Source: Favolaschia claudopus
Taxonomy: Eukaryota; Basidiomycota; Agaricomycetes; Agaricales; Mycenaceae
Reading direction: 5' to 3'
Length of the DNA: 64,000 bases
NCBI GenBank assembly: GCA_037176885.1
Contig: JAWWNJ010000189.1
Span: 310,001 to 374,000, forward strand
Part shown: positions 1-64,000 of the stretch, piece after piece
How the letters are laid out: each line of letters starts with the position of its first letter
Position numbering within the stretch: the first letter of the stretch is position 1
Notes under the pieces: generated by a model
The model's input: only the letters and a program-made list of their open reading frames with translations
The model's database searches: none
What the model was told of the DNA's origin: nothing
Made by a program: the position numbers and the translations under genes

Positions 1-480
1 TATCTGAACTACCCCGTTCGATTAATGTCGTGCCGGAGAATGGTCGAGCAACGGAGTGCTTGCAACTGGATCAAAAGGAAACGCTCGACCTGGCTAATAG
101 CATCATCGAATCTGTGTGCTCTTCTGTTGTGTGTACATATATCCTTAGCATCTTAATTTCAGGCAGATAGCGCGTGGCACTCGGATCATTGACCAAGGCC
201 TTGCCACGCAGGATCTTGCTCAGAGTACAGGCTCCGGCACCGGCCTGGTGTCCGATTCGACTCCACCAAAAAACAGCCTTAGACGGAGTCCTAACCTCTG
301 TGCTGCTCTGTGCGATGATTGAGCCACGACCCAGACACTATCCCAACCGCCTCCGAAGGGCAGAAGATTCCACGAGCCCGGTCAAAATACGACGGAAGCT
401 TCGTAACATGCCAGCTCGTTTCCGGCGCAAGCGATTAGTATACTCTATATATACCCATGAAGCCATATCGTGGGACAATT

Positions 481-541
481 GAGTGCGCATGGCATAAGTA
501 TGCACACTCGATATTCCAACAGGTGCTGCACCTGTTGGAAT
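481..541. repeat. Two adjacent hairpins
   Basis: Positions 513-541 form a perfect palindrome with 14-bp arms (ATTCCAACAGGTGC) around a single T. Directly upstream, 481-509 is an imperfect palindrome (GAGTG.GCAT ... ATGC.CACTC). Function is unknown. It could be the remnant of a foldback element or a transcribed stem-loop. Confidence 0.7.
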
Positions 542-1039
542 TGTTAGAAGGACTTGAGAAGGACGATATTATTCATATCTCATGTGTCATCCCTACATGT
601 AAGTACTCGGCCCTGTCGTACTGGTATATATTGATCCCTTCTTCCCCTTCTACCACCATCTCAACAGGTTATGGGCCTGGCGATTTTTTAATTTTACTCT
701 GCTATTCTTGCTGCGCGCGACAATTTTTTTTGGATTCACTCGAGTGTCCTAAAATGGAATGTATGGGAAAAAGCTTAAGACGACGAATGACTGAGAGTGA
801 CTGGGTAGGCTGTACCCTGCTGTAGCTGGCTGTGCCGTGGCAGTACTTCAGCAATACCCAGACAGCACCGGAACCGACGCGTCTCCTACAACAGATCCAA
901 GTGATATCAAAGTGATATTAATAATATGCATATGCGTTGAACTGCTCGCGATCAATTTTGATGGCCCGATCAGGCATATAATGATGAAGTCCTTGATCCG
1001 TAGATGATGTTCAAAAGTTGTTTCGGGAGAAAATGTGGG

Positions 1040-2160
1040 CCCATTGTTGAGCTAGAGCTGCGTCAAGTTGGCCAAAAATGGTCAAAAATGGCCAAAATAG
1101 CCAAAATCAAGAAAAAATGGCCGACTTTCAGGGCGTATAACTCAGTAGCCGCGGTAGCAATCAATCCAAATTGACTTTTGAATCAGTCAGTACAGTGACG
1201 GCCAAGGGGTGTCAGATCTCTGGATCGGGCATACATCAACCGTCGCGTTTTGGTCACGTTTTCCTTACGTTCTGACGTCGAAACCGACCAAGTCCGAAGA
1301 ATCGGACTCCTTCGGGCAGCTCGTAACACTTCCTGCACCGCGATATAGAGATTGCTGCTTCAAAAGAAATGGCTAGGGTGTATATTTTACTCCATCTCAC
1401 AACCTCCCATGAGTATCCATACCCAGAGGTAATAAATACAGTGTATAAAAGCAATATTGATGGCTCTCGGATGCACATTTGATGGCCCATCAAAAAATCA
1501 TCACGACAAATTGGAAATCACTCATTTTGAAGAGTGCAGTCTCTGAGAGTGGATCATCATTTTTTGATGGAATCGATCACTGCATCATGCGTCTTGGAGG
1601 CACTCAGAGAACCAAGGCAAGTTGAATTGTCCCCAAATTAAGGCCTAGCAAGCAGGAATTGCAAAAAACCGAGCGCTAAAGACTTAATCGGATTACGAGT
1701 ATTAATGGTGTCGCTGTTTTTTCCCGTTTCTGGACGCTGGATGAACACCCTTGCCCAAATCAAAAGTGCTAGGCAGTCTAGAATGACCACGCGCATATTC
1801 TTAGTACGGTGATTTGATTGATAAATTGTGATGCGCGATCAAATGTCCGAAAAAGGCAAAACACCCAAAATTCAGCTTGCCGTGGGATGTTTTCCATCAA
1901 ACTTCAAATCGGCCAAATTGTAGCCCTGAAGGAGTAGACAGGCCTGGCACTTTGAATTATCCAAAAATGTACATGCAATACCGAGATATATGGACTTCAA
2001 AGTCGGAAAAAATAGCAAAAATGGCCAAAATTGACGAAAACCACAATATTGCACGGGTTATAGCGACAGAACCGATGCATATTTCTGCCCAATTCGAAAT
2101 GCCACATCTGTCTACTCGTCAAGGGCTACAATCTGGCCTATCCAGATTTTGATGAAAAAT
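1040..2160. repeat. TGGCCAAAA-rich dispersed repeat blocks
   Basis: Around 1070-1125 the string TGGCCAAAAATGGTC and close variants recur four or more times, and a related block lies at 1990-2040. Similar blocks occur at 9720-9800, 14165-14225, 42540-42600 and 43420-43570 in either orientation, several next to a phrase like ATTGTAGCCCT. This suggests a dispersed non-coding repeat family. No open reading frame or clean termini were identified. Confidence 0.5.
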
Positions 2161-4543
2161 ATCTTGCGCCGAGCTGGATTTGTTGGAGCCACATAGAAAA
2201 TTCCTAGAGTCTAGGTCCAGCTGAAAATATTTGAAAAGGATGTAGGTGCCGGCAGTTCTCTATCTTGTTTGGAAATTTACCTTCTCAGTCACCGAATTTT
2301 CGCATCCTCGATATCGAATTTGCAATCGCAAACTTGGTATGGGGTCCAAGAGTACATCCCAGCTCTGGTTTAGTTTCCGATAAACAATATGAGCTTTCTC
2401 ACATCTTTGCATTGAGATAATTCACTTAGCTGACTCGACGCGGAGAATACTGAATGTAACGACCAAGGGGGCTAAAACCCTTCGATCCAGCCACGAGGGG
2501 CGCATGTGCGCAGAATGACGGGATTCATTCACATTGCCTGTATCATCATTGGGTAGTCTGCGAGGGATGGACGGTCTTCCCTTGAAGTGAAAAGATTGGC
2601 CAATGAACCAAGTCAGTTGTATCGTGATTCGTTAGCCAGGCCAGTTTAATTCCTGCAACACAGATGCTGCCTATTTTGAGTCTGGGGGCCCTGATATCAG
2701 CGCTTTTTGACAGCGAGTTCCCAGTTCCACAAGAAAATCGAGTCGATGCATTCAACGACGAGCGGACCCGGAAATTTGACCAGCCGACTGCCGTTGACAG
2801 CAGATTCAATGGTCGATGTGCGTTGACAGTTGATACAATGAGAATACTGATTCGAGATTGAGACTAAGTGGAGTGCAACCGCTTGCGGAGATTCGCCGAC
2901 TCGGGGAACGTGGATTTTCTCTTTGAATTGTTGTTGGTACAGAGTACAGACTGTAGACGCGGATGTAGCAGAACTTGAAAGTCGACGGTGATGCGATGGT
3001 TGGGTGTTGGAAGTTCCAGTGTCGATGACATCAATGTTTGGGAGTCTTTGAAAAGCTGTGCTTCGGGAGAAAACGGGCATCAATGGGTTGCATCCGATGT
3101 GCTGCTTAGCTAATTATGAGGTTGGAGAGACCTTGTCAAGCAAGGTAACACCACCTGGTGTTTCTGTGCATGCTTGATTTGTGGTATGATACTTCTAGGG
3201 CCTAAATATACATGCTCTATGTTGTCGCGACCTGCGGGGAAGGATTCTAGCTTTGTTTGCTGTTGTTGCTCTTCTACGTTATTTGGCCCATTTGGGTGGA
3301 GCCAAACTTTGGCCCTTGAACTCACTCAAAACAGACTGTATCGACCCCGAATTTTTGACGAATCTGCAGAACGGATGCGGGGCTATTACCCTAGCACAAA
3401 AAACTCAGAGTTTTGGTGCATTTTTCATCGAATACTCCGCGGGAAAGCTAATCGTTGCGCTTCCCAGTTTACGACTGTATCCGTGAACGCTTTTTAGCAA
3501 AAGTCATTACAAAAGTTTGTATTGAATCTTAATTTTTGAAGCCCTCCTAACGCTTTACTGATCGTGAGAATTTATGCTTAGCAAATGAAATTCCACTTGT
3601 GAGGGTTCGACTCCCGGCTTAGCCTTTTCTTTTTGTCGCAATCAGTCACCAGGCGGTCTTATATGAACCGGTTCTTATCTTTGCTCCGCGCGGTTGGCGT
3701 GTTTCTTGGAGACCAGCATATGTGAAATTAGGAGGTTAGCTGCATTATATGAATTGCGATGATTTCCTCCGCTTCGTTTGGCTTTTCAGGGGCTTTTCAG
3801 GGGTTAAGAACTTTGCCTTGGCATCTTCCATCCTCCCATCTCCTTCGCTGCAGTCGATGGAGAGATATTCGGACTTCATTCTTGACGAGGTGAGCTTGGG
3901 AAAGTCCCATTTTGGATCTAGTTCATAATGAGCTTGTCCCAGGCGAATCCCGAAGTGAGGTGTAGAATGGAGAGCTTGGATGAGGAAGAAGTGTCTCTAA
4001 GAGAGCTGAGCAGAAAACGTCAGGTTGCGACCACGAATTTCCTTGTGTGAGTAAAATCAGTTATTCCCTCTTCTGCAATTTCTGATGTGAAGGTTTATCA
4101 GACTACTGAGGCCACTTTGGCTGCGATTTATTCTGCGATGAAAGTTACAAAAGTGAGCTTTAACCGTTATGTGGGATGAAAACTCACATATGGTAGCAAT
4201 ACTCTGCCTTCTACAGTGCCATGATCCTAGCCACAGGCGATACTATGCATCCCTTGCCTGTCATGGTGCCCAGCTTTTCGGCCCAATCCTTCGATCGGAC
4301 TACTCGTAACTGGGGAAATGCACATGATGTTACAGCCGTGACAAAACCGAGGTCCGGGTCGAACCCCGCCAACAATTTCAGACTAAGCATGTCCCGGTTC
4401 ACGCAAACACCCTTGACTAACATCCCAAGCCAAGAACACAGAAGCGTGCATAAACCTGGATAGAGACCATGAGAATTTTAGAGCCCGGGCGTACAATACA
4501 ACATACGCTTGAAAAGATGTCGGTAGTCCATGTTCATCAAGAG

Positions 4544-5004
4544 AGGATTGGCGCTAGTCACTGAGAGAGAGAGATACGTGAGAAATATAATTTTTGTCTA
4601 CTTTTGGGCAGATGACTCGGCTCTCGAGTCCGCAATACCTCTACAGCAAGGGAGGGCCTCGGCAGCCCCCCGTGTAACTAAAAGTCTACACAGGTATGCA
4701 AAAGACTAAGGAGAAGCTGGGGATGGAGGGTGGGACGACAAAGAAAAACTAAGGAGGTCCTCAGGAGGGCAGCGAAGGCGGGGAGAAAGCGAGTGTGGTG
4801 GGAGGAAGCAAAAAGGATGAGATGACGAGGAGGGGATGACGTGATCTTAGCCAATCCCCTTGGTCTCTCCAGACCATCCAGGATTGGCGCTAGTCACTGA
4901 GAGAGAGAGATACGTGAGAAATATGATTTTTGTCTACTTTTGGGCAGATGACTCGGCTCTCGAGTCCGCAATACCTCTACAGCAAGGGAGGGCCTCGGCA
5001 GCCC
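4544..5004. repeat. 125-bp direct repeat, 336-bp period, beside the recombinase gene
   Basis: The 125-bp segment 4544-4668 recurs at 4880-5004 with one difference seen by eye, separated by 211 bp of other sequence. The second copy ends about 75 bp past the stop codon of the minus-strand tyrosine recombinase gene, so both copies lie on its 3' side. Tyrosine-recombinase elements such as DIRS carry direct or split repeats at their ends, so this may mark an element end, but no matching copy was found on the 5' side of the gene. Confidence 0.75.
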
Positions 5005-5079
5005 AAGAGCAAAGCTCTGCGCAAGCGACCAGTCAAAGGTGGGGGGCGCAGAAGCCAGAGGCACTCCACAAACAGCATG

Positions 5080-6312
5080 CTAGTGCCAGCCAGTCTCCCG
5101 TCGTCGCGCAATCTGTGCTTGACGGGAAACAGCAGCAGTACGTGTGGGTCCGGCGCGAGGAGGTTTTGGCGCCCTCAAGGGACGGGGAAGCGAGGCTGGT
5201 AAGGATGGAGGGGGGACAGATGGAGGCACGCGTTTCGAAGAAGACCGTTTTGCCGTAGAGGGGGCAGGGGGAGCGGATGGAGGGGGGACAGATGCGGCTG
5301 CACGTCTCGGGCGTTTAGAAGTGGAGAGAACCGGGGGGTTGGGTGGAGGGGGGAGAGGTGGAGGCGCGCGCTTCGAGAAAGACCGCTTGGAAGCAGGGAG
5401 GGAAGGGGGAGGGGGTGGAGGGGGGAGAGGTGTGGGACGGGCTGGAATCCGGATGAAGAGACGGGGAGGGGTAGTGGGGGCAACAGGGGGCGTCGAGGCA
5501 GGACGGGAGCGATAGATGGCAGAGGTGGAGTGGAGTTTGGAGGACAACTCACGTAGCATGGAGAGGGGGCAGTCAACATAGAGCTTCCACGCGTCCGATT
5601 TCCAGCGGCCCAGGAGCTTAATCTGCTCCTGAGTGTACCCTGCCTCCGCAGCAGCGAAGGCAGCTCCACGGCGGAAACTGTGGCCGGTGAACTCACCCGA
5701 GCTATACCCAGCCCTTCGAAGGCAGTCGTCAAGTGCGGAGAGGGCAAAGGAGCGTGAGAGGGGTGCACCCGTGGAGGTGACGAACAGCGGAGCATACGGG
5801 GAGACAGCTGGACGACACTCACGGTACGCTCTGAACCGGGCAACAGGACAGGTTGGGGCACCAACAGCGGCCCCACAAAGGACCTGAGCCCCTCGCCGTC
5901 CAGGGTCCGTCTTGCTTGCCTGGATGGTGCAGAGAAGGGAGGAGTCAGTGACATTCGAGATGCAGCCCTCTGTAAGGTTGATGGAGGGGTCGAAGGCTGC
6001 ACCGTCAGCGACTCTGAACTCCCCGCAGCGCATGAATGCTGTCCAGGCAAGGGTGAAAGCGGAGGCGAGCATCCTACCATCATGGTCGTCTGGGAGCTCC
6101 GCGATAATGTCAGCGAGGATCTGGCGCGTGATGGGCCGATGAAGGCGGCGGGGCGCAGTACCGTACCGGCGTTCAGCGGCGATGAGGCGCTTGAGAATGG
6201 GGTCATCGGCAAGGGGTTGCGGGCCGGAGAAGCCGGCACACCGGCTAGGGAGGGTGGGTCGGCCGAGCAGTCGGATAAAAGAAAATAATGACTTGTTATG
6301 TTCCACCCTCAA
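5080..6312 (-). CDS. Tyrosine recombinase (phage-integrase fold), Crypton/DIRS-like
   Basis: This 410-aa frame probably encodes a site-specific recombinase that cuts and joins DNA through a catalytic tyrosine. The full residue set is visible: R95 in MRCGEF, K134 in QASKTDPG, H211 and R214 in GHSFRRG, W237 in LLGRWKSD and Y245 in WKLYVD, with normal spacing. Residues from about 275 onward are a low-complexity tail of proline runs alternating with SKR-type basic motifs, which is unusual for the family. The N-terminal SAM-like domain is short, so the gene may be 5'-truncated or have an unrecognised upstream exon. Fungal Cryptons and DIRS elements carry such enzymes. No reverse transcriptase lies nearby, which favours a Crypton-like or orphan copy. 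The long frames on the opposite strand come from the GC-rich tail and are shadows. Confidence 0.82.
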   Translation of the reverse strand: MRVEHNKSLFSFIRLLGRPTLPSRCAGFSGPQPLADDPILKRLIAAERRYGTAPRRLHRPITRQILADIIAELPDDHDGRMLASAFTLAWTAFMRCGEFRVADGAAFDPSINLTEGCISNVTDSSLLCTIQASKTDPGRRGAQVLCGAAVGAPTCPVARFRAYRECRPAVSPYAPLFVTSTGAPLSRSFALSALDDCLRRAGYSSGEFTGHSFRRGAAFAAAEAGYTQEQIKLLGRWKSDAWKLYVDCPLSMLRELSSKLHSTSAIYRSRPASTPPVAPTTPPRLFIRIPARPTPLPPPPPPPSLPASKRSFSKRAPPPLPPPPNPPVLSTSKRPRRAAASVPPPSAPPAPSTAKRSSSKRVPPSVPPPSLPASLPRPLRAPKPPRAGPTRTAAVSRQAQIARRRETGWH

Positions 6313-6935
6313 ATTGATTTAAATGGGCTCTGGGGGGCGTATGATGGGCTGAAGATGATCTAAACACTTTGCGTGGTGAGGTTTGACCCTTGAAAAGCTA
6401 TTTAGCAGGTGGTTCGCATGGATCATCCAAATTAGGAACCGTCGGCCATCAGGGCGGCCGTGTTTGGCACGTCGCTACCAATATATGTTGAACTTGTAAG
6501 CGCAATATTTACTGCTGTACATGGAGGATCTACTTCATAGAAACCATGCAGACATGTTCTACAAGGTTTGAGCTTCGAATTGTGTGCCGAATGAGTGCAT
6601 TTGATGGTATATTCCATATTCGGACGTTACGTAACGCTTACGTGGTAGGGTGGTTCCCGCCAAATGGCCACTAAGATAAAAAACGGGTCGAGGTGTTTTA
6701 TTTTGTTTTTCGCGACCCCTTGGTCATCGGTTAAATCCAGCGAGGTCGCATATCAATGCGTAGAGGGGATTGCCGGGGAGATTTTCATTCAATTTTCACT
6801 GTGCATACATAAGTAGCATGAACGAAGTTCGACAGTGTCGCAAGTGGGGCAGCAGCACCTCTTCTCGCACCCTGAGACCACGATAAATGACATTCTCGTA
6901 ACTAAAAGCAGCATCCTTCACTACATACCATAAGC

Positions 6936-7131
6936 GGATTTGTGCAAAGAGACCCGGGTCGCTTTGGGACTGCTCAGATCTCGACAACGAGCAGTTCCAG
7001 GTGTGAGGTCCCAGCAACCTAGGAATGGCCCATGGCAATACTCTTCTAGGTCGCTTAGAGCTCCCACCTGGTATCTGTCGTTGCGGAGATCCGAGCGGTC
7101 GAAAAGCGACCTGGGTCGCTCGCACAAACTC
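6936..7131. repeat. Foldback element, 196-bp imperfect inverted repeat
   Basis: The left arm (from TTTGTGC at about 6940 through GACCCGGGTCGC) pairs with the right arm (GCGACCTGGGTCGC through GCACAAA at 7127) around a centre near 7033. Arms are about 95 bp with roughly 75-80% pairing by eye and almost no loop. It would form a long hairpin if transcribed. Candidates are a foldback MITE or a small-RNA precursor. No clear target-site duplication was seen. Confidence 0.75.
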
Positions 7132-7478
7132 CCTATTGAGTCCTCACATGGCGATGCGAAAGCATCGAATCAGACACAACTGGCCGGGCTCAATTTATAG
7201 AAACATTTATAGAAACACAGCAAGTAAGTAGCAGTGGAATCGTCGTCCACATCAAACTTCAGTAAGCGAATCATGTTGTCTCCAACTGGATATACAAGTG
7301 CATGTAAATTGCGTGCTCGGAGTCGGTAGGGTATGTTTTTGGCAACGGCTACACACGAAGCTACAACAATAACAACAATACAGACAAAACCTGTGGACAA
7401 TGTCCAATGTATGTCATAAGCGACAAACAATAATTCAAGTATCGGCTCTAGATATCACGCGAGCGAGGACGGCATCCG

Positions 7479-8578
7479 TCAGCCAGAGACGAAAACAAAC
7501 CCCCAGTTCATCAGATTTTGCTTCAGGACTAGCAGAATGTTGACGGAGTCTTGGTACGTGCCCTCTTCCAACTCTGAAATGTGATCCATTGCCTGTCGGA
7601 ATGCGCTCCTGGAGATGTTGATTGCCTCGGCCCGATTTCGCAGGATTGTGTGATGGAAAATCGCAAAATTCGTAGCCACGCTGAGCCGTAGTGGATGGGT
7701 CGGCGGCAAGGCAGCAGCAGCAAAGCTAGACGCGCTCTCATATGCCATAAGAGCACGCTCGCAGTTGTCTCTGAATTCTATATCCGTCGAGACTTGGGCG
7801 AGGTAACGAGAATAGTCGCCAACGCTATAGATGCATTGATTTCTCGTTTCTTAGCATACGGCGCGTATAGACACCGATATACATACGTCTTTTGAAAGAG
7901 GATTTCATCTTCGCAAGAGTTAACGGTTGGCAAGAAGAAGTCTTCCACAATCGTGATAGTATCTTTACAGACCATCATAATCTCTGCATCGATGTTGACT
8001 CGATATGCCATTGCAGCAGAAGCCTTGTAACCGACGCTCATAAGTGGATGGATTTCGATGCAGTGGATGACGTGTCTCGAGCAACGCAGGCGACGAGCGA
8101 CTTCACCGCAGGCCGTCAGAAACAATCTCCGTTCCTCGACAGTGCAAGACGTTTGCTTAGCCTCCACGACTTGTCGAGTGATATCAAACATATCTAGATC
8201 AGTTGTGGAAGTATTATTGAGTCGATGAAACCTCTGCGCAACGAATTTAAAGAAATACCACGGTATCGGCCAGCCAGACAAGCAAGATGAGCCAAAGCGC
8301 TCATATGTCAGGGAAGAACAGTAGAACAGCAAGACAGCCTGATACAATGGAGTCGAGGGACACCGCGGGTTTGTCACGCATGTCATAGACCACGTGAGGT
8401 GGGTGCAGCAGACTTCTTCAGCCCACTTCAGCCTCTTGTCAGCCTCATTTGTTTGTGGGACCGAGACGCTGTGACCCAAGAACGTACTTATGTTCCACTG
8501 CCAGATCCAGAGATCTTGCCTCGAAAGTGACCGATTTTTATTTTTTACTGGCCTCCCACGGTCTTTCGTGTCAGTCAC
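7479..8578 (-). CDS. Highly diverged 14-3-3-like protein
   Basis: Joining 8578-7887 to 7824-7479 across a 62-bp GT..AG intron gives a continuous 345-aa frame. From about residue 111 it follows the 14-3-3 fold: TVEERRLF aligns with the helix-3 VEERNLL motif, GDYSRYLA with GDYYRYLAE, LPPTHPLRLSVATNF with LPPTHPIRLGLALNF, and YQDSVNILLVLKQNL with the second family signature. 14-3-3 proteins bind phosphoserine/threonine peptides as dimers. Of the binding residues, those equivalent to R56, R127, Y128 and N173 are kept (R165, R237, Y238 and the TNF asparagine), but K49 is replaced by glycine (G158) and R60 by histidine. The first ~105 residues do not match the family, and the true start may lie further downstream. 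The frame is open through the intron, so this looks like a fast-evolving paralogue rather than a dead copy. It could still be a young pseudogene. Confidence 0.72.
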
Positions 8579-8631
8579 GTGATATGACGGTCGTTACTTA
8601 TTCAAAGTGAAAGTCCGTGATCACAACGTGA

Positions 8632-8830
8632 TCACCCTAGTGTTGCCGCGGTTAGGTTCGGAACCGATTCCGAACCCGAACCGAACCCGAACCGCACCCG
8701 AACCGCACCTGAATTCAGGTTCGGAAGGGCTGGCTGCACCGAACCGAACCCCAGGTGCGGTTCAGGGTTTCGGGATTTTGGAAGAGGTTCGCACTGGTGC
8801 GAACCCATACTCAAAAACGAAGAATTTTCA
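8632..8830. repeat. GGTTCGG/CCGAACC pentamer-like array
   Basis: After the string AGTGTTGCCGCGG (about 8640) comes a dense run of CCGAACC and GGTTCGG words in both orientations, able to fold on itself. Its left edge is shared with a second array at 34240-34375 that uses GGCTCGG/GAGCCGA words instead. No coding potential. Confidence 0.65.
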
Positions 8831-9174
8831 TTGGAAATGAGGTGAATTCCAATAACTTGTGATTAATTTCTTATTGCATAGTGCCTTCTCGGTTGTAAAG
8901 CTCTCCAAACACCTGAACAATAGTCAGTATGATTCCAGCTATCTACAAAACACTGGAGCGTTCCGAAAAAAAGTTCCCGCTGATGAAGTGACGTCAGTTA
9001 TCATATAAGGCAGGCACTGCCCTCCAATGCCGCCAACCGACGGCTGGCGCGTCAGAGCGGGGCGTCCTCATGTTGCAGCCTACGCGCAGCGTAATTGGGG
9101 TAATCGATGACGGTGTATCATAATCGAGGTGTATAAAAACAACGGATAATTCATGGAGCCTCGTATTTACAAAA

Positions 9175-10452
9175 ATGAATCCTCAAAATCCACAACGCTA
9201 CGCAACAACTCAGTATCTCCTTGGAATGGGTCCGATGCCTCCTCCGACGAACACAGAGCTTGCTGTTGCCCAACTTCAACACACAATGGACCAGGGGTGC
9301 TTTTGCTAACATAGGGTACATGGCACCCGGGCCGGGCTACGCACCGCCTCAGTACATCTCCCAGCCTCGAGGCCCCATTCCAAGCTCTCAGCCCCCGAGT
9401 CTTCGTAAGTCCTTGGAGCATAACTACACTAACTCGGCAAAAAAAATGTCCGATCGGTTTTTGCTTCGTTTTTGCACGGAAATGGAACTTTCCATCTGAA
9501 ACGAAGTTGGAGGTCGTGGAAGTGACCGAGCCGGAATTTTTGCGCGCAAATAGATCATCAAAGTCTATTGATCCGGCATCAATTGAGCGAAACTACCGAA
9601 ACAGGATATTTTCCGGTTCTGCAGTGACCGATTTCAGGGTAACCCAGGTGCATACGTCGAAAGTTCAAGATAAACTAAGCAATTCCACAAGTTGAACCAA
9701 GCAAAAAGGTTGAGCCGTTGTAGCGCTATGACGCGAACAATTCTGCCATTTTGATCAAATTTCGGCACATTCCGGTCAAAATAGCCGAAAATGGCCACTT
9801 TGCGCGCGCTGTAGCGCCTTTTTGCCTGCATATTTTTGCTTGGTCTAACTTGGAGAAATACTCAGTTCAGGCTATAGAACGAGAAAGTCAGCTCTGAGAT
9901 CAATTGTAATCTGAGCAATCTGGAAAATCGGATTTTTTGTGTTGTGGCCGGCTCGATGGCGCATCATATTTTGCCGCAAAACAAATGCGGTAGAATAATG
10001 CCCCTTGATTCTACAAACTACACTGTAAGTCATTTGAAGCCGAAATGTATGTCCATTGTTGAGAAATATGCGGAATATCGATCGGACATTTTTTTTGCCG
10101 AGTTAGTGTACCTTGAGAATACCATTGAATTGTTTCAGAGCTGGATGTCCATGTCCCGGGGCCTGCAGTACAGGAAACAGCTACGACTCAGGCTACCGCT
10201 GTTCCACCTACTGTCCTCGAGATTTCCATTGACAATATTGCGCCCGAGGATTTTCTTGCCCGCATCTGTGCGCGAATGGAGATTCCCGATGGTGATGCCC
10301 AACTGGGATGGAAGTCGAGCGATGATTTGAAACGGGACCTTCCCAAACGGCTGAGCACTGAAGACGATGTTAGAGCTGCGTTTGACTACTTCCGCCCAAT
10401 TCTTTTGAGCAAGCGTCGCCAGAAGAAAATTTTCATCGAGATCATTAATCTG
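9175..10452 (+). pseudogene. Two-exon gene fragment, unknown function, frameshifted
   Basis: A start codon at 9175 (with TATAAAA-like sequence near 9131) opens an exon rich in Pro, Gln and Gly. Its frame is broken at a GGGG run near 9295, where one extra base would explain the shift into a frame running to a donor at 9405. An acceptor at 10138 joins in phase to a well-formed exon 10139-10452, which encodes an acidic/basic helical segment (DFLARICARMEIP, DVRAAFDYFRPILL) and ends at a GTGAGT donor. No further exon was found, so the 3' end is missing. I do not recognise a named domain. The frameshift could be a sequencing error, but the missing 3' part argues for a fragment. Confidence 0.5.
9405..10138 (+). 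repeat. 734-bp intron enlarged by a repeat insertion
   Basis: Other introns in this window are about 45-75 bp, yet this phase-compatible intron is 734 bp. Most of it is TGGCCAAAA-family repeat sequence (clearest at 9720-9800). The simplest reading is that a repeat landed in an ordinary short intron. Confidence 0.5.
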
Positions 10453-13400
10453 GTGAGTCCGTCGCTGTCCGTGTTGAGCTGCCAATGAATCTGATTTATA
10501 CACATCTTCACATGCCGGCGTCCATGGCCGGATTTGCCGACTGATCAAAACATCATCAATCCTCACACTTTTGCTCGCAACTCACTCGTAGGATGCTAGC
10601 CTACAACTAGGGTTCCAATGTGGCACATGGAATCATTATTCAGCCTTCAAAATCACTGAAAGCCCTTAAGGTGGCCGGAAGGCCGGTCACATATAGTACT
10701 CCGCCCTAAAAATTCTCCCACCCTTTCAACATCAATCCCATTGACTATATATGGAAACACCTCCGGTAAGGATTGCGGAGAAAGGTCTGGGTATCCGAGA
10801 CTATGGTGCACATCGCATAGACACCACCGAATAGGTCCCATCACTGATTGTGACACAGCTTCGCTGTTTACATTGAAAACACCCTAAATTCACATACCAA
10901 CCTCCCAGTTTTATTCGTCCATTTAATTCGATATATGTACCCCTGGCTCTCTATCCTCCAACTTTCACCTCTTTTGCTCCACCGTCACCACCGACACAAT
11001 CCAGTTGAACCGTGGGAATCTCGGATGATCGCATCATTTCGCCTTACCTCGACTTTTGAATATCTGTTCCTGGCTCTCGCCTCCGGCGCAAAATCAATTT
11101 CAGGGTCAGAACACGTTCATATGGTCCAGATCACCTCGAGGCAACCATTGCAACGATTCCACAAGCGCCCCATGTGGAACAAATACCCACATTTCTCCCC
11201 GACTCGATCTTACTGGTTCAACTCAATTTCAAGCTGAAAGAACTTAATCTGTGCCTTACTACGAGCATGTGGACGAGTTCTAAATCATGGAAACAACCCC
11301 TGATTCCTGATATTTGGCTGTGCGAGCCATATGGACATCTCCTTCCTATTTATTTTGTACCGCATGTATGGACCCAGAATACGGGTACCTCTCCTCGTAT
11401 TTATTCACAAATGTACTTCAATAGCATCGTACCAATTATCCCCCACTTTCTGAGTATCCCCTGGTGTCAACCCACTGACTGAATCAACCGAGTTAGCAAG
11501 AATTACCTCTTGGAACTCGAACTTACTGCCACACTCGCCCTCCTGTTAAATTCTTCTGGATTCAATTAACAACGGTAATCACAAGCCTTACTTTGTTTTA
11601 ACGTCTCTACCTATAGATCCACCCCTTTGCTTTAAATCCTCCACGACTTGCCGAAATACAGCGGGGTCTTCATCTTCTATCGACTTGCCTCCAGAATCGA
11701 CAACTTGCCTAATTGGGATTGGAATTGGACTGAACGGAGCTCAAACCCACTCACCCGTTTATCGTAACCTTACGACTGGTTTAAACGATACTTCGGGGTA
11801 TTTAATATACGACGTCACATGATGCCATCATTGATGTCTCAAATCGCCCAAGAACCAGAAACCAAATTTTATATTGCATTTTCTGTAACTTACTGAAATC
11901 TCATGGAGGGCTTCTTCAAAACGCTAGGGGAAGGACATAAATTGCAGCCAATAGCTTTCCAACGACTTTGGGAGCATGTAACTCGGCGTCCGGACTTATG
12001 GCTACCCAATAAGGATATGTGTCGTAAGCACACGTGAGTGATTGATTGATTGTATCAGTGATGTCTCAAATCCATGCCGTGAAAAATATATATTTATTGT
12101 GAGTTTTGAGCGGATGAGAAATCCCTCTAGAGGGTTTAGTCTACTATCTAATCGGAGTGTTTTGGCCAGATGAAGATAGCTTGATATTCTTGCAATTGAA
12201 ACCAAATTTCTTGCACAATCTTGACTGTAGAAAAACAACTTGCGGTCCAAAGCATCAGAGCTTGCTCAATTTGAGTTTTCTTGAACCTTGTTGGGCATAA
12301 AGCTTGATGAAAGAACTGCGTGAGCATGGCTTGAGCTTGACAAGAGGGTTGAAAAACCCCTTCGCCTCCCCCAGTCTGACATTACGGCATGGTTTCCCAC
12401 CACGTGTCAGGCTTATGTTTGTCAGTCTGACCAGGTCTGACCGCGTCTTAGACGCGTTTTTCAAGTTCAAATGGCGTGTCGCTTGGACTGAAGGCACTTG
12501 AGAAGCATATTACTATTGCGGAGCAACAATTTGGTCCACACCTTCACAACTGAAAGACATTTCTGTCCAAAAAAGGAAATTTTCGTACTTTCATCGAATG
12601 TTTTGACATTTGAGAGGCTGAGTTATTCCAGATATCAATGGAGCCCTGGGGTATTCCTTGAGGTCAAGATGATAGATTGGGATGATCTTGTTTCTCAAGA
12701 ATAGCTTGATAAACTGACTAGTGTCTGTGGTAGTTTTGATGATGTGCTGCTCTGTAGAATTATTGAGAAGAAGAAAAGGTGCGAAACACATCCTATTCAG
12801 GTTAGGAAACAAGGGACTCGCCGTGGAAAAAGTACGGTGTACCAAAAAGAAAAATTAAACAGTTTCAGGGTGTGAAAAGATCAAAGTGTGCCATCGGGTT
12901 CGAACCCATGTCCTCTGCACACGACCGAATGAAGGGAAACATACCACATACGTACTTCCCTATTTGGCAATGTCAGACTGGGGGAGGCGTGGGTCTCTCG
13001 AGGGTTGATGCCTTGAGATTGAATGAGAGCGGCCTTGAGTTCCAGGTTTGTGTGAGGCGAAGGCTTCTGTATGGCTGGAGTTACTGGACAAAAGTGGCGT
13101 GAGCATGGATGGTCACGCATGAGAGTGCGTGGCCATGAATGTGGCAACCCCGCCATTCCAAGGGTGATGGCAAATCGGTCGCCAGACCGATTAAAGCCGA
13201 TGCCCTCGGCCGGTAAAACCCTCGGCAATCTGAGGCTATTTCCAGCGAAATAAAGCCCTCGAAATGACCGATTTTTCGGGGTCTACCTTACCTTGCTGGT
13301 CACCCCCGCTTAGCTTAGCCGAGGTAACCACCGATTGTACTCTCTGGTGATCGGAGAACCGAGTCCGAGGACTCCGAGTATCCACCAGCACGAAGGCGGC

Positions 13401-16103
13401 AATTGCCGATGTGTGGGAAATTCTTGCTTGGAGAATTCTGTGCAAGCACTGTCAAATAAAGCCATGTTCTGTCTCTTGAATTCCAAATAACCATCGAGAG
13501 ATGATAGACAGGAAATTGTTTTGTGTATAAAAAAATAGAATAACTACCCGTTTGTCAAATTAATTAAATAGTTTTACAATTAAAGCCAAACAAAACTTCA
13601 GCTATCAGATTGTACAGTAACTACCAAATCCTTCCGATCGTGAGCACAATCCATTCAATTTGCATTCAATCGTTCGATTACTTCATCAGATTGAGGATAT
13701 ATTTTGCCAAAGTCACCATGATTAGTACATCTGGTAGAATTGGCGGGCAAAGAGGCACGTGACAGGTCACCATCAGTAACCTGCGGTGACTCCCACGCCG
13801 TTAGTACATCAGGTTTGCCTTGCATACAAGAGGTTTATTGACCCAAAATAAAACCTGATGCTACAGTGGCTGCAGAAAACAATGCAACAAGGCGTTTCGA
13901 GTCATTGACGTGGTCTCTGGGCTCAAACAAAGTGCAGGACATGAAATCTGAGTGAAATGAAAATTTTTGAGCGAACGACCCAATTACCATATATGGTAAT
14001 CGAGCCACAGTCAATTTTTTCATGTGTTTTTTTATACTGTACTTTTCAGCGGTGAACCCTACAGGAAAATAAGCATCATAGGATGAAAGTACTCCTAAAG
14101 ACGATCTCAGTCATATCTGACTTTACTTAGTTTGCTGCCGATTTGAGCCCGTAATAGTTGCTGTAAGATGGCCATTTTGGCCGAAAATTGCCAGATTTAT
14201 TCAAAAAATGACCAAAATGACCATCTTCAAGCAGCCATTGCGGGTCCAAAACTGTAGGAATCTAGGTAAAGTAACATATGACTGAGGTCGTATTTGCGAG
14301 TACTTTTAACCTATCAAGACCGTTTCTCGGTGGGGTGTAGCACTGAAAAGTGCCCTGTTAATAAATCCCTTAAAAAATTCATTACAATCGAATTACTATA
14401 TATGGTCGTGGGGTAAGTTGCCTAAAAAAGTCGTTTCACCCGTATTCCATGTCCAGAACTTTGTTTGCGTCAAAAGACACACTGAATGCCCCAGAACCGC
14501 TTGGTGCAGTTTTAATGGCGGCCACTGTAGAAACCTTCACAATGATAGTATTTTCAGGTAATCTTGGCCCGGAAACTTTCCACTGGAGAATAGAAATGGT
14601 TTCCGACAGTTCCAGACAGCATTTGAGTGGAAGAAAACAAAAACTGAGCAACTTGAGCTCGGAGATACTTCCTAATAAGGTATAGTCGGAGTTTGAATTT
14701 GCCATCTATCAATCTACGCCTAAGTGCTTCCAGCCCTTTCCAGCCGTTCTGGTAAGTAATACCTGCTCGCTCGTCATTACTCCCACTAACGGCTGGTCTC
14801 GAGCCTAGATAAATCAGCCCGCTGACAATCAAACGCTTCCTGGTGAATCTTTCCAGGGTGGCGACGAGAGTCTCGAGACGGCATCCGCATAGGTGGTCCA
14901 GGCTCCAGCCCAAAGCCTCGAACTTCTAGAAATGATGTAGATTTTCACGGCGATCATATGGTGTGTAAATGTTTTAATTCCGCTGTCAATCAACCGTCGA
15001 TCTGATCACAATATTTTATTTTCGAGACAAGCTGACCAAGTCCAGAGCAAGTTAAAGTCAACTGGATTTCTGGTGTCCTGAGTCTCTCCACCTCGTGCTC
15101 ATATGACGTCCTTGGACCACCTTTCTACATGCTCCACTTTTTATCGGACACCAGACTCCCATCAAGTTGGTGACATCGCTTCAAGAGAAGATTCTTGGAA
15201 TGAATGGAGTGTAACTGCTGGTGAGAGGAGAATACCGACATTAGAGCTTATTAGCAGCCGGTGCTTTTCAAAATATACATGAAAAACTAAGCGAGATCAG
15301 TGAAAAACGGAGGCTCCAAACATGCAAAACCTCGAAGACGTCATCGAGAGATGCGGTCAGGCGCATGGCCGTTCCCCGCTCCAGAGTGGCGATCATGACG
15401 AAGTAGGACGCTTCCGCGAAAGGTAGAGCTTGTTGCTCGTCGTTCCAAGAGGCTCGCAGGACGGCGAGTAGAGTAGTGAGCGTGTACGCTGATAGAAGTC
15501 GCTCAGAAAGGCAACTCAAGCGATGCGGCACGAATCGGCACGTTGTTTCCTTTCTTGGAACGGTGAAAAAGTGCTGCTCCACTTGTGGTTTTTGGATGAT
15601 GTGCGTAAAATTTCGTTTTTCACCGGTTGCTAATAAGCTCTATTGCATCTTCACTTTTGCTTTACTCCATGTCGCTCACATATGCTCCAGGGATGCTCGT
15701 AGTTTGTCCATGTCACGGGGCGCAGTATCGCCCAGCTCATATCCTGAAGATGCAAATCAGCCAGCGAAATGTACTGACTGCGATACGTGGCCGCCACTAC
15801 CTCGTCTCTTACTGTGGCCTGGATCGCACGTCAGTAAACATTTTCCTATTATGTAACATACTGGCATCTGAATACTGGCAAGATGGAATGAGTGGGTTCC
15901 GGAGAGTAGTCTGCGGGACTGTGATAACAGCAGTGGGGGCAGGATTCGCGAGAGACTGTCAAATATGTCGGTAGCCCTTGTTGAGGCTAGTAGCTTGAAT
16001 TGGGAACGAGGAATGTTGGAGAGACAAATGAGATACCCGGCCAGGGCCGGCCTTAGCGGTAGGTGTTTTATCCAAATTTGGGTGTGGACTGTTCTGAAGG
16101 GGA
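10453..16103. other. Gene-poor region
   Basis: No reading frame here shows a recognisable domain or a convincing exon chain. Contents that can be described are an inverted repeat pair at 12362-12989 and a TGGCCAAAA-type block at 14165-14225. The minus frames around 14550-14910 and 15270-15580 are open but unrecognised. Confidence 0.5.
12362..12989. mobile_element. Possible 628-bp element with 21-bp inverted ends
   Basis: CGCCTCCCCCAGTCTGACAT at 12362 is matched in inverted orientation by ATGTCAGACTGGGGGAGGCG ending at 12989. Sequence outside the pair shows only weak further similarity (AGAGGGTTGA versus CGAGGGTTGA) and no firm target duplication. The interior has no transposase. It may be a MITE or two oppositely oriented copies of a short repeat. 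Confidence 0.4.
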
Positions 16104-16354
16104 GTGCAGTTTAATGTCGTCATTAAGCAAGCAACTATGAAGCTTGGATTTCCCCAACAACTGAAGTACAAGTTGAAGAACGATGAAGACACAATTTTGA
16201 ACCAGGGAAAGGTACGTACTTTCTACTCTACTTATTTGATACGGTGGACATTTCACGTCCCTTCCCACAGCTGTTCACGCTTCCGAGAACGGTTGACGGT
16301 GGAGAAACTACTAACAAATTTTGGCTATTTGATGGAGTCAAGACCTTCCCTTGG
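16104..16354 (+). pseudogene. Two-exon coding fragment, unknown
   Basis: An open segment to 16211 (ending ILNQGK), a 59-bp GT..AG intron (16212-16270) and an in-phase exon 16271-16354 (LPRTVDGGETTNKFW) ending at a GTGAGT donor form a plausible coding piece. No start context, later exon or known domain was found, and a MITE lies about 215 bp downstream. It could be a gene remnant or chance. Confidence 0.3.
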
Positions 16355-16568
16355 GTGAGTGCCATCGATTCCATGAATCGACGGGGTGAAGATGATCAAT
16401 TGTGTAGAACTTCAAGGCCCTCTACCATACCGGCGACAGTCATCTCAGAATTGCTGACATATTTCGGAGTATATACTAGAAACGAAAACGAAAACCACTA
16501 TATAGAGTATAGAATGGCCGATAGATGGCCGGCGGTGCCCGTCGGCAGCAGGTTCAGAAACGAAAATG

Positions 16569-16738
16569 CTGTAGCCTTCTGTATGACTGAAACGTAACGC
16601 GTAACGGAGGGCTGTTTCTGTTGACAAATCACCTATATATGGTAAGTCTCCTTCCTTAAAAGGGTGATTTGTAAGCCGTTTCAGCCGTTTCAGCCTGTAA
16701 CGGTCCAAAATTGGTTTCAGTCATACAGAGCGGTACAG
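16569..16738. mobile_element. 170-bp MITE
   Basis: The left end CTGTAGCCTTCTGTATGACT is matched by an inverted right end whose complement reads CTGTACCGCTCTGTATGACT, with about 25 paired bases. The ends resemble a terminal sequence found at 17818, 31261 and 42177 (TACTGTAGCACTTTGTATGG), so all four may belong to one family. There is no coding capacity. Confidence 0.65.
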
Positions 16739-17707
16739 TGAAGTAGTCGGCACCAAGTCGGCACGGAACAAGGTCGGCTCTATGATGTCATCACGCCAAG
16801 GGTCACGGTCATGATTGATTGTCTTGCTGCCAGTGCTAAGGTAACGGTTGCCCCACGTGATTTCACCTTTTTGAGAAGATGTAGTCCGGTATTTGAGAGA
16901 GAATAAGAAATCTGGCTCAACAGTTTTGTGTAAATACATCCTTAGGACTCACCAATCAAATCATGGCCATGCACAGCGAGAAACGGAGGATGTGAGCTGA
17001 GGCTACGCGAGCTTGCGAGCGGGGCCTCAGTGGAAGATAAGGTAGTAGAAGTAAATAGTTTTGTAGTCGCTCTATTTTCTCTCCTGCTCAAAGTCCATTT
17101 CCCACGTTTTACGTGATCATTCTGCTCTACTTCTACGCCTTCGTCGTGTATTGTACCAGCAACTCCTCGCGTTCTACCACCAATTTTCGTGCCCCACCCG
17201 CCCATCCCTATTCTCTCGCGCTTGGTTGCTTCGGGCGTCCCTCCTCTTTCAAGGCCCTCGTAGCACCTTGCGTACTGGAAATTGGGTCCCGTTTCCTTCC
17301 CCATCCGATTCCCAGCCTAACGCAGATCCTTGGGCATCTGCACGGCTCAGCGAATCGGCCGCGGAGCGGCCCATCTCCACCCGCACAAACCACAACTCGG
17401 AATCCACCCTGACCCTACGCCTCCCCATTCCTCCTCCTCTCACCATTTCCTTTTCCTTTCTCTTCTTTCACTAAGACGGAAAAAATATTTCCACACTACC
17501 TTATCTAGTTCCCAAATTGATCGGAGACTTCACAAATCCCATCAAATCCTTCGTTTTGCATCAATCGGGAACTGAGTAGTCTCTCAGTTCTGCAAATTTT
17601 TCCAAGTTTCAAGTGCATGCATGTAGGAGGTGTAGGTCCTCATAAGACTGTTGAGCCAGATCTCTTACCTAAGGCTCCATTCGGCTGTCGTGTCTTAGCT
17701 TCATTTA

Positions 17708-17796
17708 GCGTCACTTTGGAGCACTTGGGAAAAATTCCACGCCAAACTTGTAGTGAGAAATAATGTTAAGTGACGTCAAGTGCTCCGAAGTGACGC
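17708..17796. repeat. 89-bp hairpin
   Basis: GCGTCACTTTGGAGCACTTG at 17708 pairs with CAAGTGCTCCGAAGTGACGC at 17777-17796, with one mismatch and a ~49-base loop. It lies just upstream of the 17818 terminal repeat. It is probably a small MITE or stem-loop. Confidence 0.65.
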
Positions 17797-17817
17797 ATTA
17801 TTCTCTCTCAAATCCTA

Positions 17818-17844
17818 TACTGTAGCACTTTGTATGGGTGAAAC
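17818..17844 (+). repeat. 27-bp terminal repeat shared by three sites
   Basis: TACTGTAGCACTTTGTATGG followed by GTGAAAC occurs here, inverted at 31261-31287, and with one change at 42177-42203. Identical short ends without a shared interior suggest termini of a MITE family whose bodies were lost or replaced. Confidence 0.6.
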
Positions 17845-18255
17845 GTAACGCATAACGCCCGCCCTGTTTCATTTCAACGGTTAACGGTCGGGTGGTTTCC
17901 CTGAGGACTGCGTGACATACAAAGATGTCGAATTATCATGTTTGTGGCTGTAAAATCTAGCTGAATCTACTGCCTATAACCCTCCTCCTCCTCGCTGCAC
18001 TCAATCACTCTCTACAATTCTCGTCAAGATAGAACCGGTACTGTGCATCGGAGACCACGGGCAAGGTGCTGGGAAGGTGTACCAGAAGCTGGCCGAGGTA
18101 GTTTAACTAGTCGCTCGAAGAGGGCTTGTGGTGGACCCGTCGCTGGTTTAGGTGTCTGAGCGTGCGCCACGGCGCAGTGTTCATGAAAAAGAAAAAAGGT
18201 ATAATAATAAAGTTCCATTTTTATAGTAACTGCACGCCGTTTACGGCGTATGATG

Positions 18256-19269
18256 CTACTCTAAACATGAGATTTCTACTATTGATTGTATATAGGTGGG
18301 AGTGGTTTTCGTGGGTTTAGTGAGAGTAATCCCGGGGGTGAGGGCGAGCAGGAAAATTGAATATACGTGAGGGTGGGAAGACAAGAGGAGGGAGCAGGGA
18401 TTGGCATTGGGAGAGTTATTCCGCACGGAAGAACGGCCCCGATGCATGGTGCTCGGCTGCGATGCGACGAAGAATCGACTGACGGACGGGACATGCAGGA
18501 TCAGTGGATCGGTGCTGCCCGCCGCATCCCCGGAGGGCGCATTTGAGCACGATATGGGACATCCAGTTGAGTTGGTACGGCAGGGAGTCTTATGGGGGCA
18601 GTGGCAGTTGGAAGTGGGGTGGTCGGAGGCGCAGGTGCCGCAAACAGCAGAGCGTTTACACTGCGCAGCAATGTGTCCAAACCGGTAGCAGTTGAAGCAT
18701 TGGAGGGGCTGTGGGCAGTATTTCTCGGTGCGATGAAGGTGACCATGGAGGGCGAGCTTATTCGTAATGAAATAGTTCGCCACATCCAAGTCGTTGAAGT
18801 GAAGAACGAGTGATGAGAATTTCTTGGTCCTACGAACCTGCTCGCTGGAACGGCGTCCAATCCAGTGAACTCGGACCAGATTCTGATGGTCGATTTCATT
18901 TGCACGTGCTAGCTCCAAAATGTCGTTCTCCCATGAGTCATTGTCTGCATCCACCGTGCCATTACCAACCTCAAAGTCAGTGGGCACACGATGCATGACA
19001 ACAGCAAAGGATGGAGAGCGAGCCTGGAGCAGACTAGAGAATGCCGGCAGCCAGCCGTCGAGATTGTCCCGAAGAACCTCTACCTCGTCGACTCCCGTAA
19101 GGGTGAGACGGATGTCTCCATTGCGATATTTCGCAACAGCACGGGCAGATGGGTGAACAGGGGAGTCAAACTCCATCCGATCCATCAGTGCATTGAACTG
19201 CTGTTGGATTGCGTAGTGGCTGTCGTTGGTGAACGCCTTGTGAAGGCGATCCTTTGGGGGTCAAGATGA
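18256..19269 (-). pseudogene. LINE (non-LTR retrotransposon) ORF1 fragment
   Basis: An open minus frame of over 300 codons carries two zinc knuckles, CFNCYRFGHIAAQC and CGTCASDHPTSNC, followed by a Cys-rich CPHKTPC segment. This is the pattern of ORF1 (Gag-like, RNA-binding) proteins of fungal Tad/L1-type LINEs. The frame is still open at about 19265, where the similarity stops without a start codon, so it is 5'-truncated. No reverse transcriptase follows on the 3' side. The copy is therefore a dead fragment. A different ORF1 N-terminus, probably from a related element, lies at 30626-31042. Confidence 0.7.
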
Positions 19270-20049
19270 GGTCACGTGATGTGTCACGGGTGACGTGGGA
19301 AGTCTGAGTCGGAAATTTGAAAATTACCTCATGAGAGATTTATGTCATGAGGCTCTCACGATAGCATTATGACAGACTCGTGCGACTGTTATGAGCTGAC
19401 GGCATTCTCATGGGCGCCTCGCAAGACCTTGCTTTGCACACAAAACCGCTCTTCTCAGCTTCTCTGTACCCCTACCTCTTCGGAAGCATACAAGGCTCTT
19501 CGTTGCTTCACTCTGACCCTCTACCACCTCTGTATTGTGATCTTATACTCGTCCCAACGCAATACGTCGTCGAGACCGCCGACATTGACCGACATCGTTT
19601 ATGAATGAGCTCAGTCACTTCCAACATCCATGCTGCCCCCACAAATCACTCTCCATTGAAAATTACCTCGAACTCGTTCTGGAAATGCTCTTTCAGCAGT
19701 CGGATTGCTCGTTTTCATGCGACCGAGAAGCCTGCTATGTATCGTGAGGCGAAGAATGCAAGAAACATAGTACTCATGAGGACAACATTGATAAATGAGT
19801 AGAGGGACAGTCAGATGGAATTCAAAAGGCACGCGTTTCTTATGCCTTGGACTTCCAATCCCATTGCTCTGAGTCTTCATAGACGACCGTGATGCGCATC
19901 TTTCCCTACCAAAGGCATCCCCAGCTACACCCCTTGTCCATGTTCTTGTGATTTTCTAGTTGAATACAATCTGATTTACCAAAGCATATGTTTGACTGGC
20001 GCACCCCTCCTCGTAATTCAAGCGACAACATTTCAGCCATCCGAAGTTT
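19270..20049. other. No recognisable gene
   Basis: The sequence between the LINE fragment and the end of the Plavaka gene contains TCATGAGG-type words that also appear around 30400-30610. I found no coding exon and no transposon end that pairs with the 23.6-kb side. Confidence 0.5.
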
Positions 20050-23000
20050 CTATGATTCTGAGATATAAGTGGGATACAAGCCTCGCAATCTCAAGAACAT
20101 GTCCGCGTCTATAATATCAACGACCAGATAATCTCCCTTGCGGCTGAAATCAGGCACAATGAAGGCACCGCGAACAATAGAATGAACTGAAATGAATTCA
20201 CAGTCCTTCCGTTGGCGCTGGCGAACACGATACAGTCCCAGCGCTTTATCCTTTGCCGTCCTCGCGCCTGTTCCGACATCCAGGGCTTGCACCAGCGCAA
20301 ACGGGTGGGTTTTGTCTTCCATCTTGTAGGTAAAAACGTAGACGAGGCGCACGAAGATGTGCCCATCAATGGTCTTCACCAGGGCTGCGTCATATCGTTC
20401 CGAGTTGTGGAAGGATGGGCTACAGCGAAGATAGTCCGTATCGTCGATCCAAGTTTCCAGTGACTGGAAGAAGACTTTCAGAAATTGAAATGGGATGATC
20501 TGCGTGGGTGTAAGCAAATGAAAGCTGTGAGTTAGTCGAGTCTCACTTCCTGAGTGGGTTGGAGAGCCACACGCTTGCCCTGCGGAAGGCCGTAACCGAA
20601 GGCTGGAAGAAAGTTGTTTAAGAACTCCGCAAATCGAAGACGGAATCGCGCGAAGGCGGCATCCTCTTTCATGTCATTTTCCAAGTCGGCGAACGAGGTC
20701 GGCGTCTTTCTGGAACCCACCACGACATTTCCCACTGCCTCGGTGTCTGAAGGTGTTTGCTGTTCGAGATCATCATCGTCTAAAAAGATCTCCTGACCAT
20801 CGAGCTGGTCACGGATATACTTCGCAACTAGAGTTCTATGAAGAGAGCGTAGAATCTTAAAAGAATTTTGTCACTGTGTTCATAATCTCAAAGCAAATAC
20901 TACCAACGCACCTGCGGAGTCACATTCTTGAAATTTGTTTGTCGTAGATAGGCAGCTCTTGTTGCGGCATGCATCGATTCGTCGATTTTGGCTCCAAAAT
21001 TTCTGCTGGCTCCCTTGCGAACAATGTCGTCGAAGGCATGCTGCTGGAGATGCATCTTCGGGAAATTCCAGTTCTTCTCCGCGAACGGCGTATTTACACA
21101 GGTGTTTCGATACTCCTGATGCAGATCTGTTAGATGTAGGGACCTCTACCATTGAAAATTCACCTACTTTCATCAGTCGATCAAGCTTCTGGAGATGTCG
21201 ACGGCCAGCTGCGATTGTCTCCGTAGTATGGAGCTCCAAGCCGACGTAGAGATCGACTTCAAGGTAGCTGCGCAAGCATTGAAGCAGAAGAAAACCTGCC
21301 TTGTCTGTAAGAATATCGTGTGAGGCATACACCATCATTTTTGCAATGTCTTCGTGCTTCGAGCCGTCGTTGAAGCTGATATTCGTGACTGACTGGAAGT
21401 GATTTAGGTTGCGCCACCGGGGAAAACTGTTGAAACTAAAGCGAGGTTATCTCATTATCGGCATGGTTCAATGATTGATCAAATTTGTCTTACTGTTTGT
21501 CAACTTTTGCAGCCGCTCGACCCTCGAGATTCTCCAAATGAGCCTTAACCTGACCTATGAGATGGTCTCCTCCGAGACCACTGTGATTGGAGTGGAGACG
21601 CTCGAAGGATGTGGCATGGTGTGGGTCGGAATTTGCGACATTCCAAAACGCATTCTGGAACTTGAATGAGACGGCTTGAAAAAAATGAGAGAAGTGCGCT
21701 ACTTCGACCTTGCGCAGCCCTAAACCTTTCAGTAAGTTCTCCCCTGCCTCAGCACTTGAGGACTGAGCGGTTTCGACAGCTTCTTTAGACCCTTGTGCCG
21801 TTCTCAGGTCAGCGATTATGGTTAAATCAGACTGTTCGTCGCGGTGAATCAAACAGACAGGGCAAGGGTGATTGCCTCCAGAGCCACGGATCAGCGTCAT
21901 GACTGAGCTACGTGAATAAGTCAGACTTTCAAAGACGGAATAAAGGACCCAGAAAACTCTTACGCTTCTTCATAATCAGCGGCCAGAATCAAAATTACCG
22001 GGAAGAGCCATCGTTCTTTGCCATCGCCACACAATGTCCATATTCCCGTCTTGGAGTGTCGAGCCACGGACTCTAGCAGCTTGTGAAACGAAGCATGCCA
22101 TACTGCGTTCTTGAAATTAACATATCTGGTCTTGCCAGACTCGGCTGTATCGTCTTGGACCTGTAAATGAGGAAATTCAACGAAGAAACAGGCAATAGGT
22201 GCAGACATTGTACCACAGGAAGCTCACCCACTACTTGGCCTCCTCCCCAGTCGTCACTATTTCGTACGCCTACGACTACGTTGGCCAGTCGGGCGATGAT
22301 GGGGTAAGCCTTTTGAGTTCCAAATGAAGACAGTTTTGATTTGTCTGCGTATAGAATGAATGGGCAAGGTTTTGCGTCAGGATTATCGGGCAGCTTTGAC
22401 TGCAAATATTTTCAATCTCGTGATACTGCGAGAGAAAATGGAGCTTAAGCATACCTGGATCTCCCAAAGGGCGTCGGCCGTCCATGGCTCATTCCAGAAT
22501 CGTATAAAGGAGACGCCATTGTGTCGAAACATCCGAACGGAGTCCCAAACGAAGCAGTGTGAGAGAGAGGGGTCTTTGATGAGATCCACGGCCCAGTCCC
22601 ACAGCGGTCGGGCATACATGTCGAATTTTTCCGCCGTTGTACCGGTGTTATTCTTGTACGGCACTTCAACATCATACTTTTTGAACTGTTTATCCCGTTA
22701 AGAAAGAGTACGGCTTGGAAGAGGGGGTTACATACGTCGGTACATTTCTTTGCTGCTGCATCCCACTGTTTATCTATGTCGGCGGAGTGCACAATTGTAA
22801 GATCTTTCATGTTTTCGGCACATCGTCGTATGAGAGTGATTAATTTGTTGGTTGCAGCTCGATTCAACATATTCTCTTGAGCAAATTCCGCAACTTCGAA
22901 ATCGAGTCGGGTGTGGAACGGGGCCCAAGGTGTAGCATTTGTGGAAGGAATGCGCCGACGTGCTGATTCCTGCTGCAAATGTTCTCGAAGCGTACAGGTC

Positions 23001-23547
23001 TCCGAGGAGCGCTTGCTATGGGGATGATAACTATATTGAATATCGTCTAGTTTTGGGTCATTCGGAAGTTCAGAGCGCTGCTCTGGCTCTCGCGAAATCG
23101 GCGGCGGCGGATCAGGATCTGAGGATGTCCCTTGAAGGCTAGAATATAGAATGTAGTTTTAACGCTCACCATGCGTGTCAGGTTCAAATACAGGGAATGA
23201 ATTGCCCCCAGCTTGAACATCGACTCCAATTCCAGCCTTCTGCGTGAATTCCAACAACAATGACGAATTTCGACTTACCTGGATTTGGGAGAGAGGGAAG
23301 AGGGGGATTTTCTAAACGCGTAAAGAGATGAGAGGCATGTCACCGGGAGTTGTGAGATATATGTATTACCTTCGCGTCCATCGCCGTTTTCAAGGACCTG
23401 AACTTGAAGTTGCTGAGCAAAAGCCATTGATTGAGCCTGCACCATTCGTCTCTTGGCGCACGCCTTCTCATGACTTCCGATGCCCCTCAACTTGATCAGC
23501 TCCCCGCAGTGTCTGCAAGGACGCTTTGGAACCTCGGGCTCAGCCAT
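20050..23547 (-). CDS. Plavaka-type DNA transposase, about 12 exons
   Basis: The gene encodes a transposase of roughly 970 aa of the Plavaka family, common in Agaricomycetes. It starts with a C2HC finger (CRHCGELIKL...HEKAC). Exons as high-low positions: 23547-23370, 23311-23279, 23239-23170, 23130-22736, 22685-22455, 22399-22235, 22160-21964, 21907-21494, 21435-21164, 21126-20912, 20855-20547, 20499-20050. Exons 3-12 join in phase through GT..AG introns without a stop. The joins among exons 1-3 are one base out of phase in my model. Family landmarks include TPWAPFHTRLDFEVAEFA, PCPFILYADKSKLSSFG, GNHPCPVCLIHRDE, FWNVANSDPHHATSFERLHS, FPRWRNLNHF and RTLVAKYIRDQLD. Acidic catalytic residues cannot be assigned safely by eye. 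I found no terminal inverted repeats around it. It looks recently active or well preserved, unlike its neighbours. Confidence 0.85.
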
Positions 23548-24529
23548 CCGTCGTTACGGTCGTAGATGCGGTGAAGGCGAGTTGAGGTGATAAGTTTGAA
23601 TTTTGCAGGATATCTCAGTTTCTTGGAGGTGGGTCGCGTCCGTTCCAGAATTCACGGGCACCCGTGAAGTTTGGACGCGTCTGGTCACAGTCTCAGCGTC
23701 ACGGCGTGTTGTTGAGGACAACGCGGTTGTGTTTACAAGTTTGGTGTGAGTCCCAAAAAGGCAATCATCTCGTCACTGCCAACTCCCACAACCTCCCGCT
23801 TCCCTCAGACCAACCTCAGACCTTCTGGATGTCATTCGCGTCAAGATGAGCATCGATTCAACCTATATCTGCATAGAACAGGCACTCCCCGCGGCTTCCA
23901 ACCCAAGACTTACTGTACTCTGAGTCCACTTGAATGTTTCCGCACCATATCAATCTCCGCCCGACTAGATCTGGCGACGAATCAACCTCATCTTGACCTC
24001 GAAAGGCGCTCGGGGCTTATGTTGAGTTGTGAGAGGAGCAGGAACAGCTAGGAATGCGGAACGGAGAGCTCAGAATTCGAGCTAGAAATGAGACGAAGAT
24101 TCAGAACTTGGTGAGGTATCATCATTCACCCTACTTCCCCCTCGAAGCATTCCTGTCGTATCTCAAACGGTCCATCTTCGAACTGTATGTACCCCTGTGC
24201 GGCACCCGACCCAAGAATCGGTACCCGGATCTGGGACGCGAAGGGTTGCCGCAGCAACTGGGGCCAAGTTTTGGACCAACATGTCTCGTTTTCTATCTCT
24301 TATGCTCCATCTCATACCCGTGGGGACTACGGTCTGATTATATAGGCTCTTTTCTTTCTAGAACCAGCAGCTGACAATTTGAGGGACGTACGAAGTCTAA
24401 GATATATTTACAAAGATACCCCGGCGCAAGAGAATCCCATTCCGAAAGTGAAACACAGTTCGTTCTGCTTAATATTGTACTTATGTCTTCATTCACAGTG
24501 TACCAGCCTGCACCCCAGACAGGTCCTCG
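23548..24529. other. No recognisable gene
   Basis: This should contain the promoter and left end of the Plavaka element and the missing 5' end of the Cdc48 copy. A small palindrome CACGGGCACCCGTG lies near 23655. No exon matching the first part of Cdc48 was found. Confidence 0.5.
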
Positions 24530-26975
<2,446 letters not shown>

Positions 26976-27242
26976 GTGTATTCAAAATTCATATGATCCT
27001 CGCCATATTCTGACATCGACGGGTAGATTGGGATTATCAGAATAGCCTTTCGGCATGAACCGACCTGAATCGGCTGGCAACGCCCCGGCGACTATTATTC
27101 TGTCCCTGCAATATAAGTATCTCCGTCTACTCTAAAGCAGTTATGTTTCTGCCATTCTAGCTTTGGTTCGGCTAACAGATATGATGGACCTTGAAAGGTT
27201 AGCGATCCGTTGCTCACTCTTCCCTTTGCCAGCACATCGACA
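26976..27242. other. Intergenic region
   Basis: Short spacer between the pseudogene and the next start codon. It presumably holds the promoter of the 27243 gene. No specific element could be assigned. Confidence 0.4.
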
Positions 27243-28059
27243 ATGTCTCAGTCTGAGTTAGCCACCGAAGACTTTGTGCTGTTTAGCCTCGCGCCAGGGG
27301 GCAACGGGCTGGAATGGAGTCGTAAACAAGTCAAACTTCCAACCTGTTTTAACGCCTCCAATGGCGAGGGCAATGTAAGTACTGCTATTGAACTTTTTCG
27401 CATCCAGCATCTCATCTCACAAAGATGACAACACTTGAGGAATTCGTCGACAAAGCCCACACGGACGCACATACAGTGCAGGATATGGCCGAGGATATTG
27501 CGCAGCTCAGACAGGCGATCGTAGCGCACAGGCAAGATTACGCTCGGCTTTCTCACAAGCACAAGGCGATACTTGAGGCCCGAGAGGAAGAACAAAGCGA
27601 CCTGAGGAGTGTCGTTCATCAACATATCCATCTTCACAATAGGCTGGATCGCACTCAGCGCAAGCTTGCCTGCCTCCAATCGGAACACGACGAACTGCAT
27701 CGGGAGCATCATGCGCTTCTGCAGGAGAACGATGATCTCGCAGCAAAACATTCCCGTCTTCACGAGCAGTTCAGCAAACTCGGAAACCTGTATGCGCGGG
27801 CCTTGTAAGTTTCCCTCAATTGTCACATGCCCGTTTCGAGCTCATTCCTTTATTAATAAGACGAAATCCTGTCCCACAACATATGGACCCTCCTTCGGCG
27901 CCGGCTCCGGGGTCCACCTCTACATTCCAGACCATCTTTCCGGTCATTGCAGTAGTTCCAGCGGATGTTCCTCAAAAACTCACTGGATTTCATGACGAAA
28001 CTTCCGAACAGACCAACGATTGTCGTCGATACTCCCCTGAACATTGTACTTGCGATTGA
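27243..28059 (+). CDS. Coiled-coil protein of unknown function
   Basis: Three exons, 27243-27374, 27425-27804 and 27861-28059, join in phase through GT..AG introns of 50 and 56 bp to give 236 aa. Exon 2 encodes a long heptad-rich helix of about 120 residues (for example LRQAIVAHRQDYARLSHKHK and ELHREHHALLQENDDLAAKH) with many His, Glu, Gln and Leu residues, typical of a coiled coil. Exon 3 is Pro-rich and ends in a Cys-containing tail (HCTCD). There is no signal peptide, membrane segment or known domain. The gene lies head-to-tail upstream of the 28277 gene, 217 bp away, so the pair may be old neighbours. The intact phase at every junction supports a real gene. Confidence 0.65.
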
Positions 28060-28276
28060 TCTTTTGCTTCAAATACACTGGTTTATCATTCATGAAATAG
28101 TATATTACTAGTATTTAGACTACACCATAATGCTTGACTGCCCTTGACGCAAATTGTCTTAACCCAACTCGACAACCACGGTGAAAATTTAAGCTTTTGA
28201 CTGCATCAAAAATAGATTGAATCACCGTCAACGCCACTCGAAAACATACCTTTACTCCCACTTTCTTTGCCAGCAA

Positions 28277-29960
28277 ATGGAGGACGACGGCCAGGGCGAG
28301 ATTGAGGTCATTCTTCGTACATTCAACATTCCAGGTGCAGATGCAACGGTCGATGAACTGCGTGAGGTATTCATTTTATACCTTCTTTTCATACGAGGCG
28401 TTCATTCAATCTGAAAAAAAATGTGGTGTAGGCATTGAGAGACACCCAGTTACAACTAGCTCGTACTCAGGTAGAGCTGCGTGCCTACCAGACTATCGCT
28501 CAGACAACAAGCGGCAGCAAGAAGAAACTGCAGGCTAATCCGCATAATTATCTCGACGCTATTCAAGCTTTAGGGAAAAGCTTTGCGCTAATGCACGAGC
28601 CTTGGCTCTCTGCCGCAGTTTTTGCTGCTCGTCCCGCTGACGGCCCACCTGCGCATGGTACTGCAGAAGAGATTGACGCAATTTTCAAATCATCTAAGCT
28701 CTATAATAACTTGCTTACCTGCACTCTGTATGAGCACGTTCCTGTGAAGTTCCACTCACTAGTCGATGCGTCGTCTTTTCCCGGCTTCAAAGACAATGTC
28801 AGCTCTGGTTTATTGATGGACTGATGAATTTTTTTGCTGACCGTCTTGCAGTTTCTGAAATACATGAGCATCGGACGTTCCAACTTTGTTGAGCGTCTTA
28901 AAGGTTCTTGGGAGAAACTGCAGACAGAATCCGATATGAAGAAAACTCCAGAGCAATTCTTATACTTTCCTGGAGACGACAAGTCAAAGCTGCCCTTACT
29001 TTCTCCCCCCATTTTCTATTCTGGCTTGAAGAAGGACGCGAAGGGCTGGCTACTGAACCCTATTCTTCCATTGGTGAGTTGATTGTGACTGCTTCAAATC
29101 CAAAAGGCTCAGTTTTATACTTGTAGAGTCTGCGATGCCTCCTGTACGGCCCCGCCAGCATCAAGGACCAAGGAAAGGCAAAGCCTACTTCAAAGACATA
29201 TGGGGTCATGTGGAACATCCAGGAATTGACAATTGAGAGCATCTCTTTCGTTTTGATTGCGGTAAGGACAGCACTGCACCATCACCTTGACGCTTCACGA
29301 AAATCATGTAGATCTTCTTTGTACTGTCTGACAAGGACACGTCGTTTGAAGAGAAAGGGAAGACTTCACACATACCCTATCAGTCTCATTTCCACGCGCA
29401 TAAAACCCGTCTCATGAAATATCGCAACACTGCTGGGGTTCGCAACATAATTCGCTTTTGGTCAGACATTGTTTTTGCCGGTGTTTCGCGAACTGTCACA
29501 GAAGGGCCTTTGAACGACTCCGATGCTGAGGCTGCATCGGATGCAGAATTTGCGCAGGCAATGGAGGAACTTTCGCTGCAAGATGTTGATGATGGAGGTA
29601 TGTGGAAAGCTTTCATTCACGTCACGGAATTACATGTGGGACGCAGGACATCAAGAACGTCAAGATACACCGGAACGCCAAGCAACCCCTCCTGCTGATG
29701 ATCCTGACCCGAATTCAGCAGAGCCCGAAGAGGAGGAGCTTACTCCCATATCGGAAGACGAGCCTGTCGCGCCAGTAGTACAAGGAAGACGTCGAGGTGC
29801 GACAACACGTGGAAAGAAGAACGCAGTGTCTGGGGCGGTACCCGAGGATGATAACAGTGCGGCTGATGAGGGTGAGCCGGTTGGGCGGCCAGTGCGAGCA
29901 AGAGGAAGAGGGAAACAACGCGGGAGTAGCAATCGGGGTGGAAAGGGACGAGGCATGTAA
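28277..29960 (+). CDS. Agaricomycete multi-copy family protein, unknown function
   Basis: Six exons (28277-28366, 28432-28797, 28852-29073, 29127-29261, 29312-29597, 29647-29960) join in phase into 470 aa. The middle of the protein (EALGKSF-like helix, PVKFHSLVDASSFPGF, YGPASIKDQGK, IFFVLSDKDTSFEEKG, RNIIRFWSDIVFAG) resembles a family expanded in mushroom genomes, possibly the domain of unknown function DUF6698. That assignment is from memory and is uncertain. The N-terminus has a short coiled coil. The last exon is disordered, strongly acidic, and ends in RG/GR repeats (RARGRGKQRG...GGKGRGM), suggesting nucleic-acid binding. No frameshift or stop was seen, so the gene is probably functional. 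Confidence 0.7.
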
Positions 29961-30625
29961 AGCTGGTAGTTCGCGATTGATGTATAGAGTTTAGTAACCG
30001 ACATTAGAGATAATTGTTTCGGGCAAAGGGCGGAAATGGAAAGAGACCCCATGCATTGACCTTCTCAACTACCTATATAAATGGACCTTTAGTAGAGTAG
30101 TTAATAGCGTAGACTATAGAGAAATTTTGTGTATAGGAGGTCGCGCGTTCGAATCTTACCCATTACATTACAATCTGATCATACTAAATACATACATACA
30201 AGGTGAAGATGAAGATAATAAGCAAGCTAATAAATAATAACTAGTACTGCGTTCATAATCCTAAGACCACAATATATAACCAGCATTAGCATACAAATAA
30301 TAATACAACAAATATAATAGGAATATGTCCCAGTAAGAATAGCTGAACAGCACCGACCAATATATTTTATTCTCTAGCTTACGATAATCCCATGAGACAA
30401 AATGAGCCTCCGCCACCCTCATAAGGTGGTGTGAGACAAGTCATTTCGTTTATGACAAGATAAGATATTCTTTCCTCATATTATATGGTTATCTCATTAG
30501 ATAGTCGGATCCTGTGCCGATCTCGTGCGAAATGACTTCTCTCATGTTGTCCTCGTGAGATCAGTTTGTCTCACAGCCTCGTGAGGCCTCACAAAGTCTC
30601 ATGACGTGATTTCCGAATTTCCGAC
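29961..30625. other. AT-rich spacer
   Basis: No gene. A tRNA-like T-loop (CGTTCGAATC) occurs at about 30148 with an A-box-like stretch about 55 bases upstream, but acceptor pairing is poor. From 30380 to 30610 the words CTCATGAG, GTGAGA and CTCACA recur in both orientations. Confidence 0.45.
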
Positions 30626-31042
30626 CTAAGGGGCCAGTGACGTGGCGGGTGAGCTGGCAGCGACAGAAGCGTAGGTTTTGTCTGGGGAGATAATGGATGC
30701 TGGAGTGATTTGGGTGGTCAAATTGGGTAGGGATTCCAGTTTGGTCATGATAGTGTCGAGTTTTGTGGTCAAGGAGTCGATGCGGGTGGTATTGGAGTTG
30801 GCAGCAGGCTGCTGTACAAGTGCGGCGGCAAGCGCCCGAATGGTATTCCAGTCAGCAAGAGGAACGGTGCAAGATTTAGCATTGGTGGTTTTTGGGAGTT
30901 TCACAGCGTAGATGATTTTGTGGAGGTTCTGGATAGTGGCGCTAGGGAGCGCCCTCGGAGCAGGTGGTGGTACCGGATCAAGAGGCATCGTCTCAAAAAA
31001 GAAAAAAGGTGTATTACGGAGCCCGTAACAGGAGAAATGCAA
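30626..31042 (-). pseudogene. LINE ORF1 N-terminal fragment
   Basis: A 138-codon minus frame begins after a CCTTTTTTCTTTTTT tract and contains a Pro-rich start, a helical stretch (TTKLDTIMTKLESL) and KTYASVAASSP, a phrase typical of ORF1 Gag-like proteins of fungal LINEs. It stops before any zinc knuckle. The pyrimidine tract recurs on the minus strand at about 18190. This is a truncated retrotransposon 5' end. It may be a separate family member from the 18256-19269 fragment. Confidence 0.5.
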
Positions 31043-31216
31043 TCACAAAGGGCTATAAACGAGAGCTAAAAATTGCCCAGAAACCGTTCAACGTTTGGAA
31101 ATGGATTTTATCGGTGTTTGCCCGCAAAATTCTATGATGTCACGCATAACGCTGAGGCCGTTTTTGGTTTCCATGCGTAGCGTTTCCAGTCACGCTCGAG
31201 GGTCTGTTTCACCCAT

Positions 31217-31260
31217 TGTTGTTGTTGTTGAGATCAATTAACGTGCTCGAGCCGCTGCAA
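31217..31260 (-). mobile_element. 44-bp LINE 3' tail with 11-bp target-site duplication
   Basis: This short insert consists of a (TTG)n run plus AGATCAATTAACGTGCTCGA and ten further bases, identical to the start of the larger insert at 40040. It is flanked by the duplication GTTTCACCCAT (31206-31216 and 31261-31271). On the minus strand it reads as a retrotransposon 3' end with a (CAA)n tail, extremely 5'-truncated. It landed inside the terminal repeat of the MITE family described at 17818. Confidence 0.85.
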
Positions 31261-32439
31261 GTTTCACCCATACAAAGTGCTACAGTACATGAAAACACAA
31301 GGTGACGTTAGTGACGTGACTTTTGACAGAAAGTAACGTACTTTTTGACAGAAAATCACGGGGTCCCCGGCGCCGCGCGCCGGCGAGTGCTCCAGTCCTT
31401 TCGGCTTCTTTGCCGTGTCGAAACCGGTCATTTTCGTTTCTGAATGCTGGCAATTGATGGACTTGATGGCCTGGAAGGCCGCCTCATCAATATCAGCTAT
31501 GTAGCCGCGTTTTCGTTTTCGATTTTCGTTCATACCGCATATTTCGACTCCTTTCTTCCCACACTTCTGCTCTATCCTGCGGAAAGGCCTCAATACCGCA
31601 GCATACGGGGCAAGTACGTAGTTGGAGTAGACATAGCCAAGGAGAGGGCGATGAGCCAAATATATGGCCCGGAGCACCTCCTCCGACTCATTGGTGAGCT
31701 CAGCGAGCTATGTAAATGACGCAGTTTGGACTCACCTTTTACCGACAATAAATAGCATATCTTCCGCACTTGGTTGCATACTCCGAACTAGACGCTGGAT
31801 CAACAGAAATCATTCAAGAGTATCTGAACGAACTACTCTGGTTTGTGATCGAGACCGGTTTTGCTCGAGTCTGACATTCCGCTGCCAGTTGGATGCTCGA
31901 TGAGCAATCTTGGTTGTTCCAATGTTCTGAGAATGTCGGTGAATAAGTACACTATGTGGAAGGTCCTCACAAAAATACTGCTAACGATGTACTCAATACT
32001 ACTCTACTGGTATGAATGTCTACGTACGTAGATGCGCATTGTGTGAAACACATCATTTGTAATGCAAAACGCTGGAAGAGCAAATTTTGGAGCTCAGCAT
32101 GCCCAAGGCGTGCACGGCGGGGTAACAGGTTTGAGGAGGTGATCAAGAGGAGAGAAAAATCGGCAGCTCGAATAAGCCATCAAGAACAGCGAGCGAAGAG
32201 CCACAAGCGAGTGCTTGAGCAGATACATAGCGGTGGACCGTGGTGGAGTCGGAGCCGGAGCTAGTCTGAGCAGCGACAAGCGGTCGAGGCCGACTCCCGC
32301 CGCCAACGCACTGGGCTCTAAGAAGTCCGAGGAGTCGTCCCGCCGTAGTCTCGTAACAAGACTTTATTTACTCTTTTGAAGATAGTCGTTCAAACGTATA
32401 TAAAGTCTTGCATTTGTCGGGGCCCATGTCCCATGTCAG

Positions 32440-32513
32440 TTGAGAGAAAGAGAAAAAATCGAAAGAAAGAGAAGAAAAAAAGAGAAAAAAAGGGGGAAAA
32501 GAGGAGAGATTTA
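32440..32513 (+). repeat. Purine-rich tract
   Basis: About 70 bases of almost pure A and G (GAAAGAGAAGAAAAAAAGAG and similar). Such mirror-like tracts can form triplex DNA. It could also be a polypurine tract or tail of a lost retroelement. Confidence 0.6.
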
Positions 32514-34235
32514 TTGAGACGTACTGGACAATTCAACCATGGAGTTTCGCCCGTGAACGCGTTGAAGCCAGCGATTTTGAGGTCCCGAAAATTTTGATCG
32601 CTGATGTGTCCCAAGTGCTACGGCGATTTCCGTGGCCCATGTCCAACCGGAGTATGCGTCTCATTTGGACATGGGACAGCCAATCATATTTCAAGATAAG
32701 CAGCGAGGCCACTGATTATCTCTCTGTTTCGGGGACGCATCACTAGTAGTACATACTCTCGTTTGACTCTCGTTCTCTCTCTCTGCTCCCTACTCTTCAC
32801 GTCTTCTGTTTTTGTCAAGACCCTCGCTCTCGCCCCTCACGTCGTTCCACCGCAGCGTAATCCTCTCGGCAGCCATGCCCTCGCGGACTCTGCGTCTGCT
32901 CGAAGGTGCCCGAAACGAATGTGGAGGAGTAACCTGCCGTCTACTTGACCCAACCAGACACTCTTCACTCAAGCTAGCCTCCGCCATCCATGCCGCCACC
33001 GCTGCTGGTCTCATGTTTGCCCTTCAACCTCCGGCACGCAGCATTGAGGAACAGCAACATCATCGACGACCGCCGCCGTATCTGAGGATTACCACTTACT
33101 GGGTAAAATTAGGCAGATAGGTGTGTTATCTGCTTTCTTTCAACTCTGAATCCCAATATTCACATTGTACCTCAGCTCATTCACTCAACCGGCTCGTGCG
33201 ACTCTTCACTCTTTCACACTCCCCCCTCCCGGCGTCCGCTCCACCTCTGAACGCCGCATGATCTGCGCGCCGACGGCTCGCATGATGCGAGCACTACCCC
33301 GAGCACACCCCCAGCAGATGCAGTTGAGCCGCTACCTGCGTTTACCAACGTTGCCGCCCGCCTTGCCGTGCCGAAAGTCCTCTTCAAATATCATGGTCAA
33401 CAGCGCCGGGGTCCCGACGCTTGTTTAGCTTGATTTTTGTTTTGAATTCAGAAACACTGTGGGCGATCAATGCTGCTGTTGTGTCTCATGCTCAGCCCCT
33501 TTCTATTCATAACCTCAAATCAAACGGTTTCAATCTTCAGCTTGGACTAAAGGTACAAGCGAATCGTAAAACGGTACGCGGCATAAATCTAATTGGGGGA
33601 GCTTGCTCCCCCTTTTATCAGAGCCGTCACCGAAAAGCAATAATCGAGAGCGTTTTGATGGCGTCACTGCCCTTGACGTGCGCACGTCAAGATTGGCATG
33701 CTCCGAGTGATAGGATGTTCTTCCGAGTGATCCAGCCTGATCCCGATTGATCCAGATTGATTGCAACTGATGACGCACCTTTTCAACTGATGGTGCACGG
33801 GTGATTTGATCCTGCCCAAAGCTGCTTAACGGAAGCGAAAAATATAGTTCTCCTTTTCATACACGGTACAGAGGGGCAGATTCTCGACGAGGTGTTGTTA
33901 ATGGTGCCATTAGTTTGCAAACAGCTGCTGTGACGAGGTGATGAAAATAAATGATATCAATGTTGCTCAGTTAGTGTCTGTATAGAGAGACTATGGTTCT
34001 GAGTGGAAATTCAAAAACTTGATTGGTGGTTCATCCTTCAGAACGTCATTGCCCGGCATAAGTAAAGCTTTGTTCACAACAGTAGATTATGTGCGTGAAA
34101 AGAATCCGGCCGAATTATGCCCCAAACAACAGCGCAATATTGATATTGTTAATTTGTGGTCGGTACTCCGGCATACAAATCACATTTTTACCATTGTTGT
34201 ATTTGTGGGCTTAAATCTGAAGTTCATGTTGCCAG

Positions 34236-34375
34236 GTTAGTGTTGCCGCGGCTCGGCTCAGCTCGGCTGAGCCGATAGAGCCGAGCTATTTTAAGCCGAG
34301 CTGAGCCAGCCGTTACCAAGGTGGCTCCACGTGGCTCGGATCAAGCTCAAGCCGGCTTGAGCCCAGCTCAGAACA
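34236..34375. repeat. GGCTCGG/GAGCCGA array
   Basis: Starts with the same AGTGTTGCCGCGG edge as the array at 8640 and continues with GGCTCGGCTCAGCTCGGCTG and its inverted forms. The shared edge with different word composition suggests one element type whose interior is a self-complementary simple repeat. Confidence 0.6.
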
Positions 34376-34909
34376 ATTTTCTAATTTCCGCGCTGCCCAT
34401 TGCGCCAGAGCTTCAAATGACCTTCAGAGCACTCTTACACCCCTCTCTTACCATTCGACTGATAACCTCTCGTCTTGGGCCGTCTCAGACTCTCAGTAGT
34501 GATTTTGTCATCGCTGGGAAAAATTTAAAAATAAATTCAATTTTAATAATCATTTAACGAGCCACGTTGCCCGCGGTGTTGTCCAGACAGTCAAATAGCT
34601 GACGAGTGTTCAGAAAATGTTAGGAAGAGTGTTTAGATGTTATTGCTATGTAATGGGGTGCATCTACGATGTCCAAAATGCAGCTTTGGAAAAACCCCTC
34701 TGAGCCGTTGGCTACAGTTGCGGCAAGATCAATTTTCTTACCTTTTATGGAAATTCCAATCAAACCCGGCCTTTTCCCCTCAGAAAGATGTTAGATGGGC
34801 AATTAAAGTGCACAGAGGCAGGGAAATATCCCAAATTCAACAGAATATGCAAAAACATTAATCATTTTCCATGCATCTGCCCCACTGTTTGGACCAAGTT
34901 GTGATTCAA

Positions 34910-37900
34910 AAACAGCCTCTTATGGGTGGTTCGGCAACGGTTCGAGGAAAATCGAGGGTCGCGGTGAAGCACAGCTACTAGCGTCCCATCCTAAGGGTGG
35001 TAACGTCCGACTCAGGTTGAAAGATACCTGTTATGTCCCTGACTCTCAGCCGACGCTTATATCAGTGTCGCGGCTTGATCAGGCGGACTGTTACACCGTC
35101 TTTGGCGGGGGACGCTGTGTTACCTTTGAGAAGGGTGACAGTGGCAAGCTCATCCGCAACCTCATTTCGTCCGAGAAGGTTATTCTGACCGCCTCTCTCG
35201 GCAGCGATCGCCTCTATCACCTCGATTCCTCCTCGTCGACGGAGAATTCTTTTTCCACCTCGTCTCGACCTCCGACCTCAAAGCTTGAGGAGCTGCATCA
35301 GCGTCTAGGGCATCTAGGCTACCCTGCGCTGCGCGCTCTCGTTCGGAAGGGTCACATTTCAGGTGTGAAACTATCTACGGCGGAACTCAATGCTGAGCCG
35401 CCGGTATGTCAATCTTGCATGGAGGGCAAGATGACTCGTGCCTCTTTTCCTCCTTCGGAAGAGGAAAATGCCGAACATATTCTCGATCACGTTCATTCAG
35501 ATCTTTGGACTGCTCCAGTCCGTACTCTGAACGGATCGAAATATGCCCTCGCTTTCACCGATGACTGCTCTCGCTGGATTTGGATGTTTTACCTGCGTCA
35601 CAAGAGTGATGCAGTAGCTGCATTCAAGGAGTGGTTGGAGATGGTCGAGCGTGAGACAGGTCGCAAGCTTAAGGTCTGGCACGTCGATAATGGGGGTGAA
35701 TTTATCAACGAAGACCTGAAGCGGTTCTTGGAGGCACGTGGTATTCAGCTCAAAACCAGCGCTCCACGTACTCCTGAACAGAACGGTGTTGCCGAACGTC
35801 AGTTTAGGTCTATTTTTGACCGCGTTCGCACCGTCCTCATCGACGCCGACCTGCCGCTTAGCATGTGGGCTGAGGCCAGCAATTACATGGTCTATGTCAA
35901 AAACCGTAACCCACACAGCGCTCTCGACCTTCGTACCCCTTTCTCCATCCGCTTCCCAAACCGCAAACAGCCGAAGTACAGGTCTTTTCACCGTTTCGGT
36001 TGCAGGGCTTACCTCTATAACGACAATCCTAATCGTAAAAAGTTCGACCATCGCGGCGAATCAGTTATTTTTGTTGGGTATCCGGATGATCGCAAGGCTT
36101 GGAAGGTTTATCGCCCCTCAAAGCGTACCTTCGGGTCGTCGCCTCATATCAAATTCGACGACAACTCAAATTGTGGGGAATTTCGGGCTGAGGGGGAGAT
36201 ACACTCATACAAATATTCTTCTCTCAAATCGTCTTCAAGCGAAGCTAATGATGATGATTACAGCCCTCCTTCCTCCACTTCTACGCCTCCTACTGCCAAT
36301 CCGGTACCTCCTCGTGCACCATCCCCTCCTGCTCCGGCTGGACCTGCGGATGTTGTGTCACAACCTAAACCCCGGGCACCTCGTCAACCTCGTCCTCTAC
36401 CACCTCCGCGTGACCCATCTACCCGAATCCGGGAAGCCGCTGAGCTCAAGGCCGCCACCGCAAACCTTAATTCAGGGTTAGCAGCAGCGCCAGCTCCAGA
36501 GGACCCTGACCGTGCGCCGGAAGATTCTGCTTTCGCGGAATCCTGGGACGAATTTGAGTACGCTCATATCATTGGTCCCGGCGAAGTTCCTCGCAACTAC
36601 AAGGAAGCGATGGAGTCGCCCGATCGTTCCGAGTGGGAGAGCGCGATGGAAGTCGAGCTTGATAGCATTGCGAGGATGGGTACATGGGAACTTGTCCCAC
36701 CACCTCCCGGTGTGACTCCGCTTGGTTCGCTCTGGGTCTATGCCTTGAAGCACGACAGTACTGGTGCCATCACTCGGTACAAAGCTCGTCTATGTGCTCA
36801 GGGTACACCCCAGCGCCCAGGTATCGATTTTTCGATGTCTTTTGCTCCTGTTGTGAAGTCAGAGTCGCTTCGTTACCTCCTAACCCTAGCTGCAAAGCTG
36901 GACTGGGAATTCCACGTTGTGGACGTCGACTCCGCCTTTCTCAACAGCGAGACGGATCCAGACGAGCCACCTGTCTACATGCGACAGCCTCAGGGCCATC
37001 GTGTTCGTGGAAAGGAGGACTATGTCTGTCTCCTGAATAGGGGAATTTACGGGTTAAAGCAAGCCGCACTTCTCTGGTACCAAAAGTTACGTTCCATTTT
37101 GGTCAAGATTGGTTTCCGGGTGTGCATTGCTGATCCGTGCGTCTTTATTCGTCGCCTGGAGAAGGCTATTTCCATCATCAGCGCCCACGTTGATGATCTT
37201 GGATTATTCTGCTCCTCTGTTGCAGAGGTCAAACTTTTAAAGAAGCAGATTTCCGAGCATGTCCGAATCAAGGACTTGGGAGAGTCAAAATCCATTCTTG
37301 GCCTCGAAATCCTGCGTGATCGTGCGAACCGCACCATCTCCTTGTCTCATCGCTTCTATATTGACTCGATTGTGGCTCGGTATCGCATGGAGGATGCACG
37401 GCCCGTATACTCGCCAGTCAACACGTCGGCCGCTCCGCTTTCCAAGTCTCAATCTTCTCAGACTTCGGAAGAACTCCAGCGCATGGCCAACGTTCCCTAC
37501 CAGCACGCCGTTGGTTCGCTTATGCATACCGCTGTTCAATGCCGTCCAGACATTACGAAGGCAGTCCAGGCCGTATCGCAATTTAGCTCCAACCCCCGGT
37601 GAAGCTCATTGGGAAGCCGTTAAACGGATCCTCGCATATCTCAAAACCACACGCGACTCTGTCCTTGTTCTAGGCGGCAATGAAGACCTTACCCTTCACG
37701 CTTTCAGCGATTCAGATTTCGCAAACTCGAAGGATCACGCCCGATCCATATCTGGGTATGCTGTCTTCATCGGATCCAGCTTAATCGCTTGGTCAGCGAA
37801 GAAGCAAACTTCCACGGCTCTTTCGACTGGCGAAGCCGAGCTCTACGCTGGCACACATGTCGGGCGTGAAATCATGTGGCTCCGCTCTCTTCTGTTCGAA

Positions 37901-38172
37901 CTTGGTTTCCTACTACCTTCCGGACCGACTTCCCTTTCTATCGACAATACTTCCACCATCCGGATGATTGTCAATACTGATGAAGTCACCGCTCGAACGA
38001 AGCACGTCCACATTGCCATCTGGTGGATCCGTGAAGCAGTCCTCCATCGCTGCATGTTTACGTCCCTACGGAAGTGAATGTTGCCGACTTATTCACGAAA
38101 CCATTGTCGGCACCACGCCACAAGACTCTCGTCAAGATGTTGGGCATGGCTCCCCGACCGGATGCTCGTTGA
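34910..38172 (+). pseudogene. pol: Copia Pol polyprotein with two frameshifts
   Basis: The main frame runs to 37602. It shows, in order, the protease C-terminus (NGSRKIEGRGE), the GAG-pre-integrase zinc motif (HQRLGHLGYPALR ... CQSCMEGK), the integrase core with DDE residues (HSDLWTAP, VWHVDNGGEF, PEQNGVAER), a proline-rich linker and copia reverse transcriptase (AHVDDLGLF replaces the usual YVDD box). A CCCCC run near 37597 has one base too many, so RNase H (FSDSDFANSKDHARS, STALSTGEAELYAG) lies in the next frame. A second shift near 38053 precedes the terminal ADLFTKPLS. The long intact integrase-RT frame indicates fairly recent activity. Confidence 0.9.
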
Positions 38173-38179
38173 GGGGGAG

Positions 38180-38633
38180 TGTTGAAGTATTTATAGGGTT
38201 CTCATCCTTTGCACCCGCACCGTCGCATCGCCATCACCATCCCCTTCACTACCTTATATACTGCTTGCTGCCCGCTAGTCACTTGTTCCCCACGTCGACT
38301 AGCGTGCGTATACCTTTACTTTACTTTCTACTTTCTACTCACAGTCCTTGTAGTCTCTAATATACTCTAGGTACAGTCGAAGCTGTCATAACCCATAGCT
38401 CTGGTAGCCCATAATTTGCCTAAACCCATGCATTTTTTGGGAACTTTGACTGGCTTTTGGCTGGGATAACCCATAAATCTGCCATACCCCATACCTTGTG
38501 GACCCAACCGAGGCCTATGGGTTACGACAGCTTCGACTGTACTAGTCACTTGTTCCCCACGTCGACTAGCTCTCTAATATACTCTAGCTGACTCCGACTC
38601 ACTTGTTCATGGCCGCTCATCGCGCTCTCATCA
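38180..38633 (+). repeat. 3' LTR of copia element, interrupted
   Basis: Begins TGTTGAAGTATTTATAGG right after the polypurine tract and ends CTCATCA. Without the 166-bp MITE and one TA it is about 286 bp. A short block (TAGTCACTTGTTCCCCACGT) appears on both sides of the MITE, at about 38276 and 38540, so the LTR also carries an internal duplication. The 5' LTR is absent from the window. Confidence 0.7.
38374..38539. mobile_element. 166-bp TA-flanked MITE in the LTR
   Basis: Ends CAGTCGAAGCTGTCATAACC and the inverse GGTTACGACAGCTTCGACTG are flanked by TA on both sides, the signature of Tc1/mariner (pogo-type) insertion. Inside, TAACCCATA-like words recur about every 20-40 bp in both orientations. 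Confidence 0.85.
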
Positions 38634-38670
38634 CCTTTTGACCTACTTTAGTCAAGTCACAAATGATCTA

Positions 38671-39122
38671 CAGTCGTCACTGTCCTAACCCATACCTCTG
38701 ATAACCCATACTCTGCTGTAACCCATACTTTTTTGGCCCCACCAAGTTGGTTTGCAGTGAAATGGAGGCCATAACCCATAACTCTCTCATACCCCATAAT
38801 CATACCTTCTGCAAAGGTCATAACCCATGAAATTTCTATATCGGGCCCTTCAACCGGCATGGTTTGGGATGATTTTACCTGCAAAGTTGTAAGATGCACC
38901 GAAATCACCCATATTTACGCCAAATCCGAGTTGATGGGCCATTTTACCACTGTTCATGCACCTATCATGGATGAGGTAAGTGTTCCCGCACCCCATATAT
39001 AGTAATATCTCACGGAAAACGTGACCTAACACTGCCTCTGATCCCCTTTGAAAGCCATATACTGTGATAACCCATACCCTGAGGTGTATCCCGAGGGCTA
39101 TGGGTTATGACAGTGACGACTG
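38671..39122. mobile_element. 452-bp TA-flanked MITE with TAACCCATA array
   Basis: Left end CAGTCGTCACTGTCCTAACC and right end GGTTATGACAGTGACGACTG, flanked by TA. The ends share CAGTCG..CTGTC and the TAACCCATA word with the 38374 element. At least eight TAACCCATA/TACCCCATA words lie in the terminal 160 bp of each side. No transposase. Probably mobilised by a pogo-type transposase elsewhere. Confidence 0.85.
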
Positions 39123-39330
39123 TAACACTTTGGAATCCGTGGTTTATTTAATCCCAGGTGTACTATATATAAGGAAATTTCTTATCTTGGAAGGCCCTTG
39201 GCTCCACAACAGCTTCAGCAAGTGAAATGTAAGACAATTAATTCTGACCCAGACTTAGTGCATGGCATGCCCCAATTGAAACAGCACAAAGAAGAGATGA
39301 AAAATCTTGCCATGAGGAAAGGCTCAGATA

Positions 39331-39705
39331 CAGTTGCGGCAAAATCAATTTACTTACTAAATAAGGAAATTCACGTCAATTCGCTCCTTTTGCTCGTTTT
39401 TTTCGAGCGGTAAGTTGATAAGAATACTAAGAACTGCTAGTCTGTATTCCTGATGTAAAAAAACTGGCGTCTTTGTATTGGTTTCGCCGGGATAACCAGC
39501 AACTTTGTCTCATAAAGTGCAGCCAAAAACAGTGAGAAACATGACGAATCCGGTTGTTTTTTGGGCGTAGACCGGCTCAAATCCGGGAGTACAGGCGCTT
39601 GGTGCTATTTCAACGTGCTTGTGGTGGTTTTGTTGTGTGGTAGAGCGGATAATGATTTGATGAAAATTTCCTTATTTGGTAAGTAAATTGATTTTGCCGC
39701 AACTG
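39331..39705. mobile_element. 375-bp TA-flanked MITE
   Basis: Terminal repeats of about 45 bp start CAGTTGCGGCAAAATCAATT and are inverted at the right end (AATTGATTTTGCCGCAACTG), with TA on each side. A lone similar terminus lies at 34715. The interior is non-coding. Confidence 0.88.
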
Positions 39706-39782
39706 TAAGTGTTTAGAATAGATGCTCGGTACATTTCTGAAGAAGTATTGAATTCAGCAAACACAACCTGAAATTTCAGCTA

Positions 39783-40586
39783 CAGCTGCGGCGAAATTAA
39801 ATGCATTACCATATAAGGAATTTTCCATTATTCCGCGTCAGTTTGCCTCTAATGCGCGAACACAACAGCTCAGAGTATTGTTTGTTCATTAGAATATGTA
39901 TATGTACACTTCAAGCCGGTTGTCTACTTGAAAATCTGGTCAGAAACAGTCCAATGAGTACCATAAAAGTTAGCCAATTGCAAAGGAAACTGCCCCTTTC
40001 TCTTTAATACTAGCAATATCCGCACCTACTCTACTCATATTGTTGTTGTTGTTGTTGTTGAGATCAATTAACGTGCTCGAGCCGCTGCAAGCGGCTATAG
40101 TACACGACATGCCGACATCGACTACATGATTAATAATTTAATCGTTTCCAGTCCGTCCTTTCCTCCCACGTCACCCTTTTTATACAACCAATCAACTCCC
40201 AGTGCCTCGGGCATGAAGTCCCGGTCCGACGGCCTTTGGCCAGTGCTTGCCGAGGTTGCGATCCCCGTAGGATGGGCGTCAAAGGATCAAGGCGGCAGCG
40301 TACGCCTGATCAGACAAAGTGTGATGGATGATTTGTTGCCGCGCGTCTGTTAAAGTTAAACTTCCCAGCCGCCGGCCGACCGGGGCTTGAACCGCAAGTG
40401 CGCTACTCCTCGGAACCCGTGACCCGAAGTCACGATCAAACGTGTTTGCCGAAGCGGAGGGAACGGAGTTTGAAAAGTCGGAGGGCAGAAGCCGAACTCT
40501 ACTCATAACATCCATGATTCGCCCTCCCAAGGTTGGTTTGATCGAAATTTCTATATATGGTAATGCATCTAATTTCGCCGCAACTG
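39783..40586. mobile_element. TA-flanked MITE split by a LINE insertion
   Basis: Ends CAGCTGCGGCGAAATTAAAT and the inverse (ATTTCGCCGCAACTG) with TA flanks. A relative of the 39331 element but clearly diverged. Its interior carries the LINE insert 40040-40495. Without this insert it is about 340 bp. Confidence 0.85.
40040..40495 (-). mobile_element. 456-bp 5'-truncated LINE with 12-bp target-site duplication
   Basis: Flanked by ACTCTACTCATA at 40028-40039 and 40496-40507. On the minus strand the insert ends in a (CAA)n tail, preceded by the same 3' sequence as the 44-bp insert at 31217. A short open frame (about 40279-40500, minus) may be the C-terminus of its ORF2 but has no recognisable motif. 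The identical 3' end defines one LINE or SINE family that was active after the MITE. Confidence 0.82.
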
Positions 40587-41123
40587 TACCTAGTGAACCT
40601 TAGTCTTTTGCAGCACCATTTCTAGTCTCACCAAGTCAGACTCTACAAGATTTATGATAGTCGATAAATCTATTATATAGAGTCTGAACTTGATGGCGCC
40701 TGTCCAAGACCTCGGATTCTGTGACACACGTGCCAGTTCACACGGTCGGATAAGGAAATGACACGTGGTCCAACTTGAGCCCAATACTCGTTATGGCAAT
40801 AAGTCTTGGACGGTGGGATTTTGCGTCGTTTGCGACAGATCAAACCGCTTTTCGGCTGATTCAAGATGGCTGAATGTGCGTAGAGTGAACCACTGATAAC
40901 ATTCCGGCCATCACTCCAATCACCAAGCGCTGATCCGCTGCCATAAAAGGCAGACACATCAATAACCCCAAATGTGCATTTTTTCGCTCATTGGGACATC
41001 ATTTCCCATCAAACTTGTATGCCCCAATGTATAGCTTTGGTAAAGCCCAGTAGACTCCCAGCTTGAATTACGACTAGTTTTGGACGATCTACAAGCCTAG
41101 CTATCCAGCTTTGCGCCAAAAAC

Positions 41124-41331
41124 ATGGATAACTGGGCCAACCTCAACAGCCCTTCCAAGCGCAACGAACCTGACGACGGTCTTCCCGGAGATAAAGACGC
41201 AGATGGAGGTGCATATGATGATGAACTCCGCCCGGTGCGTCCTTTTCTCTATACGCCCAACCTGTTCCTAATGTACTGCAGTCTCCTCCGAGCCGCAGAC
41301 AATCCAATAGCAAGCGTACACGCGCTGACAG

Positions 41332-41363
<32 letters not shown>

Positions 41364-41734
41364 CCGACAGCAACAACGGCCGTAGACGAAGAAAGTCTGG
41401 CTCCAGCAGCACCTCCACCACCACCGCACGTCGCAATGCACAGGCCGGCAGCCAGCTTGCAGACTCGATGAAAGACCTCGCAGCTGCCGTCGGAAAACCA
41501 CTCGTCACCTCCGCCGACACTTCTTATGTCAACGAAGTCGTCGCCATTCTCAAGGACGATTCTTTGCTCCCCCCGGACCCAAATGGCCGACTCTATCAAC
41601 GTGTGCTTCGTGCGCTCAGCAAGGATCCCGCTTTTGCACGCGGCTTTATTGCCGAAGATCGTCCGGAACGTCGCAGAGGAATCATTGCTGGAATCTTGGA
41701 AGAGGCAGGAATTGCGGTGCCAGATGATTACTAG
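41124..41734 (+). CDS. Acidic protein, possibly a Harbinger partner
   Basis: Exons 41124-41234 and 41282-41734 join in phase (47-bp intron) into 187 aa. The centre is a run of about ten aspartates followed by RRRRK, then Ser/Thr-rich sequence, and the C-terminal ~90 residues form a helical domain (SYVNEVVAILKDD, RLYQRVLRALSKDPAFARGF). No named domain can be assigned. The gene faces, tail to tail, the C-terminal piece of a PIF/Harbinger-like transposase at 41955. PIF/Harbinger elements usually encode a second, Myb-like DNA-binding protein, and this may be its truncated remainder, although no SANT motif is visible. The role is inferred from position only. Confidence 0.45.
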
Positions 41735-41954
41735 GTGCGTTGAGTCCTCCTTCTATTTCTCGTTGCTCACGATAACCCAGACTTTTTCTCGTCGATTTGA
41801 TTCTCAGTCTCCACTCTCGCTGTTTGTTGTTTTTCTGTTCCTGTATCGGTGTCTCCAACTCGCATTGTATCCTCTGTGTCTCAAATAGTATTGTAGCATT
41901 ACCCGCATTCTCGTAGAAACAATTGTAACGATTACCAAAATTCAAATGTGTTTA

Positions 41955-42176
41955 TTACTGCAAGTCGGGGTGATCTAGTATATAATCGTTCCACATTGCC
42001 TGTGCAATTCGATCCCGTCGCGCATCCGCTCTCGTCTTCTCCACCTGATCAATTGCAATAACTGGTACATCCTGCTCGTTATGCTCTGGTGCTGCCAGGA
42101 ATGGATGCCCTTCGACATCGTATTCCACGTCTTCGTCGAGATCCTTTATTGGCTCATGGATGCGGAGGAAATTGTG
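41955..42176 (-). pseudogene. PIF/Harbinger-like transposase, C-terminal remnant
   Basis: The minus frame reads VHNFLRIHEP, an acidic stretch, then RRDRIAQAMWNDYI and a stop. LHNF(I/L)R-like and MW-x-DY endings are typical of DDE transposases of the PIF/Harbinger type in fungi. Upstream, the frame meets the 27-bp MITE terminus (42177-42203) and then the inverted-arm element, so the catalytic part is missing. This is a remnant. Identity rests on two short motifs. Confidence 0.5.
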
Positions 42177-42205
42177 TACTGTAGCACTTTGTGTGGGTGA
42201 AACAT

Positions 42206-43885
42206 TGAGGTGTGCGCAGAGAGAGTCGATGAAGATGAGGAATCCTCGCTCGCCACACATTTGGGGCAGCTCATTTGGGTGGGACATAGAAGAAGGGTAT
42301 CGCATAAAATGATTTTTTGTATCGCGCGCTGTTGGCCGGCATTGAAATAAACTGGCTTTACTTGCACTTTGCATTTGTGTTGGATTGATCTACTCGGGGT
42401 CTCGGAAAGTGTTGGCGTCATGGTTTTTCAAGCTTTTCTTGACATTGGGTACATATTTCTGCATGATTTCTCCCTATATAGCCAGCAATGGCGAAACCCG
42501 GAAATTTTAGCTTAATGTAGGATTTTTTCCGCGGAAATCTGAATCGGCCAGATTGTAGCCCTCAAACCCTGCAGCTCTGAATGGTCGAAAGATATACAGG
42601 GGATGTTTCGCTAGAATATGGCGGTCAATGTGTCGTTTTAATCAAATGTGTATAAAAAGTCCGTCTTGAGTCAAAGTAGAAAAAAAGTGCAAAAACCTTC
42701 AAAACTCAACTTTTGTTTGCAAGTGTAAAAACTTTCACTCGAGTAGAGTAGAAAGTTTTTCGGTGCAGGTGTAAAATGTTTGGGTCGGTCCGAAGACCGG
42801 TGGCTGTGTGATTGATGCGAGGTGATGGCCGAGAGATCAAAATATTCAATTGGTTGAAACCAACGAAGACGCCACAGCATAATGACCACTATAACCATTC
42901 AGATGCAGAAGTACATGAAAGAGCTCTATTTTTGGTTGGTTTGTAGGAAGAGCTGATGGTCAGTTTCAGAGCAGCACACAAACACACAGATGATGGGTTC
43001 AAATCAAGACTTGAGGTGGTCGTTTTAGCCTAGATAAGCTGTCAGCTTGGTCCTCTTAGGAATATATACTAATGGGATGAGCTGGACAACAATACCCGAA
43101 GAGATACTAGCAAGAAACGTGGAGCAAAGCTTTTGTTTAAGTCCCAATGCCGAACAAGGGATCAATGGATCATCAAACACACAGCCACCTATCTACGGCC
43201 GGCCATAACTTTTCACCCTTGAGCGCAAAAAGTGTTTACACTGATGCTTCTCAGTTTTACAGTTTGAATTGAAGAAAACATGGACCTCAAAATTTCTGGT
43301 TTCTTTTCTTCACTTTGTACCTTTTACACACCAAATCTCAGCAAATCGACATTTTCCACAGATTTGATTAAAACGACACATTGACCGCCATACTAGAAGG
43401 CTCACAAAACAGCAATTTTGGCTGATTTTCGCCATTTTTGGCCATTTTTGCTCTTTTGCGGCCCTTCTAGCAAGCCAAGGCCTGTATATTTTTGCACAAT
43501 CCAAACTTGTAGATGCATTAGGGGTTCGAGGACTACAATCTGGCCGATTCTGATTTTTACAGAAAAAATCCTACATTAAGCTAAAATTTCCGGGTTTCGC
43601 CATTGCTGGCTATATAGGGAGAAATCATGCAGAAATATGTACCCAATGTCAAGAAAAGCTTGAAAAACCATGACGCCAACACTTTCCGAGACCCCGAGTA
43701 GATCAATCCAACACAAATGCAAAGTGCAAGTAAAGCCAGTTTATTTCAATGCCGGCCAACAGCGCGCGATACAAAAAATCATTTTATGCGATACCCTTCT
43801 TCTATGTCCCACCCAAATGAGCTGCCCCAAATGTGTGGCGAGCGAGGATTCCTCATCTTCATCGACTCTCTCTGCGCACACCTCA
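42206..43885. mobile_element. 1680-bp element with 324-bp inverted arms
   Basis: Positions 42206-42529 are, as far as I can read, an exact inverse copy of 43562-43885. Beyond that the arms continue at lower similarity (AATCGGCCAGATTGTAG on both sides). The ~1030-bp centre is non-coding and includes TGGCCATTTTTG-type repeats. Perfect arms imply recent formation or gene conversion. It could be a long-TIR non-autonomous transposon or an inverted duplication. No target-site duplication was confirmed. Confidence 0.85.
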
Positions 43886-45579
43886 TGTCGGAAAAATGGC
43901 GGATTGCTTCGAAAGGCTTCCAACTGATTAGGACCTTCCTAAGCCTTAGGATGGCTTAGAACTGCTGGCGGGGTGGGTTATAATCCACCCTAAGCTGGTT
44001 CGAAGCCCTTATGAGCCAAGCAGTGTCTTAAGGGGATTAGAGGTGCCAGGGCAATTTTAAACGAGTCAATAACACTGTGAAAACATCAGTACATGCTCGC
44101 ATCCGTGTAAATTCATGGATTGTGACATAGCCCCGCCGTGCTGGGCAGAAAACCGTGAAAAACGTCTAAGTCAGGATGCCGAGATGCCGAGCAATGACGA
44201 CAGTGCTCCACATCCGCAGCACACACGACGCGGACGCCTCCCTCGTCTCTTGTCTCCTCCTCCCACCACCACCACCTCAACAATGCATTTTGTCATCGCC
44301 GTCGCCCTCACTGTTCCCGTCGCCGCCGTTGCCCCCCCTCCCCTCTCCTGCCAAACACCCCTACCGATTCTTGAATACTGCGATTGACGTTTCAGTGGTG
44401 ATGACAACGACAACAGCTGCATTGGCTAGGCACCGAGGAGGATTCCGGGCAAGCTGGATGCGCGGCCTGGGCTGGATTTAGGAACGGCGGTACGTCAACA
44501 GCATGGATCGAGTTCACACTGGCACTGACCACTGTCGTGAGCTAGGAGCAATTCGTATGGGAAAATGAGCGAGAATACGATGAAAGGTGCGTCGATTATG
44601 ACCACGCAGCCTCTTCCCGGTTGATCACAATTACGACGACGACGATCGGTATGTTTTTTCCTCTTCGCTTTCACTGCGCTCATCTTGACCATTCTCAGCG
44701 TCAACCGGCGCCGCAAGCGTAGTCATTTCAAGCGGGCCGTCCCAGACGAGCTCGTCTCGAGCCGGATTTTCTCCTTGACCACTTGCCGCATACTCTCGTA
44801 GTTCCCCTCCCCCGCCGTGGTCGTCAGCGGCTAGCGGGAAGTAGTATTGTGTGATTATTCTCCATTTTTGAAATAAAATTGTTTCGTCTATGTCTCCCTA
44901 CGTGTGATGTAGTACTGGTATAGATACAGGATGGCTATTGAGTATGCCGGGGGATTCTGGTCGATTTTGGCGGATTCTAAGGTGCTGGAAGGCTCCAATC
45001 GCGTAATGGATTAGAGTGGCTTAGAGGTCACCCGAGTGTCTTAGAGACCATCATGAGGTTTTAACTGTACATTATAAGAGACCCCGAGGCTTGGGGTCTT
45101 CGAACACCTTCTAACTACTTCCACGCCGCTATAAGCAATCCAGGATTTTTCCGACAAGCTGCACGCAAAACTGTCAAGAAGGTGGCGAAGAAAGCCTCGA
45201 AATCGATCCAAACGCCACAGTCTCGTTGCCCTCAGTGCAAGCGGCAACATACCTCAAAGGACAATGAAGCTCTCAATGCTGGCCATCCCGAGACGGGATT
45301 TCTTGCAGATAAAGCCGTTGCTAAAGGTGAAATTTAGCAGCAGATTTACGATTAAAGCTTGATGAGAATGGAATACTACAAGAAAACAATCTCATTTTTT
45401 TTTTGGCTATAACGACAATGACGGCCGCTCCATACATTGTATGATAGCGGACAGGAGTTCATGTCAAGCCGCATTTTTTAAAGAAAACCATTCAATCGGC
45501 GCGGAGTAAAATCCTCCGAGAGAAACATAAGTGGGGCGAAAACCATTTCAAAGACCCAGGTCTGCGACCCACAAACAAG
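43886..45579. other. Mostly unassigned; weak coding fragment near 45070-45340
   Basis: A plus-strand stretch at about 45100-45337 reads as basic, lysine-rich sequence followed by RCPQCKRQHTSKDN and ends in a stop. The CxxC suggests a gene remnant. Phrases such as GGCGGATT with GGAAGGCT recur near 43900 and 44970. Nothing else was recognised. Confidence 0.35.
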
Positions 45580-47631
45580 ATGCACGGTTTGCCGGAGAAT
45601 TATGGCCTGGGCCGGGACAGCCCCTTTCCATCCCCTCTGGGAACAAGCTGGACTGGATGCTACCCTACATCGCCAATGGATATTGATAGTCCCATATCCA
45701 ACTGCTTCAGTCCCATGGACGTCGACGAGCCGCGTGAGCTTCGATTTATTTTGGAACTTTGACGGCTTCTTTTTCTAACGCCACATAATCTGATGCAGCT
45801 GCAATGCCAATGGATCGGTGTACATGTCCCAATTTGTCCCCAGAGTCCTATCCACTGACAGGTTGGTGCCTAATACTCCGAAGAAGGCCCTAATACTTCT
45901 CTCACATACATTCAGATTGTGACGATCCAGTTCCACGCTCTCTATCGCTTCAAGCATGGGAGAACTGGGACTCTGACAACATCATCGAGAAGCGCGACAT
46001 ATATGAACAGAAATGGGGGCTGCTTCAAGCAACACCGTTACGGTTTCTGCTCGAAAAGCGTCATGTTCCCTGGCCAATCCTCAAGAATCGGATTGAAGCC
46101 TCCGTAGCATGGTTTCTGTTCGATGGAAATATGACAATTACGCAGAAGAAGCGGGCTATCCGTAGAAATCTTCTGATCTTTCACCCCGATAAAGTGACGC
46201 AATGGATTACAGCCGTTTTGGAAACAATATACGGGTTTCGATTGAGTGGTGCTCGTTCGTTTGTGCTTACGTTTGTTGACGATTCTGTCATCGGCAAAGC
46301 CGGGAGCACCACTTTGTGGGGCGTTGCCGTACCACATAGTCTGGGCAATTGACCCAGTGACATTTCACGTCCACGTGACTTCTCACGCCTCCTTCCGCCG
46401 CCAAGCTATATGTTACCACAAGCTTTAGCTCCCTGCCTCCGGCACGGCCGACTCGCTGCGCTCGCCGGCCTTCCTCCGTTCGGTCACACAGCTTGTTGGG
46501 GCTGGCCGCCCCAAGCCCCGCTGCGCTCGCTCCGCTCACGACGTCTCGTACGATCTCAACATCTCGACAAAGACCCCGTGATTTTCTGTCAAAAGTCACG
46601 CGACTGATGGCCTGGCCCTCTTTTCAAGTATAGGATGTCTGCAGTTGTTCGCCTATCTTCAATGGCTATGTTGGTGTAGTTGTAGTTTACTGTTTGTCGT
46701 ACATGCTGTCCTTAGTCGCTTTCGGGTTCGAACCTTGCTGCAGGGTCTTTTTATTTCCCTTTCTTTTTTTCGTTTCGATTTCCTTTTCCCATCCTCCTCT
46801 TCCGAGGCTTGATATCACTATTGTACACTTTTTCCTGTATGCACATTGCGCAGCGTGCAATTTTGTTAAGATAATGCTGAGAAACATACAACTGTTCAAT
46901 AGTTCAATTTGGAGTCTCTGCTCGGACAAATAATTAAAGTTGGTTTTTGAACGTACTGTGTTATAACACCTCTTCCGACGACATGGTACATTAAGTTGCT
47001 GAATATAAGCCCGGGTACAACATGAACCTTTGTCAACTCTACTTACAGAAAACTTCCTTTTTTGGAAAATCTTTTGATTCCCAATTTCCCTCACAATTTG
47101 AGAGTATGGGGCTTCTGATATGGTACCTGCACGATGGGTCGAACATTAGTATCAGCTCGCATGGCCATCGCCATCCGTGATACTCATACGCGCTGCTTTC
47201 TTAGATTCACCGCCGCCGCCCGCGGCCAGATCACGTGCACGTGAACTGTCACTGGGTCAATAGCGCCAAGTCGTACCACATCAAGTGCCGCTGGTCCCTT
47301 GTTTTGGGCCTTGCTCGCAAGTCATGGCCCTGTCGAGCTCTGGGCAAGTAGCAGCTGAGTCTTGATCCTCAGTTCTGTTAACCCCCTGTTTTTTTCTGGT
47401 GTTCTTTGGGTGGCGGAAGCGAAAATCAGATTCGGCTGAAGTGGAGCTGGTGACGGGAAGCAAAACAAAGGTAAGCACAAACGAATGAGCACCACTTGAT
47501 CAAAACCCGTATATTGTTTCCAAAACGGCTGTAGTAAATGCGTTTCCCAAGACTGGGAGGAGATTATGGAGTGTGCTCAGGATATTGGTAGGGAGTTGAT
47601 AGAACATCTTGCAAAGCTTTGTCCTACGTAG
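45580..47631 (+). pseudogene. Agaricomycete gene with HPDK motif, split by a TA-flanked element
   Basis: Exons 45580-45733, 45799-45861 and 45916 onward join in phase (introns of 65 and 54 bp). The protein has an acidic/Pro start, then WENWDSDNII, RHVPWPIL and RRNLLIFHPDK, matching a frequent uncharacterised Agaricomycete family ending in a J-domain-like (RW)HPDK helix. At 46208-46209 the exon is interrupted by a 1322-bp element. The same reading frame resumes exactly at 47534 after the duplicated TA (SKCVSQDWEEIM...) and stops at 47631, so the gene before insertion would be 202 aa. At present translation runs into the element and stops at 46352 (217 aa chimera). Coding may extend upstream of 45580, where the frame stays open to about 45450. 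Confidence 0.72.
46210..47531. mobile_element. 1322-bp TA-flanked element inside a coding exon
   Basis: Terminal inverted repeats begin CAGCCGTTTTGGAAACAATA and end in its inverse, with TA duplicated at 46208-46209 and 47532-47533. The outer ~60 bp pair well, and a further block (TTGACCCAGTGACA, about 46349 and 47254) extends the inverted structure inward. No transposase frame. Inside, about 46600-46760 carries a tRNA-like T-loop and a T-rich run that may be a nested SINE. Confidence 0.85.
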
Positions 47632-48129
47632 GTTGTGTATGCCGGTGCCCGGCCTACAGGAGGGGGAGCTTGCCTGGATTCCTTGTGGATTTACTGTAGG
47701 ACTTACAGAGTCACGATCAGAAGCTGCAAAGAAAATCCTTCGGTATTGAGCACGATGGTCTGGCTATAAGACTCCCAGACGTACTTCTTGGGACGCGCCA
47801 AAGTGGCGAGTCTCTCGAATCCATCCTTGTGGTCAACTATTGCAATATCATACCTTCCCTGCGATAAAGGTTGCTGTGGTCCATTACCCTCTTAATTTAT
47901 AGGACCTCTCTCCTTGAACCTGAGCATGCCACTCCATTTCTACGGATCTTTCTTCCCCTTCACAATGTCCCATACTTATGCTCAGTAAGGTAGACCGGGA
48001 CCCCATCCACCATCGACGAACATCACGTGTCACGTCCGGATTCGGACGAAACATTATTACTCTAATAACGAGGAAGAATGAGCCAAATTCCCTCGACCAA
48101 TTTGTTCAAATGCATGCAACCTCATCCTA
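47632..48129. other. Spacer without recognisable gene
   Basis: Sequence between the split gene and the next TA-flanked element. It presumably holds the 3' UTR and polyadenylation region of the split gene. No motif was identified with confidence. Confidence 0.4.
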
Positions 48130-49470
48130 CTCGGTGTCGCAAAAAGTAACCGATAATTTGCCATTTTAGGCCGAATCGTGCTGGATTTTCTCGGTCCAGA
48201 CACATCGCAATGTTGTTTGGAATGCTTTGTACCCGATTGCAATAGTGTTTGAGGGAAATGGACTCTTGAATCCATCGTACGAGCCGGTTCATTCTAGGAA
48301 TTTACAGATTGCCTTTTTCGGACGAAAGCTCTATGTTCCCAGTCTGTTGCCCATTGAAAGAGTGTTTTCAGGACCGTATGTTGTTGATTCAATACCTGGC
48401 TGTGCACTGAGAGAATTTGACCTTTGAAAATTATGTGATTTTGGTAATTTCCGGGCTTTAAATTCCGTTAAGCAGATCAAGGCTAGTTTCAAAACTGGAT
48501 ACCACCCTATACCACCTTTGGTACTTAAAAATCATACGGAAACAGCTATAACCGAGGCAATAGGGTCGTTCACGATAGCCTTTTTCCGCTCCTTTTTGCT
48601 TCCTTTTTGTTCTCCTTTTTCGTCCTTTTTGGGTTTCTCTTCGTTTTTCTTCGAGTTTTTTTCCCCTTTTTCATTTAGAATGTCAAAAAGGGTATATTGA
48701 CAAAAAGAACGGAGTCAAACGGTGAGTTTCAGCCAATATAGTAGAAAAAATGGCGCCAAAAATGGAGCTCAAAAAGGCTATCGTGAACGCTCCGTCCGGA
48801 GCTTCCTTTTTCAGCCATTTTGATCTCATTTTTGCCTCCCTTTTTCGCATTTCTTTCGTTCCTTGGTAGTAGTGCATAGTACATGTTGCCTGTGATACTG
48901 AGAAGTGCAAAAAGGTAAACTTGACAAAAAGAAAGAAGTTCTACGGAGGTTTTTTTGACTAAACTGTAAAATGGGCAAAAAGGAAGCAAAAAGGAAGAGA
49001 AAAGGAGAGCAAAAAGGAATGCAAAAAGGCTATCGTGAATAGCCCTAATTTGTATCCTGCGAGTGCTATAGGACGACTAAGGACTCATTCAGGGTCGCAA
49101 CTTATCATTCTCTGGACTTGCCATTCACGGGGATTGCCAACAAGACCAAATTGGGCGTAGGAACTGGGTTGATGATTATCGGACCGTTACCACGCTATCC
49201 TGATCAATCCTTTTGGGCTTCAGGTCCGAATATATCCCATCTACAAGAATCAGCCCAAAAAATGGCTCCCCTGACCAGGGGTTGTTCGCCTTTTGATAAC
49301 ATCCAGTTTTTGTGTTGAATACTGAAAGCTTCAGACAAGCAAATGCTACGACCTTTCTACATATGTTATAGAGGATATCCAGGGGTGCATGTGTGTCGCA
49401 AAATCTTGTGAAAATATCACGTGATCGTGAAGCAATGACCAAATTACCGGTTACTTTTTGCGACACCGAG
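48130..49470. mobile_element. 1341-bp TA-flanked element
   Basis: Ends CTCGGTGTCGCAAAAAGTAA and the inverse TTACTTTTTGCGACACCGAG, each bordered by TA. About 30 bp of the ends pair well. The interior has short open frames (for example 48227-48427 plus) but no DDE motif was recognised. It hosts a second nested element at 48563-49045. Tc1/mariner-type by its TA target and ends. Confidence 0.8.
48563..49045. mobile_element. 483-bp nested element with CCTTTTTGC arrays
   Basis: Ends GGGTCGTTCACGATAGCC and GGCTATCGTGAATAGCCC, bordered by TA. Subterminal regions are arrays of CCTTTTTGC/GCAAAAAGG words. A third copy of the end, GGCTATCGTGAAC, lies at 48777-48789, so this may be two overlapping or fused copies. 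Confidence 0.78.
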
Positions 49471-49734
49471 TAGAATTACAGCAATTCCTGAAAATAATGG
49501 CAAACACCAATTGAATAGGAAGGATATCCATTGCGACTCGGAACATCATGGGCTTGTCATTCTCATTTTTCTGTGTGTATCTTAGCCTGAATCGTAATAA
49601 AATCAAAGAAAAATGACGTACATCCCAGTAACGCAGCAAATTAAAGCCTTCTTCAGGCTCTAATCCCTCGCTCTTGTAGCGTCCAAACTCACGAACAGCT
49701 TGGCTAACAGAATCTAGCTACGGTAACGGGGAAT

Positions 49735-49930
49735 TCGGCGCCGAATTCCTTGCCAAAGGGTCCCCAAACGAGTGGAATTCGGGGCGACAACGACAGCGTG
49801 AGAGGGAATCCGGGGCGTCGCATACGAAAACACCTCGAAAACCCAAGGAATTCATGGAATCCGGGGCGTCACTTGAATTTCGGCCCATTTCTAGGGGAAT
49901 CCGGGGCGACAACTGGAATCCGGAGCGACT
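49735..49930. repeat. GGAATCCGGGGCGAC-type interspersed array
   Basis: Begins with a perfect 20-bp palindrome GGAATTCGGCGCCGAATTCC, then has at least five copies of GGAAT(C/T)CGGGGCG(A/T)C at irregular spacing (about 49778, 49806, 49858, 49894 and a variant at 49915). It lies just left of the compositional change at about 49.95 kb. Confidence 0.75.
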
Positions 49931-49939
49931 GAATCACCC

Positions 49940-50886
49940 CTCCACAATCCTCTGTTTGGTTAAAAAAAATTATAACAACCTGTACACAATTATAAGTTGT
50001 CAGGAACAATTTTGAAGAACAAATCTAGAAAAATATAAGCACCCGAGGTTGCTTATTAGAAATTCAGCAATGAAAACTTATAAGAACCTGCGAGTGCCTA
50101 TAAGAAACACTTTCCCACAGTTGTCAAAAAAAAAAGTTGAGATACAAAAGCTTCTAAATAGCTCAGAAAACACTTCTGTCTCTTCAGAAATGCTCCAATT
50201 CCTCTTGTTCAAGAGCTATAAGGGACAGACTTGAAGGAATCAATGCACATCTAAATCAGGTAATTGATAGCTGTCAGAATCAATTCCCATGACTCCATGA
50301 CAGTAGGAATGGTGACATAATCCTCACAGGTATATAAAGCCCCCAACCACATAATATTGGATTTCTTTTAACACCCCACTATCCATATTGCGACTCAACC
50401 TGCTTATCTAAGCAGCCCACTTGCTTATCTAAGCTTCCCTCTGCCCTCCAACACTGCCTCAGCTCAATAATCAATACTTATAAAGGTCTGTCATGCCTTA
50501 TATTAAATTCTCCAGTCTTTTGCTCAACCACATCAGCAAACCAGGACCTTGATTCATTCTTTTAAGGGACTATCTCAGCTTATAAGAGACACTCAACCCT
50601 CTTTCTTGGTCAGTATAGTTGTTAATATAAGGACCCTTCCTAGCTTATAAGATTTCTGCAGTCCTCAAATTTGCTCTGCATCCACAATTCTTTGAGTAAA
50701 TCCTGCCAGACTCAACCATCTTTGCTGGTCAGTATAATTGTTAATATAAGGACCCTTCATGGCTTATAAGTTTTTTCTCTCACCAGATTGCGCTCCTTTG
50801 AAAAGTTGTTTATTTCCTTCCCCTCTAGAAATTTTCATTGAAACTGCTGCTAGAGTTTTATTATAAGTCAGAAACTACTCTAATAA
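49940..50886 (+). promoter_or_regulatory. Upstream region of the helicase gene with TTATAAG motifs
   Basis: AT-rich sequence with about ten (C/T)TATAAG sites. It includes a diverged ~62-bp direct repeat at 50590-50652 and 50709-50770 (GGTCAGTATA, TTAATATAAGGACCC, GCTTATAAG). Each copy starts at a GTCAGT-like donor and runs to a CTGCAG or CACCAG acceptor-like end, so the two may be introns in the 5' UTR. TATA-like words are too frequent to pick a promoter. Confidence 0.45.
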
Positions 50887-53800
50887 TTGATTCTACAACA
50901 CTGTGGGTTGCCTGATACTTATTACTGCTCTTTGCTCACTATAATGAATATAGATGTCTCAACCTGTGAGCTCAAACATTGTTGCTCAGACTATATTCTT
51001 ATCCATGCTCAGGTGATATCAAAGAAGATTCGACTCAATCATCGTGGGGATCTCATAACTACACCTCTTCTCCACGCAATTAATATTGCAATCAATACCG
51101 ACCTTCTTCTTTACATCTGTCTCCCCTGCGAGTCTGCACATACCTGCTCAACCGATTGGAGAGGTGGGATCCTCAATCATCTTTCCAAGAAACATAACGG
51201 AGTGTGCGACTCCAATACAAAGAGGGAAATTGTTGATCAAACACATGGATATGAAATCAAGTCCACACACATCGCCGACCCCTCACACGATCCACGTCCT
51301 GCATATAGTGGTATCAAGATTGTTGATAATCAAGAAGGATGCACCCACTGCCCGTATTCAGCTAGCCATAAGGTGGTCACCAAACATCAGCGGGACGAAC
51401 ACAAGGATTACACCGGCAAAACGATCCAAAATCTTCACACTCAAGTGCTGAATTCTGGTATACCAGCTTTGAAACCCTGCATCAGAGTCCTTCCTTTCCC
51501 CGTGGAAGCTGTTACATGCTCCCCCATCTCTACTCAAAAGTTGTTGAGCACAGCTCCAACTCCAACTCCATCCCATCCATTCAAGCTCAATCCGGACACT
51601 GAGCAGGCCATCTCTGTTGCGCAGCCTGGGACGAAAATCTATGCTGACTACCTCGCGTTCAAACGTTCGGACTTCCCGCCAGAAGCAGAGACAGACGACC
51701 GTCTCATCAGCCCTTGGCTCAAGCGCACACACTGGATGCGTTTGATTGAATCCCATCTGGATCATCTCGATGAGCTTTGCGATTTTGCGAAGTTTCCCGG
51801 GGAAGAGGAATTTCCGGCGCTGAAGGCGATTGTTGTGTCCTACTTCACTGCTGCAACTCAGTTGGTTGGCCTGACCCATGGGGCTGTACTCGAACGTCTC
51901 AACTCTGCAGATCCAGACAAGGAGTGAGTGATTTCTTATAGTCAGTCCTTTGGCCTTATATTAATTGTGCAGTGGAATCACCAACAAACCTTTACATGCA
52001 CACAAACCCGGTGATAAAACATTCAACGCCTATGTCTCGATCATTGTTCGACTCATCGGAACATTCATTCGCAAATCCAACTACTACTCCCTTCCGTTCA
52101 CTCCTTCCTGTGAAAGCGCTCGAACCACATTCATTGACACCCTCAACAATGGCTCGGAAAGTGACCAAGACGAATCACTTCACGCTTTTCTGCTCTCTGT
52201 GTGGGCTACGACCTGGCAAGCAACGCACGAGGAGCGGGATTGTGATCCCACGTTGTGCTTTCTCGGGTTGTATGCATTACAGTCTACTGGAGAGTTTCTG
52301 GGTCCAGAACAGATGACAGCTCCTATGGCGCGCTTGTCATGGGCCATTCGTTTGGTTGTCCTGCGCCAGATTCATCAGCTGTGTGCCAGCGGTGTCTGCA
52401 AGGATCAACTCGAGGCGTTCAACAAACTGGCAGAATATATCACGGAACATAACATCAACACCTTCAGTTCCATCCGCTCACTACAACACTATGCTACTGC
52501 CATTGCAATGAGCGCAATGCCGCTTCCAAGCATTGTGTTCCTCGATCGCGAGGGCTGGACCGATATGTACTTCAAAGGCCAACACTTCAGCCTGGAGAAG
52601 CTTCGAGAAATTCTGGCCGCTCTCGAGGCGGAGATCATGCGACTTTGGAACGAAGACGTGATGCTCGGGTTCAATCTTCGGGTGGATTATACAAATCTCG
52701 TTGACAATCTTCAAAACAAGAAGCCTGGATACTCTTTCATTCAGGAACCCACAAATCCCTTTCTGCAGCATCGAAACACGTTCCTGCAGACATTGCTGGC
52801 AGATCCTGTCAAGGCTAGAGAGTTTGTCTTCAAGGCTGCTGGCGTTGAGGACGAGCAGATCAACATGACTTGGTGCCGTAAACACTTGACAAGTGTGGGC
52901 AAGCTCGAGGGCCTCCTGATGCTCTATGTCGAGCTTACTCCTGGTGCCACAATCCGGGGCACGGAACTTACCTCTATGATGATGGAAAACACTCCCTGGC
53001 GCTTCCGAAATGCTCTGGCGTTCGCAAAGTTTCTCGCACTCTTTCGCCAATACGATAAAACCACCAATCTCACTGGGAAAGACCGCCTCATTCCTCATGC
53101 TGCAAGCACATTTGTCAGCGACATAATCATCCAGCTACATACCTTCATCCGGCCGTTTGCTCAGGTGAGAAATGGCATTCTTATAACACTATATTGCTCC
53201 TTATATTAACGCAACATCCTGTTTTTCAGGTACGAAATTATTGTTCTCTTATAAGCTCCTTCAACTCACTATATTAAACACACACCATCCCATTTCTCAG
53301 GTGCGAATTTATTCCTCTCTTATAAGCTCATTCAACTCACTATATTAAACACACACCATCTTATTTCTCAGGTGCGAATTCATTCTTCTCTTATAAGCCC
53401 ACACCACTCACTATATTAAAAACAGTTCCTTGCCAGTCTTGTCTTCCCTGACAATGCGTCTGTTGTGGCCCAGTATGGCAGCATGCTCTTCATGGACTTT
53501 GGCCGATACTTCGACTCCCCAAAGCTCAGCTTGCTCATGAGTGAGTGGGCATCTCCAGTCCTTGGATGGAGCATGACTATCTCGTGTTATCGACAAATCA
53601 ACACGGCTTTGCGGAGAAAACTGTGTGGTGATCTGGATGACGATTATGAAGTGGAGACAGATGTGAAGCAGGTTGTGGGTGCGCTACAAGCTGGACACAG
53701 CTGGCGAACTGATCACCGGCATTATGGCTTGTCTCATCACGCAATGCTGGGGGTGAGCGAGGAAATCATACAACAATTTCTGGATGCCAGTGTTCGTTTC

Positions 53801-56397
53801 CAAAAAGCGATTGGTGTTGTTCCCGGCGGCCTCTCTCTCCCATATTCCAGTGCTACCATGGATCACTTTGCTGGCTTGAACCTTGTGTCAAAGGTAGAGA
53901 AGGTGGCGATTACACAGAACATTGATCCTCGGATGGAATCCCTCATTTCGAAACTGATCGAAACGAACCAGGCCCTGCTCAAAGGACAGCAATTGATGAC
54001 GGAAAAAATCGCTGCCTTGGAGCAGAAACTCGAGTCTAGGGAGCCAGTCATCGTACCCCCTCCACCCGCCGTGCTCCAACTCACACATCTGATCAATCCA
54101 TCTTCACCCTTGCGTTCTGAGCCTCTCGATCTTCCAGTCCCCCCTCCTTCCCATCCACCAGCAGCACAACGTCCTTCAGAACTACCCCAGCACAATGTCA
54201 TCGATGTTGATGTCGACCAAGATGGCGATCTAACCATGGTCAATGCAGACGATGACTCGGACATCGAAATCCTTCCCAGCCCTCCTTCCAAACCTGCTCC
54301 GCAACCACTCCCCTCACACAATGTCGATGTCCTCACTCACCTTCAAAACATGTATGGCGATAAAGCTGTATGGAAGGATGAGCTGCAATACATTGCAGTC
54401 CAAGAATTGCTTGCGTTGAAGGGAGATGTCTTCATCACACTCAAAACTGGTGCGGGGAAATCAGCAGTTATTGTATTGCCAACTCTTGTGGAGAACGGGT
54501 ACACCGTGCTACATCTTCCTCTCATTTCCCTCATGATGGACTGGGAACGACGTCTCAAGGAACTTGATGTTTCATACGAGAAATGGAGTGGGGGATCTCA
54601 GCAGTCTCTCACGGGTGGCGATAACCTCATCCTCGTTTCCTGTGACATGGCTCGAACCCCGAAATTCAAACGGGCTATAGCAGAGCTGGGGGTCACCAAG
54701 CCAGTTATCCGCTATGCATACGATGAATGTCATCTCTTTGTCACTGATGCAGACTTCAGAGCAGAAGCATTTGGGAACCCATACGAGATGCGGGAACGCC
54801 CCCTTCAAATCGCTTTGGTTTCGGCGACTATATCTGCTGGTGCTGAAACTATGTTGACAAAGGCATTCAAGCTCAAGGTGAGTTATTTCATTCTTATAAC
54901 ACTGGATTGCTCCTTATATTAACGCAACATCCTATTTCTCAGGTGCGAATTCATTCTTCTCTTATAAGCTCATTCAACTCACTATATTAAACACGCACCA
55001 TCCTATTTCTCAGGTGCGAATTCATTCTTCTCTTACAAGCCCACACCACTCACTATATTAAACACTCAAGAACCCCACCAGAATTGCTGGTCTCAGTGAT
55101 CGACCCGAACTCCATTTTCGCATCGAAGACATGTCGTGTGGCTTTGATGATCAGCTCTCCAAACTCCGAAAGCTACTGCAGTACTACAAGAATGTGACTA
55201 CATCCAGCGGCAACCACTACTGGCAGCCAAACAGCCGCTATGTTGTCTATGTTGGTTCAATGGCAGAGGGCACCCGACTGGCGGATGAGCTTGGGTTGGA
55301 GTTTTATCACGGGCACTCCACAGCCCATCCCATCAGCGAAGAGGAGCGTGCAGCTATCTACCAAAGATGGAAGGATGGTGAGCACGACGGACTAATTGCT
55401 ACCACAGCATTTGGACCAGGGATTGACTACCCTTCGATCCGGCTCACTTTTCACTTTGGAAAACCATTCCATCTCATCGGATTTGTACAAGAGGCCGGCC
55501 GCGCAGGTCGAGACGAACATTCGGCATACAACTACATTCTTCCCCTTCAAGGAATTTGCCGTCCGAAGGAAGAAGAATCTGATCCTTGTGGCAAACTAGC
55601 CATGTGGGATTTAATCTACAGTGCAGAACGAACTTGTCATACCCTGCAGATAACAAGATTCCTTGACAAGGTGGGACGAGATTGTAAAAGCATTGGACGT
55701 TTACCATGCAGTCCTTGCAAACACGGTAAGAATATTCAATTTATTATAACACTATATCACTCACTATAAGAAATCTGTAGCTGATGTCAAGCGGGGCAAA
55801 CTAGCACCAACTCCAATGCCTTCAAATCCCTCCCTCCCATATACACCACTTTCTTTCGCTGGCGTGAAGCGCAAACTTGATGATGCATTTGGCGATGCTG
55901 CAAATGCTGCAGTACTCGAGACTGGCAAACGAATCGCCGCTCATCCACGGGCAGTTGAAATGTTCCGCGCCTTCTTTGCTCGGGTTGGGACAGCATGCGG
56001 ATATTGCTGGGCCATTGGGATTAAGAACCCAACCTCACATTTTTACAGCGAGTGCAAACAGATGGGGCCGACAACAGAATTTTACAAGTTCAAACGTGCT
56101 GTTCGTTACCCGGACAGCGGTGGTATTTGCTTTCGATGCCACATTGCGTCCTATGGCCAAGACGCATTACATCCACCTATGGGCAAAGACAAACACTGCC
56201 CATATCCCAATCTCGCATTGCAGCTTGGCTATGCTATTTTCAACAATCCAACAATTCGAAAAAAGGCTCTAGCACACTTTGGTCCCAGCCCCGCTGAGTG
56301 GTCTACCCCCACAGATTTTGCAGCATGGTTTCAGGGGAAACATCCTATGTACAAGTTCAGATCCATGGCTGTGATTGAATTTTTTGCTAATATGTAG
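50887..56397 (+). CDS. Zinc-finger / tyrosine-recombinase-like / RecQ helicase fusion protein
   Basis: Five exons (50887-51923, 51973-53164, 53426-54877, 55071-55725, 55781-56397) join in phase into 1650 aa. Residues ~77-104 and ~151-172 form two C2H2-like fingers (ICLPCES...HLSKKH; CTHCPYS...HQRDEH). Residues ~660-860 match the tyrosine-recombinase active site: R674 and E677 in IRGTEL, K715 in TGKDRLIP, R799 in SCYRQI, H834 and Y843 in AGHSWRTDHRHYG, although the usual first H of HxxR is absent. A coiled coil follows at ~915-946. The SF2 helicase core has Walker A TGAGKSAV (~1083), DECH (~1175), SAT (~1209) and motif VI QEAGRAGRDE (~1367), RecQ-like. The C-terminus is Cys/His-rich (CGYCW, CFRCH). 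Fungal telomere-linked helicases are RecQ-like, and this resembles them by domain and by the adjacent tandem repeat. All motifs appear intact. Confidence 0.82.
51924..51972 (+). other. Intron 1 of the helicase gene
   Basis: 49 bp, GTGAGT...TGCAG. Contains CTTATAG and CTTATATTAA, words shared with all other introns of this gene. The TATTAA word about 13 bases before the acceptor is a likely branch site. Confidence 0.75.
53165..53425 (+). repeat. Intron 2: tandem array of four intron-like units
   Basis: 261 bp made of units 53165-53229 (65 bp), 53230-53300 (71), 53301-53371 (71) and 53372-53425 (54). Each unit starts with a donor-like GTGAGA, GTACGA or GTGCGA, has CTTATAAG (CTTATAAC in the first) then TATATTAA about 20-25 bases before its end, and all but the last end in TTTCTCAG or TTTTTCAG that abuts the next GT. 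Each unit could splice alone. The 261-bp intron is needed as a whole to keep the frame. Confidence 0.88.
54878..55070 (+). repeat. Intron 3: tandem array of three intron-like units
   Basis: 193 bp made of units 54878-54942 (65 bp), 54943-55013 (71) and 55014-55070 (57). The units are homologous to those of intron 2, in the same order (a 65-bp leader type, a 71-bp type and a shorter terminal type with CCCACACCACTCACTATATT), though the two introns lie 1452 coding bases apart. The acceptor that keeps the frame is CTCAAG at 55070. Confidence 0.88.
55726..55780 (+). other. Intron 4 of the helicase gene
   Basis: 55 bp, GTAAGA...TGTAG. Contains TTATTATAACACTATAT and CACTCACTATAAG, similar to the leader-type and terminal-type units of introns 2 and 3, as if only one shortened unit were present. 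Confidence 0.75.
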
Positions 56398-57049
56398 ATA
56401 AATTGATGTAATATTGCCTCACCTCCAGAGTAATTAACCAAATACACTCACTTCCTTTGCCCTTCAACTTATATCCTATGAAGGGAATCAAATAAGAGCC
56501 CACTAATCATAAAACTATAATGCTGAACCACTAGATTCCTTTTTGGGACAGTAGAAGTTGCATCAACTTCCTATTATGGGTTCATACTCTGTCATTGATT
56601 TTGCCAAATATGTTGCCCTTCCCCCTTGCAAGATACCATCAATAGTGACTCATATAGTGTATATTCACGTCTCAATGCATTATCCAAGTCCTATACCTGG
56701 TAAATTTCCATTGACTTGAATTCAACCTCAATCCAATCAAATCAAAATGAAGCATTCACATATCCCTCTGCCCCCCATGGTTCTTGCTAAATGAGCTCAG
56801 ATACATTGGCTAGGGCTGTACCTAGCTTCCTGAAACGTTTATACTACTCCCTACCTGGTGGTTATGCTTCCCAGGCCCTTGAACTACAGCTTTGACCAGG
56901 TCAAAGCATATTAATCCAAATCTCCATTTCCCTGCCTTGAATATAGCTCACAGGTGTTGATTTGGGTAGTAGATACTATACTAAAATGTTTCTGATTGTT
57001 CTAAGCACTAAATGCTGTGTATGGATGGGTGAGAAAACACAGTAGGTGT
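56398..57049. other. Spacer downstream of the helicase gene
   Basis: AT-rich, non-coding. The helicase gene 3' UTR must lie at its start. No terminator-like or repeat structure was assigned. Confidence 0.5.
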
Positions 57050-57420
57050 GCTTGGACCAGGCAAACAAAATGAACAAAATCATGATCTGTTGCTGTTGAA
57101 ACTGTTAGATATGGAGCATATATGTTTATTGGGTATCTAGGTAAGTCCTCATCTGCTGTCTAAGCGCTACAACTGGTAGCTTTTATTCAGTTTGAATGTG
57201 GATCACTAGCTTGGACCAACCAAAGAAATTTATCAAATTCAGAATCAATGGGGATTTCATGTACTCAGATGCAGGTGACCTGTAGTCATGTCAATGTCTA
57301 GGTACTTCTCTGTATGATATTCAAAGCTCTGAGTGTGAATTTGATGCAATCGGATACTAAATCCATAGCTTGGACCGGCTGAAGCAAGGGAAGGCTCATA
57401 GTTAGTGTAATGAACGGTGT
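57050..57420. repeat. Diverged 159-bp tandem repeat
   Basis: The word GCTTGGACC occurs at 57050, 57209 and 57368, spaced exactly 159 bp apart. Accompanying similarity (ATCTAGGTAAGTCC versus GTCTAGGTACTTCT; CTAAGCGCT versus CAAAGCTCT) supports an old tandem repeat of two to three units. It directly precedes the 2372-bp repeat. Confidence 0.6.
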
Positions 57421-60400
57421 GAACAAAACCATTTCTTATAGTCGACGGCAAAGCCTTATAATAATGAATGCCACTAAAAGCCAACCATATAAGAATTGCG
57501 ACTCACTGCCAAAAAAAATTATAAGCCAGAGCCAAGGCTTATAAGAAATGCAATTAAAATAGCTGACTCTGAGGTCTTGTAAGAAATCGGTAAAAATGGT
57601 CAAGACCAAAAGGGTGCCAAATAGCCTGGGAATCAGCCTAGTGTCACCGCAAACACCCGAACAGGTGTCGTTGACGTGCTATATTGACTTGGATGGAAAC
57701 CGTACGGCTGGGACCGAAACCTGACTACGACAATCAATTGACCACCGATTGCCTTGGGTATAGGCCCGAATGGAAGCGTTTGACGAGGACTATAAGATTA
57801 TGTCATCAGTGATTGAGTCTCAGCTCACCTGACATTTACGACTGGGTCAAACACTGCGTTCGAAGCCATACGGAATGCACAAGGCAATACCAAAGCACGG
57901 CTGTTAAGGTTTGGGACAACTCCCCAGCACAGACGTTAAGGTTAGTGGTCCCACTCCCCCGATGGAATTCACTAGAATATAAAATTTTTTCGGCAGCTTC
58001 GGAAAGGAAACCGCGGACCAAGCAATCCAGCAAGGCAATGCACGGGTTAACAACGGAATCCAGCAAGACATTGGCGAACTAGCCGCTCACAGCTGCCCGC
58101 TAGAACGTAAAGGAAGTTGCGGGTGACCAAGTCAATGGAAGCACGTACTTGAGTGTACAAGCCAATGGTCAACAATACATCACCAAGTACGATGGCAGGC
58201 AATCAATCAACCCAGTCTGCCTAGTGAGTATCATCCCTTGCAACAACAGCAACTGTCCCCGCTGTTTCTATCTACTTCTCCCGGAGGCGTGTCAAATGGA
58301 CCCACGACATCAAGAAGTAAAATAGCAGGCAATCAACCCAGTCTGACCCTGTCGAACACATTCGGAGTGCTCTACCCACCAGGCCAGCCTGAGTCAGAGC
58401 AGCAACTGCTTGCCTTGCAGTTTTGATTTCTACAAAACGACCCCGCACCAAGCCAACTTGGACCGCCGCAACTACATCCGTCTGAGCAGCTATAAGGACC
58501 AGAGATGTCTCAGAGCGGGCACAACCACTTGCCTTCAAAGGCTGCGTTTGAGTCTCCAATAGCGAACAGACTCTGCTGACCGCAAATCGTAGCCAAGTCA
58601 AACCCAACGTACCGGACTCAATTAGCCACTCATTGCCTTGGGTATAGGCTCGAAACGAAGCATTTGCCCAGCATTATAAGGCTATATGCGTGGCGGGAAA
58701 ATCCGAGGGCAATGAGGCACTCAAGTAGGGTACGGACTTGAATATTGCCTTTGAACGCAAGCCAGTCGTCTTGAGTGAATGCATCTGGGTATTCTCAATG
58801 ACTTGCCCTCAAAGCTAAGGATTACAAGGCCTCCATATCCTGGCAAGGGTTAGGGACATTGGCTTCAGACCGCAGAGACACCGCGTGAAGGAAACAAGCA
58901 CCGAACACCCCAATTGAAGCTATACGGAATACAGCAAAGCAACCCCGCATCAGAGACGTTAAGGTTGGCGACAACCCAGGAGCACAGACGTTAAGGTTAG
59001 CGACCCAACTCCCCCGACGGAACCCACCAGAATATAAAATTTTTTCGGCAGCTTCGGAAAGGAAACCGCGGACCAAGCAATCCAGCAAGGCAATGCACGG
59101 GTTAGATGACGCAATCCAGCAAGACATTGGCGAACTAGCCACTCTTATCCCTCCGCTACTTCGTAAAGGAAACCCAGGTCACCGGAGTCGGTGGAAGCAC
59201 GTATTCAAGTCTGCGGGCTGTCATATAAGGCAACAGCTGCCAACAGAGAGTGAAACTGGCCAGGCAGAGTTACGACCACGTTATCACAACCATTCCCACG
59301 GTCACTGTGGCCAAACATGCTCCTGATATGCTGGCATGGGCTCAAGCAGTGATTTCAACTACAAACGAATGCCCGCGGAAGGCAGGTACTCACACCGTAC
59401 CAGCTGGATACTAGTGTGGAGGTGAAACTTGCCTAAAAGGGCAACATGGAGGTCACGGGTGGCGCTATGGACTTGATTTCTATCAGGATATGACTGGAGG
59501 GACCTATTCCATGACCTGAGATGGGTGGCGGGAAAATTGTCAATGCCGCGGGCTTGGCGCGGAGCAATATACCAACTTGGCTATTTTCTTGATTGTAGTG
59601 CAAGACGTGGTGTGATTGCTTATCTGGACCAAGGGAATGTTCCCACAGACACACAAGCACGTTGGCTTTCTTATAGTCAAAGGCCACGTGTTATAAGGAG
59701 ACACTGTATTGGGCATATGAGTGTGCGAAAATATTCAACTCACTGACACGCGCAACGCAACACCGTTCAAGGAACCGCCATTGAATCACAAAGAACAAAA
59801 CCATTTCTTATAGTCGACGGCAAAGCCTTATAATAATGAATGCCACTCAAAGCCAACCATATAAGAATTGCGACTCACTGCCAAAAAAAATTATAAGCCA
59901 GAGCCAAGGCTTATAAGAAATGCAATTAAAATAGCTGACTCTGAGGTCTTGTAAGAAATCGGTAAAAATGGTCAAGACCAAAAGGGTGCCAAATAGCCTG
60001 GGAATCAGCCTAGTGTCACCGCAAACACCCGAACAGGTGTCGTTGACGTGCTATATTGACTTGGATGGAAACCGTACGGCTGGGACCGAAACCTGACTAC
60101 GACAATCAATTGACCACCGATTGCCTTGGGTATAGGCCCGAATGGAAGCGTTTGACGAGGACTATAAGATTATGTCATCAGTGATTGAGTCTCAGCTCAC
60201 CTGACATTTACGACTGGGTCAAACACTGCGTTCGAAGCCATACGGAATGCACAAGGCAATACCAAAGCACGGCTGTTAAGGTTTGGGACAACTCCCCAGC
60301 ACAGACGTTAAGGTTAGTGGTCCCACTCCCCCGATGGAATTCACTAGAATATAAAATTTTTTCGGCAGCTTCGGAAAGGAAACCGCGGACCAAGCAATCC

Positions 60401-63400
60401 AGCAAGGCAATGCACGGGTTAACAACGGAATCCAGCAAGACATTGGCGAACTAGCCGCTCACAGCTGCCCGCTAGAACGTAAAGGAAGTTGCGGGTGACC
60501 AAGTCAATGGAAGCACGTACTTGAGTGTACAAGCCAATGGTCAACAATACATCACCAAGTACGATGGCAGGCAATCAATCAACCCAGTCTGCCTAGTGAG
60601 TATCATCCCTTGCAACAACAGCAACTGTCCCCGCTGTTTCTATCTACTTCTCCCGGAGGCGTGTCAAATGGACCCACGACATCAAGAAGTAAAATAGCAG
60701 GCAATCAACCCAGTCTGACCCTGTCGAACACATTCGGAGTGCTCTACCCACCAGGCCAGCCTGAGTCAGAGCAGCAACTGCTTGCCTTGCAGTTTTGATT
60801 TCTACAAAACGACCCCGCACCAAGCCAACTTGGACCGCCGCAACTACATCCGTCTGAGCAGCTATAAGGACCAGAGATGTCTCAGAGCGGGCACAACCAC
60901 TTGCCTTCAAAGGCTGCGTTTGAGTCTCCAATAGCGAACAGACTCTGCTGACCGCAAATCGTAGCCAAGTCAAACCCAACGTACCGGACTCAATTAGCCA
61001 CTCATTGCCTTGGGTATAGGCTCGAAACGAAGCATTTGCCTAGCATTATAAGGCTATATGCGTGGCGGGAAAATCCGAGGGCAATGAGGCACTCAAGTAG
61101 GGTACGGACTTGAATATTGCCTTTGAACGCAAGCCAGTCGTCTTGAGTGAATGCATCTGGGTATTCTCAATGACTTGCCCTCAAAGCTAAGGATTACAAG
61201 GCCTCCATATCCTGGCAAGGGTTAGGGACATTGGCTTCAGACCGCAGAGACACCGCGTGAAGGAAACAAGCACCGAACACCCCAATTGAAGCTATACGGA
61301 ATACAGCAAAGCAACCCCGCATCAGAGACGTTAAGGTTGGCGACAACCAAGGAGCACAGACGTTAAGGTTAGCGACCCAACTCCCCCGACGGAACCCACC
61401 AGAATATAAAATTTTTTCGGCAGCTTCGGAAAGGAAACCGCGGACCAAGCAATCCAGCAAGGCAATGCACGGGTTAGATGACGCAATCCAGCAAGACATT
61501 GGCGAACTAGCCACTCTTATCCCTCCGCTACTTCGTAAAGGAAACCCAGGTCACCGGAGTCGGTGGAAGCACGTATTCAAGTCTGCGGGCTGTCATATAA
61601 GGCAACAGCTGCCAACAGAGAGTGAAACTGGCCAGGCAGAGTTACGACCACGTTATCACAACCATTCCCACGGTCACTGTGGCCAAACATGCTCCTGATA
61701 TGCTGGCATGGGCTCAAGCAGTGATTTCAACTACAAACGAATGCCCGCGGAAGGCAGGTACTCACACCGTACCAGCTGGATACTAGTGTGGAGGTGAAAC
61801 TTGCCTAAAAGGGCAACATGGAGGTCACGGGTGGCGCTATGGACTTGATTTCTATCAGGATATGACTGGAGGGACCTATTCCATGACCTGAGATGGGTGG
61901 CGGGAAAATTGTCAATGCCGCGGGCTTGGCGCGGAGCAATATACCAACTTGGCTATTTTCTTGATTGTAGTGCAAGACGTGGTGTGATTGCTTATCTGGA
62001 CCAAGGGAATGTTCCCACAGACACACAAGCACGTTGGCTTTCTTATAGTCAAAGGCGACGTGTTATAAGGAGACACTGTATTGGGCATATGAGTGTGCGA
62101 AAATATTCAACTCACTGACACGCGCAACGCAACACCGTTCAAGGAACCGCCATTGAATCACAAAGAACAAAACCATTTCTTATAGTCGACGGCAAAGCCT
62201 TATAATAATGAATGCCACTCAAAGCCAACCATATAAGAATTGCGACTCACTGCCAAAAAAAATTATAAGCCAGAGCCAAGGCTTATAAGAAATGCAATTA
62301 AAATAGCTGACTCTGAGGTCTTGTAAGAAATCGGTAAAAATGGTCAAGACCAAAAGGGTGCCAAATAGCCTGGGAATCAGCCTAGTGTCACCGCAAACAC
62401 CCGAACAGGTGTCGTTGACGTGCTATATTGACTTGGATGGAAACCGTACGGCTGGGACCGAAACCTGACTACGACAATCAATTGACCACCGATTGCCTTG
62501 GGTATAGGCCCGAATGGAAGCGTTTGACGAGGACTATAAGATTATGTCATCAGTGATTGAGTCTCAGCTCACCTGACATTTACGACTGGGTCAAACACTG
62601 CGTTCGAAGCCATACGGAATGCACAAGGCAATACCAAAGCACGGCTGTTAAGGTTTGGGACAACTCCCCAGCACAGACGTTAAGGTTAGTGGTCCCACTC
62701 CCCCGATGGAATTCACTAGAATATAAAATTTTTTCGGCAGCTTCGGAAAGGAAACCGCGGACCAAGCAATCCAGCAAGGCAATGCACGGGTTAACAACGG
62801 AATCCAGCAAGACATTGGCGAACTAGCCGCTCACAGCTGCCCGCTAGAACGTAAAGGAAGTTGCGGGTGACCAAGTCAATGGAAGCACGTACTTGAGTGT
62901 ACAAGCCAATGGTCAACAATACATCACCAAGTACGATGGCAGGCAATCAATCAACCCAGTCTGCCTAGTGAGTATCATCCCTTGCAACAACAGCAACTGT
63001 CCCCGCTGTTTCTATCTACTTCTCCCGGAGGCGTGTCAAATGGACCCACGACATCAAGAAGTAAAATAGCAGGCAATCAACCCAGTCTGACCCTGTCGAA
63101 CACATTCGGAGTGCTCTACCCACCAGGCCAGCCTGAGTCAGAGCAGCAACTGCTTGCCTTGCAGTTTTGATTTCTACAAAACGACCCCGCACCAAGCCAA
63201 CTTGGACCGCCGCAACTACATCCGTCTGAGCAGCTATAAGGACCAGAGATGTCTCAGAGCGGGCACAACCACTTGCCTTCAAAGGCTGCGTTTGAGTCTC
63301 CAATAGCGAACAGACTCTGCTGACCGCAAATCGTAGCCAAGTCAAACCCAACGTACCGGACTCAATTAGCCACTCATTGCCTTGGGTATAGGCTCGAAAC

Positions 63401-64000
63401 GAAGCATTTGCCCAGCATTATAAGGCTATATGCGTGGCGGGAAAATCCGAGGGCAATGAGGCACTCAAGTAGGGTACGGACTTGAATATTGCCTTTGAAC
63501 GCAAGCCAGTCGTCTTGAGTGAATGCATCTGGGTATTCTCAATGACTTGCCCTCAAAGCTAAGGATTACAAGGCCTCCATATCCTGGCAAGGGTTAGGGA
63601 CATTGGCTTCAGACCGCAGAGACACCGCGTGAAGGAAACAAGCACCGAACACCCCAATTGAAGCTATACGGAATACAGCAAAGCAACCCCGCATCAGAGA
63701 CGTTAAGGTTGGCGACAACCCAGGAGCACAGACGTTAAGGTTAGCGACCCAACTCCCCCGACGGAACCCACCAGAATATAAAATTTTTTCGGCAGCTTCG
63801 GAAAGGAAACCGCGGACCAAGCAATCCAGCAAGGCAATGCACGGGTTAGATGACGCAATCCAGCAAGACATTGGCGAACTAGCCACTCTTATCCCTCCGC
63901 TACTTCGTAAAGGAAACCCAGGTCACCGGAGTCGGTGGAAGCACGTATTCAAGTCTGCGGGCTGTCATATAAGGCAACAGCTGCCAACAGAGAGTGAAAC
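57421..64000. repeat. 2372-bp tandem repeat (satellite), at least 2.77 copies
   Basis: Units are 57421-59792, 59793-62164 and 62165-64000 (cut by the window edge). By eye only about three to four bases differ between copies (for example A/C at 57476 versus 59848; C/G in AAAGGCCACG versus AAAGGCGACG), so identity is about 99.8%. Each unit has an old internal duplication: 57742-57800 resembles 58626-58690 and 57866-58170 resembles 58918-59222. Open frames of up to 111 codons recur in each copy but overlap on both strands, lack domains and are best seen as chance. TATAAG-type words recur about ten times per unit. Confidence 0.95.

Follow-up and report, generated by a model that had tools for sequence, protein, structure and literature searches.

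What does a RecQ helicase gene at a chromosome end do, and what else does its product carry? Subtelomeric RecQ-like genes have reportedly been known at least since Sanchez-Alonso and Guzman, 1998, without a settled role. The window analyzed here, i.e., the whole stretch of 64,000 nucleotides of Favolaschia claudopus DNA (contig C189:310001-374000), contains one such gene, and its product raises the further question of whether a DNA strand-transferase is built into the same chain. We consider it probable that the gene encodes a telomere-linked RecQ helicase (TLH) and that the N-terminal half of the protein contains a strand-transferase domain of the tyrosine-recombinase/type-IB-topoisomerase (TopIB) fold with a complete R-K-R-H-Y set, proposed to act on subtelomeric repeats by cutting, untangling and rejoining them.

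The gene was modeled in silico, and its splice sites were picked from sequence alone. The reading frame is open from the ATG at 50944, and the stop codon ends at 56397. An earlier, sequence-only reading had described one intact protein joining N-terminal zinc fingers, a segment with recombinase motifs and a RecQ helicase; in-silico splicing bears this out, with a length of 1,631 aa from the first ATG and 1,650 aa from a TTG start at 50887. Residues are numbered here from the ATG, and the numbers of that reading equal these plus 19. The gene and its surroundings comprise the following features:

50944..56397, + strand: whole gene, 1,631 aa in five exons, one open frame after in-silico splicing; 39 homologues align
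50944-51923, 51973-53164, 53426-54877, 55071-55725 and 55781-56397, + strand: the five exons
51924-51972, 53165-53425, 54878-55070 and 55726-55780, + strand: the four introns
51118..51402, + strand: two N-terminal C2H2 fingers, OrsD-like (residues 59-84 and 133-153), Cys and His conserved
52670..53833, + strand: predicted tyrosine-recombinase/TopIB-fold domain (residues 560-860), split by the intron 53165-53425; based on homologue structure predictions with VIA-align, and on dN/dS
54383..55511, + strand: RecQ helicase core (DEAD 1044-1196, Helicase_C 1287-1355), with the intron 54878-55070 inside
55635..55718, + strand: four-cysteine site (C1397, C1413, C1421, C1424), which we take to be a RecQ-type zinc site, conserved in 20-23 of 21-23 aligned residues
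55996..56172, + strand: C-terminal Cys/His pairs (residues 1499-1557), from the alignment
57421..64000, + strand: 2,372-bp tandem satellite, continuing up to the contig end with its telomere array

The protein thus runs from two C2H2 fingers through a helical region, the putative catalytic domain (~560-860) and a linker to the RecQ helicase, the four-cysteine site and the C-terminal Cys/His pairs. The helicase motifs TGAGKS, DECH, SAT and QEAGRAGR are all intact in the window protein, the profile matches are 3.9e-10 for Helicase_C and 1.3e-8 for DEAD, and RECQ1 (8.2e-20) and BLM (4.5e-16) match as well. In the window copy the OrsD match (E 0.3) falls short of the Pfam cut-off, and it passes the cut-off in all eight genome-search matches, seven of them at paralogous loci. 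Introns 2 (53165-53425) and 3 (54878-55070) consist mostly of ~71-bp tandem units. Each unit opens with GTGCG or GTACG, similar to a 5' splice site, and closes with CAG; the pattern looks like a head-to-tail multiplication of introns.

Conservation of the motif segment was assessed in an alignment of 40 proteins, i.e., the window protein and P0002-P0040; P0041-P0049, nine of the 12 rows of one protein search, were left out. Protein searches for distant (e.g., ascomycete) relatives yielded proteins of Schizophyllum and Suillus and a single metagenomic one (P0040); the remaining hits were of RecQ type or other proteins. The candidate catalytic residues are:

52955..52966, + strand: R655 and E658 (RGTEL, box I), 40/40 and 40/40
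53057..53059, + strand: K689 (YDKTT), the likely catalytic lysine, 38/40
53591..53593, + strand: R780 (box II arginine, without the HxxR histidine), 39/40
53696..53725, + strand: H815 and Y824 (GHS...Y; GHSWRTDHRHY), Y824 being the presumed nucleophile, 39/40 each

The single protein missing H815 and Y824 is a truncated gene model. Across residues 560-860 the columns have an average conservation of 0.41, and all five candidates for catalysis rank within the top 18 of the 301 columns. Four of the five residues proposed by the sequence-only reading pass its conservation check and, like its box I glutamate, are conserved beyond chance: its R674/E677, R799 and H834/Y843, here R655/E658, R780 and H815/Y824, are present and near-invariant (39-40/40). 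Its lysine does not pass. K715 of the TGKDR turn (K696 here) is a lysine in only 10/40 proteins and is rejected as the catalytic one; the neighboring K689, 708 by the earlier count, stands in for it at 38/40. That reading had also noted the missing histidine of HxxR, and no protein of the 40 has one: position 777 is occupied by S (11), A (11), N (10), Q (3), W (3) or R (2). As far as the alignment can tell, the R-K-R-H-Y set of the domain is complete.

Structures were predicted for two homologues, with 57% and 21% identity to the window domain (the latter being P0040). The fold evidence comes from VIA-align 2 second looks; Foldseek alone returned nothing at E <= 0.001. By VIA-align, both models rank the same superfamily, tyrosine recombinase/TopIB, on top. 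The domain is accordingly a predicted catalytic fold of this type fused to RecQ, as the sequence-only reading had proposed, and the structure predictions for homologues, one of the two checks on which that proposal could have failed, left the recombinase fold standing. The loops bearing K and Y have low pLDDT in these models, so the active-site geometry of the R-K-R-H-Y set is only tentative.

Sequence profiles did not recover the domain. Pfam on 33 homologues gave no recombinase domain among the first 25 of 64 families listed; 11 domain pieces had no integrase or recombinase match in NCBIfam, PHROGs or Pfam, and no DUF3435 match, at E <= 10; and a PDB profile search with the domain had no significant match. 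A profile comparison with phage integrases was not significant either: in hhalign, the 40-row domain alignment scored 19.0 against 11 phage integrases, below the best of 40 column shuffles (21.2), with the N-terminal bundle at 21.0 and the helicase at 17.9 for comparison. A weak local alignment places GHS..Y on GHK..Y. The absence of any significant match by sequence or Foldseek, together with the low pLDDT at the two loops, would fit an unrelated helical domain whose motifs resemble those of a recombinase by coincidence. We regard this as very improbable, given that two models as far apart as 57% and 21% identity share their top superfamily and that the five residues fall within the 18 best of 301 columns.

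Within the superfamily, the evidence points in two directions. Type IB topoisomerases use an R-K-R-H-Y set without the HxxR histidine, and the same set here suggests a topoisomerase mode; the best fold matches are Xer recombinases, which suggests a recombinase mode. The domain could thus be TopIB-like, not a recombinase, and relax supercoils or joined molecules made by the RecQ motor at repetitive ends, comparable to the partnership of RecQ helicases and topoisomerase III. We give this somewhat less than an even chance; against it, Xer recombinases score slightly above TopIB in both models, with rows within 1 Z counted as tied. Like XerA/XerH, Cre and lambda Int, the window domain has the predicted catalytic fold, the R...K...R...H...Y order and an H-to-Y spacing of nine residues; it differs from them in its RecQ fusion, in lacking the HxxR histidine and a profile match, and in having no known site. 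From pox and bacterial type IB topoisomerases the protein differs by its fused helicase and zinc fingers.

To assess selection on the domain, dN/dS was computed against the window copy at 11 paralogous loci (L003-L006 and L008-L014). The window copy itself (L007), the distant group L017-L021, whose synonymous sites were saturated where computed, and the cut or broken L015, L016, L022 and L023 were omitted. Domain dN/dS is 0.022-0.108 in the 11 loci, which do not amount to 11 independent tests since the three C17 copies are near-identical, as are L013 and L014. None of the 11 has a stop inside the domain. The domain value is lower than that of the linker in all eight loci with a linker value (saturated or missing in L010, L013 and L014) and lower than that of the first helicase domain in seven of nine (saturated or missing in L010 and L011), the exceptions being L013 and L014 (0.048). 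The linker alignment of L010 has one stop. In the distant group, L017, L018, L020 and L021 retain the motifs and have no stop; L022 lacks the GHS..Y part. These substitution rates show purifying selection acting on the domain.

Alternatively, the domain may have lost the ability to cut, its recombinase fold now serving DNA binding alone. The HxxR histidine missing in 40/40 proteins, the two homologues without K, the one without R780 and the invisibility of the domain to profiles would all fit such a loss. We nevertheless find it improbable: R, K, R, H and Y stand at 38-40/40 with dN/dS of 0.02-0.11, and there is little reason for a domain that merely binds DNA to preserve precisely this set.

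The setting of the gene is subtelomeric. The (TTAGGG)n array lies 13 kb beyond the gene end, with the 2,372-bp satellite in between. Homology shared with other gene copies starts at 49.7-50.1 kb of the window. Directly upstream of the subtelomeric repeat, 44001-49600 is a mosaic of dispersed repeats with copies up to 100% identical on many contigs. Each satellite unit holds two diverged internal copies of ~289 bp, 82% identical. The palindrome CTTATAAG occurs 11 times in 50077-62289, with 0.61 occurrences expected for the whole window. It sits in the leader and the introns, every satellite unit has one, and 1-49700 is free of it. It is found at least three times in 15 of 20 subtelomeric loci (L024-L043) and may be a binding site or a by-product of shared repeats.

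A search of the 264.57-Mb assembly (460 contigs) with an exon-3 piece as query returned at least 21 matched stretches on 17 contigs, a count that is a lower bound; two adjacent stretches on C153 are perhaps one broken gene, and those on C125 and C275 match only the first 74/135 residues. All 21 are situated at distances of 1.3-69 kb from the end of a contig, none of them in an interior. All 15 contigs of more than 100 kb have the gene directed towards the nearby end; on the short contigs C452 and C457 it is directed towards the end with the telomere array, in C457 the farther of the two ends. A TTAGGG array is present at the pointed-to end of 13 of the 17 contigs and was not seen on C256, C79, C275 (first 10 kb) or C125 (last 500 bp). 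The overall arrangement agrees with the one on record for telomere-linked helicase genes of fungi. Identical copies occur on C17, C69 and C189. At C17:2425176-2441338 (L026, L027, L025), a 5,386-bp unit is tandemly repeated, and the first two of three gene copies are cut off inside the helicase exon with the recombinase-like domain complete; examined for a recombination site, this triplication showed a junction without homology.

By its helicase core, multi-copy state and telomere adjacency, the gene is a telomere-linked RecQ helicase, and its location near ends, with no interior copy among the 21 stretches found, fits a TLH family spread by exchange between chromosome ends. Identical copies on three contigs and a predicted tyrosine-recombinase fold could also be read as a transposable-element recombinase, Crypton- or Starship-like, mobilizing the gene. 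This appears quite unlikely: all 17 contigs carry the gene in the same orientation, element ends and target-site duplications were not seen, and, compared with Crypton and Starship captain (DUF3435) elements, the gene lacks both the profile matches sought in the 11 pieces and dispersed insertions among the 21 stretches. The mobile-element reading was set aside on the location at contig ends and the uniform orientation. Of the 'mobile-element or satellite-maintenance enzyme' first suggested, the satellite half suits a gene bordering a 2,372-bp satellite continuous with the telomere array, and the mobile half finds no support among these copies.

Subtelomeric RecQ genes are on record for U. maydis (UTASa; PMC10532341), S. 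pombe (tlh1-4; PMC7840980), Fusarium oxysporum (TLH; PMC12857005), Mycosphaerella graminicola (PMC4522978) and A. bisporus var. burnettii, the last with 19 gene models, 10 of them in one group with identical proteins (PMC7473861). U. maydis UTASb reportedly has an OrsD domain (PMC10532341). The 2020 A. bisporus paper reports no domain beyond the helicase core (PMC7473861), a fungal telomere review mentions TLH once (PMC8381367), and the passages of PMC3627910 on RecQ concern Academ elements. In the open-licence PMC literature, we found no paper describing a tyrosine recombinase or Crypton fused to RecQ, OrsD or a telomere-linked helicase; PMC10799480 contains both terms in its reference list only. 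The window gene thus shares the RecQ core, multiple copies and telomere adjacency with the TLHs of U. maydis (UTASa), A. bisporus var. burnettii, S. pombe (tlh1-4) and F. oxysporum, and differs in the recombinase/TopIB-fold domain recognized in it. A helicase paired with a DNA transesterase is familiar from RecQ-TopoIII complexes and reverse gyrase, which resemble the window protein in this pairing and differ in using type IA topoisomerase folds.

We infer both catalysis and a role at chromosome ends. The zinc fingers and helical domain would bind chromosome-end DNA, the helicase would unwind it, and Y824 would attack a DNA phosphate to form a covalent 3'-phosphotyrosine. Resealing would then join the strand either to its original partner (topoisomerase-like) or to a new one (recombinase-like). 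The likely use would be that subtelomeric repeats are cut, untangled and rejoined, so that chromosome ends keep their copies of TLH and satellite, perhaps with support for telomerase-independent end maintenance.

The tyrosine transesterase fused to the RecQ helicase would be a previously unrecognized domain in a known gene family. We offer only tentatively, as a rather doubtful generalization, that mushroom (perhaps fungal) subtelomeric RecQ genes encode a single-chain tyrosine transesterase and RecQ helicase machine that cuts, passes or exchanges chromosome-end repeat strands, thereby effecting telomerase-independent upkeep and spreading of subtelomeres. A conserved site of strand-transferase type in the TLH chain would turn the question of what TLHs do into single-residue tests (Y824F, R655A). 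A family of chromosome-end helicase genes would thereby be seen to carry a further conserved domain, unseen by sequence searches, that may offer a testable clue to its role.
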